Positions 1-64,000 of a DNA stretch of 64,000 nucleotides are shown here, in pieces; positions within the stretch are counted from its first letter, which is position 1; each line of letters starts with the position of its first letter. The notes beneath the pieces are model-generated. The model was not told the DNA's origin. It saw only the letters and a program-made list of their open reading frames with translations, and made no database searches. Origin of the DNA: Flavobacterium lacustre. Its GTDB lineage: Bacteria > Bacteroidota > Bacteroidia > Flavobacteriales > Flavobacteriaceae. Where the stretch lies: assembly GCF_027474525.2 (NCBI RefSeq), contig NZ_CP114882.2, positions 1,860,001-1,924,000 on the forward strand, in the 5' to 3' direction. The translations under genes and the position numbers were made by a program.

Positions 1-505
1 TTTCGTATCCTCTGGGTGGGTTTTTTAAGGTATTTGCTTCGTTTCTGTCAAAATCCCCAAATTCTTTTTTGAATTTTTTTTCGTTTAGAATTTCGTCTAA
101 ATCGTCATAGAAAAAAGCAATTTCTTTGCGCATTTTTTTTAAATCATCCGGTTGCGGGCAATACAATCCACCGGCGATAAAGCTGGCTCCTTTTTCGATA
201 TGCACATAATACCCCGAGCGATTCTGATTTTTTGCACCCGACGAAAGCCAAACGCCTAAATGGGATTTGTAAGGCGATTTGTCTTTAGAAAATCGAATGT
301 CCCGATTGATTCTAAAAGTACAATTTTTTACCTCCAGCATTTCTAATGATGGGTCCAAAGGTTTCATGGCATCCAGAAAATCGGATACGAGTTGTTGGTA
401 GTCTTTTTTGAATGTTTCGTATCTTTTTTTATTGTCCAAAAACCAATCTCTGTTGTTGTTGGCTTTTAAATCATCCAGAAATTGCAAGGTGTCTTTTGAA
501 AGCAT
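1..505 (-). CDS. DUF2461 family protein (3' end cut by window edge)
   Basis: The reading frame starts at an ATG at 505 and runs off the window, giving the first 168 residues of a protein whose family is usually about 220 long. It opens MLSKDTLQFLDDLKANNNRD and carries the DUF2461 hallmarks: NNRDWF near residue 25, FRINRDIRFSKDKSPYKSHLG near residues 65-83 and the YYVHIE stretch near 100. DUF2461 (TIGR02453) is a widespread bacterial family without an established function. It lies 10 bases after the stop of the rhodanese-thioredoxin lipoprotein on the same strand, so co-transcription is likely. I am sure of the family, not of a role. Confidence 0.85.
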   Translation of the reverse strand, partial: MLSKDTLQFLDDLKANNNRDWFLDNKKRYETFKKDYQQLVSDFLDAMKPLDPSLEMLEVKNCTFRINRDIRFSKDKSPYKSHLGVWLSSGAKNQNRSGYYVHIEKGASFIAGGLYCPQPDDLKKMRKEIAFFYDDLDEILNEKKFKKEFGDFDRNEANTLKNPPRGYE

Positions 506-515
506 GTAACGGTAT

Positions 516-1211
516 TTAGAGTTGTTTTTTTAAATCTTCTTCACTAATGTATCCGGAATGTTGCCATTTTATTTCTTTGTTTTCATATAATAATAGCGTA
601 GGAAGTTCACTGATTTTCATTTCAGCCATCAGGGTTTTATTTTTATCGGCGTCCAATCGGATGATTACCACTTTGTCGGCCAAATCTTTTTGCATTTTCA
701 ATAGGTAAGGGGTCATTTTTTTGCAAGGGGCGCACCATTCTGCGTAAAAATCAATCAGCACTTTCTTGTCAGAATGTAGTAGTTTTTCATACTCCTGACT
801 TGACATTCCAATGATTTTTTCACTGGGTTTAGACAATCCTGCGGCATCCCATTTTAGTATTCCGCCTTCTAATTCGTAGATGGTGGTGAATCCTAATTCG
901 GCTAGTTTTGCTGATGCTTTTTGACTTCTTCCACCGCTTTTACAGTACACAAATACGGGTTTTGATTTGTCGAATTTTGCTGCTTTTATGGCAAAACTAT
1001 CGCTAAGCCAATTCACATTTTCGGCTTTATCAATATGTTCCGATGCAAATTCTTCGGGTGTACGAACATCTAGAATTTGTGGGTTTTCTGTTTCCTGTAT
1101 TTTTTTTGAAAACGATACAGCATCTGTTTTTTGAATGCTTTTTGGCGTCTGCCCGTTGCAGGATATCATCACAAACGATAGTATTGCGAAGTATATAGAA
1201 TATAGTTTCAT
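516..1211 (-). CDS. Rhodanese-thioredoxin fusion lipoprotein
   Basis: This 231-residue protein has a lipoprotein signal (Cys18 in SFVMISC), a rhodanese-like domain at about residues 28-128 with the active-site loop CKSGGRS (Cys90), and a thioredoxin-like domain at about 135-231 with WCAPC (Cys160 and Cys163). Rhodaneses move sulfane sulfur or bind persulfides; thioredoxin folds reduce or exchange disulfides. The fusion to a lipid anchor implies work in the periplasm, facing the membrane, with sulfur or cysteine redox chemistry as the inferred role. It is followed closely by the DUF2461 gene and preceded by recF on the same strand with an 80-base gap. Both catalytic cysteine motifs are intact. 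The substrate cannot be told from the sequence. Confidence 0.9.
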   Translation of the reverse strand: MKLYSIYFAILSFVMISCNGQTPKSIQKTDAVSFSKKIQETENPQILDVRTPEEFASEHIDKAENVNWLSDSFAIKAAKFDKSKPVFVYCKSGGRSQKASAKLAELGFTTIYELEGGILKWDAAGLSKPSEKIIGMSSQEYEKLLHSDKKVLIDFYAEWCAPCKKMTPYLLKMQKDLADKVVIIRLDADKNKTLMAEMKISELPTLLLYENKEIKWQHSGYISEEDLKKQL

Positions 1212-1291
1212 AGGTTTTATATTTAGAATTGTAATAGGCTAAAGTAACTCTTTTTTCAATTTTACTGCTTTTTTAAACTATTAAATAAAAG

Positions 1292-2371
1292 TTATAAATT
1301 AAAAATTCTATAACTCTGGTGTGTTGATTTCACAATAGTTTCGGTGCGTTCCGGATGTGTATCAGAAATAAAAAGCTGTCCAAAAGTGTCGCTATTGACC
1401 ATTTCGATGATTTTTGCCACCCGACTTTCGTCTAATTTATCAAAGATGTCATCAAAAAGCAAAATCGGTTTTACGCCGCTTTGCTTCTTTAAAAATTCAA
1501 ATTGGGCTAATTTTAAAGCAATCAAAAATGATTTTTGCTGGCCTTGTGAGCCAAATTTCTTTATTGGATAATGATCAATTTCAAACGACAAATCGTCTTT
1601 GTGAATTCCCATGCTGGTATAATGCAAAGCTCTGTCTTTATTGAGGCTTTCCTGTAAAAGTGTCACCAAATCGTTTTCGAATAAATGGCTTTCATATACC
1701 AATTGAACCGTTTCCTGTGATCCGGTAATGGCTTGGTGGTGCGCATTAAAAATAGGAATAAAGGCCTCGATAAAGGATTTTCTTTTTTCAAAAATATAAT
1801 GGGCAAATCCATGGAGTTGCTCATTATATATAGAGAGCGTATCATTGTCAAAAACATGGTTTAAGGCAAAGTATTTCAATAAAGCGTTGCGTTGGCTTAT
1901 TATTTTTTGGTATTGAATGAGTTGCTGCAAATAATGGGAATCCAATTGCGAAATCACGCTGTCCATAAATTTGCGTCTGGTTTCGCTGCCTTCTACAATC
2001 AAATCTCTGTCGGCAGGCGAAATAATCACTAAAGGTACAAACCCAATGTGATCCGAAAATTTGTCGTATGCTTTGCCATTGCGTTTTAATATTTTCTTTT
2101 GGCCTTTTTTTAAACTGCAAACGATTTGTTCGGCTCTTTCATTCTTTTCAAATTCGGCATCAATTACAAAAAACTCTTCGCCGTGCTTTATGTTTTGCAC
2201 TGCAAGCGGATTAAAATAGCTTTTTCCGTAGGACAAATGATAAATGGCATCCAGCACATTTGTTTTTCCGATACCATTTCTGCCCACGAAGCAATTTATT
2301 TTGCTGTCAAAGTCAAAATTGGCTTCGGAAAAGTTTTTATAATTGAATAGAGAAATTTTTTTTAAATACAT
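1292..2371 (-). CDS. recF: DNA replication and repair protein RecF
   Basis: The 359-residue product matches RecF in length and motifs: Walker [10 protein letters not shown] at residues 30-38, an ABC-type signature region FGSQGQQKS near 273-281, and Walker [12 protein letters not shown] at 304-314 followed by the D-loop region. RecF is an SMC-like ATPase that loads RecA onto gapped DNA with RecO and RecR. It lies head to head with the TPR gene across 243 bases, and the rhodanese-thioredoxin gene follows on the same strand. In many bacteria recF sits beside dnaN and gyrB; here it does not, which is usual for Bacteroidota. Confidence 0.97.
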
Positions 2372-2584
2372 TTAAAAGGTATTGTAGAATATGGAATTGG
2401 TTTGTTTTTGACTGCTTTTTTAAAGACGGTGCAAATTATTGAAAATTATCGATAAATAAGAGTTTTGGTGTTTTTCAATGTTAAATATTTTACCTTTGTA
2501 GTGTTAGAAAAGATATTGTTAAAAAATATTTTTCTTATTTGAATATAAAATCAATTTTTTTCATGTCGGTTTGAATAAAAATTT

Positions 2585-2592
2585 TATTTTTG
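2585..2592 (+). promoter_or_regulatory. Candidate -7 element for the TPR gene
   Basis: TATTTTTG matches the Bacteroidota -7 consensus TAnnTTTG exactly and lies 22 bases before the TPR start codon. No clear TTTG box was found 19-21 bases upstream, so this is a partial call. Confidence 0.4.
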
Positions 2593-2614
2593 CGACTCAC
2601 TAAATTAAATGTAA

Positions 2615-3388
2615 ATGGCTACTTATAGTAAAAGAGGATATAAAGCACCAAAAGAAAAAGAAGTAACAGCGGTTGTTGAAGATGTAAAAGTAGATGAAAA
2701 AGACAGTGCAACAGCGGGAGTTTTCTCCACGTTAGATGAAACAGCTTCAAAAACAGAGGACTGGGTTGCTAAAAACCAAAAGATAATTATAGGATTAGTG
2801 GCAGGTGTTGCCTTAATCACAGTTGGATATTTGGCGTATCAAAAATTTATTGCTGCACCAAAACAAGATGAAGCTGCCAATGAAATGTTTGTTGCTCAAC
2901 AAAATTTTCAAAAAGCTACAGACGGAGTTGCCAGCGACTCTTTATATGCCTTATCTTTGAATGGTTCTGAAGGTAAATTTGGTTTTGTGAAAATTGCTGC
3001 TGAATATTCAGGTACAGATGCAGGTAATTTAGCTAATTATTACGCAGGTATTGCTTATTTGAATACTGGAAAATATACAGAAGCAATTGATTATTTAGGA
3101 AAATTCAGTTCAGAAGATGTTGTTTTAAGTGCTTTGGCAAAAGGAGCAATAGGCGATGCATACGCTCAGAAAAATCAACCTAAAGAAGCTTTAGAAAACT
3201 ATTTGAAAGCGGTTGAAGTAAGTAAAAATGATTTCACTACGCCACGTTTCTTGTTGAAAGCCGGAAAAACAGCTTTGGCTTTAGGAAATAAAGAAGACGC
3301 TTTGAAATATTTTACAGATGTAAAAGACAATTATGATGCAAGTCCAGAAGCTGCTTCAGTAGATGTTTTAATTGGATTGGCACAATAA
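2615..3388 (+). CDS. Membrane-anchored tetratricopeptide repeat protein
   Basis: The 257-residue protein has a charged N-terminal cytoplasmic part (1-55), one membrane segment at about 57-75 (rich in Ile, Val, Gly) and a C-terminal region of TPR helices: residues about 140-165 (AGIAYLNTGKYTEAIDYL), 178-200 and 212-235. The layout resembles the YfgM/TPR_21 type, single-pass proteins with periplasmic TPRs that associate with the Sec translocon in E. coli; that role is only an analogy here. It lies immediately upstream of ribH, with 124 bases between containing a short direct repeat. The start ATG is followed by a clear reading frame and preceded by a -7 box. Confidence 0.85.
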   Translation: MATYSKRGYKAPKEKEVTAVVEDVKVDEKDSATAGVFSTLDETASKTEDWVAKNQKIIIGLVAGVALITVGYLAYQKFIAAPKQDEAANEMFVAQQNFQKATDGVASDSLYALSLNGSEGKFGFVKIAAEYSGTDAGNLANYYAGIAYLNTGKYTEAIDYLGKFSSEDVVLSALAKGAIGDAYAQKNQPKEALENYLKAVEVSKNDFTTPRFLLKAGKTALALGNKEDALKYFTDVKDNYDASPEAASVDVLIGLAQ

Positions 3389-3422
3389 GTAAATTTAGAT
3401 TGAAGGAATTCAGGTTGCAGTG

Positions 3423-3455
3423 CAGATAACAGATTGAAGTTAACAGATAACAGAT
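3423..3455 (+). repeat. Short direct repeat between TPR gene and ribH
   Basis: CAGATAACAGAT occurs at 3423-3434 and again at 3444-3455, 21 bases apart centre to centre, in the 124-base gap upstream of ribH. It may be slippage-type intergenic sequence; no function is proposed. Confidence 0.6.
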
Positions 3456-3512
3456 GGCGGATTTCAGTTTTTGCTGTAATCTAAAAACGGTTATTCATAA
3501 TCTAAAATAAAG

Positions 3513-4085
3513 ATGGCTACCGTAAATAAAAACTTATCTGAGTACGATAAAAATACCGTTCCAGATGCCAGAAATTTTCGTTTTGGAATTGTCGTTTCGG
3601 AGTGGAACGAAATCATAACAGAAGGCCTTTTTGATGGTGCAATTCAAACACTTCAGGAAAATCAAGTTCCTTCGCAAAACATTATTCGTTGGAATGTTCC
3701 AGGAAGTTTTGAGTTAATTTATGGCGCTAAGAAAATGTTGCAAACGCAAAATGTAGATGCTGTAATCGTTATTGGTTGTGTGATTCAAGGGCAAACAAAA
3801 CATTTTGATTTTGTTTGTGAAGGCGTTACTCAAGGTATTAAGGATTTGAATGTACAAACGGATGTTCCGGTTATTTTTTGTGTTTTGACAGATAATACAT
3901 TGCAACAATCGATTGACCGAAGTGGAGGAATTCACGGAAATAAAGGAACTGAAGCGGCTATTGCAGCTATAAAAATGGCTTATATTCGTCAGCAGGCTTC
4001 TTTATCACATCAAATAGATAATCAACATTTATTATCATCAGGCGCTTTACAAATCGAAAACCTGCCTTTGCAATTAGAAGAATAA
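3513..4085 (+). CDS. ribH: 6,7-dimethyl-8-ribityllumazine synthase
   Basis: RibH condenses 5-amino-6-ribitylaminouracil with 3,4-dihydroxy-2-butanone 4-phosphate, the penultimate step of riboflavin synthesis, in the cytosol. The protein shows the substrate-binding W31, GSFELI at 64-69, GCVIQGQTKH at 88-97 with the catalytic His97, and GNKGTEAA at 142-149. The family is usually about 155-165 residues; this one has 190, the excess being a polar N-terminal start and a Gln/Leu-rich C-terminal tail after about residue 160. No FMN riboswitch was seen upstream. A strong terminator follows at 4107. Confidence 0.96.
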   Translation: MATVNKNLSEYDKNTVPDARNFRFGIVVSEWNEIITEGLFDGAIQTLQENQVPSQNIIRWNVPGSFELIYGAKKMLQTQNVDAVIVIGCVIQGQTKHFDFVCEGVTQGIKDLNVQTDVPVIFCVLTDNTLQQSIDRSGGIHGNKGTEAAIAAIKMAYIRQQASLSHQIDNQHLLSSGALQIENLPLQLEE

Positions 4086-4106
4086 TAAAAGTAAAATAAA
4101 TTTTTA

Positions 4107-4146
4107 AAACCTATACTATTCCTTAAAATAGTATAGGTTTTTTGTT
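4107..4146 (+). terminator. Rho-independent terminator after ribH
   Basis: A perfect 13-bp stem (4107-4119 with 4128-4140), an 8-base loop and a T-rich tail follow ribH by 21 bases. Confidence 0.9.
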
Positions 4147-4189
4147 TTTTTTATGATTAACTACACTACAAAACCCAATAGAAATTCCT

Positions 4190-4197
4190 TAAATTTG
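4190..4197 (+). promoter_or_regulatory. Candidate -7 element for the mutL operon
   Basis: TAAATTTG fits TAnnTTTG and lies 52 bases before the mutL start, just after the ribH terminator. No convincing -33 box is visible. Confidence 0.4.
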
Positions 4198-4249
4198 TAT
4201 TCTTTGGTTTTGTAAAAAAAATAAACCTTAAACCCCAAACAAAAAATTA

Positions 4250-6106
4250 ATGTCGAGCATTATACAATTACTTCCTGATCATGTTGCCAATCAAATTGCG
4301 GCTGGAGAAGTCGTACAAAGACCTGCTTCTGTAGTAAAAGAATTATTGGAAAATGCCGTTGATGCCAGAGCAACCGACATCAAGTTGATTATAAAAGACG
4401 CAGGAAAGTCATTGGTACAAGTCATAGACAATGGTTTAGGTATGAGTGTAACAGATGCCCGATTGTGTTTTGAGCGTCATGCCACTTCCAAAATCCGTCA
4501 TGCGGAAGATTTATTTTCCTTACATACTAAAGGGTTTCGTGGAGAGGCATTAGCTTCTATTGCGGCTATCGCGCATGTAGAAATGAAAACCAAACAAGAG
4601 CAGGAAGAACTGGGAACGCATCTTATTATTGAAGGTAGTAAATTTGTTTCTCAAGAGGTTGCTGTCCTGCCAAAAGGAACTTCTTTTGCGGTTAAGAATC
4701 TATTTTTTAATATTCCGGCGCGACGAAACTTTCTGAAATCAGATATTGTGGAATACCGCCATGTTATCGATGAATTTCAAAGAGTAGCGTTGGCACATCC
4801 TAAAATTCATTTTACCTTTTATCATAATGGCAGCGAAATGTTTAATTTGCCGCCTGCCAGTTTAAGACAGAGAATTGTTGGTGTTTTTTCAGGAAAAACC
4901 AATGAGAAATTAGTTCCTGTTCAAGAAGAAACCGAAATAGTCGCCGTTCAGGGATTTGTGAGCAAACCCGAATTTGCCAAAAAAAACCGTGGAGAACAGT
5001 TTTTCTTTGTTAATGACCGATTTATAAAAAGTGGCTATTTGCATCATGCTGTGATGGCAGCTTACGATGGTATTTTAAAAGATGGTGCGCAACCGAGTTA
5101 TTTTTTATACTTATCTGTTCCGCCCAACACTATTGATATCAATATTCATCCCACTAAAACGGAGATTAAATTTGACGATGAGCAGGCTTTATATGCTATT
5201 TTGAGAGCTTCGATTAAGCATAGTTTGGGACAGTTTAATGTAGCGCCCGTTTTGGATTTTGAGCGTGACGCAAATTTAGATACTCCTTACCATTATAAAG
5301 ATTTAGAAGGCGCAACACCAACGATTCAAGTTGATGGTACTTTTAATCCTTTTGCAGCAGATAAACCCAATAAACAATTCTCGAATTACCGTAAACCGGA
5401 GGCGACTGCCAACTGGGAAAGTTTGTATGTGGGATTAAAACAGGACACGGAAACCTTTTCCGGAAAAAACGATTTTTCTTTTGAAAATGAAAATGAAGAA
5501 GTGACTTCTTCTTTGTTTAATGATGAAGAAGTGGAGCAGGTAGTACAAAAAACGTATCAGATTCATAAAAAATATATCGTTTCGCCTATAAAATCCGGGA
5601 TGGTTATTGTAGATCAACAACGGGCGCATCAGCGTGTTTTGTATGAACAATTTCTGGTAAATATGACCGTTCATCAAGCATCAAGTCAGCAATTGTTGTT
5701 TCCGTTGAACTTGTTTTTTTCGTTAAATGAAATGGAATTGATTGCTGATTTACAACTTTCGTTGATGAACACCGGATTTGTTTTTGAAGAAACGAATGAA
5801 GATCATATTGTTATTTCGGGTATTCCGGTGAATGTTACCGAAAGTGAAGTTTCTATAGTTTTGGAACAATTATTAAGTGATTTACAAGACGGAATTCCGG
5901 AAAGTAGTTTCAGTCAAAATGATTCTATTGCTAAATCTATGGCCCGAAGTTTAGCCGTAAAAACCGGAACTTATTTAACCGAAAAAGAACAGGAAAATTT
6001 GGTAAACGGGCTTTTTGCCTGTAAAGACCCAAATGTTTCCCCATTTCAAAAACCTACTTTCATCACGATGCGTGTGGAAGATTTAGATAAAAAATTTGCC
6101 TTATGA
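4250..6106 (+). CDS. mutL: DNA mismatch repair protein MutL
   Basis: MutL couples mismatch recognition by MutS to strand excision. The 618-residue protein has the GHKL ATPase motifs ELLENAVDA (31-39), DNGLGM (60-65), RHATSKI (76-82) and GFRGEAL (95-101), a transducer domain to about 330, a linker, and a C-terminal dimerisation domain. In endonuclease-type MutL the C-terminal domain has DQHA(x)2E(x)4E and a zinc-linked CPHGRP motif. Here the matching places read DQQRAHQRVLYE (455-466) and SPFQKPTF (597-604), so the metal-binding His and first Glu are replaced. The stop overlaps the start of the first rhomboid gene by four bases, showing translational coupling in a mutL-rhomboid-rhomboid-EEP operon. 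Confidence 0.97.
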   Translation: MSSIIQLLPDHVANQIAAGEVVQRPASVVKELLENAVDARATDIKLIIKDAGKSLVQVIDNGLGMSVTDARLCFERHATSKIRHAEDLFSLHTKGFRGEALASIAAIAHVEMKTKQEQEELGTHLIIEGSKFVSQEVAVLPKGTSFAVKNLFFNIPARRNFLKSDIVEYRHVIDEFQRVALAHPKIHFTFYHNGSEMFNLPPASLRQRIVGVFSGKTNEKLVPVQEETEIVAVQGFVSKPEFAKKNRGEQFFFVNDRFIKSGYLHHAVMAAYDGILKDGAQPSYFLYLSVPPNTIDINIHPTKTEIKFDDEQALYAILRASIKHSLGQFNVAPVLDFERDANLDTPYHYKDLEGATPTIQVDGTFNPFAADKPNKQFSNYRKPEATANWESLYVGLKQDTETFSGKNDFSFENENEEVTSSLFNDEEVEQVVQKTYQIHKKYIVSPIKSGMVIVDQQRAHQRVLYEQFLVNMTVHQASSQQLLFPLNLFFSLNEMELIADLQLSLMNTGFVFEETNEDHIVISGIPVNVTESEVSIVLEQLLSDLQDGIPESSFSQNDSIAKSMARSLAVKTGTYLTEKEQENLVNGLFACKDPNVSPFQKPTFITMRVEDLDKKFAL

Positions 6107-6849
6107 GAAACGTAACCGAAACAGTCAAACAGTTAATTATTATTAATGTTTTGTTTTTTATTGGAACTCTGATTTTAGGGGATTCCGCATATAAAATTTT
6201 GGCTTTGCATTTTCCGGAAAATCCTGCTTTCGGATTCTGGCAACCGCTTTCTCATATGTTTATGCATGGAGGATTTATGCATATTTTCTTTAATATGTTT
6301 GCCTTGTATTCTTTTGGTTCTGCTTTAGAGCATATGTGGGGAAGTAAGAAATTTTTATTTTTTTATATTTCCTGTGGATTGGGTTCGGCTTTGTTGCACA
6401 CCGGAGTGAATTATTACTATTTTCAAGAAAGTTTAAATACCTTGATGGCTAATGGATTTCCAAAATCTGAAATACTACAAGTCCTTAATGAAGGTAAAAT
6501 AGATACCAGATGGCAGGAATTACTTTCTGTTTCGGATTTTCAGAATTTTACGAGTGCCTATTTAGGAACTGCGGTAGGTGCTTCGGGAGCAATTTACGGT
6601 ATAATAGTAGCTTTTGCTTTTATGTTTCCTAATGCTGAATTGGCTTTAATGTTTATTCCTGTGCCTATAAAAGCTAAATACTTTGTGCCCGGTTTAGTTT
6701 TGGTCGATTTGTATCTAGGAATTTCGGGAAAGTCAATTTTCGGAGGTGGAGGAATTGCCCATTTTGCTCATGTTGGCGGCGCATTGTTCGGATTCATTAT
6801 TATGTGGTATTGGAAGAAAAATCAGTTTAACCAAAATCGTTGGAATTAA
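6103..6849 (+). CDS. Rhomboid family intramembrane serine protease
   Basis: This 248-residue multi-pass membrane protein has the rhomboid signatures: HGGFMHIFFNM at about 55-65 in the second helix, the catalytic serine in GASGAIYG (Ser161) and the catalytic histidine in HFAHVGGALFG (His223). Rhomboids cleave other proteins within or near their membrane segments. An insertion of about 45 residues (about 105-150) between helices is longer than in GlpG. Its ATG overlaps the mutL stop codon, and a second rhomboid gene follows 59 bases later. The substrate is unknown. Confidence 0.93.
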   Translation: MRNVTETVKQLIIINVLFFIGTLILGDSAYKILALHFPENPAFGFWQPLSHMFMHGGFMHIFFNMFALYSFGSALEHMWGSKKFLFFYISCGLGSALLHTGVNYYYFQESLNTLMANGFPKSEILQVLNEGKIDTRWQELLSVSDFQNFTSAYLGTAVGASGAIYGIIVAFAFMFPNAELALMFIPVPIKAKYFVPGLVLVDLYLGISGKSIFGGGGIAHFAHVGGALFGFIIMWYWKKNQFNQNRWN

Positions 6850-6908
6850 GTACAGCTTCTATTTTGTAGCAACCAACTAAGTCAAAAAACTAAATCTAAA
6901 TTATAAAA

Positions 6909-7772
6909 ATGAGCAGTATTATTGACGATTTGAAATTACAATATAAGTTAGGAGGGATGCCCTTCAAGCTTATTGTATGGAATGTGATTTGCTTTTTGCT
7001 ATCCTTGTTTTTTTATTCTTTCAAAAGAGGAACTTTTGATTTCCCCGAATGGATTGCTTTATCTTCGGATCCGTCTGTTTTTGTTATGAAACCATGGACT
7101 CTTTTGACCTACGCTTTTTTTCATGATGGATTTGGGCATTTGTTTTTCAATATGTTGGTTTTAAATTTTTCTGGCAACTTATTTTTGACTTATTTTACGC
7201 CTAAACAATTTTTAGGATTGTATGTTTTAAGTGCTGTATTTGCTGGTATTGCTTTTGTGTCCGGATTTTATTTTTTGAATTTGAGTTCATCCATTGTTGG
7301 AGCATCAGCAGCCATTATGGCTATTTTGGTAGCAACTACAACCTATTATCCATTGATGAATGTCAGGTTGTTGCTCATAGGAAATGTAAAATTGTGGCAT
7401 ATCACGGCGGTGATTCTTCTGCTTGATTTAATGCAATTCCGATTAGAAAATACAGGAGGGCATATTTCTCATCTGTCAGGTGCGGTTTTTGGTTTTATTT
7501 TTATTAAATTGCTTCAAAATGGAACTGATTTAAGTAAAATAGTATCTGGTTTTTTTGATTTTTTGGCTAATTTGTTTAAAAAATCCCCGTCAACTCCTTT
7601 CAAAAAAGTACACAAAAATTATAGTAAACCAATTGAAAAAGGAGCTTCCAGAATTGTCACAAAAGATAAAGCACAGCAACAAATCGATGAAATTTTAGAT
7701 AAAATCAGCCAATCCGGTTATGATTGTCTGACCCAAGAAGAAAAAGAGTTTTTGTTCAAAGCAGGAAAATAA
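6909..7772 (+). CDS. Rhomboid protease with C-terminal DUF6576-like tail
   Basis: The second rhomboid (287 residues) has HDGFGHLFFNM at 72-82, the catalytic serine in GASAAIMAI (Ser133) and the catalytic histidine in GHISHLSGAVFG (His188). After the last membrane helix, at about residue 200, comes a soluble tail of about 85 residues whose end (DEILDKISQSGYDCLTQEEK) matches the small domain now called DUF6576, often found after Bacteroidota rhomboids. The tail should lie in the cytoplasm. The gene is downstream of the other rhomboid and 32 bases upstream of the EEP gene. Confidence 0.92.
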   Translation: MSSIIDDLKLQYKLGGMPFKLIVWNVICFLLSLFFYSFKRGTFDFPEWIALSSDPSVFVMKPWTLLTYAFFHDGFGHLFFNMLVLNFSGNLFLTYFTPKQFLGLYVLSAVFAGIAFVSGFYFLNLSSSIVGASAAIMAILVATTTYYPLMNVRLLLIGNVKLWHITAVILLLDLMQFRLENTGGHISHLSGAVFGFIFIKLLQNGTDLSKIVSGFFDFLANLFKKSPSTPFKKVHKNYSKPIEKGASRIVTKDKAQQQIDEILDKISQSGYDCLTQEEKEFLFKAGK

Positions 7773-7804
7773 ATCAGTAGATTACTGATTACAAAAAAGA
7801 AAAG

Positions 7805-8851
7805 ATGAAGAACCTGTCATGGTTTAATAAAGGAATGTTTTTTTTGAATATAGTTTTGACTGTATTGACATTCAGCGCTTATCTTTTACCGTTTCTGGCT
7901 CCCAAAATTTTTCCGTTATTATCGGTTCTTACCTTATTCATGCCGTTATTCTTTATTTTGAATGGCTTGTTCTTTATTTATTGGGCGCTACAATTCAAGA
8001 AACGTATGATTCTCTCCGGATTAGTGTTGTTGATGGGTATTACTTTCATCAATAAATTCTATAAATTTTCCAGCAAAGATTTTCCGGAAAGCGAAAAAGA
8101 TTTTACGGTAATGAGTTATAATGTGCGTTTGTTTAACGTGTTCAAATGGTTGGACAGAGATGATGTTCCTTCAGAAATTTTAGCTTTTATCAATGATAAA
8201 AATCCTGATATCCTTTGTATTCAGGAATTCTCTTCTTCTGCTGATATTGATTTGAAAGTTTATCCGCATAAGTATATTTTTATGGGTGGAAACCAAATTA
8301 AATCAGGTCAGGCTATTTTTTCTAAATTTCCTATTATTGCGGAAGGCAATATTGTTTTTCCAAATTCCAGTAACAATGTGATTTTTGCAGATATAAAAAA
8401 AGGGAAAGACATCATCAGAGTCTATAATATGCACTTGCAATCCATAAAAATATCGCCTGATGTTAATGAAATTAATGATAATATTGATGTCATCAATCAG
8501 CAAAAATCCCAATTATTGTATCATCGAATCAGTAAAGCCTTTAAGCAGCAACAACAACAAGCGGAGATGTTTAAAGAACACAAAAAAGACTGTGTTTATC
8601 CTGTAATTATTTGTGGTGATATGAATAACAGCGCCTTTTCTTATGTGTACAGAGACATCAAAGGTAAACTGAAAGATTGCTTTGAAGAAGCCGGAAAAGG
8701 ATTTGGTGCTACGTATAAATTCAGGTATTATCCAGCCAGAATTGATTACATTTTAGCGGATGAAAAAATGAAAATCAAACAGTTTGAAAGCTTTCCTGAG
8801 TTTGTCAATTCAGATCATTATCCTATTATGGCGAAATTGGCTTTTGAATAA
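7805..8851 (+). CDS. Membrane-anchored endonuclease/exonuclease/phosphatase (EEP) family protein
   Basis: The protein has 348 residues: three N-terminal hydrophobic segments (about 10-32, 35-58 and 66-82) and then an EEP domain. The domain shows SYNVRLF near 104, the metal-binding glutamate in CIQEFSS near 140, CGDMNNSAF near 272 and the final SDHYP motif near 339. EEP enzymes hydrolyse phosphodiesters or phosphate esters in nucleic acids, sphingolipids or inositides, and the sequence does not settle which. The anchor puts the catalytic domain at the membrane. It ends the mutL-rhomboid-rhomboid transcription unit and converges on the WbqC-like gene, with 11 bases between the stops. Confidence 0.88.
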   Translation: MKNLSWFNKGMFFLNIVLTVLTFSAYLLPFLAPKIFPLLSVLTLFMPLFFILNGLFFIYWALQFKKRMILSGLVLLMGITFINKFYKFSSKDFPESEKDFTVMSYNVRLFNVFKWLDRDDVPSEILAFINDKNPDILCIQEFSSSADIDLKVYPHKYIFMGGNQIKSGQAIFSKFPIIAEGNIVFPNSSNNVIFADIKKGKDIIRVYNMHLQSIKISPDVNEINDNIDVINQQKSQLLYHRISKAFKQQQQQAEMFKEHKKDCVYPVIICGDMNNSAFSYVYRDIKGKLKDCFEEAGKGFGATYKFRYYPARIDYILADEKMKIKQFESFPEFVNSDHYPIMAKLAFE

Positions 8852-8862
8852 ACGAATTTTTA

Positions 8863-9483
8863 CTACTGTATTTTTTGGTTTTTCAAATAATCCAAAGCAA
8901 ATTTACCTTCATTAAACAACACATCCAAAACGCTTAGATTATTGATAAAGCCATGTTTGTCATCAAAAACCTGAGTGTAACTTTCAAATTCAGACGTGTC
9001 TTTTTTTCCATTAGCGAGTTCTCTAAAATCGGTAATTATTGTAGTGTCTACCTCCTGAATGTATTCGGTTGTTGTTTCATACTCTAATTTCAATCTCATG
9101 GATTTTAAGATAAAATCAAATGTTTCGAAATTTAAATCCAGTAAATAGGTATGTTTTTTCTCGAAAATTGGACGGATATCGTCTTCAAAATATTCAAAAA
9201 AAGGAGAACTTCTGTATGCGGCTTCCAATGATTTGAAATGTTGTTTTTGCCACTCAAAATCATTTTCAATTTGAATGTCTTTTGTTTTTTGATGGCTTAA
9301 TTTTGAATGTTTTACCGGTATATTCAAAAGTTGAATTCCGTTTGGGCTATAGATATACGTTCGGTTGCGATTGGTTTGTTTTTGGAAATTATCGGCTGTT
9401 TCAAATGTAATCCGTTCTGATTGCGTCAATGCAACAAAATGGCTGATGGAAGGGAAATAAGTAGGATGGATTAGAATGTCCAT
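8863..9483 (-). CDS. WbqC family protein
   Basis: The 206-residue product begins MDILIHPTYFPSISHF, the typical start of the WbqC-like family (PF08889), and keeps the TYIYSPNGIQLLNIPVKH region near 41-58 and the FEYFEDD stretch near 95. WbqC-like proteins occur in surface polysaccharide clusters and alone in Bacteroidota; their biochemical role is not settled. This gene is the last of the minus-strand run parA-parB-DUF5683-dapB-lepB-wbqC, after an 88-base gap that contains a strong inverted repeat. Confidence 0.88.
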   Translation of the reverse strand: MDILIHPTYFPSISHFVALTQSERITFETADNFQKQTNRNRTYIYSPNGIQLLNIPVKHSKLSHQKTKDIQIENDFEWQKQHFKSLEAAYRSSPFFEYFEDDIRPIFEKKHTYLLDLNFETFDFILKSMRLKLEYETTTEYIQEVDTTIITDFRELANGKKDTSEFESYTQVFDDKHGFINNLSVLDVLFNEGKFALDYLKNQKIQ

Positions 9484-9512
9484 TTTTTATAAAGCTTTTA
9501 AAATTTTAAAGA

Positions 9513-9574
9513 CAAAAGTCATAAAGTTATAATGAATATACCTTTATGACTTTTGATTTTATGACTTTTGATTA
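9513..9574. repeat. Inverted repeat plus extra copy between lepB and the WbqC gene
   Basis: CAAAAGTCATAAAG (9513-9526) pairs perfectly with 9542-9555 around a 15-base loop, and a further direct copy of the right arm follows at about 9559-9574 into the lepB stop. The same CAAAAGTCATAAA string recurs at 59887-59899, so it may belong to a dispersed family. Confidence 0.7.
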
Positions 9575-11266
9575 GTTTTTTTTCTCTTTTCTTCTTTTCC
9601 AGAAATATTCTCCAACAAAAAAGGCAACTAAACCGATTAAGAATATTTTGAAATACGATTGCGGTTCTCCTTCGCCGCTTACAGTGGTAAACAAACGTTC
9701 CCAACGAATTTTTTCTAACCCGCTTGCATTAGGGTCAATACTTAACCAGATAAAAATAGGTTTTCCTACGATATGATCTTCAGGAACAAATCCCCAATAA
9801 CGGCTATCTTCAGAGCGGTGTCGGTTATCCCCCATCATCCAATAGTAATTTTGTTTAAAGGTATAAGTAGAGGTTACTTGGCCGTTAATTTTGATTTCGT
9901 CTCCGTTTACTTCTAATGTATTGTTTTCGTATGTAGTGATTATTCTTTTGTACAAAGGTAAATTCTCTTTGTTTAAAGTGATGGTTTTACCCGCTTCCGG
10001 AATTAACATAGGGCCATAATTATCAATAGTCCATTTGCCATCGTGTGGAAAAACGTCTGTTCCTTGTGGTTTTTTGTCAATATAGCGTACTACCGAATCG
10101 ATGCTGGTATTGTTTCTTAAAACAGCCGCCGCTTTTAAAGTCAAATTTACATTGTTTTGGGCTTCATATTGTTCTTGTGCATAAATACCTGAACTTTGAA
10201 TTACACTTAAAGGAATTCCTTTGAAGCCTGTTTGAATGGTATAGGAATGATCTGCATTTTCTCTTGCTGCAGTAACATAAGGTTTTATAGCCTCAGATTG
10301 GATTTCGTTGCTTGGTTTAATAATATAGGTTCTTGAAAATTCTGTTGAACCCGTCGCCATTAGAAGTTCATTTGAAACTCCTTTGGCTGCGTAAACGGTA
10401 TGCTCGTATTGTGGTTTTGCCCGTTCCGGAAGTACTAATTCTTTGTTGTTTATGTAAACGATTCCGTCTTTGATTGCAAAAAGATCTCCAGGAGTTCCTT
10501 GGCATCTTTTTACATAATTCGATTTCTTGTCAATTGGTTTTATTACGCCGGGAGTTCCTTTTCTTTCGAAGAAATAATGTACGGTATCGGACGGCCAGTT
10601 GAATACTACAATATCGTTTTTGGCTACTTTCTGAAAAGAAGGAAGTCTTAAATAGGGCAATTCAGGCCAAGACAGATACGATTTGCTTTTTGTCAAAGGA
10701 ATCGAATCATGAACCATAGGTAAGGCAACAGTAGTCATTGGGACTCTGGCGCCATAATTCATTTTGCTTACAAAAAGAAAATCACCAATTAATAAAGATT
10801 TCTCTAAAGAAGAGGTAGGAATGGTGTATGGTTGTACTAAATACGTATGAACTAAAGTCGCCACAATTACAGCAAAAAGTAATGAACTTAGCGTATCGGC
10901 GGCTTTATTTTCAGGATGAATGCTTCGGTCGGTGATGTAATTCAGCGGTTGTGTGTAATTGATATAAAAGATATATAATCCACAAGTAACAATTCCTAAA
11001 ACGGTATCTAAGGTACTTCTTTTTCCAAAGCTTCTTAACGTTTCTACCCAGATAACCGGAAACATAATCAGGTTAATAATTGGAATAAAAAGTAAAATCG
11101 TCCACCAAGTAGGGCGACCGATGATTTTCATTAAAACAATTGCATTATATATCGGAACAGCAGCCTGCCAGCGTTTTCTTCCGGCACTTTCGTATAGTTT
11201 CCATGTTCCCAAAAAGTGGATTATTTGTATCAGTAAAAAAAATACAAACCATTGATATAGTGTCAT
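9572..11266 (-). CDS. lepB: Signal peptidase I (large Bacteroidota form)
   Basis: LepB removes signal peptides from exported proteins at the outer face of the inner membrane. The catalytic serine lies in IPTSSLEKSLLIGDF (Ser153 by alignment to E. coli Ser90), the general-base lysine in YVKRCQGTPGD (Lys253), and box E in GDNRHRSEDSRYWG near residue 507. The protein is 564 residues against about 250-320 in proteobacteria. The extra length is three membrane segments before the catalytic domain (within 1-105), an insertion of about 200 residues between the lysine and box E motifs, and a C-terminal membrane segment. It follows dapB in the same run. Confidence 0.95.
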   Translation of the reverse strand: MTLYQWFVFFLLIQIIHFLGTWKLYESAGRKRWQAAVPIYNAIVLMKIIGRPTWWTILLFIPIINLIMFPVIWVETLRSFGKRSTLDTVLGIVTCGLYIFYINYTQPLNYITDRSIHPENKAADTLSSLLFAVIVATLVHTYLVQPYTIPTSSLEKSLLIGDFLFVSKMNYGARVPMTTVALPMVHDSIPLTKSKSYLSWPELPYLRLPSFQKVAKNDIVVFNWPSDTVHYFFERKGTPGVIKPIDKKSNYVKRCQGTPGDLFAIKDGIVYINNKELVLPERAKPQYEHTVYAAKGVSNELLMATGSTEFSRTYIIKPSNEIQSEAIKPYVTAARENADHSYTIQTGFKGIPLSVIQSSGIYAQEQYEAQNNVNLTLKAAAVLRNNTSIDSVVRYIDKKPQGTDVFPHDGKWTIDNYGPMLIPEAGKTITLNKENLPLYKRIITTYENNTLEVNGDEIKINGQVTSTYTFKQNYYWMMGDNRHRSEDSRYWGFVPEDHIVGKPIFIWLSIDPNASGLEKIRWERLFTTVSGEGEPQSYFKIFLIGLVAFFVGEYFWKRRKEKKN

Positions 11267-11289
11267 AATGTGTTTATTTTTTGATTAAT

Positions 11290-11320
11290 AAGCCTTCTGA
11301 TTTAAAAAATCAACAGGCTT
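11290..11320. other. Hairpin between dapB and lepB
   Basis: AAGCCT (11290-11295) pairs with AGGCTT (11315-11320), and an inner TGATTT/AAATCA stem extends it. On the operon strand no U-run follows, so a processing or attenuation hairpin is more likely than a terminator. Confidence 0.45.
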
Positions 11321-11324
11321 TTGT

Positions 11325-12062
11325 CTATTTTTTATGTTCTAAATTTAATACGTCTTTCATTGTAAATATTCCGTGTTTCCCCACAATCCATTCTGCAGCA
11401 ATAACGGCACCCAGAGCAAATCCTTCCCGATTGTGTGCGGTGTGTTTTATTTCGATAGCATCTACTACAGATTCATAAGTCACGGTGTGTGTGCCCGGTA
11501 CATCTCCTATTCTTTTAGCTTCGATATGAATTTGCTTCGCCAGTTCGCTATCGCTCGGGTGATTGGAATCCGGATTTTCTAATGTCCAGTTTGTATAATT
11601 GCTGTTTTCAATTACTCCTTTTGCTAATGAAATTGCGGTTCCGCTTGGCGCATCAAGTTTTTGGGTATGATGAATCTCTTCCATGGTTACTTTATAGGAA
11701 TCAAATTGTGCCATTATTTTGGCTAAATATTCATTCAATTCAAAGAAAATATTTACGCCTAAACTAAAGTTTGAACTAGAAATAAATCCGCCATTTTTTG
11801 CTGTACAAAGTGCCGCCATTTCGTCATAACGGTCTAACCAGCCTGTTGTTCCTGAAATTACCGGAACATTAGCATGAAAGCAACTTGAAATATTATCTAC
11901 AGCAGCAGATGGGACACTAAAGTCTATGGCAACATCGGCATCAGACAATCCTTCATAGGTATTAAATTCGTCTTTTTTCAAAACAATTTCATGACCTCTT
12001 TCTGTAGCAATTCTCTCAATTACCTGACCCATTTTTCCGTATCCTAAAAGCGCAATTTTCAT
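11325..12062 (-). CDS. dapB: 4-hydroxy-tetrahydrodipicolinate reductase
   Basis: DapB makes tetrahydrodipicolinate with NAD(P)H in the lysine and diaminopimelate pathway, feeding peptidoglycan. The 245-residue protein has the nucleotide-binding loop GYGKMGQ at 7-13, SGTTGW near 90, SSNFSLGVN near 116 and the family signature EIHHTQKLDAPSGTA near 148-162 with the catalytic His and Lys. The length is normal for bacterial DapB. It lies between the DUF5683 gene and lepB on the minus strand. Confidence 0.96.
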   Translation of the reverse strand: MKIALLGYGKMGQVIERIATERGHEIVLKKDEFNTYEGLSDADVAIDFSVPSAAVDNISSCFHANVPVISGTTGWLDRYDEMAALCTAKNGGFISSSNFSLGVNIFFELNEYLAKIMAQFDSYKVTMEEIHHTQKLDAPSGTAISLAKGVIENSNYTNWTLENPDSNHPSDSELAKQIHIEAKRIGDVPGTHTVTYESVVDAIEIKHTAHNREGFALGAVIAAEWIVGKHGIFTMKDVLNLEHKK

Positions 12063-12119
12063 TTATTTTTTATATTTGAAATTAAAAATTAAAGCGTAGA
12101 CTGTTGTATTATCAACTCT

Positions 12120-12680
12120 TTAAAAATTATAATTAATAGTTAGTCCAACATTTGTTTTGAATGTTACATCATTCGGATAGATTATTGGTCTTAACGATAG
12201 ATTTTCGTCGACATTAAATTGTATTAAAGCTGCATCAACATTAGCGTCAATGATATTTAAGGCATAAAAAGCTAAAGTGATTAAAGCAGATAAATCTCTA
12301 TTTCGTTGGTAAAATTTCTGACCCGCAATCAATCGGGTTTTATCTAAGTAGCTAAAATCATCATCGGTGTACCCTTCTAATCGGCGTTTGTACGCATCAC
12401 GATACTGATGGTATTTTTTATTATTGTCAATGTAAAAATAGAGGCTGGTTCCCATCGCACCATAAACAAGTGGGATTTTCCAGTATTTTTTATTGTAGGC
12501 TTGTCCTAAACCCGGTAAAACTGCCGAATAAAAAGCTGCTTTTGCCGGAGTTAACGGGTCAATATCATTCGATTTTAAAGTGTCTTTTGCGACAAGGACT
12601 GTATCCGTTTTTGTTTGTGCAAAAACGGTTGCGTTTCCTAAAATAAAAAGGAATAGCCCTATGGAAATGATTTTATGCAC
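12120..12680 (-). CDS. DUF5683 domain-containing exported protein
   Basis: The 186-residue protein has a signal peptide (cleavage after about residue 22, VFA-Q) and the DUF5683 pattern PAKAAFYSAVLPGLGQAYNKKYWK near 44-68, which ends at a membrane segment (about 70-85) and a second one near 130-148. Members are Bacteroidota envelope proteins of unknown function, regularly downstream of parB. The start codon is GTG and shares its first G with the parB stop (TAGTG), so translation is very likely coupled. A start at GTG is supported by the signal peptide beginning directly after it. Confidence 0.87.
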   Translation of the reverse strand: MHKIISIGLFLFILGNATVFAQTKTDTVLVAKDTLKSNDIDPLTPAKAAFYSAVLPGLGQAYNKKYWKIPLVYGAMGTSLYFYIDNNKKYHQYRDAYKRRLEGYTDDDFSYLDKTRLIAGQKFYQRNRDLSALITLAFYALNIIDANVDAALIQFNVDENLSLRPIIYPNDVTFKTNVGLTINYNF

Positions 12681-13579
12681 TATCCGTTTATTAGTTTGAT
12701 GATTCTGTTCAAATCCTCTTCGGATTGAAAGGGTATTGTAATTTTACCTTTCCCATTTCCGGCTACTTTAACGTCTACTTTAGTTCCAAAATAGGTGTTG
12801 AATGTATTTTTTTGAGCATCATTAATATCAAAAGAGGCTGTTTTAGCTTTTCCTTCCGGTTTTGGTTTTAAACTTTCCTGGTAGTTTTTTACTAAAGCTT
12901 CCGTATCCCGAACCGAAAGATTCTGGCTTACAATTTTTTGATAAATATCAGTTTGAATATCTTGATCTTCAATATTGATTATAGCGCGACCATGTCCCAT
13001 ACTGATGAAACCGTCTCGAATTCCTGTTTGAATGATGGGGTCTAGTTTCAAAAGTCTCAAATAATTCGCAATCGTAGAGCGTTTTTTACCCACACGTTCA
13101 CTCATTTGTTCCTGAGTTAATTGAATTTCATCAATCAATCTTTGGTACGAAAGTGCAATTTCTATCGGGTCCAAATCATGACGCTGAATATTTTCCACCA
13201 AGGCCATAACCAAGGATTCGTTGTCATTAGCAATTCGGATGTAAGCGGGTACAGTAGTCAGTCCCACCAAGGTAGATGCCCGAAGACGTCGCTCTCCCGA
13301 AATTAATTGGTATTTATTGAAGTCTAATTTTCGAACGGTAATGGGTTGAATCACCCCCAATTCTTTTATAGAAGTTGCCAGTTCTCTTAACGATTCCTCG
13401 TTGAAATTACTTCTGGGCTGAAACGGATTTATTTCTATAGCATCAATTTCAAGCTCTATAATATTTCCAACAACTTTATCCGCATTTTTGTCGTTAACCG
13501 ATTTTATATCGTTTTCCGGATCTTTCAACAAGGCAGATAATCCTCTTCCTAAGGCTTGTTTTTTCAGTGCTTTTGCCAT
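12680..13579 (-). CDS. parB: Chromosome partitioning protein ParB
   Basis: The 299-residue protein begins MAKALKKQALGRGLSALL, the usual ParB opening, and has the CTP-binding and nuclease-like motifs GERRLRAS near residue 96 and ENIQRHDLDPIE near 130-141. The helix-turn-helix region QEQMSERVGKKRSTIANYLRL lies near 156-176, with a C-terminal dimer domain at the end. ParB binds parS sites, slides as a CTP clamp and with ParA segregates the origin region. The gene follows parA by 3 bases and overlaps the DUF5683 gene by one. No parS-like GTTTCACGTGAAAC palindrome was noticed in the window. Confidence 0.95.
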   Translation of the reverse strand: MAKALKKQALGRGLSALLKDPENDIKSVNDKNADKVVGNIIELEIDAIEINPFQPRSNFNEESLRELATSIKELGVIQPITVRKLDFNKYQLISGERRLRASTLVGLTTVPAYIRIANDNESLVMALVENIQRHDLDPIEIALSYQRLIDEIQLTQEQMSERVGKKRSTIANYLRLLKLDPIIQTGIRDGFISMGHGRAIINIEDQDIQTDIYQKIVSQNLSVRDTEALVKNYQESLKPKPEGKAKTASFDINDAQKNTFNTYFGTKVDVKVAGNGKGKITIPFQSEEDLNRIIKLING

Positions 13580-13582
13580 AAA

Positions 13583-14350
13583 TTATTTGCTATTTTTCTT
13601 AATCACTTCTTGCGCTAAATGCAGGTAATTGGTAGCTCCTTTGCTGGTGGCATCATAATTTATAATACTTTCCCCAAAACTCGGTGCTTCGCTCAATTTT
13701 ACATTTCTTTGAATTATGGTTTCAAAAACCATATCGTTAAAATGCTTTTGAACCTCTTCGACCACTTGGTTTGATAAACGCAATCTGGAGTCAAACATGG
13801 TCAATAATAATCCTTCGATGTCTAAATCTGCATTGTGGATTTTTTGAATGCTTTTGATTGTATTCAAAAGCTTCCCTAAACCTTCTAATGCAAAATATTC
13901 ACATTGAATCGGAATAATTACAGAATCAGCCGCTGTCAGTGCATTCAAAGTCAGTAATCCCAGTGAAGGTGCGCAATCTATGATAATATAATCGTAATCG
14001 TCTTTGATGCTTTCCAATGCTTTTTTAAGCATGTACTCCCTGTTTTCTTTGTCGACTAATTCAATTTCTATCGCAACCAAGTCGATATGCGACGGAATTA
14101 CATCCACGTTTGGAGCAGTACATTTTATAATAGCTTCTTTGGGAGTATGGCTGTGTTCTAAAATTTGGTAGGTTCCTATTTCGATAGTTTCAACATCAAT
14201 ACCCAGGCCTGATGTGGCATTAGCTTGAGGATCAGCATCTATTAGTAATACTTTTTTTTCTAAAACACCCAATGAAGCGGCTAGATTTACTGATGTTGTA
14301 GTCTTTCCAACCCCTCCTTTTTGATTAGCAATCGCGATGATTTTGCCCAT
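13583..14350 (-). CDS. parA: Chromosome partitioning ATPase ParA (Soj)
   Basis: ParA is a deviant Walker ATPase that forms a dynamic gradient on the nucleoid and pulls ParB-parS complexes apart. The 255-residue protein has the deviant Walker A motif KGGVGKTT at 11-18, the A' motif region LLIDADPQANAT near 35-46 and Walker B IIIDCAPSLG near 122-131. It leads the operon that continues with parB, DUF5683, dapB, lepB and the WbqC-like gene, linking chromosome segregation to envelope growth genes. No consensus -7 element was found directly upstream. Confidence 0.95.
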   Translation of the reverse strand: MGKIIAIANQKGGVGKTTTSVNLAASLGVLEKKVLLIDADPQANATSGLGIDVETIEIGTYQILEHSHTPKEAIIKCTAPNVDVIPSHIDLVAIEIELVDKENREYMLKKALESIKDDYDYIIIDCAPSLGLLTLNALTAADSVIIPIQCEYFALEGLGKLLNTIKSIQKIHNADLDIEGLLLTMFDSRLRLSNQVVEEVQKHFNDMVFETIIQRNVKLSEAPSFGESIINYDATSKGATNYLHLAQEVIKKNSK

Positions 14351-14480
14351 TTATTTTTCTAAATTTTGAACCGTAAAAATACAATTAATTATCGTTTTTG
14401 AAAATCTATTTTGTTAACATTTGTTAAAGTCTGATTCCTCGCCATTTGAACGATTTGTGTTTTATAAATGTAAGACTCTT

Positions 14481-14633
14481 TTTCAGGAGCTGTTCCAACT
14501 GTGCGTTACAAGTTCTTGCTGGAGTTCCTTTTTTTTCAATGTCATAAAAGGAGCTTCCTTTGGTCGCTCTTTTCTGTCTGGAAAAAAATAGGAACTCCAG
14601 CGGCGAAGCTTTCCACTTCCATTTGGGCTAGGC
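14481..14633. repeat. Palindromic intergenic repeat element
   Basis: Between parA and tRNA-Pro lies a structured, non-coding block. GCTGGAGTTCC (14518-14528) is the exact reverse complement of 14591-14601, flanked inward by T- and A-runs, so the block can fold into a long hairpin. Its edges, CAGGAGCTGTTCC at the left and TTCCACTTCCATTTGGGCTAGG at the right, resemble the dispersed repeat I know from many Flavobacterium genomes, which carries GGAGCTGTTCC and GGGCTAGG ends. The rest of 14351-14812 shows no gene. Confidence 0.6.
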
Positions 14634-14811
14634 CATTTGCAACATTAACGACTTGAATTTTGGTTACAATAATACCTAAATCAGCAATTAATGTCAATAT
14701 GCCGTTATTAGCTTAATATAAAAGGTTGCGGTTTTTATTTAGGCCTATTAGAACCTTATTTTTTCTGTTTACTTTTACTCATTAAAAATTAGCTCTTATT
14801 TCTGAAATTAT

Positions 14812-14842
14812 TTTGCAAAAGTAAAAAATAGTTCTATATTTG
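14812..14842 (+). promoter_or_regulatory. Promoter of tRNA-Pro
   Basis: TTTG at 14812-14815, a 19-base spacer and TATATTTG at 14835-14842 match the Bacteroidota sigma-A promoter (TTG-N19-TAnnTTTG). The tRNA begins 10 bases later. Confidence 0.8.
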
Positions 14843-14852
14843 CACCCGCTTT

Positions 14853-14927
14853 CGGGGTGTAGCGTAGCTCGGTTATCGCGCCTGCTTTGGGAGCAGGAGG
14901 TCGCAGGTTCGAATCCTGCCACCCCGA
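14853..14927 (+). tRNA. tRNA-Pro (anticodon TGG)
   Basis: The 75-base sequence folds into a full cloverleaf: acceptor stem CGGGGTG with CACCCCG, anticodon stem CCTGC/GCAGG around the loop TTTGGGA with anticodon TGG at 14888-14890, and T arm GCAGG-TTCGAAT-CCTGC. The C1-G72 pair is typical of bacterial tRNA-Pro. CCA is not encoded; the discriminator A is followed by CAA. Confidence 0.97.
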
Positions 14928-14928
14928 C

Positions 14929-14963
14929 AAAATCCTTTCTGTGTATTCAGGAGGGATTTTTTT
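14929..14963 (+). terminator. Terminator after tRNA-Pro
   Basis: An 11-bp stem with two G-U pairs (14931-14941 with 14948-14958), loop TGTATT and a run of Ts starts only 4 bases after the tRNA. Confidence 0.75.
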
Positions 14964-14993
14964 ATTGCATAATAACAAAAACTGATTATTAGG

Positions 14994-15026
14994 TTTCTGT
15001 ATTCTACTAATTATGCCTTATTTTTG
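14994..15026 (+). promoter_or_regulatory. Candidate promoter of trxB
   Basis: TATTTTTG at 15019-15026 fits the -7 consensus; TTTCTG at 14994-14999 lies 19 bases upstream as a weaker -33 box. The start codon is 31 bases downstream. Confidence 0.5.
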
Positions 15027-15057
15027 TACTGTTTAAAATATAAAAAACACCTTTACT

Positions 15058-16005
15058 ATGTCTGATACAATCGAAAAAATTAAATGTCTTATTATAGGTT
15101 CTGGTCCAGCAGGTTATACTGCAGCAATTTATGCCGCCAGAGCGAATATGAATCCCATTTTGTACCAAGGAATGCAGCCTGGAGGTCAATTGACCACTAC
15201 AAATGAAGTAGAAAATTTCCCGGGTTATGTTGATGGTGTTACAGGACCTGAAATGATGGTGCAATTACAAGCTCAAGCGCAGCGTTTTGGTGCTGATGTT
15301 CGTGATGGTTGGGCTACAAAGGTTGATTTTTCAGGTGATATTCATAAAGTTTGGATTAACGACAGCATCGAATTGCATTGTGAAACAGTAATTATTTCAA
15401 CAGGTGCTTCGGCTAAATATTTAGGATTACCATCGGAACAGCATTATTTAAAAATGGGTGGTGGAGTTTCTGCTTGTGCAGTTTGTGACGGTTTTTTCTA
15501 CAGAAACCAAGAAGTAGTAATTGTTGGAGCTGGAGATTCTGCTTGTGAAGAAGCACATTATTTGTCTAAACTTTGTAAAAAAGTAACCATGTTAGTGCGT
15601 AGCGAGAAATTCAGAGCTTCAAAAATCATGGAAGAACGTGTTCGCAAAACGGAAAATATTACTATACTTATGAATCACGATACTGTAGAAGTATTAGGGG
15701 ACGAACAAGTGGTTACCGGTGTGAAAGCAAAAAATAAAACAACAGGCGAAATTTTTGATATTGAGGCAACAGGATTCTTTGTTGCGATTGGTCACAAACC
15801 CAATACCGATATTTTTAAAGAGTATCTGACATTAGATGAAACCGGATATATTGTTAATACGCCGGGAACTTCAAAAACCAATGTTGCAGGTGTTTTTGTT
15901 GCAGGAGATGCTGCCGATCATGTGTATCGTCAAGCCATTACTGCCGCAGGAACTGGATGTATGGCTGCTCTTGATGCAGAACGTTATTTGGCCGCAAAAG
16001 AATAA
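15058..16005 (+). CDS. trxB: Thioredoxin-disulfide reductase
   Basis: TrxB passes electrons from NADPH through FAD to thioredoxin in the cytosol. The 315-residue protein, the family's normal length, has the FAD-binding GSGPAGYTAAIYAAR at 15-29, the redox-active Cys140-Ala-Val-Cys143, the NADPH-binding GAGDSACEEA near 158 and the C-terminal FAD motif GVFVAGDAAD near 280. It is a single-gene unit bounded by its own promoter and a strong terminator. Confidence 0.97.
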   Translation: MSDTIEKIKCLIIGSGPAGYTAAIYAARANMNPILYQGMQPGGQLTTTNEVENFPGYVDGVTGPEMMVQLQAQAQRFGADVRDGWATKVDFSGDIHKVWINDSIELHCETVIISTGASAKYLGLPSEQHYLKMGGGVSACAVCDGFFYRNQEVVIVGAGDSACEEAHYLSKLCKKVTMLVRSEKFRASKIMEERVRKTENITILMNHDTVEVLGDEQVVTGVKAKNKTTGEIFDIEATGFFVAIGHKPNTDIFKEYLTLDETGYIVNTPGTSKTNVAGVFVAGDAADHVYRQAITAAGTGCMAALDAERYLAAKE

Positions 16006-16027
16006 TCGACAGCAAAAAGTATGGTAT

Positions 16028-16066
16028 AAAAAAGTCCTGATTAGTTTATAATCAGGACTTTTTGTT
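16028..16066. terminator. Bidirectional terminator between trxB and the DUF2807 gene
   Basis: A stem of at least 14 bp ending AAGTCCTGATTA with TAATCAGGACTT around GTTTA (16044-16048) has A- and T-runs on both sides, so it can serve both convergent genes. Confidence 0.9.
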
Positions 16067-16081
16067 TTTATAAGCTGTTTA

Positions 16082-16921
16082 CTATTTTAATTTTTTGAGC
16101 AGTTTGGCTTCGTCAGCAAATTGTCTTATTTCTATTTTTGAATTTCCTAAAAGTTGGATTTCCGATTTCTCTTTGGCGTCAATAGTAATCGTAGTTTCTG
16201 CAAAAATGCTACAATTGCTATAACTTTCGGTAGTTAAATCCACATTTTTTACGGTCAGTTTATTTCCTGTTAAAACCGAATTATTGTCCATGCGTATCAC
16301 TGCATTTGTAACATCACCTTCAAGATTTGCATTGGCCTTTTCATATACATCACATTTCAAATCCACGCTGTTGATCAATGCTTTCAGAGCCGCATTTTTA
16401 CTCAATTCAATAGTCGCATTTTCCGATTTTAAATTAAGTTCTATTTTTGATTTGTCATCAGATTGTAAAATAAAATTTTTAGCATTGACATTCAAATAGA
16501 GCTGTGAATAATTTTGTGTTTTGAATGAAATGTCGTTCAATTGAAGCTCTTGTATAGCATTGATAATCGTATTGTCTTTAGCGGTCACACTATTAAAATC
16601 TTTTGTATAAGTGATTCTTACCATTAGCTTTTTATAATTTACGGCTTCTTTTGATGTAGATATGCGCAAAATATGGTCTCTTACTTCAACTGAAATGATT
16701 TCGTGAAGATTGTCATCGGCTTCAATTTTTAGTTCATTTTTTTCTCCTCTTTCCAGCGAAACTTCCAGATTATCGGCTACTTCCAAAGCATTAAAACGCT
16801 CTACTTCCTTAAGTTCTGTTGTTACCGTTTTTGATCCCTTTATTTTTTCTTTTTTTTGTGCCAAAGCTATAGTAGTCACTAAAACGAGTAGGAGTATGGT
16901 AGCGTATTTTTTCATTTTCAT
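16082..16921 (-). CDS. DUF2807 exported protein (head GIN domain)
   Basis: The start was set at 16921, where MKMKKYATILLLVLVTTIALAQ gives a clean signal peptide; an in-frame ATG at 16960 would put 13 extra residues before it. The mature protein of about 258 residues carries the DUF2807 domain (putative auto-transporter adhesin, head GIN domain), beginning with VERFNALEVADNLEVSLERG and continuing as short beta strands typical of a right-handed beta helix. It is predicted in the periplasm or on the surface. A second DUF2807 gene lies upstream on the same strand, separated by 81 bases, in a PadR-PspC cluster. The molecular role is unknown. Confidence 0.82.
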   Translation of the reverse strand: MKMKKYATILLLVLVTTIALAQKKEKIKGSKTVTTELKEVERFNALEVADNLEVSLERGEKNELKIEADDNLHEIISVEVRDHILRISTSKEAVNYKKLMVRITYTKDFNSVTAKDNTIINAIQELQLNDISFKTQNYSQLYLNVNAKNFILQSDDKSKIELNLKSENATIELSKNAALKALINSVDLKCDVYEKANANLEGDVTNAVIRMDNNSVLTGNKLTVKNVDLTTESYSNCSIFAETTITIDAKEKSEIQLLGNSKIEIRQFADEAKLLKKLK

Positions 16922-17002
16922 TTGGATTAGGATGTTTACAAATATAAAAAAATCATCCACTTTTGATGGATGATTTTCTTTATAATTTTAGCAGAAAAAT
17001 TC

Positions 17003-17743
17003 TTATTGCTGATTGATGCTTCCGCCTGAATTTGTATTCTTTTGAATTGATTTTGGAACTGAATTATAGTTAACAGTACCTCCGCTTGAGGCCTCCGCAT
17101 TCAGACTTACAATAGGATGCACTTTTATTGTTCCTCCGCTCGATGCGTCTGCAGTTATTTCGTTCGCTAATAAATCATTCGCTTCAATAGTACTGCCGCT
17201 GGAAGCACTTATTTTTAGTTGCAAAGTCAGACCGTTGATGTTGATACTGCTTCCGCTGCTGGAATCGCAATTTATGGTATCCGCTTTGACGGTAGCATTT
17301 ATATTTGAGGCACTAGAGGAATGTAAACGAATATTTTCTCCTTTTATAGTTCCTATACTTGTAATTGATGCTGCACTCGAAGTTTCTAAATCCTCTATAA
17401 TTGGCATTTTTACCGTTACTTTTTTCGAGGAAACATCTGTGAAAGAATTGTAATCGCAGGCAATAATCAGTTTTCCGTTTTCTACCTTTGTTGTGATTCC
17501 TTTTTGTAAATTATCATCGGCTTCGACTATAATTTCGGTTTTATCCGATTGTTCTATCACGACATCTATAGCGTTGCTGACTTCTACACTTTTAAAATCG
17601 CCTTGAACAATTCTTTTTTCGGTAGTTACATTTCCGCTTCCTTCAATTGATTTATGACCGATAATGTTGTTGCAAGAGGCAAAAAATAATGCTGTTAAGG
17701 CAACAATAATCAATTTTGTGAGTAATGTGATTAGCTTGATCAT
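17003..17743 (-). CDS. DUF2807 lipoprotein
   Basis: This 246-residue protein has a lipoprotein signal ending FFASC (Cys24) and a DUF2807 domain starting VQGDFKSVEVSNAIDVVIEQ. Its C-terminal half is rich in Ser, Gly and Thr in repeated SSGSSI and ASSGGTI steps, as expected for stacked turns of a beta helix. It begins only two bases after the stop of the PspC-domain gene, so it is surely in the same operon. It is a paralogue of the next gene downstream but carries a lipid anchor. Function is not established. Confidence 0.85.
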   Translation of the reverse strand: MIKLITLLTKLIIVALTALFFASCNNIIGHKSIEGSGNVTTEKRIVQGDFKSVEVSNAIDVVIEQSDKTEIIVEADDNLQKGITTKVENGKLIIACDYNSFTDVSSKKVTVKMPIIEDLETSSAASITSIGTIKGENIRLHSSSASNINATVKADTINCDSSSGSSININGLTLQLKISASSGSTIEANDLLANEITADASSGGTIKVHPIVSLNAEASSGGTVNYNSVPKSIQKNTNSGGSINQQ

Positions 17744-17745
17744 AA

Positions 17746-19485
17746 CTAGTTGGTTTTAATAATAATACCGTCTTTATTAATCTTTAATTCTTTAATATTA
17801 TTTTTTGAGTTAATGATGGTGTCATTTTTTACAGAAACGCCTTCTTTGTTGATAGTAACAGAGGTTTGAATACTATCATTGTCTGTCTCATTTATTTCAA
17901 CATCATTATATTCATTTTCATCGGCCGGGCAATTCAAACATTTAATTTGAGAGCTTTCCACTTTATAAACATAGTTGTCTGAGCTGTAATGCATATTGAA
18001 AAATTCATCATCAGAACGGTCGTAATTTTCAACAGAAGCATCTGGTTTCAGCAAAGTTCCTTCCGGTAAATATAAAGAGAGTTCTATCTCCTGACCGCGA
18101 AATTTATTGCTAACTTCTGTCAGGATATAATTGTCTAAAATTAAATGATTTCCTTCAATTTTAACTCCGTAATTTATTTTTTCAGCTCTTTGTTTGGCAT
18201 CTTGAAATGATTTTCCTTTTGCTGTTTTTTCGATTTGAATGTACGGCAGCTTTTCATCTGTATGAAGAATTCTTAAACTTACATTGTTAGAATAAATCAA
18301 CTCATGGTTAGCAGAGTCTTGTACAAATTTGAATTCATCTCTGTCATTGATATCATCTGTATAGTATTCATTGTATTTGAATTTTACATACAAAGTATCA
18401 TTTGGTATTAAATTAATGGTTTGTTTTTGAACTGTTTTTCCATCATATGCTATTTCTGATGCTTGCTTTACGCCAATAGAAATTAGTATAGCAATTGCGA
18501 TTAACCAAATGGCTAACAACGTATATTTTGCAATGTTTCCTATTGATTTTAAGTTGGGTGTCAATAATTTAAAACCTAACAGTATTAAGAAAAAGAACGG
18601 GATTCCTACTGCAAAAAACATCAGTAAACCAAACGACCAAATTGGGTAATCGGTGAAATTTCCGGCTTCAATGAAACCTTGCCATGGCACATCAATAAAA
18701 GAAGAAGAGCCTAAAGTGAATACGGCAATGAATAAAGAAATTAGAACTGCAAAACCACTTATGATTAAAATGATTCCTAAAAATTTTGCAAAAACCTTAA
18801 AAACACTCATGATAAAATCACCAAATGAGTTTCCTAATTTGCTGGCGCCCGTTTTTATTTGGTTGCCATATTTATCATAATCTACATTTTTTAGTTTTCC
18901 GGAGACATTTTCAAATTCTTCTCTTACTTTTTTTTCGATATTCGAAATATTAACCGGTTCACCAGTCATTTCCAGTTTTTCGGATGTGGTAATCGCTTCC
19001 GGAGTGACCACCCAAAGGATGATATAGGCCAGGATACCAGTTCCAAATCCAGCGAAAACTAATAGTATCAATACAATTCGAATCCAAACGGCATCAATTC
19101 CAAAGTAGTGACCCAATCCTGATGCAACTCCGCCAATCATTCCTTTTTCTTTATCGCGATACAGTTTTTTTGACTTTCTGTTTGAAGAGTTGTTATTGGT
19201 TTGAGCTTCTTTCAATTCATCTTCAATAATGTAATCTTCCGGTTGTCCCATTACCGCAATCACTTCATCCACATCTTTTAAACCGATGACATGTTTGTCG
19301 CTTTTTTGTTTGTCGGTCAATAATTCCGAAACACGCATTTCGATATCTTTTATGATTTCATCATGTCCGGATGAATTCGATAAAGAACGTTTTATGGCAT
19401 CAAAATATCGTGTTAATTTTTGGTATGCATCTTCATCGATATGAAAGAACATTCCGCCTAGGTTTATATTTACAGTTTTGTTCAT
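17746..19485 (-). CDS. PspC domain-containing membrane protein
   Basis: The 579-residue protein has an N-terminal cytoplasmic region (about 1-100, MNKTVNINLGGMFFHIDEDA) that resembles the HAAS/DUF1700-like segment found with PspC in Bacteroidota. A PspC domain follows at about 107-167 (KLYRDKEKGMIGGVASGLGHYFGID). Three or four membrane helices lie between about 230 and 350, and a long periplasmic domain follows to the end. PspC senses membrane stress in other bacteria; in this phylum the gene sits with PadR and DUF2807 genes. Here it follows padR by 5 bases and precedes DUF2807 by 2. Confidence 0.88.
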   Translation of the reverse strand: MNKTVNINLGGMFFHIDEDAYQKLTRYFDAIKRSLSNSSGHDEIIKDIEMRVSELLTDKQKSDKHVIGLKDVDEVIAVMGQPEDYIIEDELKEAQTNNNSSNRKSKKLYRDKEKGMIGGVASGLGHYFGIDAVWIRIVLILLVFAGFGTGILAYIILWVVTPEAITTSEKLEMTGEPVNISNIEKKVREEFENVSGKLKNVDYDKYGNQIKTGASKLGNSFGDFIMSVFKVFAKFLGIILIISGFAVLISLFIAVFTLGSSSFIDVPWQGFIEAGNFTDYPIWSFGLLMFFAVGIPFFFLILLGFKLLTPNLKSIGNIAKYTLLAIWLIAIAILISIGVKQASEIAYDGKTVQKQTINLIPNDTLYVKFKYNEYYTDDINDRDEFKFVQDSANHELIYSNNVSLRILHTDEKLPYIQIEKTAKGKSFQDAKQRAEKINYGVKIEGNHLILDNYILTEVSNKFRGQEIELSLYLPEGTLLKPDASVENYDRSDDEFFNMHYSSDNYVYKVESSQIKCLNCPADENEYNDVEINETDNDSIQTSVTINKEGVSVKNDTIINSKNNIKELKINKDGIIIKTN

Positions 19486-19490
19486 GACTA

Positions 19491-19820
19491 TTATTTTTGG
19501 TTGGTGATTAGGTTTACGGCATCAGATAATTCGGTCCAAGTGCCATTGAGTTCATTTAAAAAAGTTTGTCCAATTTCGGTCAGGCCGTAATATTTTCGTG
19601 GTGGTCCTGATGTTGATTCTTCCCAACGGTAGTTGAGTAATCCGTCATTTTTAAGTCGGGTAAGCAGCGGATAAATTGTTCCTTCCACGACTAATAATTT
19701 TGCGTTTTTCAAAGTGTCTAATATTTCTGAAGTGTACGCATCTTTCTGTTTTAGAACGGATAAGATGCAAAACTCGAGAACACCTTTACGCATCTGTGCT
19801 TTTGTGTTTTCAATGTTCAT
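19491..19820 (-). CDS. PadR family transcriptional regulator
   Basis: The 109-residue protein is a winged-helix PadR regulator: MRKGVLEFCILSVLKQKDAYTSEI at 11-34, the recognition-helix region LLVVEGTIYPLLTRLKNDGLL near 43-63 and the wing SGPPRKYYGLTEIG near 75-88. PadR proteins usually repress adjacent genes and release DNA on binding a ligand or on membrane stress. As the gene is 5 bases before the PspC gene, it probably controls its own operon (padR-pspC-DUF2807-DUF2807). No consensus promoter is visible in the 75 bases to DUF4870, so transcription may start before that gene. Confidence 0.92.
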   Translation of the reverse strand: MNIENTKAQMRKGVLEFCILSVLKQKDAYTSEILDTLKNAKLLVVEGTIYPLLTRLKNDGLLNYRWEESTSGPPRKYYGLTEIGQTFLNELNGTWTELSDAVNLITNQK

Positions 19821-19895
19821 AATGCTGATTTTTGATTTTTTTGATGATTAAACTATTCATTTTTTGATTGATGATTTGTGATTACTATTTGGCTT

Positions 19896-20351
19896 TTATT
19901 TGATAAAAGGTATGGTCAGCGGGTATTTGTATTTTTCTCCGTTTGAGGCTTTTATGGAAGCATTTATGATGAGAAAAAATTCTGCTATTTTCAATCCGAA
20001 GAAGATAAAAACGCAAACCAGTCCTATTGTAATGATTCCGATATTGTCTCCAAAAGTGAAATCATTAAAAACAAAATCATGGTGATGTATCAACTTTTGG
20101 AATGGAATATTTTTGAATATGGTGAATACTAAAATTGGAATTGCGATTATCGCCAATACCAAAGAATACAGCAACAGACTCAATTGGAAATTTAGCGTTT
20201 CTTTTCCGTGGTGATTTACAAATTCTGATTTGTCCTTACCGGAAGTCCAGATAAGTATTGGGAATATGTAATTTCCAAACGGAATTATATATTGGCTTAA
20301 GGCACTCAAATGAGTAAATGTGGCAGTGTTTCTTTCGGTAGTTGTTTCCAT
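19896..20351 (-). CDS. DUF4870 domain-containing membrane protein
   Basis: The 151-residue protein has the DUF4870 (Tic20-like) pattern: FTHLSALSQYIIPFGNYIFPILIW at 12-35, SEFVNHHGKETLNFQLS near 42-58 and membrane helices at about 18-34, 60-82 and 105-130. These are small membrane proteins of unsettled function. It lies upstream of padR on the same strand and, with a -7 element at 20380-20387, is the likely first gene of the cluster. Confidence 0.87.
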   Translation of the reverse strand: METTTERNTATFTHLSALSQYIIPFGNYIFPILIWTSGKDKSEFVNHHGKETLNFQLSLLLYSLVLAIIAIPILVFTIFKNIPFQKLIHHHDFVFNDFTFGDNIGIITIGLVCVFIFFGLKIAEFFLIINASIKASNGEKYKYPLTIPFIK

Positions 20352-20379
20352 GATTAAAAGTATATAGTAATTTCTTATG

Positions 20380-20387
20380 CAAATATA
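20380..20387 (-). promoter_or_regulatory. Candidate -7 element upstream of the DUF4870 gene
   Basis: On the minus strand this reads TATATTTG, a full match to TAnnTTTG, 28 bases before the start. No TTG lies at the expected upstream place. Confidence 0.4.
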
Positions 20388-20583
20388 TATCTAAAAGACA
20401 GTATCTTGTTTCGCATAGTAGTAAATATTAACAAAATATTAACAAATTTAAAATGTGAAATGGGACTGTTTATTTTCAGTATTACGTTCTAAAGCCTTGT
20501 GTTTGTTGTTGTTTTTCGAAATAATTGAAGTATTAAAACGAGCAGGCTAATTTTTAACTATTTTTACCATAAAATCCATTTTA

Positions 20584-21036
20584 ATGAAAATTACAGCCTC
20601 TAAACTCAATCAATTTTTATTGTTCAAATTGCCTTCGGCTTTTATTTGTGGTGTTCGTGTTAAAGCAATTAATGAAACGGAATGTGTAGTATCCGTGAAG
20701 CACCGTTGGATTAATCAAAATCCATTTAACTCCATGTATTTTGCGGTGCAAGCAATGGCTGCAGAACTCTCCACCGGAGCTTTGGTGATGTATCAAATTC
20801 AAAAAAGCGATAGAAAAATTTCGATGTTGGTCGCTAATAATAAAGGAAATTTCACCAAAAAAGCTACTGGACGCATCACATTTGTTTGTAAAGATGGGCA
20901 TTTAATAGCGGAAGCCATTCAGAAAACTATTGCGAATGGGGAAGGGCAGACCTTCTGGATGAAATCTATTGGAACCGATGAAAAAGGCATACAAGTATCC
21001 GAAATGGATTTTGAATGGAGCGTCAGAGTAAAATAA
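20584..21036 (+). CDS. DUF4442 hotdog-fold protein
   Basis: The 150-residue protein matches DUF4442, a thioesterase-like hotdog family: VSVKHRWINQNPFNSMYFAVQAMAAELSTG at 36-65 forms the central helix region with the conserved NPF and AMAAE. Acyl-CoA thioesterase activity would be the family inference, but no catalytic residue is proven for DUF4442. The gene stands alone between a 232-base upstream gap and a strong terminator. Confidence 0.85.
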   Translation: MKITASKLNQFLLFKLPSAFICGVRVKAINETECVVSVKHRWINQNPFNSMYFAVQAMAAELSTGALVMYQIQKSDRKISMLVANNKGNFTKKATGRITFVCKDGHLIAEAIQKTIANGEGQTFWMKSIGTDEKGIQVSEMDFEWSVRVK

Positions 21037-21055
21037 ATATCGGTTTTGTACCAAC

Positions 21056-21086
21056 AAAAATGCCTCTGAATTCAGAGGCATTTTTT
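21056..21086. terminator. Bidirectional terminator
   Basis: TGCCTCTGAATTCAGAGGCA is a perfect 20-base palindrome flanked by A5 and T6, between the convergent DUF4442 and Cys-rich genes. Confidence 0.92.
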
Positions 21087-21104
21087 ATTAAAATTTATAA
21101 GGTA

Positions 21105-21341
21105 TTATTTTTTAGCAGAACATTTTTTTCCTGATGCTTTGGTGTTCTGTTCACATTTTTTACCTTCTGCTTTACATTTAGCCTGACATTTTTCGATTTC
21201 TTCTGCGCTCATTTTCTTAGTTTCTTTTTTGGAGCAACATTTTTCTTTTTTAGCTTTTTCGGTAGTGCTTGTTTTTGCTTCTTGGGCATTTATATTTATT
21301 GTGAACAAAACAAGTGCTACAAGGGTAATTATTTTTTTCAT
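21105..21341 (-). CDS. Small exported Lys/Cys-rich protein
   Basis: The 78-residue product has a signal peptide (MKKIITLVALVLFTININAQ) and a mature part of about 58 residues with over a third Lys and seven cysteines: CC, then CQAKC, C, and a last C near the end. I do not recognise a named family. Cysteine pairs spaced like this could bind metal ions or form disulfides. A perfect -7 element lies at 21375-21382 on the minus strand, so the gene probably has its own promoter. It shares a terminator with the DUF4442 gene. Confidence 0.75.
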   Translation of the reverse strand: MKKIITLVALVLFTININAQEAKTSTTEKAKKEKCCSKKETKKMSAEEIEKCQAKCKAEGKKCEQNTKASGKKCSAKK

Positions 21342-21374
21342 TTTATTGTTTTTTTAGGGTAATGAACTATCTGT

Positions 21375-21382
21375 CAAATATA
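21375..21382 (-). promoter_or_regulatory. Candidate -7 element of the Cys-rich gene
   Basis: TATATTTG on the minus strand, 33 bases upstream of the start codon; the -33 box is unclear. Confidence 0.4.
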
Positions 21383-21454
21383 AAAATAAAAAACAAATAC
21401 TTATTTAAAGTTAAATTAAAATTCACTTAAAGCGCTGTTTACTGTTTCAAACGG

Positions 21455-24400
21455 CTATTTCAGTATGATTTTTTTACTGATTATTCCGGTTGTTGTTTTA
21501 ATTTGGGCAATGTATATTCCTGTGCTAAGGCTGTTAATTGGAATTTGAATGTTTTGTTGTTCTTGCTGTCCAACTTCCCAACTATTGACAGACTGACCAA
21601 TGCTGTTGTACAGTGTTACTTTTTCTACGGTAATATCTGGTTTTGTATTGTTGATGATCAGCATGTTGCTTTCTTGAAGATGTGTAATCGTAATGTCATA
21701 ATCGTTATTTTGATTATCAGTTACGGTTTGTTCTATAGTACCATTCGCTTCTGATTTATTTTCATCTTGATCTTCATTTTCAAAATTGCCATTATTTCTA
21801 TTGTTTCCATTGGTATTACTTTTTACTTTGTCATTAAATCGAAGTGCAAATCGTGTTTTATTTTCTCCTTGTGGAAGTGTTACTTTATATCCATTTTCAC
21901 GAATGTCGTTGTAGGTTTTTGTTTCGTCATCATAAATATATATTGGTTGTTCTTTATTGAAATTTTCTAAAGAATCTAATTTGAACTCGACAACTCCGGC
22001 TGTAGCTGTTTTTACCCCAATAGGATAGCTTGATTTTTTATTGAAAACAGATTCTCCTTCTATTACTAATTTTTCGTTTCCATTTATTAAATACATATCA
22101 TTAGGATAATTATCCATTCTACGTGCATCATATCCATAATCGATTCCGCTGGTTGCTTTTTCTCCCATAAAAGCTAACAAGACTTGACGGTGGTAATTAT
22201 TATAGGAATTAAATCCTAAACGAATTTTTTTGTTTGTGTCTTTTTTTACCGGATCATTTGTATTAGTGACTACTACTTTTGCTTTTTTGCTGGTTGTATT
22301 TGTTTTAAAAAGCGTGTTACCGGCAGAAGCAGGAATATCACTTTCTTTTTGAAAACTTCGTTGACCGTTGTTGAAAATTACGGGACCTCCGCCGCCTGTT
22401 TTCCCGTAGACAAAGAATCCTTGTCCTACCGGAATGTATTGTTTCGGGATTTTTGCACTTAAACCTACACCGCTAATTCCGGTTGGTACAACAGGTGCTA
22501 CACCTCCAGATAAATTTAGAACGGCATAACCTCCTTTATAATCAACCAAAATATGGGTGTTGTTGTCGGAGGAATGTTCCCAGAAATATAAGCTTCCGTT
22601 CAGACCGTTTTGTTGCGTTGTGTTTATAGTATTCAGGTTGTCTTCGATGAAAGCATACCCATCTAATGCTGACGGATAAGGATTTCCTACTAGTAATAAC
22701 TGGCCGGCAGAAACCGTATTGGAAGTTATCGTTCCGTTATTTGGTTTTCCTGTAAAGGTATAGTTTTGTGTTCCTGAAACACCACATCCTTTTAAAGTAT
22801 ATCCCTGCCCAACTCGCAATGCGCCGCTTTGTCCAGCTTGAATCCAATTGGCATAAAGACTCAAATTGTTTTCAAATTTAAATATCCAATAGTTGGCTAA
22901 ACTTATCGGAGTAGTTAATGATCCGTCATATCCTGACACCCAAGTAATGTTTTGGGGTGTAGTTGTTGTTCCGTCTTTCATTACTTCGGCAACGGTATAA
23001 TTCGTATTGTTACCGGTTGTGTTTACGGGATTCACCGGGGAACTCCAATAGTTATAATTGTATTTGTTGGATTGTCCTTGTTGGTCTCTTTCTATAGAAC
23101 CGGAACTTGCTACATCTAAATCGCTGTTTATGGTTTGTACCAATTGAGATTGACCAACTAAATCTATTTTTCCGTCTAATTTTAAATACCAATCATTTTG
23201 TATTTTGTTATCATTATTGATGATGATGTTTTTACCCGCATCTACCAACATTCCTAAATCAATATTGTTTGCTGTTTCGGTGATGTTGTGTTGCACTTTT
23301 ACAATAGACCAATCTTGATCCATTATATCCTGCCCTGCAATTTCTTTTGTTGTGCTATTGACTGCTGTTGCAAAATCACCGTCTCGTTCGGTCAAAAAAG
23401 GCATTGGTGCTTCTTGAACATATATGTTTTTATGATTGACTATTTTTGTTCCTGTAAGGTCAATAGCAGCGGTACTCAAATCGTCTATGACGTCATCTTT
23501 GTAAGCATCCATTCTGTAGCAACGAATCATATTGGCAAATGGTACTGCCGTTTCGGTTGCTTTTGCTACCTCTTTAGGGATTATAGCTCCTGTTAACTGG
23601 ATACTATTTTCATTAATTTCCTGATAAACGATACGTTGGAATTGAGAGTCGGTTAGTCCTATGTTAAAAACGCGTACTTCATCTATTTTTCCTTTAAAAT
23701 ATTTTGTACTTATTAACGGGGCTTTTCCGATGGTTAGCAAGGATGCATCTGCATCAATAGCTCCAGTTTTTGCTTGGGATTCCACTACAGTTCCGTTCAA
23801 AAATAATTGTATGGTATCACCGTTGTAAACTACCCCAACATGATACCATCTAGAACTGCTTAAGGCTGTTCCGAATGTAACAGTGGTTCCATTTACTTCT
23901 GCTTCGAGTTTTTTGGCAGCTGTAATTCGCAATTGAAATTTATCTTGTCCAATAATTACACCTTCGTCAGCAAATGTTGCATTTAAATTTATCCATGCCA
24001 TGAGGGTTGCACTGGCTAATCCTCCAAGTATTGCGGTACTTTGGCCGTAGTCGTTTCTTCCGTCAAAATCAAGGTATAATTTTTTGTTTAAGTCTCTTGG
24101 AGAACCAAAATAAGCGGTATTTGTATCAAAAGAATCGAGTATTCCATCTTTGTCGCTATCAGTTTTGTATCCGGAAGCTCCAATGATTCCGTCAGCATCA
24201 GTGTCTAAATTGGCAAACAATGTTTTTGAAATGTCAAAAGTTACTCCGTCGGATTTTACATCCAGATAATCCGGTATTCCATCACTGTCTGTGTCTAAAA
24301 CGTAATTTAGGTAAGGTGCGGTTGTGGTTCCTTGGTCTAAATTTCCGTAGGCAATCTGAAAATTAGCCGGACTAATTGATGTGGTGGCTCCAGAAACTAT

Positions 24401-26644
24401 TCCGTAATCATAAAGATCCAGTATTCCATCTCCATAGCCTTCTATAATTCCGTCACCATTGGTGTCTTTACTTCTGAAAGCTTCCGATTCTAATCCGTCA
24501 CCTCTTCCGTCACCTGTGCTATCGCCATCGCCATTGATATAGCCTGTTGGCGCATTGGTATTTCCCGCACCTGATTCATCCACATCAAAAAGTGTATCAT
24601 TATCACTATCTAAATCAATATAATCGGGTACGCCATCTCCATCAGAATCGATAGCAGCAACGGTAGCGGCTGCTTCTGCACTATCGTGTAAACCATTGTT
24701 GTTAGTGTCTGCCCAAGCGGTACTAATCTTTCCTTTTCCGTTACTTAAATTCCCTAAACCTACTTCAATGACGTCTTCTATACCATCATTGTCCGCATCT
24801 AAGTCAAATAAATCAGCCACACCATCATAGTCTAAATCGCATAAAGTTTGTGTGATTTGAATGTCATCAATGGCTAAATCATTACCAGTACCTCCAGTTT
24901 CGTTATTGATAAAAATAACTTTGAAAGCACTTACATTAAAGGATAATGTCGATGAGGTAAATTGGTGCCAGTTTCCATCCGCCGTAATGGAGTTAGTTGT
25001 TATAGTAGCCAATAAGTTGTCGTTGAGGTCTCTAAATTCTACTTTGATATTGGGTCTTAATCGGGTTGCGATTCCCGGAGCATCTGTTCTATCTAAGTTT
25101 ATTACCCAAAAACTATACGTAATCGGAACATTTGGTAACGAACCAGTTATTAGTGCAGTGTAGAAAATTCCCGGTGTATATGAAGCATTAAAAAGTGCCA
25201 TTCTTCCGTTAGGGTCAGAAGGTGTGGTATGATCTTTTCCTAAGTACCAATAGCTTGCTGCCCATGACGCAATTTGTGCGCTTGATCCTACGGTATACTT
25301 TCCATCATTTAAATCGGTAGTACTTAAATCGGGACAATCTGTCGTATTGGTTCCTGCGGTTCCATCTTCATAACAATAGCTAGAGTAGGCGTCATATGTG
25401 GTATTAATAGTAGTTCTGTTTCCGGTTCCAAATGTTTCGTTCAAGAATTTGTAATTGACTCTGTTTGCACTCGCTGATTCACAATTTAATTCTTCGGTTT
25501 CATCTTTGATGCCATCGTTATCGTCATCTATGTCAATGTTGTCAAAGACTAAGTCGCCATCACTATCATAAAAGGTTTGGGTTCCAGATCCTGTTATTGT
25601 AAAAGTATATAACAGTTCATCACTATCGTTATTTCCGATACTGACAATTGCCGTCTTGGTTCCTGAACTTGTAGGGTTAAAAGTTGTTGAAAAAGTAGTA
25701 CTACTTGCACCTGTTATTGTTGCAGGATAAGTTGGTTCTGCCGTGATTGAAAATTCCGTACTGTTTATACTGATGGTGCTGAGGATTAAGTTACTGGAAC
25801 CAATATTTTGGATTGTAAACGTTTTTGTTATTGTTCCCAAACTGGCGTCAACTGATCCAAAGTCTGTTCCGTCTGCACTTGATGGAGTATTGTCTCCATT
25901 TGCAATAGTACTATTATTTCCTTCTACGTTAATTTCTTGTGGTCCCCAAGTTAATTTTACCTGACCATTTGCTCCATTTCCTCCGGCTGAAGTTCCAGAA
26001 CCAATTCTATAAGCACCTCCGCCACCTCCGCCAGGAACACTTCCTACAGTTCCGCTTCCTGTATCTACGGATCTTGCATTACCGCCTTTACCTCCGCCTG
26101 TTGGAGCTATTGCGCCTGAAGCGTTTGTGGCATCTGTTCCATTTAGTAAAATACCAGCGGAAGATCCGCCGCCGCCGCCGTATTTATTTGTAGTTCCATC
26201 GGCTCCTTTACCTCCTGCTAATTTAAGCGTACCAATTGATGTAGCAGCAGATCCACCTGTTGCGGCAGTTGAACTATTGCTTGCAACACTATTTCCTCCT
26301 TTTGCCAAAATAGTGGTGCTATTCATGAACCAAGAATCACCACCGGCTGCAGTAGAATTGCTTCCTGTACCTACCTGTAAATTATATGTTGTTCCTGGAA
26401 TAACTGTAACTGTTTTTTTTGCGTATGCGCCACCGCCACCGCCACCAGATTCTCCATTGCTCGTTCTGGTACCACCTTTTCCACCGCCACCCCAAGCTTC
26501 TACTTGCAGTGTGGTAATTCCGCTGGGAACAGTAAAAGTGCCTGAGGTTGTAAAAGTTTGTGTTTGCCCATAACTTAAAAAACTAATGAACAAGAATATT
26601 ACTGTACCAATTATTTTGGGAAAATATAAAGTAGTTTTTTTCAT
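21455..26644 (-). CDS. Giant T9SS surface protein (Gly-rich, TSP3-like and LamG domains)
   Basis: This 1729-residue protein has a signal peptide (1-26) and a glycine-rich domain (about 27-232). A choice-of-anchor-D type Ig domain follows (about 239-355), then acidic thrombospondin-3-like calcium-binding repeats (about 362-390 and 605-850, DSDGDGVPDYIDLDSDND type) and a LamG/concanavalin-like domain (about 852-1015). The C-terminal region is shared with its neighbour (about 1080-1550), and a type A sorting domain ends it (about 1652-1729, NSIGQSVNSWEVG...GIYIAQI). The sorting domain sends it through the outer membrane by T9SS. Adhesion is the likely role. It is a paralogue of the gene at 27202 on the same strand. 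Confidence 0.88.
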   Translation of the reverse strand: MKKTTLYFPKIIGTVIFLFISFLSYGQTQTFTTSGTFTVPSGITTLQVEAWGGGGKGGTRTSNGESGGGGGGAYAKKTVTVIPGTTYNLQVGTGSNSTAAGGDSWFMNSTTILAKGGNSVASNSSTAATGGSAATSIGTLKLAGGKGADGTTNKYGGGGGSSAGILLNGTDATNASGAIAPTGGGKGGNARSVDTGSGTVGSVPGGGGGGAYRIGSGTSAGGNGANGQVKLTWGPQEINVEGNNSTIANGDNTPSSADGTDFGSVDASLGTITKTFTIQNIGSSNLILSTISINSTEFSITAEPTYPATITGASSTTFSTTFNPTSSGTKTAIVSIGNNDSDELLYTFTITGSGTQTFYDSDGDLVFDNIDIDDDNDGIKDETEELNCESASANRVNYKFLNETFGTGNRTTINTTYDAYSSYCYEDGTAGTNTTDCPDLSTTDLNDGKYTVGSSAQIASWAASYWYLGKDHTTPSDPNGRMALFNASYTPGIFYTALITGSLPNVPITYSFWVINLDRTDAPGIATRLRPNIKVEFRDLNDNLLATITTNSITADGNWHQFTSSTLSFNVSAFKVIFINNETGGTGNDLAIDDIQITQTLCDLDYDGVADLFDLDADNDGIEDVIEVGLGNLSNGKGKISTAWADTNNNGLHDSAEAAATVAAIDSDGDGVPDYIDLDSDNDTLFDVDESGAGNTNAPTGYINGDGDSTGDGRGDGLESEAFRSKDTNGDGIIEGYGDGILDLYDYGIVSGATTSISPANFQIAYGNLDQGTTTAPYLNYVLDTDSDGIPDYLDVKSDGVTFDISKTLFANLDTDADGIIGASGYKTDSDKDGILDSFDTNTAYFGSPRDLNKKLYLDFDGRNDYGQSTAILGGLASATLMAWINLNATFADEGVIIGQDKFQLRITAAKKLEAEVNGTTVTFGTALSSSRWYHVGVVYNGDTIQLFLNGTVVESQAKTGAIDADASLLTIGKAPLISTKYFKGKIDEVRVFNIGLTDSQFQRIVYQEINENSIQLTGAIIPKEVAKATETAVPFANMIRCYRMDAYKDDVIDDLSTAAIDLTGTKIVNHKNIYVQEAPMPFLTERDGDFATAVNSTTKEIAGQDIMDQDWSIVKVQHNITETANNIDLGMLVDAGKNIIINNDNKIQNDWYLKLDGKIDLVGQSQLVQTINSDLDVASSGSIERDQQGQSNKYNYNYWSSPVNPVNTTGNNTNYTVAEVMKDGTTTTPQNITWVSGYDGSLTTPISLANYWIFKFENNLSLYANWIQAGQSGALRVGQGYTLKGCGVSGTQNYTFTGKPNNGTITSNTVSAGQLLLVGNPYPSALDGYAFIEDNLNTINTTQQNGLNGSLYFWEHSSDNNTHILVDYKGGYAVLNLSGGVAPVVPTGISGVGLSAKIPKQYIPVGQGFFVYGKTGGGGPVIFNNGQRSFQKESDIPASAGNTLFKTNTTSKKAKVVVTNTNDPVKKDTNKKIRLGFNSYNNYHRQVLLAFMGEKATSGIDYGYDARRMDNYPNDMYLINGNEKLVIEGESVFNKKSSYPIGVKTATAGVVEFKLDSLENFNKEQPIYIYDDETKTYNDIRENGYKVTLPQGENKTRFALRFNDKVKSNTNGNNRNNGNFENEDQDENKSEANGTIEQTVTDNQNNDYDITITHLQESNMLIINNTKPDITVEKVTLYNSIGQSVNSWEVGQQEQQNIQIPINSLSTGIYIAQIKTTTGIISKKIILK

Positions 26645-27143
26645 TTTTTCGGGGGATTAAAAGCAATGAATAAAAATGAATAATCAGTTGTGAAATTTAT
26701 ATTGAGCAAATAATCAATAAATTTATATTACACTTTTAGAAAGAGCGATATAATTTTAAGTACTTAAAAATGGGATTTGAATGCTGTTTTTATCTCTTCT
26801 AAGTATAAAGTCTACTTAGCTTTAATATCCTTCTCAGATTATTCTCAGCAGTGGGGCTTTGCGAATAAAGTAATCTGAAATTTAAAAAAAAGGTATTTTT
26901 TTATCCATACGCTTTTATTTATAACACTACAAAAATATGAATTTTATTTTTAAAATCCGATAAAAAGCAAATTAATCGGACGAAATACACCTGTTTTTGT
27001 TTTAAAAGTAGGTAAAGTATTACTATTTTTTTCAAATAAAGGACTGTATTCTTTGTGGTGACATGAATCTGTTCATTTGTATTGTTTTGTTAATTAGAGT
27101 TTTAAATGTAGTTTGTTGTTGTTTTGGGTTGATTTTTTAATAA
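26645..27143. other. Non-coding gap between the two giant genes
   Basis: No gene is visible in this gap. It is AT-rich and contains one inverted repeat, TCAGATTA (26834-26841) with TAATCTGA (26871-26878). No full TAnnTTTG box was found for the gene at 26644. Confidence 0.6.
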
Positions 27144-27178
27144 AAAAAACCGTCTCAAATATTTGAGACGGTTTTTTA
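27144..27178 (-). terminator. Terminator after the 2258-aa protein gene
   Basis: A 34-base perfect palindrome (AAAAAACCGTCTCAAAT and its complement) ends in a T-run on the minus strand, 24 bases past the gene at 27202. Confidence 0.92.
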
Positions 27179-27201
27179 TTGTATTAGAAATTTAGTGCAA
27201 G

Positions 27202-30200
27202 TTATGGTATAATGATTTTTTTATTAACAACTCCTTTTGATGTTTTAATTTTAGCAATATAAACACCAGCACTATATCCTTTAATGGTTAGTTGAATGTT
27301 TTGTTGGTCTTGATTATCTACTTCCCAAGTACCTGTAGACTGACCATTAATATTATATAAAGTTACTTTTTCGACAGGTGTATCTAAAATGGTATTGTTA
27401 ATAGTAAGCACTTTCGAGTTTTGAGCATACGCTACTTTTATTTCATTAGAAGTTACCTCTTCCTCGCCAATTCCTAAAGTTTTATCAGTAAAACGAAGAG
27501 AGAAACGGGTTTTGTTTTCTCCTCGTGGAAGTACAACTTCATAAGGTTCCGTGCGAATGTCATGATATGTTTTGGTTTCGTCATCATAAAGGAAAACTAC
27601 TTGATTTTCATCAAAGTTTTCTAAACCATCGATTATAAAACTTACAGTTCCTTCTGTATTGTTTTTTACACCAATAGGATAGGAGGCTTCTTTATTGAAA
27701 TAGCCTTCCCCTTCAATAATTAATTTATTGGTTCCGTTAACCAAATACATATCATTGACTACATTATCAATGTTTTTGGCATCGTATCCATCATTAAATT
27801 CACTATTCGCTTTGTCTTCCATAAAAGCTAATACTACTTGTCTGTGAAAGATTTGATTGTAATTATTGAAGCCTAAACGGATTCTTTTATATGTATCTTT
27901 TTCAACAGGTTCTTCATTACTACTGGTCCAGTGTGCTGATTCTTTTGGTTTTGCCGGTATACGGTATAAACTTTGAGAGCCAGTTGGATTATGCTCTTTG
28001 ACAAAAGCTCTTTGACTATTTCTGAAAGTAACAGAACTTTGGGCACCAACGCCATTATCTTTACCTACTACAAAAAAACCTTGTCCCACAGGGATGTACT
28101 GGTTTGGCGCATTTTTTAACGATGTACCAGTACCACTAATAAACTTAACACCAAGAGAGCTTGGACCAACACTTCCGGAAAAATTTTTAACGGCGTAACC
28201 GCCTTGGTACTCTGCTAGATTATGGGAATTATTGGTTTGATAATGCTCCCAGAAATATAATGTTCCAGTAATTGAGGAACTATTGTCAGTGATGAATTGA
28301 TTTGCGTCAATAGCGGAAGCATATGGATTTCCGGTTAATAATAATTGTTTTGATCCAACCGTATTGCTTATTGTCCCGTTATTAGGTTTTCCTATAAAAG
28401 TTAAATTTTGTGTTCCGGATACTCCTGCTCCTTTAAGCGTGAATCCTTTTCCTGGATCTAACAATCCTGTTTCGTTAATTGCTGTCCAGTTGGCATATGC
28501 GTTTCCTAAATTATCAAATTTATATATCCAATAACGCGCTAAGCTAAACGGACTTAATGCGCCATCATATCCGCCAATCCAAGTTATAGGTCCTGGGCTT
28601 GAAGGATTTGTTCCGTCTCGTAAAATACTATCTACAGTGTATGGATTATTGTTTGACGCATTGTTTACAGGGCCTACAGGCGAACTCCAATAGTTGTAAT
28701 TAAACTTGTTGGCTTGACCTTGTTGGTCTCTTTTGATAGATCCTGCACTTGACGTATCTAAATCACTTCCTTCTGTTTGAACTAATTGTGATCTTCCCAC
28801 CAAATCAATTGTTCCGTCTAGTTTCAAATAATGGGTTACTTCAATTTTGGACCCATCAGTTTGTAACCCTGAGGTAGTTGTAGCGGTAAGTTTGCTTCCT
28901 GTTACAACCCCTACATAAAGTCCTAATACGGTTTTATCTCCTTGCGAAGTAATATTGTGAGTTATTTTTACAATATTCCAGTCAATGGTTTTACTTGCAT
29001 CTTCAATAGATTTACTATAAGGTAAATCTTGTACGGTATTGTTCATCCATGAAGTTGCGGTTTGCCACAATCCATCAGCTGCTGATTCATACGGTAGCGG
29101 AGCTGTTTGTCTGTCTACTGTAGTTAAGTTTCTTAGCGCTGCTGTAAAGTTATTATCCGAAATATCTTTTGCGTTTGTGTACGTATAGGTTGACATCGGG
29201 TAATAAGCACTTAGTTTATTCCATTGTATACTGCTAATGTCATTTAATGTGATGATACCAGGAATAATGCTTCCGTTTGTCAGAGTACCATTTTTTTGAA
29301 TTTCCTGATTTATCACATAACGGAATTGGGCTTCACTTAGGGCTACATCCCATACTCGAACTTCATCTATTGAACCATTAAATAAAGCGGTTGGATTTAC
29401 TCCGTCTGCAGCAGCAATCAAGAATGATTGGGTTGTTGAAGGCACATTAGGCATGCTAGCACTTACATTTGTTATACCATCTATATACATTTTTGCAGTT
29501 GTTCCATTATAGATTACCCCTATGTGATGCCATGTTCCTACCGGGATTACAGCGCTAGAAGTAATGGTGTGTTTTGTTGATCCTACCATCCAGCTCATCT
29601 CCGCTTTTCCGGCGGCATTAATACCTAAATCGTAACCTTCTGAAAAACCACTGTTTCTTTTTGAAAGTATAGTTTTATCAGTGCTATTTCTATTTACCCA
29701 AGCCGAAACCGTAAAGGCAGTATTTAAATTTAATACTTTACCGGCATCCAGATAATCATCTGTGCCATCAAATTTGATGCAACGTTCAAATGTTTTTTCT
29801 GGTGCAAAACCAAAAGTGATGTATTTTGTACCGTCAAAATCATAGGTCGTTTCCAGATTGGCTCCGTTTGCTTTCATTACTCGATATTCCGCAGTCGGAT
29901 CGAAATTAGGGGTACTTGATATAAACATTAAGTAATCTCCCGGGGGTGTCAGTGTTGCAGATAGCATAGTAGTAGGGATTGATACCTTTGTTGTAGGTAT
30001 GTTTCCACCTGTTTCCACTATTTTCCAAGTTCGTCCTACAGATATAAAACTTACCTCACTTACCAATGTGCTTGGCGAAGTTATTCCGGAACTTATGTTT
30101 ACTATAACTGCAGGCTGTGCAGCAAGTGTACCATGATTATTACCCCATACTAAGAATTTTTTATCTGTATCAAAGGTATTAGGGTTGGCAGTATTTGTTG

Positions 30201-33200
30201 TGTAAATATCTGTTAGTCCTATGGTTATGTCATCTGTAGTGTTGATTGATTTTGATTGTTTTTGATTTAATTTTGAGATGTCATCTCTACCGATACCGGC
30301 AATGTCAAAGTTAAAAACATCATTAGCTGTTATTCCAGTATTTCTGTTCCAAATAGTATTTCCATCAGAATTTGTGTAATTGATGGATGTACCATTAACA
30401 CCTAATGTGATTCCGTATTTTATTGCCAAATAACTTTGAATATTACTTCTTTGTGCATCAGTTGCACGGGTATCTAAAGTGATGATTTCAGCTACTCTAC
30501 CATCTAAACTACCATCCCATCCTTCGCTACGACCAATCCAATATTGGCTGTTTGTAACAGTTGCAAAACTTCCTGAATCTGATACAGAAGTGGTTAATGC
30601 ATTTGCGTTAAAGCTAAGGTTAGTGCCGTTACCTGCTGCATTATTACTTGCGTTTATGATTCCCGCTGTTGAATAACTTATATTTGTGCCTATCTGTGCA
30701 ACTCCGTAGCCATTACCCGGTCCGTTAGTCGTTCCTACTGCATAGGTCAATACCTCGTTAGTAAATCGGTTTGTGTATGCTCCATAACCAATTCCAGTTC
30801 CATCAGTTTCGTTTGTGCTTGAATTTCGATCTCCACAAAAGATATCATTACTTGCTGTTGCAGAGGTCATTGTTGCATCGGGTAACACTACGGCAAATAT
30901 ATCTCTGCTATAAAATCCTGAAGCTCCTTTCAAGTATTGTCTATTAGGATCATTATCTGTGTATACTTGTGGTGAAGTAGTATAATTATTTGTAAAATCA
31001 ACAACTGCATTAAAGTTGATGTTTGCTGTAGCATTGTTTTTATAAACAGGAGCACCAACGGCAGCTGGTTTTATGGCATTTGATCCTTTAGCTTGTGTGT
31101 TCCAAGTTGAAACGGCTGTATTGTCTGCAATGCTGGTTGTACCGTTAAGTAAATCAGCACGAAGCCATAATTGTAAAGGGGTTATAACACCACCAGGCCC
31201 TTTTGTAAGTGTTGTGTCTCCATTTCCTCTAATTGAAAAATTATACGGATTTTCGTCACTGTCATCATTTGCAATATTTATGACAGCATCCCTTGTTCCA
31301 GTACCAGACGGAGTAAAGGTTACTGTAAAAGTAGTGCTGCTTGCGCTTGCTACGGTGGCATTAGGCGCTATGGATACGCTAAAATCAGTACTATTAGCAC
31401 CAGTAAATGTTATAGCGCCCACTGCTAATGGACCTGGTCCTGTATTTTCTATGGTAAAAGTGCTTGTCTTCCCTACGCCAATTGCTGTTGAGCCAATATC
31501 GGTAAAGTCTGATGTACTTGGTGAATTATCACCATCACTAATAGTATTTGTACCTCCTTTAACGTTAATTTCAGGAGCTGGAGGCGCTGTATAGACTACT
31601 GTTATTTCGGCAAAACTTGCCGTACAAGGGGCATTGGTAATGGTCCAGCGCAATACTTGTGTTCCGTATGCAGTTACGGTAGCGGTTGAAGAACCAGCGT
31701 TAATAGCACTAAAAGAAACAGAGCCAGGTCCGGATGTTCTAGACCAAGTTCCTGTACCTGTGATTGGGGTATTTCCTCCTAAAGCATTTGAAACTAATCC
31801 TATGACAGATTGATTACTTCCTACTGTAGCCGTAGTTGGGGGTATATTTACCTCTTGTGTTTTTGAGGCCGTAGTTGTCCCACAAGAACCTCCTGTTGTG
31901 GTTAAGACTAGTGTAGCAGTTCCTGTGAAACCGGCTGGAGGAGTCCAGGTTGCTGTATTTGGTGTTGATCCTCCGTTGTTGTTAAATGTTCCTCCTGAAG
32001 TAGTTGACCAAGTTGCACCTGTTGCACTTCCTCCAAATAATCCGCCTAATGCTGCTGTAGTTCCTCCTTGGCAAATTGCTGCCAGAACACTACCTGCATT
32101 AGCAGTAGGTTCTTGAATGACTTGTGTTTTTGATGCCGTTGCTGCTGTACAAGATCCGCCTGCAGTAGTTAAAACTAAAGTAGCTGTTCCTGTAAAACCA
32201 GCTGGCGGTGTCCAGGTTGCCGTTCCTGGTGAATTTCCTGTATTGTTTGCAAATGTACCTCCTGAGGTTGTTGACCAAGTGGCACTTGTAGCAGCCCCAC
32301 CAAAAGAACCTCCTAGTCCTTCTGATGTTTCTCCTTGACAAATAGCTGTGAGTGCGCTTCCTGCATTGGCAGTAGGAGCAAGGTTTACAATTTGTGTTTT
32401 TGAGTCAGTTACTGTTCCGCAAGATCCGCCTGCAGTAGTTAAAACTAAAGTAGCTGTTCCTGTAAAGCCAGCTGGTGGTGTCCATGTTGCTGTTCCTGGT
32501 GTACTTCCTGTATTGTTTGCAAAAGATCCTCCTGAACCTGTCGACCATGTTGCGCTTGTAGCACCACCTCCATAAGTACCTCCTAAAGCAGCTGTAGTTC
32601 CTCCTTGACAAATGGCTGTAAGAGCAGTTCCTATAGTAATAGTTGGGTTTGCATTAACCACTTGTGTTTTTGATGCCGTTGCTGCTGTACAAGATCCACC
32701 TGTAGTAGTTAAAACTAAAGTAGCTGTTCCTGTAAAACTAGCCGGTGGTGTCCAGGTTGCTGCTCCCGGTGAATTTCCTGTATTGTTTGCAAATGTACCT
32801 CCTGCGGTTGTTGACCAAGTGGCACTTGTAGCAGCCCCACCAAAAGAACCTCCTAAAGCAGCTGTAGTTCCTCCTTGACAAATAGCCGTGAGTGCGCTTC
32901 CTGCATTGGCTGTTGGTAATGAGTTAACCGTTATGGTTGCAGTGTTCAATACACTAATGCTTGAACTACACCCACTTTTTGTTAAGTTGGTTATGGTAAT
33001 GCCTGTTGGGCCACTGTTGGCTATTGTGGCAGTAGTGAATGAACCTGTGCCAGCTGTGCTTACTGTCATTGAAGCTGTAAGGCCTGTAGCAGCATTTGGT
33101 GCTCCCAGATCATAAGTAACGGTGTATGTACCAGTAGGCAAATTGGCAGCAAGACCAGTAAGGTTGATTGTAGCGGTAGTTCCTGCACAAATAGCGGAAC

Positions 33201-33978
33201 TTGCTGCTGTAGATGATAAAATATATGTCGTACATGGTACTACTACCCAACTCAATATTACTTGGCCGTTTCCTCCTGATTTAGAACTTCCTCCTGCTTC
33301 ACCACGTCCACCGCCACCAGCACCTATGCCACCAGCACCAGCATCTGGCGAACCGTCAGCTGCACCTCCAACTCCACCAGTACCGTAGCCCGTTCCAGCA
33401 GTTCCTCCCTGTGTATTACCACCATTGCCGCCATTAACACCATTAGCTAATGTTGTAGCAGAGCCACCACCACCACCACCACCTTCATTATCACCACCAC
33501 CATTATTACTTCCTCTTGCATTTCCACCATTACCACCGGCAAAAGAGCTGGTAATAAAACCTGCTATTGTAGATGCTGCCCCTCCATTACCTCCAGTTCT
33601 ACCTGTTGAACTAGCCCCGCCATTGGCTGTGATGGTAGGTGTAGTGTTAATGGTAATTGTAGTGTTTTGTCCTGTAACACCTGCTGTTCCTCCTGCTCCA
33701 ACGAATATTGTTAGTATATCCCCAGCTGTAAGTCCTGTAATAGTTCCTCCTGCAAAAGCACCACCACCACCACCAGCTGCTGCTCCATTTCTATTAGAAC
33801 CACCACCACCAGCTCCCCAAGACTGAAATGTAATACTTGTTACTCCTGCAGGAACGGTAAAAGTAGATGTTCCAGATGTTGAATAGGTTTGTGGCGAGGT
33901 TTGTGAAAACCCGATAAAACCGAGAAAAAAGAAAAGTAATGTAAATAAGAATTTTGTTGGGGGCGTAGTTTTGTGCAT
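27202..33978 (-). CDS. Giant T9SS surface protein with four tandem Ig-like repeats
   Basis: The start is set at 33978, where MHKTTPPTKFLFTLLFFFLG begins a normal signal peptide; an in-frame ATG at 34056 adds 26 residues and would spoil it. The mature protein (2258 residues in all) has a Gly-rich domain (about 33-243), an Ig-like region and then four near-identical repeats of 89-90 residues (about 348-706). A choice-of-anchor-D domain (about 800-926), a DUF8202-like domain (about 927-1310), LamG (about 1393-1560), the C-terminal region shared with the 1729-residue neighbour and a type A sorting domain complete it. It is inferred to be a T9SS-exported surface adhesin. Confidence 0.88.
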   Translation of the reverse strand: MHKTTPPTKFLFTLLFFFLGFIGFSQTSPQTYSTSGTSTFTVPAGVTSITFQSWGAGGGGSNRNGAAAGGGGGAFAGGTITGLTAGDILTIFVGAGGTAGVTGQNTTITINTTPTITANGGASSTGRTGGNGGAASTIAGFITSSFAGGNGGNARGSNNGGGDNEGGGGGGGSATTLANGVNGGNGGNTQGGTAGTGYGTGGVGGAADGSPDAGAGGIGAGGGGRGEAGGSSKSGGNGQVILSWVVVPCTTYILSSTAASSAICAGTTATINLTGLAANLPTGTYTVTYDLGAPNAATGLTASMTVSTAGTGSFTTATIANSGPTGITITNLTKSGCSSSISVLNTATITVNSLPTANAGSALTAICQGGTTAALGGSFGGAATSATWSTTAGGTFANNTGNSPGAATWTPPASFTGTATLVLTTTGGSCTAATASKTQVVNANPTITIGTALTAICQGGTTAALGGTYGGGATSATWSTGSGGSFANNTGSTPGTATWTPPAGFTGTATLVLTTAGGSCGTVTDSKTQIVNLAPTANAGSALTAICQGETSEGLGGSFGGAATSATWSTTSGGTFANNTGNSPGTATWTPPAGFTGTATLVLTTAGGSCTAATASKTQVIQEPTANAGSVLAAICQGGTTAALGGLFGGSATGATWSTTSGGTFNNNGGSTPNTATWTPPAGFTGTATLVLTTTGGSCGTTTASKTQEVNIPPTTATVGSNQSVIGLVSNALGGNTPITGTGTWSRTSGPGSVSFSAINAGSSTATVTAYGTQVLRWTITNAPCTASFAEITVVYTAPPAPEINVKGGTNTISDGDNSPSTSDFTDIGSTAIGVGKTSTFTIENTGPGPLAVGAITFTGANSTDFSVSIAPNATVASASSTTFTVTFTPSGTGTRDAVINIANDDSDENPYNFSIRGNGDTTLTKGPGGVITPLQLWLRADLLNGTTSIADNTAVSTWNTQAKGSNAIKPAAVGAPVYKNNATANINFNAVVDFTNNYTTSPQVYTDNDPNRQYLKGASGFYSRDIFAVVLPDATMTSATASNDIFCGDRNSSTNETDGTGIGYGAYTNRFTNEVLTYAVGTTNGPGNGYGVAQIGTNISYSTAGIINASNNAAGNGTNLSFNANALTTSVSDSGSFATVTNSQYWIGRSEGWDGSLDGRVAEIITLDTRATDAQRSNIQSYLAIKYGITLGVNGTSINYTNSDGNTIWNRNTGITANDVFNFDIAGIGRDDISKLNQKQSKSINTTDDITIGLTDIYTTNTANPNTFDTDKKFLVWGNNHGTLAAQPAVIVNISSGITSPSTLVSEVSFISVGRTWKIVETGGNIPTTKVSIPTTMLSATLTPPGDYLMFISSTPNFDPTAEYRVMKANGANLETTYDFDGTKYITFGFAPEKTFERCIKFDGTDDYLDAGKVLNLNTAFTVSAWVNRNSTDKTILSKRNSGFSEGYDLGINAAGKAEMSWMVGSTKHTITSSAVIPVGTWHHIGVIYNGTTAKMYIDGITNVSASMPNVPSTTQSFLIAAADGVNPTALFNGSIDEVRVWDVALSEAQFRYVINQEIQKNGTLTNGSIIPGIITLNDISSIQWNKLSAYYPMSTYTYTNAKDISDNNFTAALRNLTTVDRQTAPLPYESAADGLWQTATSWMNNTVQDLPYSKSIEDASKTIDWNIVKITHNITSQGDKTVLGLYVGVVTGSKLTATTTSGLQTDGSKIEVTHYLKLDGTIDLVGRSQLVQTEGSDLDTSSAGSIKRDQQGQANKFNYNYWSSPVGPVNNASNNNPYTVDSILRDGTNPSSPGPITWIGGYDGALSPFSLARYWIYKFDNLGNAYANWTAINETGLLDPGKGFTLKGAGVSGTQNLTFIGKPNNGTISNTVGSKQLLLTGNPYASAIDANQFITDNSSSITGTLYFWEHYQTNNSHNLAEYQGGYAVKNFSGSVGPSSLGVKFISGTGTSLKNAPNQYIPVGQGFFVVGKDNGVGAQSSVTFRNSQRAFVKEHNPTGSQSLYRIPAKPKESAHWTSSNEEPVEKDTYKRIRLGFNNYNQIFHRQVVLAFMEDKANSEFNDGYDAKNIDNVVNDMYLVNGTNKLIIEGEGYFNKEASYPIGVKNNTEGTVSFIIDGLENFDENQVVFLYDDETKTYHDIRTEPYEVVLPRGENKTRFSLRFTDKTLGIGEEEVTSNEIKVAYAQNSKVLTINNTILDTPVEKVTLYNINGQSTGTWEVDNQDQQNIQLTIKGYSAGVYIAKIKTSKGVVNKKIIIP
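31860..32935 (-). repeat. Four tandem 267-270 bp coding repeats
   Basis: The landmark CTCCTTG recurs at 32064, 32331, 32601 and 32871, giving periods of 267, 270 and 270 bases. The units encode the ICQGG...TWTPPAGFTGTATLVLTT domain and are close enough at DNA level for copy-number change by recombination. Confidence 0.9.
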
Positions 33979-34551
33979 GTTTTTTTGTCGTATTGGGGCA
34001 AATATTTTTTTGGGGGCTATATCGCTTTTAAATGTATAAGGAACGTGTTGTATCAACTAAATCTATTGAATTGGTTTCTTGTGCGTTAGTACGTAATAAA
34101 AGCCAATTTTTTCATGCGCCAAATATAATTTTTTTTCTATAAAAAAACATAATTTTTAGTTTAAATTACTTTTTTTATCGACAAAGTGTTTGTTTTTATC
34201 GATTAAATGTAATTAATTCTAGATTGTTTGTTTTTTTATAAGAGGCTTTTTAGTGAGAAGTGAGTGGTGAAAAGTGAAAGGTGAGAGATGTCTATGGTTT
34301 TGGGCTTTTTTTAGGTGATTTGATGATGGAGCAAAAGGGAATGTATTTTATTTTTTAATTTTATATTGATGATTGTTAGGTAATTGAAATTTATTTTTGC
34401 TTTGTTTTCAATTATTTTTATCCAAATGAGGTTTTCCGTAAAGAACATTTTAACAAGATTTTTAGTTTTGGTTTTTATTAACGTTAAAATCTGTATTTAT
34501 GGAACAAAGGATTTCTCCATTCAATCGGGGTCCCACCTGATTTTGCTCAAT
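33979..34551. other. AT-rich gap upstream of the giant gene
   Basis: Apart from a -7 box at 34120 and a degenerate GTGAGAAGTGAGTGG-type heptad stretch at about 34253-34290, I see nothing coding here. Confidence 0.55.
34120..34127 (-). promoter_or_regulatory. Candidate -7 element of the 2258-aa protein gene
   Basis: TATATTTG on the minus strand fits the consensus and would give a leader of roughly 135 bases to the start at 33978. Confidence 0.4.
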
Positions 34552-34740
34552 AACCTAAAATTTTACCCCATAGGACGTAAAATTTTGCGTTCGGAACCTA
34601 AAATTTTAGGCTCGAGACGTAAAATTTTACCCCTTGACACGTAAAATTTTAGGTTGGTTACTTAAAATTTTACCCCCAGTGACGTAAAATTTTACGTCTG
34701 GAACCTAAAATCTTCGGTCGTTGACCTAAACGTTTAGGTT
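34552..34740. repeat. Nine-unit phased array of TAAAATTTTA palindromes
   Basis: Cores start at 34556, 34578, 34599, 34620, 34642, 34663, 34685, 34706 and 34727, so the steps are 22, 21, 21, 22, 21, 22, 21 and 21 bases, two helical turns each. Six cores are exact TAAAATTTTA; the second ends in G, the eighth is TAAAATCTTC and the last is TAAACGTTTA. Flanks alternate between CC/GG and CG, so several units are perfect 14-18 base palindromes. The array ends 60 bases before the start of the gene at 34800. A4T4 tracts in phase with the helix are known to bend DNA. Confidence 0.95.
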
Positions 34741-34799
34741 CTGCCCAATGAAATCAATGATTTCAATCTTATTTAAAAACAATTAATATTACTAATGCT

Positions 34800-35303
34800 A
34801 TGTCATTAACTAATTTAGGACGATTACACCTTACTGCTGTTCAGAAAACAGCCATCGATGCGGCTTTGACTGCTATTGAAACTCAATTGCTAACGGTAAC
34901 AGTAAATCTTACTGCCGAGGACCGTCAGAAATACGGAAGTATCAACGAAACTAACAAGCTTTTTGTGAACAAGGATCGCGAATTTTTTCAAACACAACCT
35001 TCCTTAATTTCTTCGGATGTAGACTGGGTAGAGTTTGAAGCTGATTTTCAGGACAGGACTTTTGCGGACACGCGATTAGACCGTGTGGCTACAATTACCC
35101 GATTGTTGAGTGATTTTAAAATCGTACATGATTATGATAATTACCAAGACAGCTTGACCGATTATGATTACAGCAAATACAAAGCTGGGACTAAAACTCC
35201 GGGATATACCGAAAAGGTTGCTGAGCTGAAACAGTTTTTTCCAAATACCGGTGGCGGTTCTGCAACTCAACCCGTTGCTGAGAAAGTGCAGGAAGCGGAA
35301 TAG
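34800..35303 (+). CDS. Protein of unknown function downstream of the palindrome array
   Basis: The 167-residue protein is soluble, with no signal peptide or membrane segment, and predicted mostly helical: LTAVQKTAIDAALTAIETQL at 11-30, then an acidic middle with FVNKDREFFQTQP near 55-67 and a Tyr/Asp-rich patch DYDNYQDSLTDYDYSKYK at about 115-132, ending in a Gly/Ser-rich tail. I do not recognise its family. The coding frame is clean and begins 60 bases after the phased array, so the array probably acts as its upstream region. The isolated position between two T9SS genes on the other strand suggests a stand-alone unit. Confidence 0.75.
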   Translation: MSLTNLGRLHLTAVQKTAIDAALTAIETQLLTVTVNLTAEDRQKYGSINETNKLFVNKDREFFQTQPSLISSDVDWVEFEADFQDRTFADTRLDRVATITRLLSDFKIVHDYDNYQDSLTDYDYSKYKAGTKTPGYTEKVAELKQFFPNTGGGSATQPVAEKVQEAE

Positions 35304-35318
35304 CGTTTTTTTTTTGAT

Positions 35319-35418
35319 GGTGAATAGTGAATAGTGAATAGTGAATAGTGAAAGGTGAATCGTGAGTAGTGAGTAGTGAAAGGTGAATGGTGAGTAGTTA
35401 ATCGTGAATCGTGAATGG
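35319..35418. repeat. GTGAATA heptad repeat tract
   Basis: About fourteen imperfect copies of GTGAATA/GTGAGTA in tandem follow the gene at 34800. A degenerate copy lies at about 34253-34290, on the other side of the palindrome array and gene. Such seven-base tracts are common between genes in Flavobacterium. Confidence 0.85.
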
Positions 35419-35489
35419 GCTGACTTTACTAAACACAAATGCTACATCAAACTTCTTTTTTGGCCGAAAGGCGGGAAGTAAAAAAAACG

Positions 35490-35540
35490 AAGCCGAAATT
35501 ACAAATCCAATGGTATTGGTACTGTAATTTCGGCTTTAGT
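35490..35540 (-). terminator. Long hairpin terminator
   Basis: A perfect 14-bp stem (35490-35503 with 35523-35536) with an inner CCAAT/ATTGG hairpin is followed on the minus strand by eight Ts. It ends the unit carrying the genes at 35577 and 35854. Confidence 0.85.
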
Positions 35541-35576
35541 AGTATAAAAAAGCGAAAATTTTACGCTTTTCGGTAA

Positions 35577-35801
35577 TTATTCGGTTGCTTTTTTCTGGCT
35601 GTTTCTGAAGGTGCTATAGGCAAAAATAATGCCGGCAATAATCAGGATGAATAATTTTCCGTTGATTGGGGCAGGTGATGCTTCTGCGCTTTCTAAATCG
35701 CCTGTGTCACTCTCGTCACCAACAGCATCATTGGCAAAAAGCATAAAACTAGTGAAAAAGAACAAAATGGTACTGTATGTTTTTACTAAAGTATTTTTCA
35801 T
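35577..35801 (-). CDS. Small exported single-pass membrane protein
   Basis: The 74-residue product has a signal peptide (MKNTLVKTYSTILFFFTSFMLFA), an acidic 25-residue stretch (GDESDTGDLESAEASP) and a C-terminal membrane helix (about 47-64, GKLFILIIAGIIFAYS) ending in a basic tail. I do not know a named family; short proteins of this design often lie beside T9SS-cargo genes in Flavobacteria. It follows the M14 carboxypeptidase gene after 52 bases on the same strand and shares its terminator. Confidence 0.7.
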   Translation of the reverse strand: MKNTLVKTYSTILFFFTSFMLFANDAVGDESDTGDLESAEASPAPINGKLFILIIAGIIFAYSTFRNSQKKATE

Positions 35802-35853
35802 TTTTAATTTTTTAGGGGCTAATAAGATGTGTTTTTATGATTGGGCAGCCAGT

Positions 35854-38800
35854 CTAATACAGCACTTTTTTTGTGATTACTTTATTTTCGGTTGTTGTTA
35901 TTTGGACCAAAACGGTTTGTTTGGCGACAGCAAAATCTTTGATACTCGTTGCTGTAGCGTTCAGGTTTCTTTGCTCATAAAGCTGGCGTCCGCGGAGGTC
36001 ATATAAGCGAACATTTTTCAGGATTGTTTTCCCGGCCTCGATATGCAATGCCCCGTTTTGTTTGTACACGACTATTGCATTGGCAATACTCTCTGGTGTT
36101 TCAACGCCAAGAGAAACAGTGTTTTTGAATACAATTTCGAAACGGTCGTTGAATATTCCTGTTTCTGACGCAAAAGTATAGGCTTCTTTTTTCAGGTCAT
36201 GAAGCGTATTGGCTGTTTTATCCTTCAAGAAAACATCCTGATTGTTGGCAAATAATCCATCTACTGCATCGATAGCAATAGAGAAGTTTCCGGAGGCATT
36301 CGTTTTGAATGCTAAGGCAACCGTATCCGCAGTATCAAACGGTAATCCACGTCCCTGAATAACATATTCTTCGTTGTTTAGGTTTGAGGTTAATGCGATT
36401 TTATTGTCGTTAAAATACTTTCCGTCAATAGCCGTATCAATTCCGGCAGTAGCTCCGGTCATGTAGGCAATCATCATTTGGTTGACCGAAACCGTTCCTT
36501 TCGAAAGGTTTAACCAGATTCGGTTGCGTTCTATTTCTTTCGATTTAAAAAACTGGTTCCCATTATTAGCGCTACGCATGGCATTTGTAAACGCAATAGT
36601 TGTACTGGTTGATTTGGCAATAAAACCTTGTCCTACCTGAATGGTTCCGTTAGGTACCGCGAGACTCAAACCACCTGCATTTGAAGTTCCACCTGCAGTA
36701 GTATAAGTGGCGTAGGATGTTGTGGCGGCATTATTTGTTTTTCTCCAGAAATATAAGGCTTCTGTAATGTTGTTTACCGCTATAAAAGCATTGGCGTTAA
36801 TTGTTGATGGATACGGATTTCCAATGGCATTATAGGTATTATTGGCTACAGTTAAATTGTAATTTCCGTTGTTAGGTACCCCTTGAAATTGACCTTCCCA
36901 AATGGTAGGTGTAGTAGGATGGTTGTTCGGCATACGGATTAAATAACCAGTTCCTGTACTGAAATTCACTGCCGATGGTATTGGTACGGCATTGTATTGA
37001 TTCGTTGTTGGGTTATACGTTAAAAAACGGGCTGCCAATGTTGCTGGTGAAAAGGACTGTAATTGCTGTCCTGCAACGGGCGCAGACCATATTACATAAT
37101 CTAAGAGCATTAAAGGAGTTGTTTTTCTTTTTACAGTAATGTTCCCCGTGTTGCCATTGGTGTTTTTGGTTTGTACCAAGTTAGCATTGCTTTCAAAAGT
37201 CAATGAAGATCCGGTAGCTACGGTTACATCTCCAGCAATGTTGAAGTTTATCCCTGAATTTACAAGTACAACAGCATTATTATTTACGGTCAGGCTACAA
37301 GCAGTTACATCAGCAACAGGTGTATAATTGCCTGATATAACTAATCCTTTTGTTGCATTAGGTATTCCGTTAGACCAAGCGGTACCATTCCAGGTGGTGG
37401 TACTAATGGTAACTGTTGTGGCTGTTGAAGCAATCGCATCACAAACTCCGTTTTTTACTATGGCACGGAATTGAGTAGTTTCACTCAAAACATCCGAAGT
37501 GTAAGTGTCAGTAGTATTGTTTATTGTTGTCCAAGTTGTAAAAGGGTTTACGGAACTTTCCCAACGAACAATATCACCGGTATGTCCTGATAATGTTAAT
37601 AATTCACTAGCAGATGCATTGCAAAATGAAGTGCCACCATTTACAGATCCTGCAACAGTTGATGGGTTTACACTCACAATAACTTCTTTACGGTCGCTTT
37701 TAACGGGTTCTAATTTCCAGTTAAAAAACTGATAAAAAACTCCAGTTGCATTATCTCCTGTGATACTAATGTCTCCACTAGTAATAGGATAAACAATAGT
37801 TGAGCTTGATGTTGTGGCGGTTAAGCTCATGTTTGTAATTTGTCTGGATACTAAACGTAAATTATTTTCGGCTGGTAAGAAAAAGTCTAATGCAATGTCT
37901 TGACTACCAGAAGTTGTTAATCTAACTATTTTTGATTCTAACATAGCACCAGCACTGTTTTGTAATTCTACATGTATTTCTCCTGCTGCAGAAGAAGTGA
38001 TCAGTACAGATTTTAATTTTGTAGGCTTAGTACAATTAAATACTAAGTATTTGTTCTTTACTGTTGCACTTCCAGTAGCGCTTCCGGATACTGTTGTTGG
38101 TCCAACATTAGGAAGTGTAACAACGTTTTCTACAAAGTATGAGGTAGTTGCGGTTAGTGCAGGAGTTGTATAGGCTGAAGTAGATGCTAAAGGAGTTGTT
38201 GCATTAGCAGAGCTATACCAATTGATTGTACCACTTCCTGTTGCTGATAAAGCAGCAGTTTGTCCTTCGCAAATTGTTTTATCATCGGCAACAGGCTTAG
38301 CTGTTGTGGGTACCATAGTGATATTTAATGTTGTTGTGGTATCATTTGTAAGTGTTACTGATTTTGTTTGACTCGTATATCCTGGGGCTTCAAATATAAT
38401 ATCATAAGTACCTGCAATTTGTACTTTGTGATAGTCTCCCTTAGTTGGAGAGGTTTCTACCCATGAACCAAACCCATCTGTAGTACCACTAATGTATACT
38501 TTAGCATGAATAGGATTTCCTGAAGCGTCTTTAACCGTGCCGTGTAAACCATAGCCAGCTTGCTTTACATAATTAAGTAATGCTTGCCTGTTTCTGTCCC
38601 AAAAGAAAGGTAGGTCAGAGGCTAAAGGTGTTTTTGTATCAGAAATTTCGATAGTAACCTCTTTATTATGATTGAAAAAGTTATTGTAATCCTGTCTTCC
38701 TCCGTAAACCGAATACCAAGCAGCTCCGTTTGTGGTTCCCGGAAATTGTCCGGTATTGTAGACAGCATCCATATAATTTAAGTCTCCATCAGCAGTTTGA

Positions 38801-39810
38801 CAGAGTTGGGCATATTCTTTAGAGACATATTTGAAATAATTGTCATGAGGATGATAACTAAATGCACCTGTTCCCGGAGTGTTAGAGGTGTCCCAAGGGA
38901 AATTGACAACTTCAGTACCTCCATGATAATTAGCTGCTAAAACAAAATTACGAGTTGCTTCAAAATTTAAAAAAGCAGTTGTTTCAGGTTGGTAAGCATA
39001 ACCATCTGGATGTATTCCGCCAATGGCATCACCGTAATTTCTATTTAAATCGATACTGGCAGAGTTTGCTCTTGTTGGAGTATTGTTAACCGAATTGTAA
39101 GTATCGTTTCCTGCTGTTCTGTAAGAACCATCTGGATTTGCCAAAGGGTTTATGAATAATTCGGTTCCGTTAACTAAGTTAGTAACTTCAGACAGAGTTC
39201 CATAGTTTGTTAAAAGGTAGTCTATGAAACGCAACATGGTTGGATAACCTGTTATTTCGTCACCATGCATAGAAGAAGTGTAAAAGAATTCTGGTTCAGT
39301 TTCTTCTGTTGTGGCATTATCTGAAATTTTTAGTACATATAAATTTCTACCGTTTGGGGTAGTTCCTATAGATTGTAAGCTACAAAGGTTAGGATAGGTT
39401 GTTGCCCAATATTGCATTTTGGCAACATATTCGGAGTATTTAGGATATACATTCCAATTGGTATCCCACGAGGCAGCTATTTTACTTGTTGATGAACTTT
39501 GCTTGAAAGCTATTTCATTATCAGAAGCATTTACTTCATAATTTAAACCGTAAGTAAGGAATTTTTTGAATTGTTCCTTGTTGGCATATGCCTCAACTTC
39601 TAAATTAGCTTGATCCACATGTTTGTGACTTATAGAAAGTATCCGGTTTAACTCTAAAAATTGACTTTGACTAGCCGCCTTAAATCGGATTATAACTTCG
39701 CCTTTTGAATTTAGATACTTTTGGGCATTTTTGAAGGATTCTTCGTTTTGAGCCGATAAATAAGCAGTAAAAAATAAAAATAAAAATAAGAACTGGGTAA
39801 TTTTTTTCAT
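35854..39810 (-). CDS. T9SS-exported M14 zinc carboxypeptidase
   Basis: The 1318-residue protein has a signal peptide (1-20), an N-terminal prodomain-like stretch and a carboxypeptidase A-type (M14) domain at about 120-415. The zinc ligands are His182 and Glu185 in HGDE and His296 in NYHGG, the substrate-binding arginine is Arg257 in NRNYG, and the catalytic glutamate is Glu388 in TIEIS. A carboxypeptidase-regulatory-like domain follows (about 421-500), then an Ig-like domain with CEGQTAALSATGSG, a beta-rich middle part and a type A sorting domain ending VITKKVLY. It should be exported to the surface or medium and trim C-terminal residues from peptides. Confidence 0.92.
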   Translation of the reverse strand: MKKITQFLFLFLFFTAYLSAQNEESFKNAQKYLNSKGEVIIRFKAASQSQFLELNRILSISHKHVDQANLEVEAYANKEQFKKFLTYGLNYEVNASDNEIAFKQSSSTSKIAASWDTNWNVYPKYSEYVAKMQYWATTYPNLCSLQSIGTTPNGRNLYVLKISDNATTEETEPEFFYTSSMHGDEITGYPTMLRFIDYLLTNYGTLSEVTNLVNGTELFINPLANPDGSYRTAGNDTYNSVNNTPTRANSASIDLNRNYGDAIGGIHPDGYAYQPETTAFLNFEATRNFVLAANYHGGTEVVNFPWDTSNTPGTGAFSYHPHDNYFKYVSKEYAQLCQTADGDLNYMDAVYNTGQFPGTTNGAAWYSVYGGRQDYNNFFNHNKEVTIEISDTKTPLASDLPFFWDRNRQALLNYVKQAGYGLHGTVKDASGNPIHAKVYISGTTDGFGSWVETSPTKGDYHKVQIAGTYDIIFEAPGYTSQTKSVTLTNDTTTTLNITMVPTTAKPVADDKTICEGQTAALSATGSGTINWYSSANATTPLASTSAYTTPALTATTSYFVENVVTLPNVGPTTVSGSATGSATVKNKYLVFNCTKPTKLKSVLITSSAAGEIHVELQNSAGAMLESKIVRLTTSGSQDIALDFFLPAENNLRLVSRQITNMSLTATTSSSTIVYPITSGDISITGDNATGVFYQFFNWKLEPVKSDRKEVIVSVNPSTVAGSVNGGTSFCNASASELLTLSGHTGDIVRWESSVNPFTTWTTINNTTDTYTSDVLSETTQFRAIVKNGVCDAIASTATTVTISTTTWNGTAWSNGIPNATKGLVISGNYTPVADVTACSLTVNNNAVVLVNSGINFNIAGDVTVATGSSLTFESNANLVQTKNTNGNTGNITVKRKTTPLMLLDYVIWSAPVAGQQLQSFSPATLAARFLTYNPTTNQYNAVPIPSAVNFSTGTGYLIRMPNNHPTTPTIWEGQFQGVPNNGNYNLTVANNTYNAIGNPYPSTINANAFIAVNNITEALYFWRKTNNAATTSYATYTTAGGTSNAGGLSLAVPNGTIQVGQGFIAKSTSTTIAFTNAMRSANNGNQFFKSKEIERNRIWLNLSKGTVSVNQMMIAYMTGATAGIDTAIDGKYFNDNKIALTSNLNNEEYVIQGRGLPFDTADTVALAFKTNASGNFSIAIDAVDGLFANNQDVFLKDKTANTLHDLKKEAYTFASETGIFNDRFEIVFKNTVSLGVETPESIANAIVVYKQNGALHIEAGKTILKNVRLYDLRGRQLYEQRNLNATATSIKDFAVAKQTVLVQITTTENKVITKKVLY

Positions 39811-40172
39811 GTTAATTTTGTTTATGGGTGGCCAAATCTAAATTAAATATTTTTAAATTCAAACTATATTATCGATTAAAGTACAATTTATCCGTTTAAA
39901 TACACTTTTATTAAAAATTAACGATTTTTTTAAATTCTTGAAAATACTTAGGTATTATAATTTAAGGATTGTCAGCGTTGAAATAGTAGTTATTAAATTC
40001 AGCATAATTCCAGCATTTGAAATTAATTTTAATGTCGGTTTATTTGAGGTTTTAGTGCTTAAATTTTTACATAATTGATAGAAATAGTATTTGATAATGA
40101 TTTATAGCTGTAAAGTTGTCGTTGAGTTTCCTTTTTTTATATATTTAGTGCCATTTAAAAAATCAAACCACT
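39811..40172. other. Divergent promoter region
   Basis: This 362-base AT-rich gap separates the carboxypeptidase gene from the plug-domain gene. It holds the strong minus-strand promoter at 39833-39862 and a weaker plus-strand TATATTTA at 40140-40147; nothing coding was found. Confidence 0.6.
39833..39862 (-). promoter_or_regulatory. Promoter of the carboxypeptidase gene
   Basis: On the minus strand TTG (39862-39860), a 19-base spacer and TAGATTTG (39840-39833) match the Bacteroidota consensus fully, 23 bases before the start codon. Confidence 0.75.
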
Positions 40173-40847
40173 ATGAAAATCACTAAATTACTATTGTTTG
40201 CTTTATTGTTATGTGTTGGTTTTGGCTATGGCCAAAAGAAACTCACAGGAAAGGTTGTCAATTACAAGAACAAACCCGTTGCGGGAGTCAAAATCTATTT
40301 GGATACTGTTTATTCAAATGTAGCAACCAATAAAGCGGGCGAATTTGAGGTTCAGCTTCCGGAGCATGTGGGTGCAATTAATATTTTTTCGTATGATTAT
40401 GGTTTACTGTCCTCGAAATTCAATAACGAAGACAAGATGAATTTTATGTTTTTAGAACCGGAAAAAGAAGCTAAAGTCCGACTCAAAAAAGGGGATAAAG
40501 TTTCTATAGGCTACTCAGAAGTGGATCAAAAATTTTTAGTCAATACTACACAAAGTATAACGGAAACTACTGATAAAAATGCAGCAATCTATGCCAACAT
40601 ATATGACATGATACGAGGTCGTCTAGCGGGAGTTTCGGTATCAAGAGATAGAAAAATAACTATTAGGGGGGTAAGTTCACTTCGTAATATTTCAGAACCA
40701 TTATTTGTTGTTGACGGGATGATTGTATCGAGTATTGATCATATTTTGCCTAATAATGTGAAAAGCATAAATGTACTAAAAGGAGGAGATGCCGCTATTT
40801 ATGGTTCACAGGCTTCGGCGGGTGTACTCGTGATAAAGACAAAGTAG
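40173..40847 (+). CDS. Stand-alone TonB plug domain protein with regulatory-like N-terminus
   Basis: The 224-residue protein has a signal peptide (1-20), a carboxypeptidase-regulatory-like beta domain (about 22-90, LTGKVVNYKNKPVAGVKIYL) and a plug-like domain (about 130-224) with ITIRGVSSLRN, EPLFVVDGMIV and NVLKGGDAAIYGSQASAGVL, the pattern of SusC-type plugs. A SusC/RagA transporter would continue with a beta-barrel of over 600 residues, but here a stop follows and then a terminator. This could be a true short periplasmic plug protein, which Flavobacteria do have, or the remains of a truncated receptor. The frame ends in a clean VIKTK. Confidence 0.85.
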   Translation: MKITKLLLFALLLCVGFGYGQKKLTGKVVNYKNKPVAGVKIYLDTVYSNVATNKAGEFEVQLPEHVGAINIFSYDYGLLSSKFNNEDKMNFMFLEPEKEAKVRLKKGDKVSIGYSEVDQKFLVNTTQSITETTDKNAAIYANIYDMIRGRLAGVSVSRDRKITIRGVSSLRNISEPLFVVDGMIVSSIDHILPNNVKSINVLKGGDAAIYGSQASAGVLVIKTK

Positions 40848-40875
40848 TCTTATTAGTATTTAAAAAAAACAAAAG

Positions 40876-40905
40876 AACTCTGAGTATTGTATTCAGGGTT
40901 TTTTT
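40876..40905 (+). terminator. Terminator after the plug-domain gene
   Basis: AACTCTGA pairs with TCAGGGTT (one wobble) at 40876-40883 and 40893-40900, followed by a T-run. Confidence 0.75.
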
Positions 40906-41013
40906 GTTTCAAAAGGTTTGCTCAGCTAGCTGTTTCGGTTGGTTGTATGTTACTTTATAACCTTTTTTAATACAAAGAAGAGAAAATTAGTACGGTATTA
41001 CAAAACATGCCTT

Positions 41014-41577
41014 TTAGTAATACAATCTAAAATCGAGTAGTTTACATAGATCAAAGTATTTTTGATGTAATTCTTCTACAATTTCGGTAACGTCTTCATA
41101 TTCTTGACAAAAGTTAAAGAAAGCCCGATCGAGCGTACTAATACTGGCTATTTTGGTATAAGGTAAGCCATAACCTGAAATGGCACGAGCTCCTGTAACA
41201 TCTAGAAAGTATTGCGCTTCTTCCTCGTCTAAGTCCACTATTTTAGCATTGGCAAAATGGATTATTTTTCCTTTCATTTTTCCTTCAAAGAGTTCAGCTA
41301 TTTCTTCAAAACTATAGTAGTAATCATTGAGACAAATGTTATTTCCTTCGCCCGGCATGACTAAGTAAATGATTTCGTATCCCTTGAAATTGTGATCGTC
41401 ATAGAGTAATGCGCTTAAACTTTCTTCTAATCCTTCTATGGTATCACAGGTTTTGTAAATGCTGGTAATGCCTTGTTCAAAGGCTAATTTTTCTAAGTTT
41501 TTGACTACTTCGGTAGTCGTGTGTATTTCTGTATCAGGAACGGCTTCGAGACAGAAAATGAATTTGTCAGGATTCAT
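41014..41577 (-). CDS. DUF6642-like protein
   Basis: The 187-residue soluble protein begins MNPDKFIFCLEAVPDTEIHT and has alternating strands and helices, for example YEIIYLVMPGEGNNICLNDYYYSFEEIAELF near 67-97 and IIHFANAKIVDLDEEEAQYFL near 105-125. The CLE start and the central pattern remind me of DUF6642, a Bacteroidota family of unknown function, but I am only moderately sure. It stands alone on the minus strand with a -7 element at 41610-41617. No enzyme motif is obvious. Confidence 0.6.
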   Translation of the reverse strand: MNPDKFIFCLEAVPDTEIHTTTEVVKNLEKLAFEQGITSIYKTCDTIEGLEESLSALLYDDHNFKGYEIIYLVMPGEGNNICLNDYYYSFEEIAELFEGKMKGKIIHFANAKIVDLDEEEAQYFLDVTGARAISGYGLPYTKIASISTLDRAFFNFCQEYEDVTEIVEELHQKYFDLCKLLDFRLYY

Positions 41578-41609
41578 AACATTGGATTTGTGTAGTGTCT
41601 TATTGCTTG

Positions 41610-41617
41610 CAAATATA
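41610..41617 (-). promoter_or_regulatory. Candidate -7 element of the DUF6642-like gene
   Basis: TATATTTG on the minus strand, 32 bases before the start codon; no clear -33 box. Confidence 0.4.
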
Positions 41618-41774
41618 TGTTTTTTAGGAGATAAAAAACTTCGAATTTAAGTGGATTGGCAGGGTATTCAGGATTTGATTTCTGTCTTTTTATAAAAAAA
41701 TCAATTGAATAGAAATGGTAATATAAGGGAAACATTCTCTTAATATAGTGTACTTATTTTCGTAAAAACAAATT

Positions 41775-42596
41775 ATGAAAAAGAGACGAGAAATCCCTTT
41801 GGTGGTTTTAAGTGATATCCATTTAGGGACTTATGGTTGCCACGCCAAAGAATTATTACACTACTTAAAATCCATTCATCCCAAAATACTCGTATTGAAT
41901 GGTGATATTATTGATATCTGGAGTTTTAGCAAAAGCTATTTTCCGGCATCCCATATGAATGTCTTGCGACAAATATTAAAAATGTCCAATCAGGGAACCC
42001 GAGTAATTTATATTACAGGAAATCACGATGAAGCTTTACGCAAATATTCAGATTTAATTTTAGGCAATTTTGAGTTGGCCGATAAATTAATTTTAGAATT
42101 AGACGGGAAAAAAACATGGATTTTTCATGGTGATGTATTCGATTCTTCTACGAAAGGCTATGCTAAAATTATAGCCAAATTAGGAGGGAAAGGGTATGAT
42201 TTGTTGATTTTGATGAACAGTTTTATCAATTGGTTTTTAGTCCTTTTGGGAAAAGAAAAAAGGAGTTATTCGAAAATGATTAAAGACAGTGTTAAAAAAG
42301 CGGTTTCATTCGTCTCTAATTTTGAAACTACTGCCGCCGAAATTGCGATCCAAAAAAACTACAGTTATGTCGTATGCGGACACATTCATAAACCGCAGAT
42401 GAAAGAAATTTCAAATGAACACGGAAAAGTACTGTATTTAAATAGTGGCGATTGGATTGAGAATTTAACCGCATTAGAATACAAGAAAAAAAAATGGAGT
42501 ATTTATTATTATAACAAAGCCGAATACGTTGGTCATGACAATAAAGACGAGGTGGCGATTCATGATATTGTAACCAAAATTTTATCAGAAGATTAG
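41775..42596 (+). CDS. UDP-2,3-diacylglucosamine diphosphatase family metallophosphoesterase
   Basis: The 273-residue protein has all the calcineurin-like phosphoesterase motifs: SDIHLGTYG at 14-22, LNGDIIDIW near 41, TGNHDE near 85, FHGDVFD near 118 and CGHIHKP near 204. The family includes LpxH, which cleaves UDP-2,3-diacylglucosamine in lipid A synthesis, and related enzymes; which substrate this copy uses is not certain. The glycosyltransferase gene lies 95 bases downstream on the same strand, across a short palindrome. Confidence 0.88.
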   Translation: MKKRREIPLVVLSDIHLGTYGCHAKELLHYLKSIHPKILVLNGDIIDIWSFSKSYFPASHMNVLRQILKMSNQGTRVIYITGNHDEALRKYSDLILGNFELADKLILELDGKKTWIFHGDVFDSSTKGYAKIIAKLGGKGYDLLILMNSFINWFLVLLGKEKRSYSKMIKDSVKKAVSFVSNFETTAAEIAIQKNYSYVVCGHIHKPQMKEISNEHGKVLYLNSGDWIENLTALEYKKKKWSIYYYNKAEYVGHDNKDEVAIHDIVTKILSED

Positions 42597-42640
42597 CATG
42601 TAGTAGCTGTCATTTGACCCCAAAACACTTTATTCAATCG

Positions 42641-42667
42641 AACTGATTTTTATATCATAAATCAGTT
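42641..42667. repeat. Palindrome upstream of the glycosyltransferase gene
   Basis: AACTGATTT (42641-42649) and AAATCAGTT (42659-42667) form 9-bp arms around nine bases. There is no T-run, so an operator or RNA-structure site is as likely as a terminator. Confidence 0.45.
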
Positions 42668-42691
42668 TCGGAACTCTCTAAAAATACCACA

Positions 42692-43684
42692 ATGAAAATA
42701 TTTTACGCCATTCAAGCTACCGGAAATGGCCACATCAGCCGAGCGATTCAATTGTATCCTTATTTACAAAAGTTTGGTACCGTTGACTTTTTTTTGAGTG
42801 GGAATTATGCCAGTCTTGATATTAATTTACCCATTACTTATACGAGTAAAGGATGCAGTTTACACTATAGCAAATGCGGTGGTTTGGATTATTGGGGAAT
42901 TGCCAAAAATGTTCAACCCATGCGAATGTTCAAGGATGCGAATGCTTTGCCTTTAAAAAAATATGATGTAGTTATTAATGATTTTGATTCGATAACGTCC
43001 TTGGCTTGTAAATTACAAAAAGTACATTCGGTTCAGTTTGGTCATCAAGCCAGTTTTATTTCAAAATTGACGCCTAGACCTGATAAAAAAAGTATTTTAG
43101 GAGAAACCATTTTTAAGCATTATGCGCCATCTCCGCAACACATCGGATTGCATTTTGAGTCTTATGATTCTTTTATTCATCCTCCAATTATAAAAGATGA
43201 AATCCTGCAAGCTACACCAAAGGATCTCAATCACATTACGGTTTACTTGCCTTCTTTTGATAAAGAATGTTTAGAAAAAGCATTTCATAAACTTCCGCAA
43301 CAGGAGTTTCATTGGTTTTTGGGCGATGTGAAATTCAAACATAAAATTGGTAATATTACCTATTATCCTGTGAATCAAAAAGATTTTAATGAAAGCCTGA
43401 TACACTGTCACGGAATTATTACCGGCGGTGGATTTGAAACGCCTGCCGAAGCTTTGTATCTTAAAAAGAAAGTACTTAGTATTCCGATTTTAAATCATTA
43501 TGAACAGGAATGTAATGCAGCCGCGCTCAAAAAGTTAGGTGTTCCAGTGCTTTATGAAGTTGGTAAAGAATTTGAACTCATTATAGAAAACTGGCTGAAT
43601 ACAACTACTTCAATTCCAACAATAAAAGCCAATAATGTTCCCGAAACCTTACAGTTTTTATTTGACACGTACTCGTCCTCATAA
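42692..43684 (+). CDS. Glycosyltransferase family protein (GT-B type)
   Basis: The 330-residue protein opens MKIFYAIQATGNGHISRAIQ, the glycine-rich loop of MJ1255-type GT-B enzymes, and carries a donor-side motif GIITGGGFETPAEALYLKKKVLSIP near 247-271 like GT1/GT28 transferases. No membrane segment is present. The sugar donor and acceptor are unknown. It follows the LpxH-like phosphoesterase, which would suit a role in surface lipid or glycan assembly, an inference from position only. Confidence 0.82.
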   Translation: MKIFYAIQATGNGHISRAIQLYPYLQKFGTVDFFLSGNYASLDINLPITYTSKGCSLHYSKCGGLDYWGIAKNVQPMRMFKDANALPLKKYDVVINDFDSITSLACKLQKVHSVQFGHQASFISKLTPRPDKKSILGETIFKHYAPSPQHIGLHFESYDSFIHPPIIKDEILQATPKDLNHITVYLPSFDKECLEKAFHKLPQQEFHWFLGDVKFKHKIGNITYYPVNQKDFNESLIHCHGIITGGGFETPAEALYLKKKVLSIPILNHYEQECNAAALKKLGVPVLYEVGKEFELIIENWLNTTTSIPTIKANNVPETLQFLFDTYSSS

Positions 43685-43795
43685 TTAATAACTCTTTTTT
43701 GAATAGTGTAAAAACAGTTTGTTTTGCGCTTGTTTTTGTGTTAAAAATCACTGTTTTAAAGGCGATTAACCTTAAAAAATTCAAATAATTTTTAT

Positions 43796-43803
43796 TATAT
43801 TTG
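43796..43803 (+). promoter_or_regulatory. Candidate -7 element of the amylase gene
   Basis: TATATTTG fits TAnnTTTG, 105 bases before the start codon; the -33 box is not clear. Confidence 0.35.
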
Positions 43804-43908
43804 ATAAGAGAATTGGTTTGTTTAGGAGGTTTTTTATACTTCTTTAAATGAATAAATTAGACTCCAATTTCTCCTTATAAATATATTTTAACAACTAATT
43901 ATTTCACT

Positions 43909-45261
43909 ATGAAAAAAGGTTTTTATATTTTGATACTTATTTTGACGTTTTCTTTGGCTTGTTGCCGAAGCAGTAAATGGTCAAACTTAGACGCCAGTCA
44001 AATCAACGGGCATCCCGCATGGATGATGCAAGGCAATATTTATGAAGTTAATGTTCGTCAATACACACCTGAAGGAACTTTTAATGCGTTTGCAAAACAT
44101 CTGGATCGACTCAAATCAATGGGTGTAGAGACGATTTGGTTCATGCCGATTAATCCTATCAGTAAATTGGACAGAAAAGGTACTTTAGGCAGTTATTACG
44201 CTGTTTCGGATTACACGGCAATTAATCCTGAATTCGGAACATTCGATGATTTTAAGAAACTGGTACAAGCTATTCATGATAAAGGAATGAAAGTGTTGAT
44301 TGATTGGGTGCCTAATCATACCGGAGCTGACCATCGCTGGATTACAGAACATCCGGAATTTTTTGTAAAAGACAATTCTGGCAAAGCAGCAGTAGCATTT
44401 GACTGGGCGGATACGCGACAATTGGATTATAAAAATTCAATAATGCAAGACAGTATGATTGCTGCAATGAAATTCTGGGTCAAACGTACCAATATTGACG
44501 GATTTAGATGTGATGTGGCATGGAATGTTCCTGCTTCATTTTGGAACAAATCGATACCACAATTAAGAAAGATGAAAAATCTTTTTATGCTTGCAGAAGG
44601 TGATAGTACCTATCTTCCAAAGAGTGGTTTTGACGCTGTATATCCTTGGCATATGTTCAAAATAATGGAAAAAGTAGCCAAAGGGGAGAAGACCGCACTC
44701 GCTTTAGACAGTATCAATAAGGAAAATGAAATGTTATATCCGGCGAATACGATTCAAATGTATTTTACCAGTAATCATGATGAAAATAGTTGGAATCATG
44801 CTGATTTCGGAACTTTTCCCGGAGCTGTTCACGCGCCATTTGCTGTTTTTTCACAAACGATGAAAAATAGTGTTCCTTTGATTTACAGCGGACAAGAAGA
44901 GCCTGTTTTAAGAGCTTTAGAATTTTTTGAAAAAGATCCAATTACTTTTAAAAATTTTGAAAGAGAAAAATTCTACAAAACCTTACTCGAACTCAGAAAA
45001 AGAAACGAAGCGCTTTCAGCGAATACCTCATTTAGAAAAGTATTGGTTGGTGATGAAAAAGCTGTTTATGCTTACGTAAGAGAAAAAGGAAATAAAAAAG
45101 TATTCATTATTCTGAATTTTTCAGGTACAGAGCAGTCTGTTTCCCTAAAAGAAAGTTCTTTATTAGGAAAAGCATATAATGTCTTTGAGGAAAAAGAGTT
45201 TTTTTTAAATGCTAAAGAACGAAAAATAAAGCCTTGGGGCTATGAAATTTATGAGTATTAA
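43909..45261 (+). CDS. GH13 alpha-amylase family lipoprotein
   Basis: The 450-residue protein has a lipoprotein signal (LACC, Cys18 or Cys19) and a (beta/alpha)8 barrel with the GH13 conserved regions: DWVPNHTG near 126-133, the nucleophile Asp202 in GFRCDVAW, the acid/base Glu230 in MLAEGDS and Asp291 in SNHDENSW. A C-terminal beta domain closes it. It should hydrolyse or transfer alpha-1,4-glucans at the outer membrane or in the periplasm. There is no susC/susD pair beside it, so it is not part of a usual polysaccharide utilisation locus within this window. Confidence 0.93.
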   Translation: MKKGFYILILILTFSLACCRSSKWSNLDASQINGHPAWMMQGNIYEVNVRQYTPEGTFNAFAKHLDRLKSMGVETIWFMPINPISKLDRKGTLGSYYAVSDYTAINPEFGTFDDFKKLVQAIHDKGMKVLIDWVPNHTGADHRWITEHPEFFVKDNSGKAAVAFDWADTRQLDYKNSIMQDSMIAAMKFWVKRTNIDGFRCDVAWNVPASFWNKSIPQLRKMKNLFMLAEGDSTYLPKSGFDAVYPWHMFKIMEKVAKGEKTALALDSINKENEMLYPANTIQMYFTSNHDENSWNHADFGTFPGAVHAPFAVFSQTMKNSVPLIYSGQEEPVLRALEFFEKDPITFKNFEREKFYKTLLELRKRNEALSANTSFRKVLVGDEKAVYAYVREKGNKKVFIILNFSGTEQSVSLKESSLLGKAYNVFEEKEFFLNAKERKIKPWGYEIYEY

Positions 45262-45310
45262 TTCGTTTTGAATAGATACATGCATTTTTCTGATTAGGTT
45301 ATTGACATAA

Positions 45311-45347
45311 AAAAAACGGCTGAAATTTATTTTCAGACGTTTTTTTT
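45311..45347. terminator. Bidirectional terminator
   Basis: CTGAAA/TTTCAG and AACG/CGTT pair around TTTAT with one mismatch, flanked by A- and T-runs. It lies 50 bases past the amylase gene and about 150 past the lipoprotein gene on the other strand. Confidence 0.75.
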
Positions 45348-45492
45348 ATTTCTATACATCATCATTTGTTTTTTATGAAGCCAGACGGATTTTATTGTTA
45401 TATAGAGTTTTCTATTTCACTAAAATGCTTTGAACATTTTCAACTTGGCACTCATCAGAGTTTTAAATTGTGCTAAATAGTATAGTAAGATT

Positions 45493-45624
45493 TTATTTTA
45501 CTTCTACAAATTCGCCTTGAACGATGTTATTGCAAGGAGGTAATTCCTCTTTTTCACATCCGCACAAAAATAGAATTACTAGTATACCTACTATTTTAAA
45601 ACTGGTATTAATTACTTTTTTCAT
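45493..45624 (-). CDS. 43-residue lipoprotein, last gene of the collar/LamG operon
   Basis: A short frame from ATG at 45624 to TAA at 45493 encodes MKKVINTSFKIVGILVILFL followed by CGCEKEELPPCNN and a short tail. The basic start, hydrophobic core and lipobox LCGC (Cys21/Cys23) form a textbook lipoprotein signal, with a mature peptide of about 21-23 residues. It starts 2 bases after the stop of the 305-residue protein gene, which supports a real, co-translated gene. No family is known to me. A peptide this small could be a membrane-tethered partner of the large proteins upstream. Confidence 0.8.
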   Translation of the reverse strand: MKKVINTSFKIVGILVILFLCGCEKEELPPCNNIVQGEFVEVK

Positions 45625-45626
45625 AG

Positions 45627-46544
45627 TTATTTTGTTTTTAATATTATGTTAATAAGTTTCAGTTCATCTCCTATCGAAACAATATAAGAGTCTGTTGTGA
45701 GGTTAGTAAATAAGGCCTCACCATTTTTAATTTTTTTGGTCAAAATTGTTTTACCATTGCTATTAATTGCTACAGTCTCGCCTTCCAGTTTAGAGACTAC
45801 TTTTATAGCTCCACCTGCATAACAAACGGCATCTTTTTTATAGAACTTAGTTGGAGTACTGGTTTGGTTTACAGTAACTGAATAAGAGGTTAAGCTTGAT
45901 TCATCTTCAGACAGCACTTCGTAGGTTATTGTAGAAGAAAAATTATCGGTAAATTCACCTGATTTTTGTTCTATTCTGTTCTTTAAGAGCTTACCACCTT
46001 TACTCAATGTGAATACTGGTTTTAGGGCAGTGATATCGTAACTGTCATATAAGTTTATAGTAACGTTCCCATTATTAATGACCGATGAAACACTTTTTAT
46101 ATCTGTAAAATTGAAAGACAGCATTTCGGACTTGTCGTTTAATGCTGGTTCGGCAATACTGTAGGATTGAAATAAATTTCCTCTATGCTCATTTACTCCA
46201 AAAATAATTTGTTTGGTAACAACGGTTGTTTTATCAACTGCACTATCGTATAATTTGAAATAAACTGTTTCATCTTGTGTGTTCGAAAATACGGTCAGAT
46301 ACGCATAATAAGTAGCTTCGTTGGGAACATAGGTAACGCCACTTGTTCCTCTGCAGGTACTCCCTACGAACGCTGCTACTTTGTCATTTGCGCCAATTAA
46401 TTGTTTTCCGTCCACATTAAGTTTTGCTACAAAAGTCATGGTATACTGATACGCGTTTTCATCTACTTTCCAAGTGGGCGCTTGCGCGAACATTGCAGGA
46501 AAAGAAAGACATAATAGTATAAAGCAAAATGCTATTTTTTTCAT
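45627..46544 (-). CDS. Exported protein sharing a domain with the 2859-aa protein
   Basis: The 305-residue protein has a signal peptide (1-20) and an N-terminal domain (about 22-135) with VAAFVGSTCRG and YYAYLTVFSNTQDETVYFKLYD. The same pattern (VVALVNGEVRG ... YFVYLTVYSN) occurs near residue 2390 of the giant protein upstream. A middle part (about 140-232) resembles the DUF5018 type of repeat (ALKPVFTLSKGGKL). The C-terminal 70 residues (VAINSNGKTILTKKIKNGEA ... LKLINIILKTK) look like a short, divergent sorting domain. It lies 62 bases after the giant gene and 2 bases before the small lipoprotein gene. Confidence 0.8.
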   Translation of the reverse strand: MKKIAFCFILLCLSFPAMFAQAPTWKVDENAYQYTMTFVAKLNVDGKQLIGANDKVAAFVGSTCRGTSGVTYVPNEATYYAYLTVFSNTQDETVYFKLYDSAVDKTTVVTKQIIFGVNEHRGNLFQSYSIAEPALNDKSEMLSFNFTDIKSVSSVINNGNVTINLYDSYDITALKPVFTLSKGGKLLKNRIEQKSGEFTDNFSSTITYEVLSEDESSLTSYSVTVNQTSTPTKFYKKDAVCYAGGAIKVVSKLEGETVAINSNGKTILTKKIKNGEALFTNLTTDSYIVSIGDELKLINIILKTK

Positions 46545-46558
46545 AAAAAAAAGATTTT

Positions 46559-46597
46559 ATTCCGAAAAAGGAAGCTTTAAAAGGCTTTTTTTCGGAA
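46559..46597. other. Intra-operon hairpin
   Basis: ATTCCGAAAAA (46559-46569) pairs with TTTTTCGGAAT (46587-46597), with an inner stem. It lies between the giant gene and the 305-residue gene and could reduce or process downstream transcript. Confidence 0.6.
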
Positions 46598-46606
46598 TTT
46601 TTTATT

Positions 46607-49600
46607 TTAGTTTTTTATTATTTTTTGTAACACAATTTTCCCGGCTATCTCTACTCTAAGAATATAAATTCCACTTGTGATATTCGGGTGTATTTTTAGT
46701 ACAGTAGCTCCAGCTTGTGTTTCGAAAGAGCCAGTATACACCACTTGATTGAGCATATTGTTGATTGTTATTTTTGCATCACCACTCTCTTCTGCATCAA
46801 TAGCTATTACAAGTTCATTTTGAAATGGATTTGGAGAAACACTTATTCTTTCTTCTAACCAGTCGATTACTATTGGATCCGAAATACTACCTAGAATAGC
46901 ATCGCTTGAGAAGCTAACTGATTTTTTTGTAGCCTGTATATCCTTTCCAGAACCGATATAGGCAATTAGTTTTTCCGGCTGATTGCCATAAATAGTTACG
47001 AAAGCCAGATTTGTACCATTCACATTTTCTGTGGTGGTATTTCCTCTTAATTGGCCGGTTTCATTATAAAAAGCCAAATTCTCAAAACCTTCGGGTACTT
47101 TTACTATAGCACTCATAGTATTCGGGAATTGTGCATATTGATTAGACAATACCTCATTATCTGTGCCTTTTATTCTTCCTGTATTAGGATTACTCATTTT
47201 ATTACTCGCTTGGTTTAAATATTCTGGATACATAAATTTTTGAGCGGAGGCAACTTTTATCATGTATCCTTCGCCAGCTTTTAAATAGGTTAAAGATCCT
47301 TTCCAACCAATAGAAGAACTATAAATAGCAAACAAAGATTGAGATTTTATAAAATCACCATCATTTGCATTTAGGTTGGCTAATGCATCTCCAATCGGTA
47401 CGTTTTTAGTTACTATAAAAGGAAGCCAGTTCCAATTTTGGGCTAAATCAAAGGACCAAGTGTTTAAGTCTACAGGAGTCCCTTTAATGTTTAGTTTTTG
47501 TGCGGTTGCCAGTTTTATTTTATACATTTTAGTACTGGAAACACCACCACTGCTAGAAATTCCGCCCGACCATCCATTGTTTGTTGATCCCAATGAATAA
47601 AACTGGTAGGAATCAAATAAAGCAGGACTATTGGATTGTATTAAATCGGAGGTGCTTAAATTGAGTCCGGTGGTTAACAGATTCAAGTTATTAAATCGAG
47701 AATCATTTACGTTAAATGAAGTCCAGGTCCAACCTTGATTCAATAGTAGTTGCTGACCCGTTACCCCTGTATTTATAAAAATGGTGGGCGATGTATATGT
47801 TCCAATAAGAGTGTCTGCCAAAAAGGGTTTTGTAATTGCATCGTTTAAGGAAGCTTCTTTTAATTTTCCGTCTGATGCGTCCCAAATATAGAATACAACA
47901 TTTTCTCCGCTTAATTGATTGCTGTAGACGGTCAGATATACAAAATATTCATTGAAAGCGGAATCAAAAACAACATTAGTCATCCCTCGAACTTCGCCGT
48001 TTACGAGTGCCACGACTTTGTCGTAGGGATCATCAGAAAAAACATCATTCAGCTTGATTTTTCCAATGATATTCATTGATTCTGTGAACTTAGTAGGGTC
48101 TAATAGTAAGATTGGTTCTTTTTCAAGAACCCTTAAGTCCAATTGAATTTTTTCATTATAGCCATAATTAGTGGCTAATGATAAAACCGTATTATAATTT
48201 CCGATGGCCAAATTATTGTCTACAGTTGCTTTTAGTGTCACTGTATTATTTGGGGCAATTGTCCCCGATTGAACTGATAGGGTCAACCAACTTGGTGCAT
48301 CAATAACATAAGGCTGTGATTGCCCTCCTTGATTAATCAAAGTGATGTCAAAAGTCAAATTTTCATTGGATCGCTTCATTAAATCGACAATGCCATCATG
48401 TCCTTCAACAAACCATTTCATTGGATTTTTATTGATGTAAGCATTCCAAGTTACCGCTGAGACTTGGCTATTGTCTGATAAATCGTTAAGATTAGAAACC
48501 GTTATTTTTGCTACCTTTCCCTCCATGCTTGCCCAATCAGTAATTTCAGGAATCAACACGATTTGATCTCCATTTATTACGGCGTTCAAAACAATAGATT
48601 CTGTAGGGCGAAACGGTTTAATTCCTGGAGTGGTATCTGTAAAAGCAAGTAGATTACCGTTCAATAAAGCGTAGTTGCTTTCTGAAGGGGTAAAATATTT
48701 GGGCCCCAAAATATTTGGCGTTTCAGGTTTATTAAAGGAAGAATACAAAAGTAAACCAGTACTTTCAGGATTAACTTCATAATATTGGTCGGCTTTGATT
48801 TGATCGGCAGTAAGCGACATGTTCCAAATGCAAAGTTCTTCAATTAAACCTTTGTAATAGTTATCCACGGAATTTAGGGTTCCTCGTGCTCCCACAAATA
48901 AATTACTGGCAACAAATCCGCCTAAATCTGCACTAGTATAAGAGCCCAGTTCTTTACCGTCAACATACATTCTAACCGTTCCATTTCTAGTTAAACTTAA
49001 AGCAATATGATGCCAGCTGTCATCATTTACTTTAGTTGTGCCAAAAGGGAATTTTTTGTTTTCAGCTTGTAATTCAATTCCGCCAGAGGTAGTAAGGTTA
49101 AATGCCCATTTGTTTCGATATCCGTTACTCTCTAGTAAATCCGTATCATCCCCTTTTCCATTTGATAAAAGCGTTGCAACACTAGCTTGATTCGTTTTCA
49201 TCCAGAAAGAAAGTGTGGCATCCATTTCTTTGGTAATATTGACTTTTGCTATTTTATCCAGTGTCAAATAATTAGTACCATCAAAGGAGTATGCGGTTCC
49301 TTTTGGAAAAATATCCCAGTTCGTATTGCTTAAGACTAAATGTTTGAATCGCGCCAAATCTTTGGCAACAATTCCATTGCCTTCATCCATTGGCCAATAG
49401 CCCAAAAGGCCCAGTTCATTGCCATTAAATACCGTATTCATATTAATAACGGCCAATTCTCTGGTTATGTATTTTTTCCAAAACCGCAAATCGTGTACAT
49501 TTCCTTTGAATGTATTTCCTCCTATTACAATAGGATTTTCATTGGTCAAATTAATCGGATTAGCGATTGGAATACTTATAATCTCTCGACTATTTTCGAT

Positions 49601-52600
49601 AATAGTTAATTTACTAGCAGTAGCATCATATGAAAGTGCATAGTAATTGAAGGTGTTGTCTTTGGTTACTGTTGCACTAATAGATTGCCCACCAATAGTA
49701 TATTTCAACACATCATTTGTCAATTCTACTTTAATTCCCCCATTTTGATTGAGTAGCGTAGAAGTTCCTGTTGGGCTGGTATTTTTAAGCCAAAATTCAA
49801 TACTAAAATCTCCAGTAGTTAAATGGGGTTTTTGTATTGTGGCTGTATTAGTAGTTCCATTAAAAGCTAATGAGACTTCATGTTTTACAGGTAATTGGTT
49901 TTTCTGAACTAAAAACTCAAACTTGGTTACCGTACCGTTGATTTTAACTGGTTCGTTAAAACGTAAGGTAATGTCATCTCCTAAATTTAAAATACCGTTT
50001 TTTGGCGTGGGTGTGCCAAATAAGACCGGAGCTGTTAAATCGACATTTCCGGTTATAATTTCGGATTCGTAAGCGGTTTGGTTAAAACAACTGGTTCGTG
50101 CACGAATCTCATAGCTTCCGTTGCCTAAGCCTAAGCCAGCAATATCCCAAGCGTAGTTCAATTGATTGCCTGCAATAAGTTCTACATTGGTATCGCCACC
50201 GGTTAGAGCAGTAGTGTAATCCGATTGATTTTTGTAGTAGGTTCGTAAACCAATCCAATTGGGAGTTCCTTTTAATCGGTATTCTAAATTAATTTTTTGG
50301 AAACTAGCAAAACTGGTATTATAATCGCCTAATTTGATATTCAAAGGTTTACTTAATGCTCCGTTAAAAGCGGTGTTTTTATTCAAAAGCCAATTATTTG
50401 GCGGACTCATAATTGTTACTGGAGAACAGGCAGGTACAAAACTAGCCGAAACCAATACTTCATCTGTTGCATTGCCATCGCAAAGAGATTCAAGTATCAC
50501 TCGGATATTATTGTAATTAAACTGGTCTTGCTTAATTTTCTTGAGTGTCATGGTGTATAACACGGTTTGTCCTGCCGGAATATTGATTAGTGTTCCATTC
50601 GGTTCAATATTAATCAATGCATTATCAGGATTTGTACTTTGATCAATGCTAAGTTGAAATGTTGCCACTTTATTAATGGTACTGGTATTTCTCAATCGAA
50701 GTACAAATTCGGCATTTCGACCTTCAAATATACCAGATACGTTGGATGCAACTACGGTTATTTCAGGTAGCTCTAAAGGGATAGTTGCTACAGATAAAGG
50801 TTTACGTTGATCCTCTGCGAGATCAACTATGCTTGCCGTTGTTGATGTTACATTAGGATGCGTTGGGTTGTAAAAATGGGATAGTTCTTGTCCCTCGTAC
50901 GGGCAAGAGGTTTCTCCACCTTTGGTAATAAAGATAGGACCGTTGCCATCAAAAGCATTAATTACATCCACACTTAACAAATTGCCTGTATCACTATCTT
51001 TCAAGGTATAACTGATGTTGGTGCTTTCATTACTGGTATCCTCACTAGAGTTTTCAGTTCCTGTACCGCTATTTGTTTTGGTTTCCATTTCAAAACCGGT
51101 TTCGTTGAAGGCTGCCCCAAAAGCTAAAGCAATGGAAGCATCAATTTGTAAAGAATACGATAGAGAACTTGATGTTAAACGTTCTATTTGATAGCCTTTT
51201 GTAAAACCACCAACACCGGCATCCAAAGAAATGTTTTCATAAAAAGTAGCATTTAATAAATCTTTTAGTTGTTTGGCTGAGGCCGATAATATATTGGTTC
51301 CCGGGTCTTTCAAACTCTCAATGATGGCGTTTAAAGAAGATTTGAGTTTATCTTTGTCGTTTAACGCTTGGTATTTTGCTAATTCATTGTTCAGAATTAT
51401 TTTTCTCCACAGGTTTACCGACGATTGGTAGGCATTTTTTGTAAGTACTCCATTTGTGTTTTCAGTTAGTGTACCAGCATCAATTTGTCTAATAAATTCT
51501 AAATACTTTGGTATGATTTCATTTAATATATTATGTTGAGAATAGACAAACAATGTTTTTTCCGGGGCTTCATTAAAGTATAACGCTTTATTAATTTTAG
51601 GGAATACTTGTGTAATATTGGAATTACTAGGTTTAACTACACTAATTGGACTTTGCGGAGTTGTTTCTGTCGGTTGTGTTGTTGATGCAATTAAATCATT
51701 ATAAGTTCCATAAAATTGATTGGCGGATGTGCCAATATATAAGTCGGCATCACTACCAATCCAACTTGGATCATCACTAGTAGAAATGGTTTGATTGAAA
51801 GTGTAAGTATTTGTTACGCTTTTTCCATTTGTAGATGATTGTGCCATGGTAACGCCGGAAGAAACATCATTTGTAACTTCTGTTTCCATAACAGGTCCCG
51901 CAAGTCCGCCGCCCAAACTAAGTTTAAATCCAAGAGAAACAGTTCCATTTAATTCACTGCCATTGTTCACGCTCGATGAGTTTTCTTTGGTAAAGCTAAA
52001 AGAAGAACCTTTTTCTATGGTAGCCGAACTCTGTGAACCAGGAGGGTCCCGCAATACAAAATCAGGAAATTCTGGCCCTGCTGTTACAAATGTTTGAGTG
52101 CCATCAGCTACGCCTCCTAAGATTATTCCTTCGGTTTTATAATTCTCTAACGGAGTATCCACTCCATTAGATCTGTACTTCAAATCAATAGTTCTTTTAT
52201 AACCGCTAGTCGCATCTGTATTGGGGATTCCTCCCCTAAAGCTATAGATGAGTATGCTAGAGTCAGTTGCCGAAACTTCTGTTTTTTCACTGTTTTCTAA
52301 GGCTAAACTATTGGTAGCAATGATAGAGCCACCTTCTACAGGAACTGTGTTTACAACAGGAGTTGCTCCACTATCATAATTTGAGTACCGCTCTTGACCT
52401 TGAATTCGAATACTATAATCACCAAATTGGCTATATATTGGCGTGACTTGATTTGCGGCAATGGTATAGGTAACCCCATTTGCTACAATTTGTGTATCCG
52501 AGGTTTGGCTTAAAACGGTGTAGATAGGTTTGGCTATATGGGTAAATTTGAGAATTTCTTGAAAAGGCTCTCCTGTAATAGTTGTATTTCCTTGCACAAA

Positions 52601-55186
52601 TGTGGGATATTGTAAGGCTTTTATGGCTGTAAAATTAATGGATTGGTCGGTATCTAACAGTAGTCTATTGTCTGGATTTTTACCACTGCTAAAGATCAAA
52701 TCATATTTGGAAAGTATATAATTCAGAGGTAATACTTTAATACTATATTCTCCTGTTTCTATATTGGTTTCAAAACTAGTCTTATACTCAGGTGTTACGC
52801 TTGTTGCACCGGCAGGGAGGTAACCCAATGTTAGTCTGGCTTTTCCAATATTATTGATCGAGGTATAAGTAGTTGTTCTATCGATACCGCTAGCATCTTT
52901 ATAAGAAAGGGTTTTCTTTCCGTTAGCTCCAAAACCAATTGTTTTTTCTGATTGTGTCGTTCCTCCTACAACACGACCTACCACAATTATTTTAGTATTA
53001 TCAATGAAGGTAACTGGCTCGTCTCTATCTTCAAAAAAGTCTTGATAGGTATTAGTATAATACGTTTCTCCATTGATGACCGAACTCGTTTTGGCAGGGA
53101 ATCTACCATCAAATTCAAAAGTATGGGAACTTTTAGTGATGCTAATAGCATGCTGTCCTATAGGGACTTCTATTGTAAATCGTCCGTTAATATCTGTTTG
53201 TATAGGAACATTGTTGGCATCAATTGCCGGAGCATTATCAATATTAACATATGCGCCAGTAACAGGTATAGTGGCGTATCGCCTCAGTCTTATAATTTTA
53301 CCAGTGTTGTCTTTTTCGGCCCAATATTCTCCTTTTTGATATTTTAAGGTCCCTTTGGTATAGGCATTATAGATTTCATTGTCCTTTATATCTCCAGTTA
53401 TTTCCGCATCGGAAGTAGGAGGGAAAACCCCTCTACTGTCATAAACAACGATTCCTCTGAATAAAAAAGACGATTGATCAATAAAATCTACATTATTGAC
53501 TACGGTAGAACCCGAACCTAAAAAAGCTACTTCTTGTTTCGGATTGAATTCATGCTTTCCAAGCGAAGGTACTATGGTGAAAGAATCGCCATTACCAGCA
53601 TAAGGTATAGCTGATATGACATAATTGCCAAACTCATCTGATACTCCTAAAACCCCGAGCTGGCTGTTGGTTGGAATATTATTACTATCCGTATCGCTGT
53701 TGGCCCAAGTAGGAGCTATTGTTGCGTTGCTCAATTTTGCATCGTTGCCGTGAAAAACAAAACCAGTTTGCGCTAGGTCATAGGCATAATCACCCATTTT
53801 TTCATTGGCTCTGAGGTAGGTATTCAAATAGGATTCATTGCCTTTGAGATATCGGCGATAATCACGAAGGATTTGTGAAGCGTTTAAGGCGGTTTCCCAA
53901 ACTCGGAATTCGTCTAGCAGGGCTGTTTTGCCTCCTCCCATTTTAAAACTAATCCAGTTTTGCTGATCTCCACCAGCTGTAGTATTTAATTTAAGAATTG
54001 TATTGGTGCTTGTAAAAGTAACGCTTGTAGGTGGTCCAGTCAAGGTTCTTTGTGCAAAAATGGTATTCATTTTAGCTGCATAAGCTGCCGAAATTAATCG
54101 GCCATTGATGTAAATTTCAGGAATTTTATTATCTCTTAATACGGCGCTAAAATGGGTAAATGAAGTGTTTATACTAGTGATGGGCACTAAAATATCATCT
54201 CCTTTATTGTCTGTTTCACCACTTGGAATATAATCACTCAAACTAATAATATGGGGACCTAAGGAGGCTGTCAGTACATTTTTTCCATTTACCAAAGCCA
54301 TTTTAACTTTAAAATTCAAAGTTTCGGCACGATTACTCGCCAGACTATACAAGGTTAATTCATCATTGTTAAAAGCACTTTCGGGTTTAGCCCAAGTTTG
54401 TATACTGATGGAATCTTTTAAACTTTTATTCAATTTCGCTACTGTAACATAGCTATTACTTGGTACTTTTAAAGAACTGCCAAAACGTAAGGTGCTTCCT
54501 GTTGGATTGGCAACTATTGATACATCTTTTACTGGATTTCCTCCTGTGTAACTAATATTTCCCGTAATTACTCCTGTTGGATTTCTATAACCGATGCCCG
54601 TAATATATGTAGTATAAAGTATTTCTAAACCGTCAATTTCAACTCCCTTTGCTGCTATTTTATAGCGGTACAATTTTCCTCCTTCTACATTAGTGTCTGT
54701 AAAAGTTCCCGCATCTGCTGCTAATGTTTTCAATGAGGTTCCCCAATTTGGATTCAAACTGGAGACATCTTCTGTACGATATACTGATATACTAATAATT
54801 TTATCTCGGTTTGTTTTTATGTCCCAGTTGATCTCAATTCGGTCGCTGTAATAGCCTTTGGATACCGTGAAGGCATCCTCGGAAAAAGTATTGTATCGGT
54901 ATCGAATTCCCCAAGGAAAGCCTAAATCTTTGCTGTAATTCTGAGTTGAAGCATCATTGACAGTTGAACCTTTTGTGAGTCCCATATAAGGCAGTCCTAC
55001 TTGGAGACTTACACTTCCAATGGTAAATGTCTTATTCACTCCATTAACGGGTTTGGTTAAGGTTAATCCCAAACGGTCTTTTTTGGAAGCCGCTGTACTA
55101 ATCACCGATTTTACACCCAATTTTTGTTGGGCAATCAAAGTGCTATAACTGAGTATTACAAGGCACAATACAAGAATATATTTCAT
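46607..55186 (-). CDS. Giant T9SS LamG-domain protein (2859 aa)
   Basis: This protein has a signal peptide (1-19) and three LamG-like jelly-roll domains at about 215-430, 1765-1930 and 1965-2160. A carboxypeptidase-regulatory-type segment lies near 660-700, and a Ser/Thr-rich amphipathic stretch near 1080-1165. An Ig-like Big_5 domain follows at about 1715-1760, the domain shared with the 305-residue protein at about 2365-2470, and a type A sorting domain (last 80 residues, VSPNPFQNELVIAI ... GIYILRV) ends it. LamG folds often bind glycans. It follows the collar-protein gene by 55 bases, so one transcript is likely. Function beyond surface display is unknown. Confidence 0.88.
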   Translation of the reverse strand: MKYILVLCLVILSYSTLIAQQKLGVKSVISTAASKKDRLGLTLTKPVNGVNKTFTIGSVSLQVGLPYMGLTKGSTVNDASTQNYSKDLGFPWGIRYRYNTFSEDAFTVSKGYYSDRIEINWDIKTNRDKIISISVYRTEDVSSLNPNWGTSLKTLAADAGTFTDTNVEGGKLYRYKIAAKGVEIDGLEILYTTYITGIGYRNPTGVITGNISYTGGNPVKDVSIVANPTGSTLRFGSSLKVPSNSYVTVAKLNKSLKDSISIQTWAKPESAFNNDELTLYSLASNRAETLNFKVKMALVNGKNVLTASLGPHIISLSDYIPSGETDNKGDDILVPITSINTSFTHFSAVLRDNKIPEIYINGRLISAAYAAKMNTIFAQRTLTGPPTSVTFTSTNTILKLNTTAGGDQQNWISFKMGGGKTALLDEFRVWETALNASQILRDYRRYLKGNESYLNTYLRANEKMGDYAYDLAQTGFVFHGNDAKLSNATIAPTWANSDTDSNNIPTNSQLGVLGVSDEFGNYVISAIPYAGNGDSFTIVPSLGKHEFNPKQEVAFLGSGSTVVNNVDFIDQSSFLFRGIVVYDSRGVFPPTSDAEITGDIKDNEIYNAYTKGTLKYQKGEYWAEKDNTGKIIRLRRYATIPVTGAYVNIDNAPAIDANNVPIQTDINGRFTIEVPIGQHAISITKSSHTFEFDGRFPAKTSSVINGETYYTNTYQDFFEDRDEPVTFIDNTKIIVVGRVVGGTTQSEKTIGFGANGKKTLSYKDASGIDRTTTYTSINNIGKARLTLGYLPAGATSVTPEYKTSFETNIETGEYSIKVLPLNYILSKYDLIFSSGKNPDNRLLLDTDQSINFTAIKALQYPTFVQGNTTITGEPFQEILKFTHIAKPIYTVLSQTSDTQIVANGVTYTIAANQVTPIYSQFGDYSIRIQGQERYSNYDSGATPVVNTVPVEGGSIIATNSLALENSEKTEVSATDSSILIYSFRGGIPNTDATSGYKRTIDLKYRSNGVDTPLENYKTEGIILGGVADGTQTFVTAGPEFPDFVLRDPPGSQSSATIEKGSSFSFTKENSSSVNNGSELNGTVSLGFKLSLGGGLAGPVMETEVTNDVSSGVTMAQSSTNGKSVTNTYTFNQTISTSDDPSWIGSDADLYIGTSANQFYGTYNDLIASTTQPTETTPQSPISVVKPSNSNITQVFPKINKALYFNEAPEKTLFVYSQHNILNEIIPKYLEFIRQIDAGTLTENTNGVLTKNAYQSSVNLWRKIILNNELAKYQALNDKDKLKSSLNAIIESLKDPGTNILSASAKQLKDLLNATFYENISLDAGVGGFTKGYQIERLTSSSLSYSLQIDASIALAFGAAFNETGFEMETKTNSGTGTENSSEDTSNESTNISYTLKDSDTGNLLSVDVINAFDGNGPIFITKGGETSCPYEGQELSHFYNPTHPNVTSTTASIVDLAEDQRKPLSVATIPLELPEITVVASNVSGIFEGRNAEFVLRLRNTSTINKVATFQLSIDQSTNPDNALINIEPNGTLINIPAGQTVLYTMTLKKIKQDQFNYNNIRVILESLCDGNATDEVLVSASFVPACSPVTIMSPPNNWLLNKNTAFNGALSKPLNIKLGDYNTSFASFQKINLEYRLKGTPNWIGLRTYYKNQSDYTTALTGGDTNVELIAGNQLNYAWDIAGLGLGNGSYEIRARTSCFNQTAYESEIITGNVDLTAPVLFGTPTPKNGILNLGDDITLRFNEPVKINGTVTKFEFLVQKNQLPVKHEVSLAFNGTTNTATIQKPHLTTGDFSIEFWLKNTSPTGTSTLLNQNGGIKVELTNDVLKYTIGGQSISATVTKDNTFNYYALSYDATASKLTIIENSREIISIPIANPINLTNENPIVIGGNTFKGNVHDLRFWKKYITRELAVINMNTVFNGNELGLLGYWPMDEGNGIVAKDLARFKHLVLSNTNWDIFPKGTAYSFDGTNYLTLDKIAKVNITKEMDATLSFWMKTNQASVATLLSNGKGDDTDLLESNGYRNKWAFNLTTSGGIELQAENKKFPFGTTKVNDDSWHHIALSLTRNGTVRMYVDGKELGSYTSADLGGFVASNLFVGARGTLNSVDNYYKGLIEELCIWNMSLTADQIKADQYYEVNPESTGLLLYSSFNKPETPNILGPKYFTPSESNYALLNGNLLAFTDTTPGIKPFRPTESIVLNAVINGDQIVLIPEITDWASMEGKVAKITVSNLNDLSDNSQVSAVTWNAYINKNPMKWFVEGHDGIVDLMKRSNENLTFDITLINQGGQSQPYVIDAPSWLTLSVQSGTIAPNNTVTLKATVDNNLAIGNYNTVLSLATNYGYNEKIQLDLRVLEKEPILLLDPTKFTESMNIIGKIKLNDVFSDDPYDKVVALVNGEVRGMTNVVFDSAFNEYFVYLTVYSNQLSGENVVFYIWDASDGKLKEASLNDAITKPFLADTLIGTYTSPTIFINTGVTGQQLLLNQGWTWTSFNVNDSRFNNLNLLTTGLNLSTSDLIQSNSPALFDSYQFYSLGSTNNGWSGGISSSGGVSSTKMYKIKLATAQKLNIKGTPVDLNTWSFDLAQNWNWLPFIVTKNVPIGDALANLNANDGDFIKSQSLFAIYSSSIGWKGSLTYLKAGEGYMIKVASAQKFMYPEYLNQASNKMSNPNTGRIKGTDNEVLSNQYAQFPNTMSAIVKVPEGFENLAFYNETGQLRGNTTTENVNGTNLAFVTIYGNQPEKLIAYIGSGKDIQATKKSVSFSSDAILGSISDPIVIDWLEERISVSPNPFQNELVIAIDAEESGDAKITINNMLNQVVYTGSFETQAGATVLKIHPNITSGIYILRVEIAGKIVLQKIIKN

Positions 55187-55241
55187 TCTAGGAGAATTTT
55201 GTTGGAGAATAAGAAAACGAATAGGGGAATTGAATTAGTGA

Positions 55242-56126
55242 TTATATTTTTATAATCCAGTTCACACCCCAGTTGATAGGACGTGTTTCTGTATCTCCTG
55301 TAGTATAAGTATCCCCATAGACATTATGAGTGTGATTACCAGCCGTATTTGTTGGTATAGTGTAACTAGGCCCTCCATCACGTATTAAACCAGTACCATT
55401 AGGAGTTCCATTTCCACTGTTATTATAATCATCATTATAAAAATTAGTTGAATGATTATGTGCCCCCGCAGCATTTGTATTAAGATTTACCACATGATTA
55501 TGAGATTGAAAAGAATCCATCTGGGCCCCCATTACAGCTGGTCCTATTTTACCGTTTCCACTACCTGCTCCACGTAAGAACATGGCTTGAAGCGCAGGAG
55601 TATTGTTACCTAAAAAGGCTCTCAAATTTGCATAATAAGGAGTATTAGGAATAGCTCCTCCATCACAAATCAACCATCCGGTAGGCGCTACAGTTCCTAT
55701 ATAAGCAACGATAGTTCCAGTAGGTACTCCGTTTTGTGCATAAATAGCATAAGGTACAGCTTGAAGTTTTTCATTTGAAAAAACAACACTTCCTTGGGTT
55801 ACCTTCAAATAAGCTGATTGTGTGCTAATGAGATTATATTGTGCTTGGTCTATTGTTAAAACATAAGAAAAAACACCAAAGTTATCAGTTTTGACGGTTG
55901 CAGTCTGGGTCAAAATAGCGGTCTCAGTGGTACCTATTAAATAATATACATTGAATATAAGCTCTAATACGTCAATGTTAGCCAAAGCGGCATTCGTTTC
56001 GTCTCGTGCAATTCCTTGAATGGACATACCAGATGAGGTAACATTAGTTTGAGCATGTACTGTGACAGTCGAAAAGAGCCCTAAAGCAACAAATAAAACA
56101 AGGTAGATTTTTTTCATGATTTTCAT
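55242..56126 (-). CDS. Exported phage tail-collar domain protein
   Basis: The 294-residue protein has a signal peptide (about 1-26; the start could also be the ATG at 56117) and an N-terminal domain (about 33-132, SIQGIARDETNAALANIDVL ... LQAVPYAIYAQ) seen at the start of many Bacteroidota surface proteins. A phage tail-collar domain follows (about 133-225, GTIVAYIGTVAPTGWLICDG, with LRGAGSG and SHNHVVNL), then a His/Gly-rich tip ending ETRPINWGVNWIIKI. Collar domains usually shape phage fibres; here the signal peptide and operon show a cellular role. There is no sorting domain, so it may stay periplasmic or use another partner. Confidence 0.88.
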   Translation of the reverse strand: MKIMKKIYLVLFVALGLFSTVTVHAQTNVTSSGMSIQGIARDETNAALANIDVLELIFNVYYLIGTTETAILTQTATVKTDNFGVFSYVLTIDQAQYNLISTQSAYLKVTQGSVVFSNEKLQAVPYAIYAQNGVPTGTIVAYIGTVAPTGWLICDGGAIPNTPYYANLRAFLGNNTPALQAMFLRGAGSGNGKIGPAVMGAQMDSFQSHNHVVNLNTNAAGAHNHSTNFYNDDYNNSGNGTPNGTGLIRDGGPSYTIPTNTAGNHTHNVYGDTYTTGDTETRPINWGVNWIIKI

Positions 56127-56196
56127 GTATAGTTAACATTATATAGCAAATAACTACAGAAAGGGAGGAAAATAAAAATTCGTGACTGTAATATGC

Positions 56197-56230
56197 TATA
56201 TTTGTGACACATTTTGAATATTTGACACAT
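56197..56230 (+). promoter_or_regulatory. Candidate -7 element and direct repeat before the AraC-type gene
   Basis: TATATTTG (56197-56204) fits the -7 consensus. ATTTGTGACACAT (56200-56212) and ATTTGACACAT (56220-56230) form a direct repeat 20 bases apart that overlaps both the -7 box and the start codon, a place where a regulator could act on the gene itself. Confidence 0.45.
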
Positions 56231-57341
56231 GTTTTTAAACGTACTATCTCTACTTGTTGGTTTTTTGTGCCTCTTTGTCGCTGTTTTAATGTTTTTTAAT
56301 TCAAAGCCTAATCGCAAAATAAATATTTATCTAATAATTATTTTATTTGTAGCAGGATTGCAGCGTTTTTCGAATGCAATTGAGGTTTTGGGAGTCACGA
56401 CAATTACCTTTAGCCCCTTAAAGATAAGGTTGACCTTAGCCTTTTATATTATTCCAATTTACTATTTGTTTTTTAGAAGACTTATTCATAAAAAAAGGCA
56501 AATCAAAAAAGAGTTACTGCATTTTATTTTGCCAACTGTGTTAGTATTGATTGATGTTTTGATTGATGGTTATAAAATTAACCATCTTTTCTACCTAGTC
56601 TTTTCCGTTTGCTATTTTGTGTCTATATTATTGCTAGTAAATAAATTACTACAAACAAAGAGACTTTCTATGTTTGAAAAAGGTAGTTATAAAACCATAC
56701 GAACTTGGACCCTGTTAATGACTATTATTGCCTTTTCTTTGGTAGTTTGTTCTAATTATTTTTTATTTAATGAAACTACATCCAAAATAGATTTGAATGT
56801 TTTTTATCGTGTTTCGTCTTTACTATGGCTGACGGCTTTGATTTATATATTTAAAAATCCAATCATTATTTTTGGTGAACACAATTTTTTGAAAAGTCTA
56901 CATAAAAACGAATTACAAGACCTGTTAATCTGGCATACTAAGTCTCTGAAAGTAATCGATGAGAAGGATAAAATGATTTACAATGCTATTTTTAACAAGA
57001 TTGATTCCATTATTTTAGACATTCAAATATTACAAAAATCTGTTGCAGTAATCTCTACAAATACTTTAACTGCAAAAACTATAGCTCGAGAGCTGAAAAT
57101 ACCTAAAAGTCATTTAGAATTAGTTTTCAAATATTATTGTCATTATTCCATTAATGATTTTAGTAATTTAGTCAAAATAAATTATGCTTTATCACTTATA
57201 AACGATGGTTATTTGAAAGATTATACAGTGGCCTCTTTGGGAGAAAAATGCTTATTTAATTCCCGATTTACCTTTTCAAAAAATTTCAAAAAATTTACAG
57301 GCCTGTCTGTAAGCGATTTTATAAACGCACAAATTAAGTAG
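56229..57341 (+). CDS. Membrane-bound AraC-type transcriptional regulator
   Basis: The 370-residue protein has six or seven membrane helices within the first 210 residues and a C-terminal AraC-type double helix-turn-helix (about 275-370): AKTIARELKIPKSHLELVFKY and then VASLGEKCLFNSRFTFSKNFKKFTG, the canonical second motif. Such seven-helix AraC regulators are common in Flavobacteria and sense signals at the membrane. It is divergent from the collar/LamG operon across 102 bases and is the obvious candidate to control it. Confidence 0.9.
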   Translation: MFLNVLSLLVGFLCLFVAVLMFFNSKPNRKINIYLIIILFVAGLQRFSNAIEVLGVTTITFSPLKIRLTLAFYIIPIYYLFFRRLIHKKRQIKKELLHFILPTVLVLIDVLIDGYKINHLFYLVFSVCYFVSILLLVNKLLQTKRLSMFEKGSYKTIRTWTLLMTIIAFSLVVCSNYFLFNETTSKIDLNVFYRVSSLLWLTALIYIFKNPIIIFGEHNFLKSLHKNELQDLLIWHTKSLKVIDEKDKMIYNAIFNKIDSIILDIQILQKSVAVISTNTLTAKTIARELKIPKSHLELVFKYYCHYSINDFSNLVKINYALSLINDGYLKDYTVASLGEKCLFNSRFTFSKNFKKFTGLSVSDFINAQIK

Positions 57342-57372
57342 TTTATAAAAATATATATTTTAAATATCTTTG
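57342..57372 (+). promoter_or_regulatory. Candidate orphan promoter after the AraC-type gene
   Basis: TTTA (57342-57345, one mismatch to TTTG), a 19-base spacer and TATCTTTG (57365-57372) resemble a full promoter, but no gene follows. Confidence 0.4.
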
Positions 57373-57632
57373 TGTCTCACCAAAATGTTTCGAATATACT
57401 TTTCGTGTTTGTTGTACAAATAATTACGGAAGATTTAGGACTATTGAAGAGAGAATCTTTAAATTTCCTTGCTCCAAATGGAATGTAGGAAAAGTTTTAA
57501 CTTTGTTTAAATATTTTTATATTGATAGTGACTGCGGCATTGAATGATTCTAATTTTTGGAAACAAAACTTCTTAAGTAAGAATAATTAAACAATAAATA
57601 TCATGAACCTCAAGTTAAAATTTGAGTTTTTT
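57373..57632 (+). ncRNA. Possible short non-coding transcript
   Basis: Between the candidate promoter and a terminator-like hairpin at 57609-57632 lie about 235 bases without a reading frame longer than about a dozen codons. A small RNA is one reading; chance is another. Confidence 0.2.
57609..57632 (+). terminator. Hairpin with T-run
   Basis: A 7-bp stem (57609-57615 with 57620-57626, one G-U), loop TAAA and six Ts. Confidence 0.5.
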
Positions 57633-57712
57633 ATGATAGTTCAAAAATATTTTTCTCCTTCACTTTCCTTCTTGAGAGAATAATAGGAACGGGATTTAAG
57701 TTGCTAAAAACA

Positions 57713-57747
57713 TAAAAAAGCCCTAACATATTGATGTTAGGGCTTTT
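57713..57747 (-). terminator. Terminator of tRNA-Met
   Basis: A perfect 14-bp stem (57716-57729 with 57734-57747) followed by Ts on the minus strand, 8 bases past the tRNA. Confidence 0.9.
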
Positions 57748-57754
57748 GATTTAG

Positions 57755-57828
57755 TAGCGAGACCGAGATTTGAACTCGGGACCTCAGGGTTATGAATCCT
57801 GCGCTCTAACCGACTGAGCTATCTCGCC
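57755..57828 (-). tRNA. tRNA-Met (anticodon CAT, elongator type)
   Basis: The 74-base cloverleaf starts GGCGAGATAGCTCAGTCGG and has anticodon CAT (57794-57792) in loop TTCATAA and a T arm CCGAG-TTCAAAT-CTCGG. The acceptor begins G-G and closes with a G-U pair, unlike the initiator tRNA (C1-A72); the Ile-CAT isoacceptor is less likely from the stem sequence. CCA is not encoded. Confidence 0.9.
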
Positions 57829-57981
57829 ATATTCAAGATATAAATCCTATCCTGAATGCGGGTGCAAATATAAAAATAATATTAGAGGTTGCAAGTATAT
57901 TTTTAAGAAAAAAAAATATTTTTAAAAATGCTTTTTTTTCGGACTTATATTCCTATATTTCGCAAAAATTAAATGTAGCCC

Positions 57982-58374
57982 ATGGACTCAAAAATACGTT
58001 ACGAAATCGAATTCCCTATAAATTCTTCTCCTCAGTTGTTGTATCAATACATATCGACTCCATCAGGTTTGTCAGAATGGTTTGCCGATAACGTAAATTC
58101 ACGTGGAGAATTTTTTACGTTTATATGGAATGACTCCGAAGAGAAAGCCAGATTGGCTTCTAAGAAATCTGGAGAGAAAGTGAAATTTAAATGGGTAGAT
58201 TCGGATAATAAAGACACGGATTATTTTTTTGAATTACACATTTTAGAGGATGACATCACAAAAGACGTGTCGTTAATGGTCATTGATTTTGCTTTTAAAG
58301 ATGAAGTAAAAGAAGCAACCCAGTTGTGGGAAAATCAAATATCCGATTTGAAACATCTTATCGGTTCTGTATAG
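57982..58374 (+). CDS. START-like (SRPBCC/AHSA1) domain protein
   Basis: The 130-residue protein is a single Bet v1-like helix-grip domain: IRYEIEFPINSSPQLLYQYISTPSGLSEWFADNVN at 5-39, a beta sheet (about 42-100) and a long C-terminal helix (about 106-128). It resembles the Bacteroidota START-like family related to AHSA1. These folds bind lipids or other hydrophobic ligands. The ligand is not known. It lies 55 bases upstream of the aminotransferase gene, separated by a terminator-like hairpin. Confidence 0.82.
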   Translation: MDSKIRYEIEFPINSSPQLLYQYISTPSGLSEWFADNVNSRGEFFTFIWNDSEEKARLASKKSGEKVKFKWVDSDNKDTDYFFELHILEDDITKDVSLMVIDFAFKDEVKEATQLWENQISDLKHLIGSV

Positions 58375-58394
58375 TAAAATTGTTTTATATGATA

Positions 58395-58429
58395 TATCTT
58401 TGCCCTGAACAAAAATTCAGGGTTTTTTT
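58395..58429 (+). terminator. Overlapping -7 element and hairpin before the aminotransferase gene
   Basis: TATCTTTG (58395-58402) fits the -7 consensus. Directly after it a 7-bp stem (58403-58409 with 58416-58422) and seven Ts (58423-58429) end at the ATG. The hairpin can end the START-like transcript while the -7 box would start the aminotransferase mRNA inside it. Confidence 0.6.
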
Positions 58430-59269
58430 ATGGTAAATTTTAATGGGATTTTAGAAGCACAAGATTCAAATATAGTAACTCAAAATCGCGCTTTTTTATA
58501 TGGAGATGCTGTTTTTGAAACTGTTAAAATAGTAAATGATAAAATTTTATTTTTAGAAGATCATTATTTCAGATTGATGGCTGCTATGCGAATCGTTAGA
58601 ATGGAAATCCCCATGAATTTTACCATGGATTATTTTGAAGAGCAGATTCTTTATGTAGTCAAAAATAATGGTTTTTCTGCTTCGGCAAGAGCCAGAATTA
58701 CAGTTTATAGAAATGATGGCGGGTATTATTTGCCTAAGAATAATACAATTTCCTATCTTGTTCACGCTACCGCTTTAGAAAATACTTTGTATGTTGCTCC
58801 TGAGGGTGATTTTGAGGTGGATTTGTACAAAGATTTTTATGTTAGCAAGCAATTGCTCTCTACTTTAAAAACAACGAATAAGATCTTAAATGTTGCTGCT
58901 AGTATTTATGCGGATGAAAACGGATTAAACACATGTATTTTATTAAATGACAGCAAGAATGTTGTTGAAGCCGTTTATGGTAATCTTTTTATGTTACAAG
59001 GTAATACGTTAACCACACCACCTGTTTCTGAAGGATGTGTTAATGGTGTTATGAGAAAGCAGGTCTTGGAACTGGCAAAAAAGATAGAAAATCTTGAAGT
59101 TATTGAAGCCATTATTTCGCCGTTTGATCTTCAAAAGGCCGATGAGTTATTTTTAACCAATGTTATAAAAGGAATTCAGCCTATAACGAAATATAGAAAG
59201 AAAGAGTTTGTTACTGCTAAAGCAATGCTTTTAATACAAAAGCTTAACGATTTGGTGCGTCAAAATTAG
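58430..59269 (+). CDS. Class IV aminotransferase
   Basis: The 279-residue protein is a fold-type IV PLP enzyme like branched-chain aminotransferase or aminodeoxychorismate lyase. RAFLYGDAVFETVKI at 20-34 is the family start and the PLP lysine is Lys147 in TLKTTNKILN; later SEGCVNGVMRK holds the phosphate-binding loop. Which of the two reactions it performs cannot be settled by eye; the length suits aminodeoxychorismate lyase. Its stop overlaps the stop of the convergent AlgH gene. Confidence 0.87.
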   Translation: MVNFNGILEAQDSNIVTQNRAFLYGDAVFETVKIVNDKILFLEDHYFRLMAAMRIVRMEIPMNFTMDYFEEQILYVVKNNGFSASARARITVYRNDGGYYLPKNNTISYLVHATALENTLYVAPEGDFEVDLYKDFYVSKQLLSTLKTTNKILNVAASIYADENGLNTCILLNDSKNVVEAVYGNLFMLQGNTLTTPPVSEGCVNGVMRKQVLELAKKIENLEVIEAIISPFDLQKADELFLTNVIKGIQPITKYRKKEFVTAKAMLLIQKLNDLVRQN

Positions 59270-59826
59270 TTTAGAAGTGGATTTTCAGGTGCATTAGACC
59301 AGATAACATAATCTCCTCCTAATTCAATGATTTTTTCTTTCCAAAAGTGTGTAGTTGATTTGCCTATGATTTTATTTTCATAACTGTTTGCGGCAATAAT
59401 CCACGAATTGCATTCCATTTCTGTGGCTAACTGGTCTTCTTCCCAGCCGGTATATCCCAAGAAAAATCGAATATTATTTTTGTTTATTTTTCCTAAATTG
59501 ATGAGGTTTTTAACGGATTCGAAGTCGCCTCCCCAGTATATTCCATTTGAAATTTCTATACTATTAGGAATCAAGTCCGGTACGTTGTGGATAAAATAAA
59601 GATTATCCTGTTCAACGGGACCGCCATTGTAGATTTTAAAATTAGCATTGATGTCAGGAAGTAAATCTTTGATGGTATATTTCAAGGGTTTGTTAATAAT
59701 AAAACCCACAGATCCTTCTTGGTTATGATCAGCTAATAAAATAACAGATCTGTTGAACGACAAGTCTCCAATTATAGAAGGCTCAGCAATAAGCAAGTGT
59801 CCTTTTTTTAATTTTTCTGAAATCAT
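59266..59826 (-). CDS. YqgE/AlgH family protein
   Basis: The start was set at 59826 (MISEKLKKGHLLIAEPSIIG), the family-typical opening, rather than at an ATG 30 bases upstream. The 186-residue protein keeps the YqgE/AlgH (DUF179) motifs: FNRSVILLADHNQEGSVGFIINKPL near 20-44, YNGGPVEQDNLYFIHN near 66-81 and FLGYTGWEEDQLATEM near 119-134. The family is widespread and its function is unclear; in Pseudomonas algH was linked to alginate regulation. It converges on the aminotransferase gene, with the two stop codons overlapping. Confidence 0.92.
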   Translation of the reverse strand: MISEKLKKGHLLIAEPSIIGDLSFNRSVILLADHNQEGSVGFIINKPLKYTIKDLLPDINANFKIYNGGPVEQDNLYFIHNVPDLIPNSIEISNGIYWGGDFESVKNLINLGKINKNNIRFFLGYTGWEEDQLATEMECNSWIIAANSYENKIIGKSTTHFWKEKIIELGGDYVIWSNAPENPLLN

Positions 59827-59899
59827 GGCTCCTTTTATTTTTACTAAATTTAACAATAATAAGTTTAGTTAACCAAATAAAATCGTCAAAAGTCATAAA

Positions 59900-59923
59900 A
59901 AAACCTTCCAGTTGGAAGGTTTT
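59900..59923 (-). terminator. Terminator of the HU gene
   Basis: AAAACCTTCCA and TGGAAGGTTTT pair around a tight loop; a T-run follows on the minus strand 22 bases past the HU stop. Confidence 0.85.
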
Positions 59924-59944
59924 AATTATATCAGGAAAACTTAA

Positions 59945-60217
59945 TTAGTTTACTGCTCCTTCTAATTCAGCACCAGCTTTGAATTTTACTACGTTTTTTG
60001 CAGCTATTTGAATAGTTTTTCCAGTTTGAGGATTTCTTCCGTCTCTAGCAGCTCTAGCAGAAACTGACCAAGATCCAAAACCTACTAAAGATACTCTTCC
60101 ACCTTTTTTCAAAGTACCACCTACATTACCTAAAAATGATTCTAAAGCTAATTTTGCTGCAGCTTTTGTAATTCCTGCATCAGCAGCGATAGCGTCGATT
60201 AATTCTGATTTGTTCAT
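59945..60217 (-). CDS. HU family DNA-binding protein
   Basis: The 90-residue protein is a standard HU: MNKSELIDAIAADAGITKAAAKLALESFLG at the start, VSLVGFGSWSVSARAARDGRNPQTG as the strand and arm region with the conserved RNPQTG, and a C-terminal helix. HU bends and packs DNA as a dimer. The gene has its own promoter with a full consensus and its own terminator, fitting a highly expressed single-gene unit. Confidence 0.97.
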   Translation of the reverse strand: MNKSELIDAIAADAGITKAAAKLALESFLGNVGGTLKKGGRVSLVGFGSWSVSARAARDGRNPQTGKTIQIAAKNVVKFKAGAELEGAVN

Positions 60218-60261
60218 AATAAATAGTTATTAATTGTTGGTTAAAAAAAATTGTTAATACA

Positions 60262-60291
60262 CAAATTTAGTAGGAAATACGTTCCTTGCAA
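60262..60291 (-). promoter_or_regulatory. Promoter of the HU gene
   Basis: On the minus strand TTG (60291-60289), a 19-base spacer and TAAATTTG (60269-60262) match the Bacteroidota consensus exactly, 45 bases upstream of the start. Confidence 0.8.
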
Positions 60292-60397
60292 GCGTTTTCG
60301 TTAAATTTAGTTGGTTTTGTTGATAACTTGTTTTTTTTGTTCATAAAGCAAGGTTTGTTATCGAAAAATCATCGACGAACGCCCGTTTTTACTGATG

Positions 60398-61345
60398 TTA
60401 GTAAACTTTTGCGTTTTCTGAAAAAGTGATTCCATTCAAAAATTCAGATGTACTCATCTTTTTCTTGCCCGGAAATTGTAAACTCAATACCTGAATGAAG
60501 CCGTTTTCGACTGCTATTTTCATTTCTTTTTTGGTGCAAACCAAGCTCCCAATTGCTTTTGTGTGTTCTTCTGAAATGATTTTTGCTTCGTGAATCTTCA
60601 CATTCCATTCTTCCTCTTTGTCGCTAAAAAAACACCATGCAACCGGATATGGACTTAATCCTCGTATCAGATTGTTGATTTCGGAAGCTGGTTTTGTCCA
60701 GTCAATTTTGCAATTCTCTTTATTAAGCTTGTATGCTGTTTTGATTTCGGCAGTGTCTTTTTGTATTGTGGTCGTCACATTTCCTTTTTCTATCAAGGCT
60801 AAGGTATCAACAACTGTTGCGCTGCCCAACTGCATTAAGCGGTCATGCAGTTGTCCGACATTTTCTGTTGGTTCAATTGCAATTTCTGAGCTTAAAATCA
60901 TTGCGCCGGTATCTATTTTGTCATCAATAAAAAAAGTGGTCACTCCGGTTTTTGTTTCCCCGTTGATGATAGCCCAATTTATTGGAGCCGCACCCCGATA
61001 ATTCGGCAGGAGTGAAGCGTGGAGGTTAAATGTGCCTAATGATGGCATTTCCCATACCACTTTTGGTAACATTCTAAAGGCGACTACAATTTGTAAATTG
61101 GCATTCAACGCTTTTAATTCTTCTAAAAAAGTTTCGTCTTTCAGGTTGGTGGGTTGTAATAAAGTAAGATTGTGTTCAACTGCATATTCTTTTACAGCAG
61201 AATATTTTATTTTTTGTCCGCGACCGGCCGGTTTATCCGCTGCGGTTATGACGCCAACTACTTCATAGTTATTTTTGATTATGGTGTCCAGGATTCCAAC
61301 GGCGAATTCTGGTGTTCCCATAAAAACAATTCGTAATTTTTCCAT
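60398..61345 (-). CDS. fmt: Methionyl-tRNA formyltransferase
   Basis: Fmt formylates initiator Met-tRNA using 10-formyltetrahydrofolate. The 315-residue protein, the normal length, has the start MEKLRIVFMGTPEFAVGIL, the catalytic and folate-binding NLHASLLPNYRGAAPINWAI near 107-126, and the GVTTFFIDDKIDTG loop near 135-148. The first base of its ATG is the last base of the recQ stop (TAATG), so the two are translationally coupled. Confidence 0.97.
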   Translation of the reverse strand: MEKLRIVFMGTPEFAVGILDTIIKNNYEVVGVITAADKPAGRGQKIKYSAVKEYAVEHNLTLLQPTNLKDETFLEELKALNANLQIVVAFRMLPKVVWEMPSLGTFNLHASLLPNYRGAAPINWAIINGETKTGVTTFFIDDKIDTGAMILSSEIAIEPTENVGQLHDRLMQLGSATVVDTLALIEKGNVTTTIQKDTAEIKTAYKLNKENCKIDWTKPASEINNLIRGLSPYPVAWCFFSDKEEEWNVKIHEAKIISEEHTKAIGSLVCTKKEMKIAVENGFIQVLSLQFPGKKKMSTSEFLNGITFSENAKVY

Positions 61346-63240
61346 TATAATTTTATTGAATATTTATTGTTTGAATGTATAAGGAGTGCTTCTTTTTCTA
61401 ATAATTCCTGTAATACAAAGATAACATCCTTAGCGTTTGTATTTGTTCTGTTTTGTATTTCTCTTGAATTTAATTTTTCGGTTTTTAAAAGTGTCAAAAT
61501 TTCTTTCGAAAGCGATGCGATATCGACCGTTTGTGTTTTTTTTGAAATACAATAGGAGCAAATTCCGCAATCGTTGGTTATTTTTTCTCCAAAATAATCC
61601 AAAATCAATTTGTTTTTGCAGGTCTTTTTTTCATTAACATAATGCAGCACCGCTTTAAGTTGTTCTGTTTTTAGCAGGTTTTGCTTCTCTAAATATTTTG
61701 AAACCCGATTAATCGTCCTTTCATCTTCGCGAATTTCATTAAAAATTAAAGTAGTGTCATTGTTTTTAGCATGGTATTCAATGATGTCTTTTTCTTTTAG
61801 TTTATGAAGAACAGCTTGGATTTCGGATTCTTTGTGATTTGATTTTTTGGCAATCAGTTGTAAATTGAAAGCGGTTTGCATTTCGTAAATTCCTGGATAA
61901 GTTCGCAAGATGGTCAGAATAATTTCCTCGTCGTTTGAATTCATACTAATGTATCGAATGACTTCTTTAGACGGAATCAAAAATTGCATGGTAATCTTCT
62001 CCGAGAATTCTTGGGATAAATTCAGGATGCCTTGTCTGTCCAGAAATTGCATCGCATTGTATGTTTTTAAAATCGGGAAGTCATATTTCAGGCAAAAATG
62101 ATTTAAATTGAACGTGAAACGTTGGTCCATGCCTTCGCCGTAAGCAATCTGAAAATAATTGCACAACTTGATGTAAACCGCAGTCAGAAAAGGTTTGTCG
62201 GGAAGATTGCGTATGAATTGATTTTCGGCCTGAAAAATATCCGAAGGACTGGTCAATACCACTGAAAATGATTTTTCACCATTTCGACCTGCGCGACCGG
62301 ATTCCTGATAATAATTTTCAATGTTTTCAGGAAGTTGTATGTGAATGACGGTTTTTACATTGGCTTTGTCAATTCCCATTCCAAATGCATTTGTTGCTAC
62401 AATCACCTGAACATCTTCCTGCATCCACAGCTGCATGTTTTTATCTTTTTCTTTTGGCGAAAGCCCACCGTGATAATACGTTGCTTTAAATCCTAACGAT
62501 TGCAATTGGCTGGAAATATCCAAACATGATTTTCTGTTTCGGACATAAATGATAGACGGTTGAGGGTTTTTCTCCAGTATTTGTTTGATTCTAAAAAGTT
62601 TGTCTTCTACTTCAAAAACCATGTACGCAATGTTTTTCCTTTCAAATGATTTCTGGAATAGTTGCGGATTATGCAATCCTAATGCTGTGATGATATCGTC
62701 CTGAACTCTGGGTGTTGCGGTTGCGGTCAAAGCCAAAAATGGAATTTTTGGGAAATGTTTTTTTAAATCGGAAATTTTCAAATAAGCAGGGCGAAAATCA
62801 TGACCCCATTGCGAAACACAATGTGCTTCGTCGATTGCAATAAGGTTTACGGGAAGACTTTTGATACGATTCAGAATCCAATCTGATTGTAATCGTTCCG
62901 GGGAAACATAAAGGAATTTATAATTTCCGAATTGGCAATTGTCTAAAAGGTCAATCATTTCGTCTGATTTGATACCTCCGGTCAATGCAATTGCTTTGAT
63001 GTTTCGTTTTTGCAAATTGGCTACCTGATCTTTCATCAAGGCGACCAAAGGAGAAATTACCAGACAAATTCCTTCTTTCATCATTGCAGGAACTTGAAAA
63101 CAAATTGATTTTCCGCCACCGGTTGGCATAAGCGCAAAAGTATCCTGACCGTTTAAAACGGAATCGATAATCTCGTTTTGAAGCGATCGGAAGCTGTCGT
63201 GTTTCCAATATTTTTGAAGAATTGCTACTGCTGTTTGCAT
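61345..63240 (-). CDS. recQ: ATP-dependent DNA helicase RecQ
   Basis: The 631-residue protein has the superfamily 2 helicase motifs: the Q region, Walker A PTGGGKS near residue 40, DEAH near 135, LTATATPRV near 171 and QESGRAGRNG near 310. The RecQ zinc cluster follows (CKNKLILDYFGE, CGICSYC near 545-562), with a winged-helix region after it. No full HRDC domain is visible; the C-terminus is short. RecQ unwinds DNA in recombination and replication-fork repair. It overlaps fmt by one base on the same strand. Confidence 0.95.
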   Translation of the reverse strand: MQTAVAILQKYWKHDSFRSLQNEIIDSVLNGQDTFALMPTGGGKSICFQVPAMMKEGICLVISPLVALMKDQVANLQKRNIKAIALTGGIKSDEMIDLLDNCQFGNYKFLYVSPERLQSDWILNRIKSLPVNLIAIDEAHCVSQWGHDFRPAYLKISDLKKHFPKIPFLALTATATPRVQDDIITALGLHNPQLFQKSFERKNIAYMVFEVEDKLFRIKQILEKNPQPSIIYVRNRKSCLDISSQLQSLGFKATYYHGGLSPKEKDKNMQLWMQEDVQVIVATNAFGMGIDKANVKTVIHIQLPENIENYYQESGRAGRNGEKSFSVVLTSPSDIFQAENQFIRNLPDKPFLTAVYIKLCNYFQIAYGEGMDQRFTFNLNHFCLKYDFPILKTYNAMQFLDRQGILNLSQEFSEKITMQFLIPSKEVIRYISMNSNDEEIILTILRTYPGIYEMQTAFNLQLIAKKSNHKESEIQAVLHKLKEKDIIEYHAKNNDTTLIFNEIREDERTINRVSKYLEKQNLLKTEQLKAVLHYVNEKKTCKNKLILDYFGEKITNDCGICSYCISKKTQTVDIASLSKEILTLLKTEKLNSREIQNRTNTNAKDVIFVLQELLEKEALLIHSNNKYSIKL

Positions 63241-63323
63241 ACTTTTCAGATTTCGGTCTTTATAGTAGTCCTACGGTTTTATAGCGTAGCATCAATTGAA
63301 AATTTCAATTTTTAATCTGTAAA

Positions 63324-63863
63324 TTATTTTGAAATTTTATCTAAGATAAAAAGAATTCTGTTATCTACACTATCTTTTGGTACTTCTATAAGTTCGTATC
63401 CGTAATTTTGATAGGTTTCTGTAAGGTGATTGTAGATAAGTTTTGCTTGTTCGAAGTTTTCGTAACGTTCTCTGTCGCTTACATAAATTTCTTCCCAAGG
63501 CGGAAGAATAAATATCCGGGTATAGATGTGTTCTCGGCAAGCGGTGTCAAAAAAAGAAGGATAACTGTCTCCAATATAGTGCATATATGCCAGAACATCA
63601 GGGATTCCTCTGTCCAGAAAAACAACTTCGTGCGGTTCGTTGCAGGCGCTTTCGAATTGTTTTTTTCGCCCTTCAAGCAATAATTCGCTAAATAACAACG
63701 GGTTTTTGAGGAACAATTGTTCAATTCCCTGTTTTTGTGCTTCGAGAGTTACCTGTCTGGAAATTTCTGGATAGCAGCAATGACCGTTAGCGATTAATTT
63801 CTCGATAATACTGGTTTTTCCTGTTCCCGGACCGCCAATGATAACTATGATTTCTTTCTGCAC
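63324..63863 (-). CDS. P-loop ATPase (AAA_28 / NadR-like)
   Basis: The 179-residue protein has a Walker A motif GGPGTGKTS at 9-17 and the AAA_28 pattern VVFLDRGIPDVLAYM near 79-93 with RIFILPPWEEIYVSDRERYENFEQA near 115-139, which resembles nucleoside or NadR-type kinases. A kinase of a small metabolite is the family inference, with no proof of substrate. It is upstream of recQ on the same strand (83-base gap) and has a -7 element at 63881. Confidence 0.85.
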   Translation of the reverse strand: MQKEIIVIIGGPGTGKTSIIEKLIANGHCCYPEISRQVTLEAQKQGIEQLFLKNPLLFSELLLEGRKKQFESACNEPHEVVFLDRGIPDVLAYMHYIGDSYPSFFDTACREHIYTRIFILPPWEEIYVSDRERYENFEQAKLIYNHLTETYQNYGYELIEVPKDSVDNRILFILDKISK

Positions 63864-63880
63864 TTTTTACAAATAAGGCG

Positions 63881-63888
63881 CAAATTTA
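63881..63888 (-). promoter_or_regulatory. Candidate -7 element of the P-loop ATPase gene
   Basis: TAAATTTG on the minus strand fits TAnnTTTG, 18 bases before the start; the TCG 19 bases upstream is a poor -33 box. Confidence 0.4.
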
Positions 63889-64000
63889 CCTAAACTAATT
63901 GGGATTTCGAAAAGAATTAAAAGATATAATTCTGTTTCTATTTAAAAAAAAAGGAAATCCTTTATTGTAATTCCTAAATCTAAAATCATTACCGTATATT

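Follow-up and report, generated by a model that had tools for sequence, protein, structure and literature searches.

A two-turn-phased array of palindromic units beside a small helical protein gene in Flavobacterium lacustre: candidate halves of a chromosomal module of Bacteroidota

The stretch analysed here, referred to as the window, comprises 64,000 nucleotides of the Flavobacterium lacustre contig NZ_CP114882.2 (positions 1,860,001 to 1,924,000, forward strand) and carries nine TAAAATTTTA-type cores at 34556–34736, six of them exact, which follow one another at steps of 22, 21, 21, 22, 21, 22, 21 and 21 bp (Table 1). The array ends at 34740, and the ATG of the neighbouring gene, at 34800, starts 60 bp past it. 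This array is far beyond chance: the best 7-unit chain in the window scores 69 of 70, as against a maximum of 47 in 60 first-order Markov copies of the window. Across the whole window TAAAATTTTA-type 10-mers are ordinary (27 seen versus 27.35 expected with at most one mismatch), and what is unusual in the array is clustering and phase, not the frequency of the 10-mer. A first-pass annotation of the window had reported nine cores, six of them exact, at 21- or 22-base steps, and is borne out in this by the core positions and the Markov comparison; the limits that it drew for the array, 34552 to 34740, coincide with the RAC-N12-GTY unit frame derived below, and its view that the array exceeds simple duplication is supported. 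The longer perfect palindromes that it saw formed by several flanks are present in some units only, the palindrome arms of units 1–7 being uneven (5, 4, 7, 6, 5, 5 and 9 bases). Two further repeats were seen in the vicinity, namely a GTGAATA 7-bp tandem repeat of about 14 copies directly 3' of the gene (35320-35416) and 270-bp tandem repeats (31855-32907) within a 2284-aa surface-protein-like ORF on the minus strand (27202-34056).

Table 1. Positions of the array, its cores and the adjacent gene in the window
Feature	Position	Strand	Remarks
Array of nine 18-bp units	34552..34740		RAC-N-10-bp core-N-GTY consensus; units vary individually; 21/22-bp steps
Motif CAATAACC at gene-distal array end	34548-34555		Also in gene arrays of NRK F7, J27 and F. 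profundi
Core 1	34556..34565		Exact TAAAATTTTA
Core 2	34578..34587		TAAAATTTTG, ends in G
Core 3	34599..34608		Exact TAAAATTTTA
Core 4	34620..34629		Exact TAAAATTTTA
Core 5	34642..34651		Exact TAAAATTTTA
Core 6	34663..34672		Exact TAAAATTTTA
Core 7	34685..34694		Exact TAAAATTTTA; centre of 18-bp perfect palindrome
Core 8	34706..34715		Degenerate, TAAAATCTTC
Core 9	34727..34736		TAAACGTTTA; RAC/GTY flanks
Array-associated family gene	34800..35303	+	167 aa, pI 4.8; all-helical AlphaFold2 model (pLDDT 88)

For the 167-aa protein encoded beside the array, searches of Pfam, PHROGs, NCBIfam, PADLOC and the sequences of solved structures gave nothing significant; no Pfam family was reached at E 0.1 (MerR_2 alone appeared, at 0.12). 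Our alignment A1 holds 54 of the 82 family proteins at hand, and the weak Pfam matches of 54 members bear unrelated names, the commonest among the 25 of 52 families listed being DUF6730 (15 of 54, best E 0.0035). One member was run against PHROGs and six against NCBIfam and PADLOC; in PADLOC the only matches were weak ones to Avs1c, from two of the six (E 0.00098 and 0.011). The AlphaFold2 model of the window protein includes one helix of 55 residues, and a fold search with it returned no confident relative and no recognised DNA-binding fold. The best-conserved polar positions include N52, K53, N57, K58, D82, R86, H110, D111, D113 and N114. The family is acidic (median pI 5.2 over 73 members); since the protein is acidic and its model is without a recognised DNA-binding fold, the occupant of the array may be another protein. 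Homologues are found at 80 loci of a species-genome scan, nearly all of them Bacteroidota by title (one is labelled Pyrinomonadaceae), and within the genus a protein search places the gene, patchily, in 22 of 150 genomes.

The gene and phased arrays are linked. In a protein-only search of 150 genus genomes, for which 30 of the 37 listed protein matches were used, a phased array adjoins the gene at 23 of the 30 loci, downstream of it at 17 and upstream at 6, whereas none of 83 distal 500-bp control segments, 54 of which came from the window, has one. At the 77 usable loci of the species scan, mostly from other Bacteroidota, 35 have an array under thresholds set after earlier scoring on the same 77 loci, versus 4 of 735 distal segments, two of these four being one real array in L067. 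In both sets an array was called where a RAC/GTY chain of 28 or a palindrome chain of 31 lay within 500 bp of the gene; L071, L131 and L134, with broken or cut genes, were left out of the 77-locus counts, and the 30-locus set partly overlaps the 80-locus set (L157 is the locus of L027/L060, and L158 that of L063). Under this rule 7 of 30 loci in the genus set (L158, L170, L171, L175, L176, L183 and L184) and 42 of 77 in the wider set have no array; among the seven, L158 is cut off upstream by its contig, and L170 and L176 show visible rows below the threshold. Nineteen of the 23 arrays pass by the RAC/GTY chain, and those of a second protein subclade (the window genome's own paralogue L011, with L173, L174 and L182) pass by palindromes only, lie upstream of the gene and are AT-rich or of the CAAAGTTTTAG type. 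Moreover, in four Flavobacterium relatives (NRK F7, jejuense, J27 and profundi) an array with a window-type core stands about 100 bp upstream of the gene, and by eye many of 19 further loci (picked by score, own paralogue included) have another palindrome at the same pitch beside it. The first-pass annotation had proposed looking for the same gene family next to such arrays in relatives, and had named homologues lacking the array as evidence against its reading; the outcome, with arrays in the four Flavobacterium relatives and at 23 of 30 loci of the 150-genome set, was in its favour.

No other gene accompanies the pair in a general way. Apart from the family gene, none is common to the window neighbourhood and the 8.5-kb loci of the four relatives, and no cluster of neighbour genes within about 4 kb covers more than 21 of the 80 loci. 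At 17 loci a small helix-turn-helix gene recurs near the family gene; judged by title, the listed ones belong to Aquimarina or stand close to it. By eye, many Aquimarina loci (L091-L125) have the family gene near a small helix-turn-helix gene, with secretion-like or ATP-grasp-like genes at some of them; at many Aquimarina loci and in Labilibaculum, 21-bp or other repeats seen by eye near the gene are without the RAC-N12-GTY unit, and at L106, L111 and L124 the 21-bp Aquimarina repeats can be read as an open frame. Other observations concern single loci: an AT-rich 21-bp palindrome array of another class lies upstream of the second gene copy in the window genome (L013, 4570-4735), a 23-unit array lies 2.3 kb downstream of the gene in a Chitinophagales MAG with two family genes (L067, 6826-7305), and upstream of the arrays of L027 and L062 there is a stretch CCAACGCCCAACATCG, which by eye resembles an integron attC half-site.

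The consensus of 247 units, drawn from six genomes, is RAC-N-(10-bp core)-N-GTY, and successive units are separated by a spacer of 3 bp where the step is 21 bp and of 4 bp where it is 22 bp. Within the RAC-N12-GTY frame the core varies between loci (TAAAATTTTA in the window, GTGGTnnACCAC or GTCAAATTTGAC elsewhere). The definition of the unit came from the TAAAATTTTA arrays and from inspection by eye of 19 loci, and was then scored on the locus sets; a six-unit RAC-N12-GTY chain of at least 28 of 36 lies within 450 bp of the gene at 27 of 77 loci, as against 0.25% of 800 control segments. When the inner distance is set to 6, 7, 11 or 14, at least 28 is reached at 20, 19, 15 and 14 loci, respectively, and other distances give 0 to 9 (N12 gives the 27). 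Palindrome chains scored independently of the core also stand out next to the gene, chiefly at a pitch of 21 bp and at half and one and a half times that pitch. The two half-sites of a unit pair almost at random: in non-TAAAATTTTA arrays half-site identity within versus between units is 3.30 versus 3.20 of 6 (p 0.23) and 2.34 versus 2.25 (p 0.26), and the TAAAATTTTA class has a small excess within the unit (4.52 versus 4.27 of 6, p 0.005). Over the 247 units no dyad covariation was found at the base adjoining the core, the innermost spacer bases are anti-complementary, and the two central core bases covary (z 3.2). An RNA hairpin function would require the two halves of a unit to match each other, and the near-random pairing of half-sites therefore argues against RNA hairpins.

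Arrays also occur away from the gene. The window genome (G000), a single contig of 3.45 Mb, has 14 exact core pairs at the array pitch and none of the reversed pattern (41 versus 1 with a looser pair pattern), and contains six further intact arrays (L005, L006, L007, L008, L009 and L015) and two fragments (L014 and L016). All six intact gene-free arrays are intergenic relative to the longer listed open reading frames, L005 and L006 lying between convergent genes. L005, L006, L007 and the reversed L015 each have nine units in an identical order of 21- and 22-bp steps, with recognisably homologous spacers, and most copies in this genome have common ends (TAAGTAG on the left, GGTTATT on the right); the common step order, spacers and ends indicate that these four are mutual copies or come from a common source. 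More gene-free arrays are present in G060, F. jejuense, J27, F. profundi, G012 and G098. The TAAAATTTTA pair pattern matches 7 of 150 genus genomes and forms real arrays in five (G000, G060, G098, G148 and G009), all of them among the 22 that bear the gene, for which simple arithmetic gives a chance of about 5 in 100,000; in G064 and G072 the matches are single pairs that form no array, and the gene search found nothing there. Among relatives of G060, three have 14, 14 and 27 pairs and a fourth, a MAG, has one, and six more distant gene-bearing MAGs have none. In a family-wide sample that included two genomes of the genus, a strict 3-core pattern was found in 1 of 299 genomes, which is G000 itself.

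Among arrays with other cores, G012 has three gene-free GTGGT clusters besides the gene-linked one; counts of the GTGGT unit (three mismatches) against its reversed control (G012 51/74, G013 38/37, G002 18/17, G010 34/33, G111 12/36, G142 7/24, G011 12/33, G021 4/41) are never more than one above it, and the G012 arrays are clusters, not an excess. The GTCAAATTTGAC unit has 52 matches versus 2 reversed in G098 and 16 versus 3 in G088, and in two genomes without the gene 0 versus 8 and 2 versus 6. The core patterns used to find gene-free arrays in G012, G098 and G088 came from gene arrays of G012 and G098, so that the resemblance of these gene-free arrays to those gene arrays is partly built into the search; at two (L210 and L212) of the four places fetched in G088 the RAC/GTY chain gives no array. 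Five of the ten gene-free places fetched in G098 consist of a leader of about 280 bp and an array, and the same leader stands beside a gene-linked array. This leader (L195-L199 and L205) is conserved, non-coding and 5' of the arrays, and folds weakly: two-sided change is seen in 5 of its 76 predicted pairs, and the covariation term, at +3.31, is unfavourable. In G012 the gene-free copy L208 has 136 bp of flank in common with the gene-linked L209. When each of the 27 gene-free arrays was paired with its strict nearest neighbour, the partner came from the same genome in 15 cases (chance about 0.08); of the twelve misses, seven link G000 with G060, two genomes whose gene arrays fall in one core class, and the others are one in G009, two of the ten in G098 and two in G088, both gene-free arrays of G088 being closer to the gene array of G098 than to G088's own. 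Additionally, three gene-free arrays have in their vicinity a match to the Rfam Flavo-1 sRNA that exceeds the gathering score (L195 2140-2243, L199 2222-2322 and L206 3345-3421).

Selection on gene-free arrays in place is partly supported. Arrays stand at orthologous places in five species (L026, L188, L193, L185 and L030) and, in two further groups, in three (L028 (16675), L190 and L192; L025, L189 and L194). The L025 array is identical at 155/160 positions in both other species, versus 50/101 and 44/100 for the left 100 bp, 71/101 and 90/101 for the right 100 bp, and 58/157 and 51/198 for the next 150 bp. For L028/L192 the array has 136/160 and the flanks 48/123 and 45/109, and for L028/L190 the values are 156/160 versus 69/100 and 99/101. 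In the L026 group the arrays of jejuense and RU_4_13 (135/182 and 138/182) compare with flanks of 38 to 61%, and in J27 (99/182) and profundi (161/204) one flank is better in each. The gene-linked group (L027, L061, L062 and L068) has arrays at 102/181 to 125/181 (profundi/J27 109/159) and a gene-side flank at 86 to 97%. Counting whole-unit gains and losses, which keep the phase, as mismatches, the array beats both 100-bp flanks in only 7 of 16 species pairs (once with a margin of a single point), none of the 7 being among the 4 gene-linked pairs, and the proposition that arrays are generally better conserved than their flanks therefore fails.

Over 22 loci the similarity of the proteins is correlated with that of the arrays (r 0.47, p 0.0005), also when the second subclade and the window pair are left out (r 0.28, p 0.011); physical linkage could by itself produce such a correlation. 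Proteins that are 84-85% identical can have quite different arrays (similarity 0.12 for both L167/L169 and L163/L180), which indicates that the core is not dictated by the overall protein sequence. The predicted bend, too, differs between core classes. Over 105 bp, a full wedge model gives 152 degrees for the window array versus a background of 55 ± 18, and 135 for L202, 113 for L110, 85 for L077 and 53, the background level, for L209 (identical with array L164), the only array with a GTGGT core that was measured. A-tract wedges alone give 113 to 123 for TAAAATTTTA arrays and 75, 33, 47 and 27 for L202, L110, L077 and L209, respectively; against a background of 49 ± 16, the TAAAATTTTA arrays and L202 alone stand out.

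Taking these observations together, we suggest that the array is the DNA half, and the adjacent gene the other half, of a two-part chromosomal module of Bacteroidota in which the array would offer phased docking sites on double-stranded DNA, a reading to which we assign a probability of roughly 0.4. Each unit would be a target composed of two half-sites (RAC...GTY) on double-stranded DNA, and with units two helical turns apart all of them would lie on the same face of the helix, so that 6 to 20 or more units could receive a regular row of protein dimers. The likeliest occupant, we infer, is the family protein, alone or with a host partner. Gene-free arrays would then be additional docking sites, copied from gene-linked arrays, some of which may subsequently have been held in place by selection. 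The working mode may be somewhat like that of ParB-parS or Noc-NBS, in which one protein has several dispersed docking sites, with site sequences specific to the locus as in REPIN-RAYT. In the cell, docking might serve chromosome organisation or the control of neighbours, or might be part of a selfish system that spreads arrays. In a more specific version, the protein, small, helical and of a new family, would coat both its own phased array and gene-free copies that it has itself seeded, the sites being specific to genome and paralogue on a common RAC/GTY two-turn scaffold; this would be a new class of DNA-docking system, centromere-like, loop-forming or selfish and self-recognising, and we hold it as tentative and rather doubtful.

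Some of the same evidence would suit a mobile element: a REP- or MITE-like family would use the array as its substrate for transposition, its mobility factor would be encoded or recruited by the small gene, and gene-free arrays would be its non-autonomous copies. The dispersed G000 copies keep unit order and common ends, five of the ten gene-free copies in G098 share leader and array with a gene-linked copy, L208 shares its 136-bp flank with L209, the window and its relatives are without shared neighbours, and in several orthologous groups arrays change as fast as their flanks. We nevertheless consider mobility unlikely, given that no target duplications or long terminal inverted repeats are seen by eye in the copies printed, that the window protein has no transposase match, that the only Y1 transposase in G000 (PF01797, found once, at 3156349) lies far from any array and that arrays occupy orthologous places in up to five species, some far better conserved than their flanks. 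An operator or upstream activating platform for the adjacent gene, serving autoregulation or another regulator, is improbable. Phased dimer sites would suit a regulator, and the distance from array to ATG (60 bp in the window, about 100 bp in the four relatives) speaks for it too; however, the gene is followed, not preceded, by the array in 17 of the 23 cases detected, and gene-free arrays stand between unrelated genes, convergent ones in the case of L005 and L006. A gene-specific operator as the sole explanation was dropped in view of the mostly downstream arrays and the many gene-free ones, and the control of the adjacent gene proposed in the first-pass annotation is consequently not supported as a general mechanism. 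Its A4T4 core is not a general feature either, since other loci retain the pitch and the RAC/GTY flanks with other cores, and the curvature that it expected is predicted for the window array and is mixed in other core classes, down to background. Its multi-dimer protein-binding platform is the best reading of the array, with the family protein as the putative occupant.

That the array is transcribed and its repeats function as structured RNA, in the manner of type III toxin-antitoxin loci, is very unlikely in our judgement. A gene of about 160 aa does lie beside tandem repeats in a position that permits co-transcription, but half-sites pair nearly at random, core-adjoining bases are without covariation and the innermost bases of the spacer are anti-complementary; the pitch suits B-DNA, some arrays have no gene, the protein is all-helical and no toxin match was found in six members. 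A known RNA family was rejected, Rfam giving only sub-threshold matches on the array. The bends predicted for the window array, L202 and L110 are what an architectural element of intrinsically curved DNA, without a dedicated protein, would show; we regard this as highly improbable, as the GTGGT-core array measured stays at 53 degrees and bending does not need conserved RAC/GTY flanks. Most unlikely of all is neutral satellite drift, that is, tandem duplication without function, which would explain why units are gained and lost whole and why several orthologous arrays change as fast as their flanks, but not the linkage to one gene family, the unit grammar common to different cores or the strong conservation of some arrays. 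A phage or plasmid origin was also discarded, array and protein being without match and without a viral relative; among 16 viral-contig pair matches no array was longer than three units.

We now compare the two-part module with its nearest parallels. PMC3733652 describes REP/REPIN-RAYT systems (REPtrons) as one gene type with adjacent palindromic repeats and related dispersed intergenic repeats of differing sequences, and RAYTs as proteins with a catalytic tyrosine and an HUH domain that recognise single-stranded REP DNA. The loci described here likewise have palindromic repeats beside a gene and dispersed gene-free intergenic copies, and differ in their many-unit rows at a fixed two-turn pitch, in half-sites that pair almost at random and in the lack of a Y1 match, no Y1_Tnp being among the 25 listed of the 52 families that weakly match any of 54 members. 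Hairpin-arm covariation, a REP/RAYT feature, was not found, the central two core bases alone covarying. In the ParB-parS and SopB-sopC centromere arrays, tandem dyad sites on double-stranded DNA serve a dimeric protein (sopC repeats are 43 bp). Our unit grammar and half-site behaviour fit tandem dyad sites, to which a protein would bind here as well; however, presence is patchy (22/150 genus genomes), no ParA-like partner is among the 14 neighbour clusters listed (within about 4 kb, 80 loci), and neither Pfam (E 0.1) nor NCBIfam (E 1) assigns the window protein a ParB domain or another known domain that binds centromeres. Noc/NBS, SlmA/SBS and MatP/matS combine one protein with several dispersed chromosomal palindromes, which are single sites of one sequence; several dispersed chromosomal palindromic sites, putatively with a single cognate protein, occur here too, but as phased rows whose core differs between loci. 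In type III toxin-antitoxin systems (ToxIN) a small protein gene stands beside a tandem repeat block, and ToxN is beta-rich. Here a small protein gene also adjoins tandem repeats, whereas these are not RNA-pair-like, most arrays lie downstream (17/23), gene-free arrays occur, the model is all-helical and the search for a ToxN-like endoribonuclease gave weak PADLOC Avs1c matches only (two of 6 members). As in phased A-tract curved DNA (PMC3940949), the window array has A4T4 in helical phase and is predicted to be curved, but the other core classes do not retain A-tract cores, and one of these classes is predicted to be unbent. Finally, CRISPR arrays alternate one constant repeat with spacers that are unrelated, next to cas genes; the spacers here have 3-4 bp, and no cas genes are among the 14 neighbour clusters listed.

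By analogy, the module may share the logic of dispersed cognate sites with REP/RAYT and ParABS. It lacks testable defining features of REP/RAYT, ParABS, type III toxin-antitoxin and CRISPR systems, and full-text literature searches listed no description of it; its function may yet prove familiar. For a protein family without a significant database assignment, the phased array is a genomic partner and the first functional handle. The diverged pairs of protein and site, if they are indeed paired, would constitute a natural series for studying how DNA specificity evolves, and the role of non-coding arrays in the chromosomes of Bacteroidota becomes directly testable. If the arrays are docking sites, they would represent an overlooked part of chromosome organisation, or of the biology of selfish elements, in this phylum.
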